NCBI GenBank assembly: GCA_014730235.1
Contig: WJIO01000271.1
Coordinates: forward strand, 1-8,382
Reading direction: 5' to 3'
DNA length: 8,382 nucleotides
Origin: Candidatus Poribacteria bacterium
GTDB taxonomy: Bacteria > Poribacteria > DTPJ01 > WJIO01
The notes under the pieces were generated by a model. The model saw only the letters and a program-made list of their open reading frames with translations, was not told where the DNA came from and ran no database searches. Of this stretch, positions 1-8,382 are shown in pieces (the first letter of the stretch is position 1; each line of letters begins with the position of its first letter). Made by a program: the position numbers and the translations under genes.

Positions 1-77
1 CTATGGAATGGCTGGAATATAGTTTCATCCTGGTGTTTTCTATGAGTGCTTTATTTCAGGGAGAAAGTGCAGAATAA
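1..77 (+). CDS. C-terminal end of an upstream gene (partial, 5' end outside window)
   Basis: The frame whose codons begin at position 3 is open from the left edge to a TAA at 75-77 and encodes 24 visible residues beginning MEWLEYSFILVF and ending FQGESAE. The TAA shares its last base with the ATG of the AddB-like gene (TAATG), an arrangement typical of translationally coupled operon genes. Both other plus frames are closed early, by a TGA at 43-45 and a TAG at 20-22. The fragment is too short for a family call. The in-frame ATG at position 3 means it could in principle be a tiny leader ORF, but the end of a longer gene is likelier. If real, it is a candidate third member of the AddAB-like operon. 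Confidence 0.5.
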   Translation, partial: MEWLEYSFILVFSMSALFQGESAE

Positions 78-2782
78 TGAGAAAAGTCAAATCTATCAGG
101 CAAATATATGAAGAAGTCAAAGATCATGATCTGGTTATTACAGTCGATGCCCCATTGCGAACAGCACTGAATAAGCAACTTGATAAACCTATGCTGGGTA
201 TGTTTGCAGTTACCCCAAAGGAACTGGCCTCTGAATATGCAGTTCATAACCTGGGTAAACCTTTAATGGATGAATCAACGGCGATTTTGAAGGTGGCAAA
301 AAGTCTGGATCTGGAAATCAAGCAAACACATTATAACGTAAGCAGGATATTCCATATCTGGCAGAACAAAGGTAAAATACAACAGGTTGGGCAATATATG
401 ACTGATTCTGTAGCAGAAATGCTGAACCTGGTGTGGGATCTGCCAACAGTATATAGCGCCATGGAGCGATTTAACCGTTCTGTCCTTACGGGCAAACGTA
501 TAGCGGTCGTTGGTTATGACTTATTTACAGAGCTTGATAAAAGTGTCTTGCCTGAAGTGTATAACGAAATCGGTGTTTTCACAAATGAGGTGTATGAACT
601 GCCGGAATTATACGCTTTCCCCAGCGAGAAAAACGTTGTTGATAAAGTCGTCTCTATAATCGACAGAGAAAATGCGGATGATATAGCTATTGTGCTTAAT
701 CCAGACAGTTCTTATCTGCCGCTCGTCAGATCCAGGCTAACAAACAGAGGTGTTCCGCTTAACACAAGAAGGCAATTGAGTGATCATTTTTTAACAAGAC
801 AAATACTAAGACTTATAGAAATTGGTATGAATTTAAACGACCGTATTGTAGGAGAATTTTTACCAATTGCCAATCTTCTCTCCTTGCACATTAACCACGG
901 GTATAGTAAATACTTGCTATCAGAATACATAAATATTGCAAACAAAGATACAAATTTGAATGACTTATATAATTTCCTTACAAATATTACAGCAAGAAGC
1001 TATGCCGAAGTTATGGATTGGTTAAGAGACAGGGATATCAAGCCGCCAACAGAATTCATGGATTTGCTTGAGCAATTGGATATAAGGAATCAGGTTGTAA
1101 ACTTTGACTCCTATTCAAACCTAGTATACTACATGACGAACTTTGATTTTGATATACCGGGAAATAAGAGCGGAGCGCTGCTGGTCAACTGTATGAACTC
1201 AGCATATGTTGACAGACCTGTCTGCCTCTTCCTGGGAATGGACGCATCATGGACCAGAAATGTTAATGAGGAATGGCTGGATAGCAGGAACGAAAACGCC
1301 AAAAGTCTTGATATGTTTCAGATTCTTCTGCAGCAGGGACAACAGAGATATTATTTTGTGTCCAGTATGAAAGATAACCAGAAAGTCATTCCTTGCTACT
1401 ATTTTAACGCTCTATTGGAACCTACTATTGATAACTTTTCGGATCCGGTGTTTACAATCAAAAAGATGGGCATCGTTGCTGATACTGATAATTGGGAAGG
1501 CAGCGTATCAGATATAGAAGCTGAGTTATATAAATTTACACATTTCTCACAGAGTTCTTTGAATGCTTTTGTCCAGTGTCCAAAGCTATATGCCTATGAA
1601 CATCTGAGTAGTCCAAAGGAAGAAACATATTTTTTGAAAGGCAATCTGCTGCATGATTTTGCTGCCTTCTATTTCAATTATCCGGATGTGGTTAATAGTA
1701 GGGGAAATAGCTTCTTTGTGGATCATATGATAGCAGAATACAGAAAAATGGTAAGTGATATAAAGATTGATAAAGAATATACGCTTTTCAATATAGGAGT
1801 CCAGAATATACGGTCTTTCATTGATGCACTTGAGGTGGACTATAGCATTGCTCTGGATGTGATTAATAAGTCAAAACGAAGCGAAGAAAATCGTTTTGCT
1901 AATCTTCTGGGAATGAGTATAGACAGCAAGAATTCGGAACCAGAATTTATAGATGACGACCTTGACATTAAAGGCATATTTGACCTGATTGTGGATCATT
2001 CGACTATAGTAGACTATAAGTCAGGTATGAAAAAGAAGTCGGCATCCAAAATCGTAAAAGGAGCAAATCCCAGATTCATTGTTAACAAAGGATTTATCGA
2101 TGATGCAGACAGTGAGGATGTAGACCGCAGTGATATGCAGGATTCATATTCTGTCATGGATGACTTGGACTTTCAGCCGATACTATATATTCATCAATTG
2201 CGACGTTATAATACAGATACTATAAGCTTTCTTCATTATTATTGCCTGGGAAATTACAAGGATATAATCAATGGAGTAGCAGATCCTGATACTAGCACAG
2301 TTCTTATCAGGTATTATCCCCTCGCCTTTAACCAGTTTCTGCAATCAGAAGACGCAATGGAACTATTGGCTTCCTCCCAAGACAGGAGGAAGATAATCAG
2401 CAACCTGGGAACTGAAGCGTTAAGTAGTTTTTTTAGACAAAACCCTATACCGGAAGCTTTACAATTCGATAATCAACAATTACTTAACAGCCAGTATCAG
2501 GATATGTTCTCCCAATATATATTTGATGGAATGGGAAAACAAAATAAATCTTTGCAAGAATGTGCTGATAGCTTCCTGAAGACCATAGTATCACTTAGGA
2601 CTGGAAACAGACAAAAGATTGCATTATTCTTCAAGGAAGACCTGGATGCCTTTGAGTTATTTGTCCAGGAAAAGCTTTTAGAGATGAATACTTACCTACG
2701 GGATGGTTTCCCAGCCCGGCCATTGTCAAGAAAAGTCTGCAAAAAATGCTCTTGCAGTGATATTTGCATGAACAAGCTATAG
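77..2782 (+). CDS. AddB-like helicase-nuclease subunit with Fe-S cysteine staple
   Basis: This 901-residue protein looks like the AddB side of an AddAB double-strand-break resection complex. The N-terminal 450 or so residues resemble superfamily 1 helicase folds without a working ATPase: where a Walker A loop should stand (about residues 20-30) there is VDAPLRTALNK, with no GxGKT. Helicase-like strands appear near 202-240 (IAIVLNP, then YLPLVRSRL) and 369-389 (SAYVDRPVCLFLGMD). A RecB-type PD-(D/E)XK nuclease follows, with H526, D636, and D646-Y647-K648, then a QxxxY motif at Q700-Y704. Cysteines C501, C888, C891 and C897 (C, long gap, then CxxCx5C) match the 4Fe-4S staple of AddB. At 901 residues it is shorter than Bacillus AddB (about 1160). 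The ATG at 77 overlaps the upstream stop, and GGGAG at 59-63 is a rather distant ribosome binding site. A Cas4 or lone RecB-like nuclease is unlikely, given the long helicase-like region and the AddA-like partner. Confidence 0.85.
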   Translation: MRKVKSIRQIYEEVKDHDLVITVDAPLRTALNKQLDKPMLGMFAVTPKELASEYAVHNLGKPLMDESTAILKVAKSLDLEIKQTHYNVSRIFHIWQNKGKIQQVGQYMTDSVAEMLNLVWDLPTVYSAMERFNRSVLTGKRIAVVGYDLFTELDKSVLPEVYNEIGVFTNEVYELPELYAFPSEKNVVDKVVSIIDRENADDIAIVLNPDSSYLPLVRSRLTNRGVPLNTRRQLSDHFLTRQILRLIEIGMNLNDRIVGEFLPIANLLSLHINHGYSKYLLSEYINIANKDTNLNDLYNFLTNITARSYAEVMDWLRDRDIKPPTEFMDLLEQLDIRNQVVNFDSYSNLVYYMTNFDFDIPGNKSGALLVNCMNSAYVDRPVCLFLGMDASWTRNVNEEWLDSRNENAKSLDMFQILLQQGQQRYYFVSSMKDNQKVIPCYYFNALLEPTIDNFSDPVFTIKKMGIVADTDNWEGSVSDIEAELYKFTHFSQSSLNAFVQCPKLYAYEHLSSPKEETYFLKGNLLHDFAAFYFNYPDVVNSRGNSFFVDHMIAEYRKMVSDIKIDKEYTLFNIGVQNIRSFIDALEVDYSIALDVINKSKRSEENRFANLLGMSIDSKNSEPEFIDDDLDIKGIFDLIVDHSTIVDYKSGMKKKSASKIVKGANPRFIVNKGFIDDADSEDVDRSDMQDSYSVMDDLDFQPILYIHQLRRYNTDTISFLHYYCLGNYKDIINGVADPDTSTVLIRYYPLAFNQFLQSEDAMELLASSQDRRKIISNLGTEALSSFFRQNPIPEALQFDNQQLLNSQYQDMFSQYIFDGMGKQNKSLQECADSFLKTIVSLRTGNRQKIALFFKEDLDAFELFVQEKLLEMNTYLRDGFPARPLSRKVCKKCSCSDICMNKL

Positions 2783-2796
2783 ATAGCCATATGGCA

Positions 2797-2803
2797 GAAG
2801 GAG
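2797..2803 (+). promoter_or_regulatory. Ribosome binding site fixing the AddA-like start at 2809
   Basis: GAAGGAG lies five bases before the ATG at 2809. The same frame could also open at TTG 2764, overlapping the AddB-like gene by 19 bases, or at ATG 2791, but neither has a comparable site at the right distance. Conserved family sequence (LNPEQ, then Walker A) begins just after the 2809 start. Confidence 0.75.
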
Positions 2804-2808
2804 TTAAA

Positions 2809-5676
2809 ATGCCACGACAATTGAATCCCGAACAAGAAAATATATCCCGGAGCATAGATGGTATATATGTCGTTGACGCAGGAGCCGGAACGGGAAAAAC
2901 AACCACTATTACTGAACGATACAGGAGTATTCTGGAGAAAGTTTCACCAGACAGGATCCTTCTTTTGACATTTACCGACAATGCGGCTGAACATATGCGC
3001 GATGAAATAATAAATCAATGCTCTGATATGTATAATATATGGGAATTGATGGATGCTCCTATCAGCACCTTTCATTCATACTGCAACGGGTTGCTAAAAA
3101 AACATGGACTGAGCGCGCCGGAATACCTGGGTATACAGGAAAAGCTCCATAATTACAGGGTTATGGAAAACAGTATCTATGAGCGCCAGATATTCAAGAC
3201 ATTCTTCGGCGATTTTCGGGAGCGGAACCCAAAATATGTTGACTTATACAAGGTGATAGAGGACACTGAAGTCTTGTCATTGATCAAACGACTTTGCTGC
3301 AAAGGTATATTTCCCACTAAGGATGCCTGGTTTGGGAACGGTATCCAAATGTTAGAAGGTGATTTTGCAGGATACATGGAAAGATTCCGTGTTCTTAATG
3401 AGCCTGGTCAGGGCAAGAATGGCAAACGGACACAGTCAGAGTTTCTAAAGTCTTTTAAACCCAAATTCCGGGAAAATATATATATTTCCCATCCTGAGGA
3501 AGAAGAACTCTTCAACGGAGTATGGGTAAACCCGGAGATGGCAGAATCTGCATTTTGCAGTGATGATCGAACCTTACTCATGAAATTTGTCTATGATGCA
3601 TATCTGGAGTATATAAAATTTTGTATGCACTCCAACCAGATCAATTTCGAATTCATGATTATGTTTGCCTTTGTATTACTGCATGGTGATCATGGACTGA
3701 GGGAGAAGACGGCTTTTGATTATGTCATGGTAGATGAGTTCCAGGATACCAACGAATTGCAATTCATGATGACACTACTTCTGATGAAGACCAATAATCT
3801 TTGCGCCGTTGGCGACTGGAAGCAGGGAATCTATAGTTTCAGGTACGCTACAATAGACAACATTCTTGATTTTGATGATAAGATCGAACATTACAGGGAT
3901 GTCCTGAATATAGACTATACCCGCGTTAGCTTTGATACTGACACTAATCATAAGGAATTTGTCACCAATTACAGGAGTTCCCAGAAGATACTGGATTTTT
4001 CCGAAAATTCTCTGATTGCCAGAGCAACGAAGGAAGAGAAAATAGACGAAAGTGTCAGAAATGAGATCACACACTTGCTAGCTGGCAAGGAATTGGACGA
4101 TAAGACAAATATCGAGTTTATGATGGTAGATGATACAGATAAAGAATACTATATAATCCTTGGTAAGATCCGGGAGATGGTCCAAAATAGCGAATATATG
4201 CTTAAAGATTGGGATGGAGATAAATATACTCTACATCCGGTGGATTACAGAGACATTGCAGTCCTCACCCGAACCAGGATATTTGGTCTCGAACTGCAGA
4301 CCAGAGCCACGGAATATGGCATACCTGTCAACTATGATGGCGGGATTGAGTTATTCAGGACACAACCGGCAATCCTGGTGCTGGCATGGCTAAGATTGAT
4401 GGTGAACGTCAGAAATAGCAATGGTTGGATCCCTGTCCTGGAGAAAGAAGGTTACAGTTTTGCAGAGATCAGGACTATCATTCATAAGAAGCAGTGGCCT
4501 GAAAGGCTCCTGCAATTTAGAGGAGAACTGCTGAAGCAGAAATCGGATCTGGCAGCCTTGGTAGATAATATCCTCAACTTCTACGGCTTCACATGCGACT
4601 ATTCCAACGCGCTGGTCGTAGAACTTGAGGAACTGTTTCGCAATTCCCTGGCATCAGTACCTGACCTGATTGGGTTCATTGAGGAGAGCATCAATCAGAA
4701 TGAAACCCAGAACATAGACATAAATAGATCAGAGAACGCCGTAACCATACAGACCATACATGGGGCAAAGGGACTTGAATATCCCGTTGTATTCATTGTC
4801 GATGTGAACAGCAGGCATTTCCCTTCTACAATCACTGACAGCGATATGCTATATTATCATGACCTGACGGGCTTACGTATAAGAAAAGAGTATGGTGAGA
4901 AGAACGGTCACAAGTTTGTCTTCAACAAATGGCAGTCGGACTTACTTTCAACAAAGCTCTTTTCCGACTATGACGAGGAGAGACGTTTGCTATACGTTGC
5001 CATAACGAGGGCAAAGCAATACCTGGTGTTTACGGCAAACCCGACCTGCTCTACTTTCTTTAAAGATATGGCAGATGGTTTTGAGGTTATAGAGGACTAT
5101 CATCCCGCAAATATTGAGAATATGGAGTCTATAGATATTGGCGGAGCTGAGGTACTTGATGAGATTATTATAGGTGATTATGAGAAACAGGGAAATGTAT
5201 TCAGCGTGCATGACCTGATGCAGTATTCCAGCCCTGAATTGGGAAAAGGCATGGACTTTGGTAATGAACTCCATAATTTTGCCCAGAAAGTGGCACTTGG
5301 TATTGATGTCCAATGGAACGAACCTGAAGCTGAGCGGATAAGAAGCTTCATAACGTCGCTTAAAGCCAGAGAGCTGAGACCAGAAGTCCAGTGTTCATTG
5401 CCCCTCGGCAACGATCTAATCCGCGGTAAGATCGACCTGGTAGCATTTTGTGATGATGGGATCACAATCGTAGATTACAAGAGCGATCTGACCGAGATCA
5501 ATGAGGGAGAATACCAGAAACAGTTATCTGTTTATTATCATGTTCTTCGAGAGCTTCATCCAGATAAGCCAATATACTGTTCGCTCTACTATGTATCAAT
5601 GGATATAGTAAAGGGTATTACTCCATTTTCTTTGGAGAAAACTAGGGAATTTCTGAAATGTTCTATTGGCAGTTAA
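2809..5676 (+). CDS. AddA-like UvrD-family helicase with C-terminal RecB-type nuclease
   Basis: This 955-residue protein combines an ATP-driven superfamily 1A (UvrD/Rep) DNA helicase with a PD-(D/E)XK nuclease, the plan of AddA. Numbered from ATG 2809, it shows a Q motif (LNPEQ, 5-9), Walker A GAGTGKT (25-31, K30), motif Ia LTFTDNAAEHM (53-63), and motif II DEFQDT (309-314). Motif III is GDWKQGIYSFR (335-345), motif IV NYRSS (387-391), motif V TIHGAKGLEYP (from 649), and motif VI RRLLYVAITRA (725-735, arginine finger R734). The nuclease has H822, D876, D889-Y890-K891 and QxxxY at Q905-Y909. All key residues are present, so both activities are probably intact. It begins 26 bases after the AddB-like stop, giving the addB-addA order seen in Firmicutes. 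It is shorter than Bacillus AddA (about 1230), with only about 85 residues between motif VI and the nuclease. A stand-alone UvrD or Gabija GajB is less likely because of the nuclease and the AddB-like partner. Confidence 0.88.
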   Translation: MPRQLNPEQENISRSIDGIYVVDAGAGTGKTTTITERYRSILEKVSPDRILLLTFTDNAAEHMRDEIINQCSDMYNIWELMDAPISTFHSYCNGLLKKHGLSAPEYLGIQEKLHNYRVMENSIYERQIFKTFFGDFRERNPKYVDLYKVIEDTEVLSLIKRLCCKGIFPTKDAWFGNGIQMLEGDFAGYMERFRVLNEPGQGKNGKRTQSEFLKSFKPKFRENIYISHPEEEELFNGVWVNPEMAESAFCSDDRTLLMKFVYDAYLEYIKFCMHSNQINFEFMIMFAFVLLHGDHGLREKTAFDYVMVDEFQDTNELQFMMTLLLMKTNNLCAVGDWKQGIYSFRYATIDNILDFDDKIEHYRDVLNIDYTRVSFDTDTNHKEFVTNYRSSQKILDFSENSLIARATKEEKIDESVRNEITHLLAGKELDDKTNIEFMMVDDTDKEYYIILGKIREMVQNSEYMLKDWDGDKYTLHPVDYRDIAVLTRTRIFGLELQTRATEYGIPVNYDGGIELFRTQPAILVLAWLRLMVNVRNSNGWIPVLEKEGYSFAEIRTIIHKKQWPERLLQFRGELLKQKSDLAALVDNILNFYGFTCDYSNALVVELEELFRNSLASVPDLIGFIEESINQNETQNIDINRSENAVTIQTIHGAKGLEYPVVFIVDVNSRHFPSTITDSDMLYYHDLTGLRIRKEYGEKNGHKFVFNKWQSDLLSTKLFSDYDEERRLLYVAITRAKQYLVFTANPTCSTFFKDMADGFEVIEDYHPANIENMESIDIGGAEVLDEIIIGDYEKQGNVFSVHDLMQYSSPELGKGMDFGNELHNFAQKVALGIDVQWNEPEAERIRSFITSLKARELRPEVQCSLPLGNDLIRGKIDLVAFCDDGITIVDYKSDLTEINEGEYQKQLSVYYHVLRELHPDKPIYCSLYYVSMDIVKGITPFSLEKTREFLKCSIGS

Positions 5677-5768
5677 TATTTCTTGAGATGGAATTCGAAA
5701 GTATTGTGTGAATAAATTTGTTGTGCTGAAAATATACTGATAATTACATATAAAGGAGAATTCTTATT
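5677..5768 (+). promoter_or_regulatory. AT-rich spacer that may carry a promoter for the orphan gene
   Basis: This 92-base gap between the AddA-like gene and the orphan gene is AT-rich and has no convincing hairpin terminator. AAAATATACT at about 5729-5738 could be an archaeal TATA box or a bacterial -10 element (TATACT), but I find no -35 element at proper spacing. Read-through from the AddAB-like operon is therefore as likely as an independent promoter. The promoter call is a guess from composition; only the ribosome binding site at its right end is clear. Confidence 0.25.
5752..5758 (+). promoter_or_regulatory. Ribosome binding site of the 328-residue orphan gene
   Basis: AAAGGAG ends ten bases before the ATG at 5769 and is a strong Shine-Dalgarno match. 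It supports this start over the internal ATG at 5865, which has no such site upstream. Confidence 0.7.
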
Positions 5769-6755
5769 ATGTGTGAAATACTAGATCATCAGATTTCTAC
5801 AGAAGGTAATATCGTTAATTTGTGGACCACTAAATATATCAGGTTTAATGTAGATGAAAAAAAAATGAAATATGAAAAATATTGGATACAGAAGGTCAAA
5901 GCCGAACTATATGAAAAGTTTAAACAAATCAAGCATAATGACGCTATGATTTTGAGAGGAACATATAAATCAAAAGAGACTCCCAAAGGTATATTTCCCG
6001 ATATAGAAAATATTCTATTCTATAATATTGGTGGCTTTGGAACTCTCTGCCGCAGGGGGTTAATCTTTGAAGGTTTACCTCAGTGGATGGTGAAAACCGT
6101 GTCACTACCCGAACCCCCTTGCCCTTTGATATCCGAATCGCTTAACTATTATAGATATGAAATGGTTAGTGTAGATGACCAAGAACCTAGACTTTGGGAC
6201 AAAGGCGATACATTGGCTAGTTGGGTGAAAATCCCATTTGAGAGCAGCTTTTTCACTGAAAGTTCAACTAGAAAAGCTTGCATTATTTGGAGTGCTTTAA
6301 GAAGTCATGCGAATAGCATAAATGTGAATGATAACTATAAATTGCCAATTGAACGAGGCGTAAAATTTGGCATTCGTTTGAAACTACATTTACCTATCAG
6401 CAACACATTGAATATAGATAAGGCAAAGTCCTTGATTGATGGCACTGTCGTTGCATTTCAAGGATGTAATAATGGCAATGGTATAGATTACGTAGTAGAG
6501 CGGATATATAATATATCCGAAGTGCTAAAGGGGAATCTAACTCCCGGTGATATAAAAAAATATCTTACTTTCGAGAAATATCGAAAACTAGAGGTTTTGT
6601 GGTCAGGAAAAATCATGGAAGGCAAAGCCACAAGACCTCGCTGGGCTCCTGATGATGATTTTTGCGTTTTTGGCTCTGTGGTTCTTGACAATACTCCTAG
6701 TAGTGATTATATGTTCAGCGGATGTTTGTTTGAGATTAAGGAAAGAAGACCATAG
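5769..6755 (+). CDS. Protein of unknown function, 328 residues, AT-rich
   Basis: I do not recognise this family. The protein starts MCEILDHQISTEG and ends GCLFEIKERRP. It has no obvious signal peptide or membrane segment and looks like a soluble mixed alpha/beta protein. There is a lysine-rich, probably helical stretch at about residues 30-55, then a possible core with FPDIENILFYNIGG near 75-90. The second half is richer in predicted strands, with KFGIRLKLHLP near 200 and DGTVVAFQG near 224-232. No catalytic motif stands out. Coding is supported by the clear ribosome binding site, the 987-base open frame and the lack of a credible ORF on the other strand. Sampled lines are roughly 32-37% GC, below the AddA-like gene and well below the SNF2 gene, which suggests a separate origin. 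It follows the AddAB-like pair in the same direction and could be an accessory subunit, but nothing in its sequence proves that. Confidence 0.8.
   Translation: MCEILDHQISTEGNIVNLWTTKYIRFNVDEKKMKYEKYWIQKVKAELYEKFKQIKHNDAMILRGTYKSKETPKGIFPDIENILFYNIGGFGTLCRRGLIFEGLPQWMVKTVSLPEPPCPLISESLNYYRYEMVSVDDQEPRLWDKGDTLASWVKIPFESSFFTESSTRKACIIWSALRSHANSINVNDNYKLPIERGVKFGIRLKLHLPISNTLNIDKAKSLIDGTVVAFQGCNNGNGIDYVVERIYNISEVLKGNLTPGDIKKYLTFEKYRKLEVLWSGKIMEGKATRPRWAPDDDFCVFGSVVLDNTPSSDYMFSGCLFEIKERRP
6501..6519. repeat. Perfect 19-bp palindrome inside the orphan gene
   Basis: CGGATATAT-A-ATATATCCG is a perfect nine-base inverted repeat around a single central base, within the codons for E-R-I-Y-N-I-S of the orphan gene. 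The form is that of a site for a dimeric DNA-binding protein. It lies well inside a coding region and much of it is alternating A/T, so a functional role is unproven. Confidence 0.6.
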
Positions 6756-6837
6756 CTTGGAGTTAATGCTAAAATAGATTGAGAATTTATTGTTATAATT
6801 GTGAATCTTTCATAAAAACGTGCTAAAACTTAGACAG

Positions 6838-6873
6838 AACAATGTTTTATGCTGCATATTTTTTTCCATTGTT
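6838..6873 (+). terminator. Possible terminator region between convergent genes
   Basis: The 166-base spacer 6756-6921 separates two convergent genes and so should hold transcription ends for both strands. Within it, AACAATG (6838-6844) can pair with CATTGTT (6867-6873) across a 22-base loop that ends in a run of seven T (6859-6865), and more T-rich sequence follows at 6883-6895. The stem is weak and the T run lies in the loop, not after it, so this is not a textbook intrinsic terminator. T tracts alone could serve in an archaeon. I see nothing else in the spacer. Confidence 0.22.
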
Positions 6874-6921
6874 GTATCTGAATTTATTTTTATTTGCTAA
6901 TCTTGTTTGCATCGTTATCAT

Positions 6922-8382
6922 CTATTCTTTATTACCTGCTTTTACCTTGGTATCCCTGAGCTTCTCAAGGACATTCTTCATGAATTCTGTTGTGTCTTTC
7001 TTTCCCAGAAGCTTTTCCGCCTCTGTCTCTTCCTTGTCACCCATAATCCCTACGAATTGGCTTATCTTGAAACCCAGGGCTTCCATCATGTCAGCATCTG
7101 TCCCATGGCCGCAGACAAGATAATAACAAAGAACGCTGTCTTTAGTGCCGATCCGGTGTGCTCTGTCCTCACTTTGGCTGTGGACGGCAGGCGACCAGTC
7201 CAGCTCACCAAACACAACCGCTCTTGCCCTTGGCAGATTAAGGCCTGTGGCAGCCCGTAACGAGATTATCAGAAGGTTTGTGCGTTCTTCCATAAAATTC
7301 TTTACAGCCCAATCTTTTTCTTTTAGGTTTTCTCTGCCTGTAATACAGCCAGGGAAATATTCTGCAAGCTCTTTGAGGTAGATATCAACTACATCATGAT
7401 GATGGGCGAACAAAAGGCACGGCTCTCCCGCTTCCAGGATAAGTTTGACAAACTGGGCTACATGATGGGCTTTGGCTATACCAGTGATTCTTCTTGTTTC
7501 ATTAACCGCCTCTCTCATCATACGGCCTTTCAAAAAAACATCTTCGACATCAGGGATCTCAGTGGCAATTTCCACAGCTTTGCCTATCAAATCCTGATAC
7601 ATTCCCTCGTCAGCGTCTATCTCTTGGACAATGCGTCTTTTCGGTGGAAGTTCTGACAACACTTCTTCTTTTGTCCTTCTCAGGAGCAGGCCTTCCTCTT
7701 TCAGGTATTTGCCGAGAAGTTCCGGATCCACCACCGTATCAGATCCGTAACCGTAACACCATTCCCTGGTGAAGGATTCCCAGTCACCGAGACAGTGGAA
7801 TTCCAGGATATTCAGGATGTTCCATATCTCGCCGCCGCGATTGTAGATAGGTGTTCCGGATAATCCGATGACGTTCTCGCATTTTTCCGAGACAAGAGAT
7901 GCTACGCTGTATTTCTGCGTCCCGGCATGACGGAGTTCCTGTATTTCATCGAAGACGATAGCCTTGAAATCCATCTCCTGGAAAGGATCTTTCCATCCCC
8001 TGAGCAGAAGGTAATGTATGAAATAGATATGGGCTTTCGGAAGCGAATAAGGAGTCAGGCCTGTTATGGTGTGGTAGGTAAGCTCATTGTCCGGTCTGAG
8101 AATATTATTTTCCGATGGTTCGACCTTGACTGTGTTAAGGAATTTTTTGGTTTCAGATTCCCACTGTTTCACGAGATGCGGGGGGACGACTATCAAAACT
8201 GGATACTGGTTTATCTGAGCCAGCCATGATAATGCTATTACCGTCTTTCCCAAGCCCATTGAATCCGCCAGAAGAGCCCTTCTGTTGTGCATTAGAAAGG
8301 CAAGCCCTTCTTTCTGGAATTCCCTGAGTTCGCCGTTGAATCCCGCCGGGTTATCCAGCTTTATGGGTCTTTGGGATATCTC
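6922..8382 (-). CDS. SNF2-family DNA helicase/ATPase, C-terminal part (5' end outside window)
   Basis: The last 486 residues of a superfamily 2 SNF2-type ATPase are visible. These proteins translocate on double-stranded DNA and remodel or displace what is bound. Numbering from the window edge, a Q-motif-like LREFQKEGLAFL (19-30) precedes Walker A MGLGKT (42-47), motif Ia LIVVPPHLVKQW, and the Walker B box D145-E-I-Q148. Motif III LSGTP, an LRRTKEEVLSELPPK segment and motif IV CLLFAHHHD follow. Motifs V-VI are SLRAATGLNLP and QSEDRAHRIG (403-412, R410). All ATPase motifs are intact, and the set resembles the SMARCAL1-like and bacterial SNF2 groups. The internal ATG at 8292 is not the true start, because the frame and the conserved Q-motif region continue to the edge. 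The stop is TAG at 6922-6924. Sampled lines are about 48-57% GC, higher than the plus-strand genes. Zorya and DISARM include SNF2-type proteins, but no other marker of those systems is visible. Confidence 0.88.
   Translation of the reverse strand, partial: EISQRPIKLDNPAGFNGELREFQKEGLAFLMHNRRALLADSMGLGKTVIALSWLAQINQYPVLIVVPPHLVKQWESETKKFLNTVKVEPSENNILRPDNELTYHTITGLTPYSLPKAHIYFIHYLLLRGWKDPFQEMDFKAIVFDEIQELRHAGTQKYSVASLVSEKCENVIGLSGTPIYNRGGEIWNILNILEFHCLGDWESFTREWCYGYGSDTVVDPELLGKYLKEEGLLLRRTKEEVLSELPPKRRIVQEIDADEGMYQDLIGKAVEIATEIPDVEDVFLKGRMMREAVNETRRITGIAKAHHVAQFVKLILEAGEPCLLFAHHHDVVDIYLKELAEYFPGCITGRENLKEKDWAVKNFMEERTNLLIISLRAATGLNLPRARAVVFGELDWSPAVHSQSEDRAHRIGTKDSVLCYYLVCGHGTDADMMEALGFKISQFVGIMGDKEETEAEKLLGKKDTTEFMKNVLEKLRDTKVKAGNKE

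Follow-up and report, generated by a model that had tools for sequence, protein, structure and literature searches.

Are the two adjacent helicase-nuclease genes on this Poribacteria contig the ordinary AddAB of their host, or do they form a branch of their own, and what would such a machine be used for? RecBCD and AddAB decide between repair and destruction of DNA ends, and they shape bacterial immunity and CRISPR adaptation. For archaea the usual account is one of reliance on Mre11-Rad50, with HerA-NurA added in thermophiles. The first-pass annotation of the sequence had proposed a possible distinct AddAB branch, used for defence or for the processing of plasmid or virus DNA and not for housekeeping repair.

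The gene pair and its conserved residues

The window, that is the whole stretch of DNA analysed, is 8,382 nucleotides long and makes up the entire contig C207 of the host genome G000 (5.53 Mb in 451 contigs, 91.6% complete). Two adjacent open reading frames had been reported, and both are present on the forward strand. Gene B (77..2782), which begins 76 bases from the contig edge, encodes an AddB-like subunit of 901 aa, predicted to be an inactivated helicase fold with a C-terminal RecB-type nuclease. Gene A (2809..5676) encodes an AddA-like subunit of 955 aa, a UvrD-type helicase with a C-terminal RecB-type nuclease. The longest open reading frame of A opens at a TTG at 2764, with an ATG at 2809; the ATG is taken as the start because of a perfect AAGGAG ribosome-binding site at 2798..2803 on the same strand and because of the start position of the relatives. 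Compared with Bacillus, where AddA has 1232 aa and AddB 1132-1156 resolved residues, the two proteins are about one fifth shorter, as had been noted. Downstream of the pair there is an open reading frame of 328 aa with its own ribosome-binding site (5769-6755, forward strand), which gave no match with a meaningful E-value in Pfam, NCBIfam, PADLOC or PHROGs. On the reverse strand follows the C-terminal part of an SNF2 helicase (6922-8382), incomplete at the contig edge, with the phage helicase family phrog_62 as its best match (284 bits) and 38.5% identity to a helicase of Tunturiibacter phage Tunturi_5.

The Pfam profile search placed PF12705 (PD-(D/E)XK), the only domain that B shows by sequence, at residues 489-656 of B, and A scored 165.9 bits with PF00580, 124.8 bits with PF13361 and 30.9 bits with PF12705. 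In an alignment of 62 bacterial and archaeal relatives, every helicase motif examined in A is invariant. The Walker A motif AGAGTGKT (residues 24-31, 2878..2901, forward strand) has G25, G27, T28, G29, K30 and T31 in all 62, and A24 and A26 in 61. In the Walker B or motif II sequence DEFQD (residues 309-313, 3733..3747, forward strand) D309, E310, Q312 and D313 are the same in 62/62, and F311 is likewise invariant. A Walker A motif is absent from B in every one of the 62 aligned sequences. The nuclease centre of B (H526, D636, D646 and K648; 1652..2020, forward strand) is found in all 62 relatives. That of A (H822, D876, D889 and K891; 5272..5481, forward strand), whose residue numbers are correct only when counted from the ATG at 2809, is invariant in the 61 relatives with these columns, the remaining one being a fragment without them. 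This invariance implies that one motor and two nucleases are under strong purifying selection, and since it extends over bacterial and archaeal relatives the motif set is not a product of chance.

B also carries the four cysteines of an AddB-type staple, which may hold a putative Fe-S cluster. The first of these, C501 (1577..1579, forward strand), is a cysteine in 18 and a serine in 44 of the 62 relatives, and the C-terminal three, C888, C891 and C897 (2738..2767, forward strand), can be read in the sequence. The C-terminal cysteines were found in four members from Poribacteria, Ignavibacteria and Bacteroidota, window B included, and are absent from the other 58. Archaeal members lack them, and mostly C501 too, a loss which implies that the Fe-S cluster is dispensable for the fold in the archaeal branch. 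The first-pass annotation had thus read the pair correctly as one intact UvrD-type helicase, a helicase-like region without Walker A, two complete RecB-type nuclease centres with all eight residues in place, and a cysteine staple.

Relation to AddAB and other known machines

An ordinary AddAB at a conserved locus was ruled out by a model score, a missing domain, a profile comparison and a phylogeny. A scores 186 bits with the AddA model TIGR02785, below the family cut-off of 707.65, and the profile search found no ADDB_N domain in B or its relatives. Set against five AddB sequences from Poribacteria, B gave no significant hhalign result (0), whereas an AddB-type protein on another contig of the host, C300, gave 98.9% with the same sequences. 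In the maximum-likelihood tree 17 A proteins form a clade with support 100/100, and 11 Poribacteria AddA proteins form another, also 100/100. A single clade of A and AddA without RecB is disfavoured (p-AU 0.012); the branch setting A, AddA and RecB apart from the UvrD-type rows has support 89/81, and long branches make this deep order unsure. The distinct branch proposed earlier is therefore upheld, with A outside the AddA clade of the phylum and B without a sequence match to Poribacteria AddB, so that the two were not found together within the ordinary clades of the lineage at a conserved addAB locus.

The AlphaFold2 model of B, for which the input was an alignment of 62 sequences from the B family itself, has a pLDDT of 84 and its best match is AddB (3u44_B, Z 18.8, rmsd 8.5 over 672 residues), with the whole chain spanned; Foldseek gave an E-value of 5e-13 with AddB 3u4q_B, and AdnA and RecC rank after AddB with weaker matches. 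A search of the B profile against PDB sequences found no related chain. The predicted structure of B thus matches an AddB-like helicase fold despite the absent sequence similarity. The model of A (pLDDT 85.8) has AddA 4cej_A as its best Foldseek match (E 1.6e-38), followed by RecB. In the VIA-align comparison shorter PcrA/UvrD chains come out on top by Z, and AddA has Z 22-23 over about 800 residues; the explanation to this ranking is that large domain shifts inflate the full-length rmsd. An AddAB-type machine outside ordinary AddAB is indicated, since the B model matches the AddB fold, yet the A clade is separate and B has no AddB sequence match.

What the pair shares with AddAB of Bacillus subtilis (3U44/4CEJ) is considerable: two subunits in the gene order B-A, a fold match for each of them, motifs of a single SF1A motor, presumably working, in A, a motor-dead helicase fold in B, C-terminal RecB-type nuclease centres in both (PF12705) and, in the bacterial members, the residues of the four-cysteine staple. 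The pair differs in being about 20% shorter and in a B without ADDB_N, without Walker A and without detectable AddB sequence similarity, and the archaeal members of the branch differ in lacking the Fe-S cysteines. RecC is, like B, a helicase fold without ATP site, and A resembles the RecB fold. The nuclease centre of RecC is lost, however, whereas B keeps a complete and invariant one, so a nuclease-dead partner of the RecC type is not what we see here, and the loci read showed no RecD gene. Mycobacterial AdnAB has a nuclease in both subunits, and the models have fold matches to AdnA and AdnB, but both AdnAB subunits retain their motor ATP sites, and B lacks Walker A in 62 sequences, which leaves the pair with one motor instead of two.

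UvrD-Cas4 fusions also combine an SF1 helicase with a RecB-type nuclease and occur in defence contexts with variable neighbourhoods (PMC5704561), but they are single-gene systems. An example in the Poribacteria genome G001 (L028, adjoining Type III Mod/Res genes) is not part of the A clade. GajB of Gabija is a UvrD-like helicase, and A scores 142 bits with the GajB models; the partner of GajB is, however, an OLD-type nuclease, whereas A has its own nuclease and an AddB-like partner. In PADLOC there was no full-length match of the pair to any described defence system. The matches of A were to generic UvrD-type models only (RTasHel, GajB), in several short stretches, and those of B only to short Cas4 segments. 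In the literature searched, subscription papers excepted, no published name was found for the haloarchaeal AddAB-like pair. The pair belongs to an unnamed deep branch of its own, shared mainly with haloarchaea.

Distribution and neighbourhoods in haloarchaea

A genome scan with B alone gave no match, and a six-row alignment (A3) was required as query. The pattern search, with one genome per GTDB species, found at least 68 loci, nearly all of them haloarchaeal; the others are in G001, an Ignavibacteria MAG, a Bacteroidetes MAG, an unclassified bacterium and an Aenigmatarchaeota MAG. B lies immediately upstream of A in 69 loci, with a 4-base ATGA overlap in 50. A survey of Bacteroidota gave one clear member in 395 genomes, so bacterial members are rare. 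In the haloarchaeal class B was matched in 127 of the 292 sampled genomes (43%), some with two or more copies. The branch is patchy in haloarchaea, on plasmids as well as chromosomes; B is present on 33 plasmids with a coverage of 80% or more. Proteins that are 95-99% identical were found across families, for example in Natronorubrum, Halobacterium and Halorubrum, and also between Halobellus and Halorientalis, which belong to different families. In five haloarchaeal genomes (G098, G100, G161, G268 and G353) B is present as fragments, and several of these have in-frame stops, which suggests frequent loss.

IMG/VR contained no member of the A or B family, phage records held no relative of B, and the phage matches to A are partial, generic UvrD similarity with at most 70% coverage; a virus-borne gene was rejected on these grounds, and a virus-borne role is left unsupported. 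The same results make it very improbable that the pair of the window comes from a virus or plasmid that was binned together with the MAG. The window being a whole 8.4-kb contig, the phage-type helicase adjoining the pair, and a tetranucleotide correlation of 0.77-0.81 with four host contigs, as compared to 0.83-0.92 among those contigs, would fit such an origin. The GC content of 0.405 is, however, shared with three of these four host contigs, and the homologues in G001 are on contigs with chromosomal genes.

Among the haloarchaeal neighbours of the pair, genes of defence systems (BREX, DISARM-like, RM) are over-represented. The 98 nearest genes of 20 chromosomal loci matched 96 PADLOC models (E<=1e-20), as compared to 8 models, and no BrxA, for 100 control genes taken from the same contigs at a distance of 250 kb; PADLOC models overlap, and these figures count models, not systems. 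The matches near the pair include BrxA (4 of the 98 neighbours), BrxC, BrxHII, DrmD and DrmA. A further count for the defence association gave 14/56 as compared to 1/40 (Fisher p 0.003), a difference biased upward because the reference proteins came partly from the case loci. At one locus a BREX set lies directly downstream of the pair (L045, 19691-28762; BrxA 548, BrxC 2321, BrxB 364 and a second BrxC 2382 bits). Other loci have as neighbours a BrxHII (L133, 2099 bits), a DrmD-like/DrmMI-like pair (L150) or a Type III methylase (L149), the Halorhabdus plasmid pHTIA has an annotated BREX-5 near the pair, and Halosegnis has CRISPR genes there. At many loci in haloarchaea no defence neighbour was recognised, and no single system is constant. 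Clustering the neighbours of all loci gave no near-universal third gene, the commonest family being present at 11 loci. Directly upstream of the pair we also observed a 577-aa protein and a 987-aa LmuB-like ATPase (L119, 7115-11808), an arrangement kept in several haloarchaea (L079, L086 and L113).

A defence role in haloarchaea is thus plausible; in the Poribacteria host it is unproven. The role in defence or plasmid DNA processing put forward in the first-pass annotation finds indirect support in the haloarchaeal relatives, which are patchy, plasmid-borne, transferred and have defence neighbours, and none in the bacteria, where the contexts are ordinary.

The bacterial members and the proposed role

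The Candidatus Poribacteria MAG SpSt-970 (G001) is the only relative of the same order in the searched set. Its homologues of the pair have 45% and 58% identity and are on separate contigs, which shows that the tight B-A operon is not obligatory. The B homologue lies between rsgA and a porin-like gene, and the neighbourhood of the A homologue includes sugar genes and genes of an electron-transfer flavoprotein. In G085 and G086, the Ignavibacteria and Bacteroidetes genomes, the pair occupies a shared chromosomal locus (L049, L050) adjoining ATP synthase genes; the other flank has either a gene of the exonuclease/endonuclease family or one for an alcohol dehydrogenase. It is the only source of PDDEXK_1 found in these two genomes, and for that reason the bacterial pair points rather to AddAB-like housekeeping.

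A search of the host genome for PDDEXK_1 gave five places: the AddB-type protein on C300, the window pair, a cassette on C183 and a Cas4 gene on C377. Named from their sequences, the C183 cassette is Rad52/LonB-like, and the Cas4 gene adjoins cas1 and cas3. A second set, which the first-pass annotation had recommended looking for, is thus present as a separate AddB-type pair. The AddB-type protein on C300 (L010, 1192-6596) has Walker A, ADDB_N and PDDEXK_1, and its neighbour is a UvrD helicase (824 aa) that lacks a nuclease, so that the functions are divided in an unusual way. The two host pairs are alike in placing an AddB-type protein with PDDEXK_1 next to a UvrD helicase. They differ in that the C300 partner lacks a nuclease and that the C300 protein is clearly homologous to Poribacteria AddB, unlike window B; it is the nearer AddB relative in the host. 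Most Poribacteria encode an AddA of some 1110-1280 aa, which in one family has AddB next to it, and an AddA of this size is absent from the host and G001.

Could the pair simply be the fast-diverging housekeeping AddAB of these lineages, serving break resection and recombination, with its defence neighbours a by-product of plasmids and islands? The missing larger AddA, the ordinary surroundings of B in G001 and the situation in G085 and G086 would all agree with this. In haloarchaea, however, the pair is present in fewer than half of the genomes, with multiple copies, remnants and transfer across families, and the enrichment among its neighbours is of defence proteins and not of plasmid functions alone. 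The host itself also has the AddB-type pair on C300. We regard this alternative as possible but rather doubtful. That the pair is a dedicated anti-virus system in the host, together with the SNF2 helicase and the 328-aa protein, is less likely still. Among the helicases that the SNF2 fragment resembles are defence ones such as ZorD and DpdE (158 and 136 bits), and haloarchaeal relatives have SNF2-type BrxHII or DrmD-like neighbours. The fragment has its better match in the phage family, however, is truncated at the contig edge and lies on the opposite strand; the frame of 328 aa is without a family match, and the G001 homologues have no such neighbours.

The reading we prefer is that the pair probably encodes an AddAB-type heterodimeric, ATP-driven helicase-nuclease of its own branch, accessory in haloarchaea and AddAB-like in bacteria. 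DNA-end unwinding with dual cutting is its likely activity. A and B would form a heterodimer in which A binds the DNA end and translocates, presumably in the 3'-5' direction, on the single working motor, while B, with the same fold and no ATP site, would hold and guide the other strand. As the DNA spools through, the RecB-type nuclease of each subunit may cut one strand, and Chi-like control of the machine is possible. In haloarchaea it would be an accessory, horizontally spread module that degrades linear or cut foreign DNA, acting beside BREX, DISARM-like and restriction systems, and in bacteria the pair may substitute for AddAB in end processing. RecBCD serves both end processing of the repair type and defence, and for this reason the two roles are compatible.

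A wider claim, which we hold only tentatively, is that, next to RecBCD, AddAB and AdnAB, the branch makes up a fourth major type of DNA-end helicase-nuclease with two subunits, and that in haloarchaea it is a mobile immune module. Such a module would degrade DNA that has been cut or blocked by BREX, DISARM-like or restriction systems, and it would shield haloarchaea from foreign linear DNA much as RecBCD does. A mobile AddAB-type machine that lies near defence systems and is present in about 40% of the genomes of haloarchaea would fill a gap in the picture of archaeal DNA-end processing; Haloferax volcanii is without HerA-NurA (PMC7776575). The compact form, whose B has no ATP site and whose archaeal members lack the Fe-S staple, is a useful natural experiment on the requirements of AddAB, and direct testing is feasible in genetically tractable haloarchaea. 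In both order-level relatives it was also possible to observe a UvrD-type helicase of 1059-1083 aa with an apparent inserted DEDD-type exonuclease domain (L030, 2997-6176; L193, 2742-5990).
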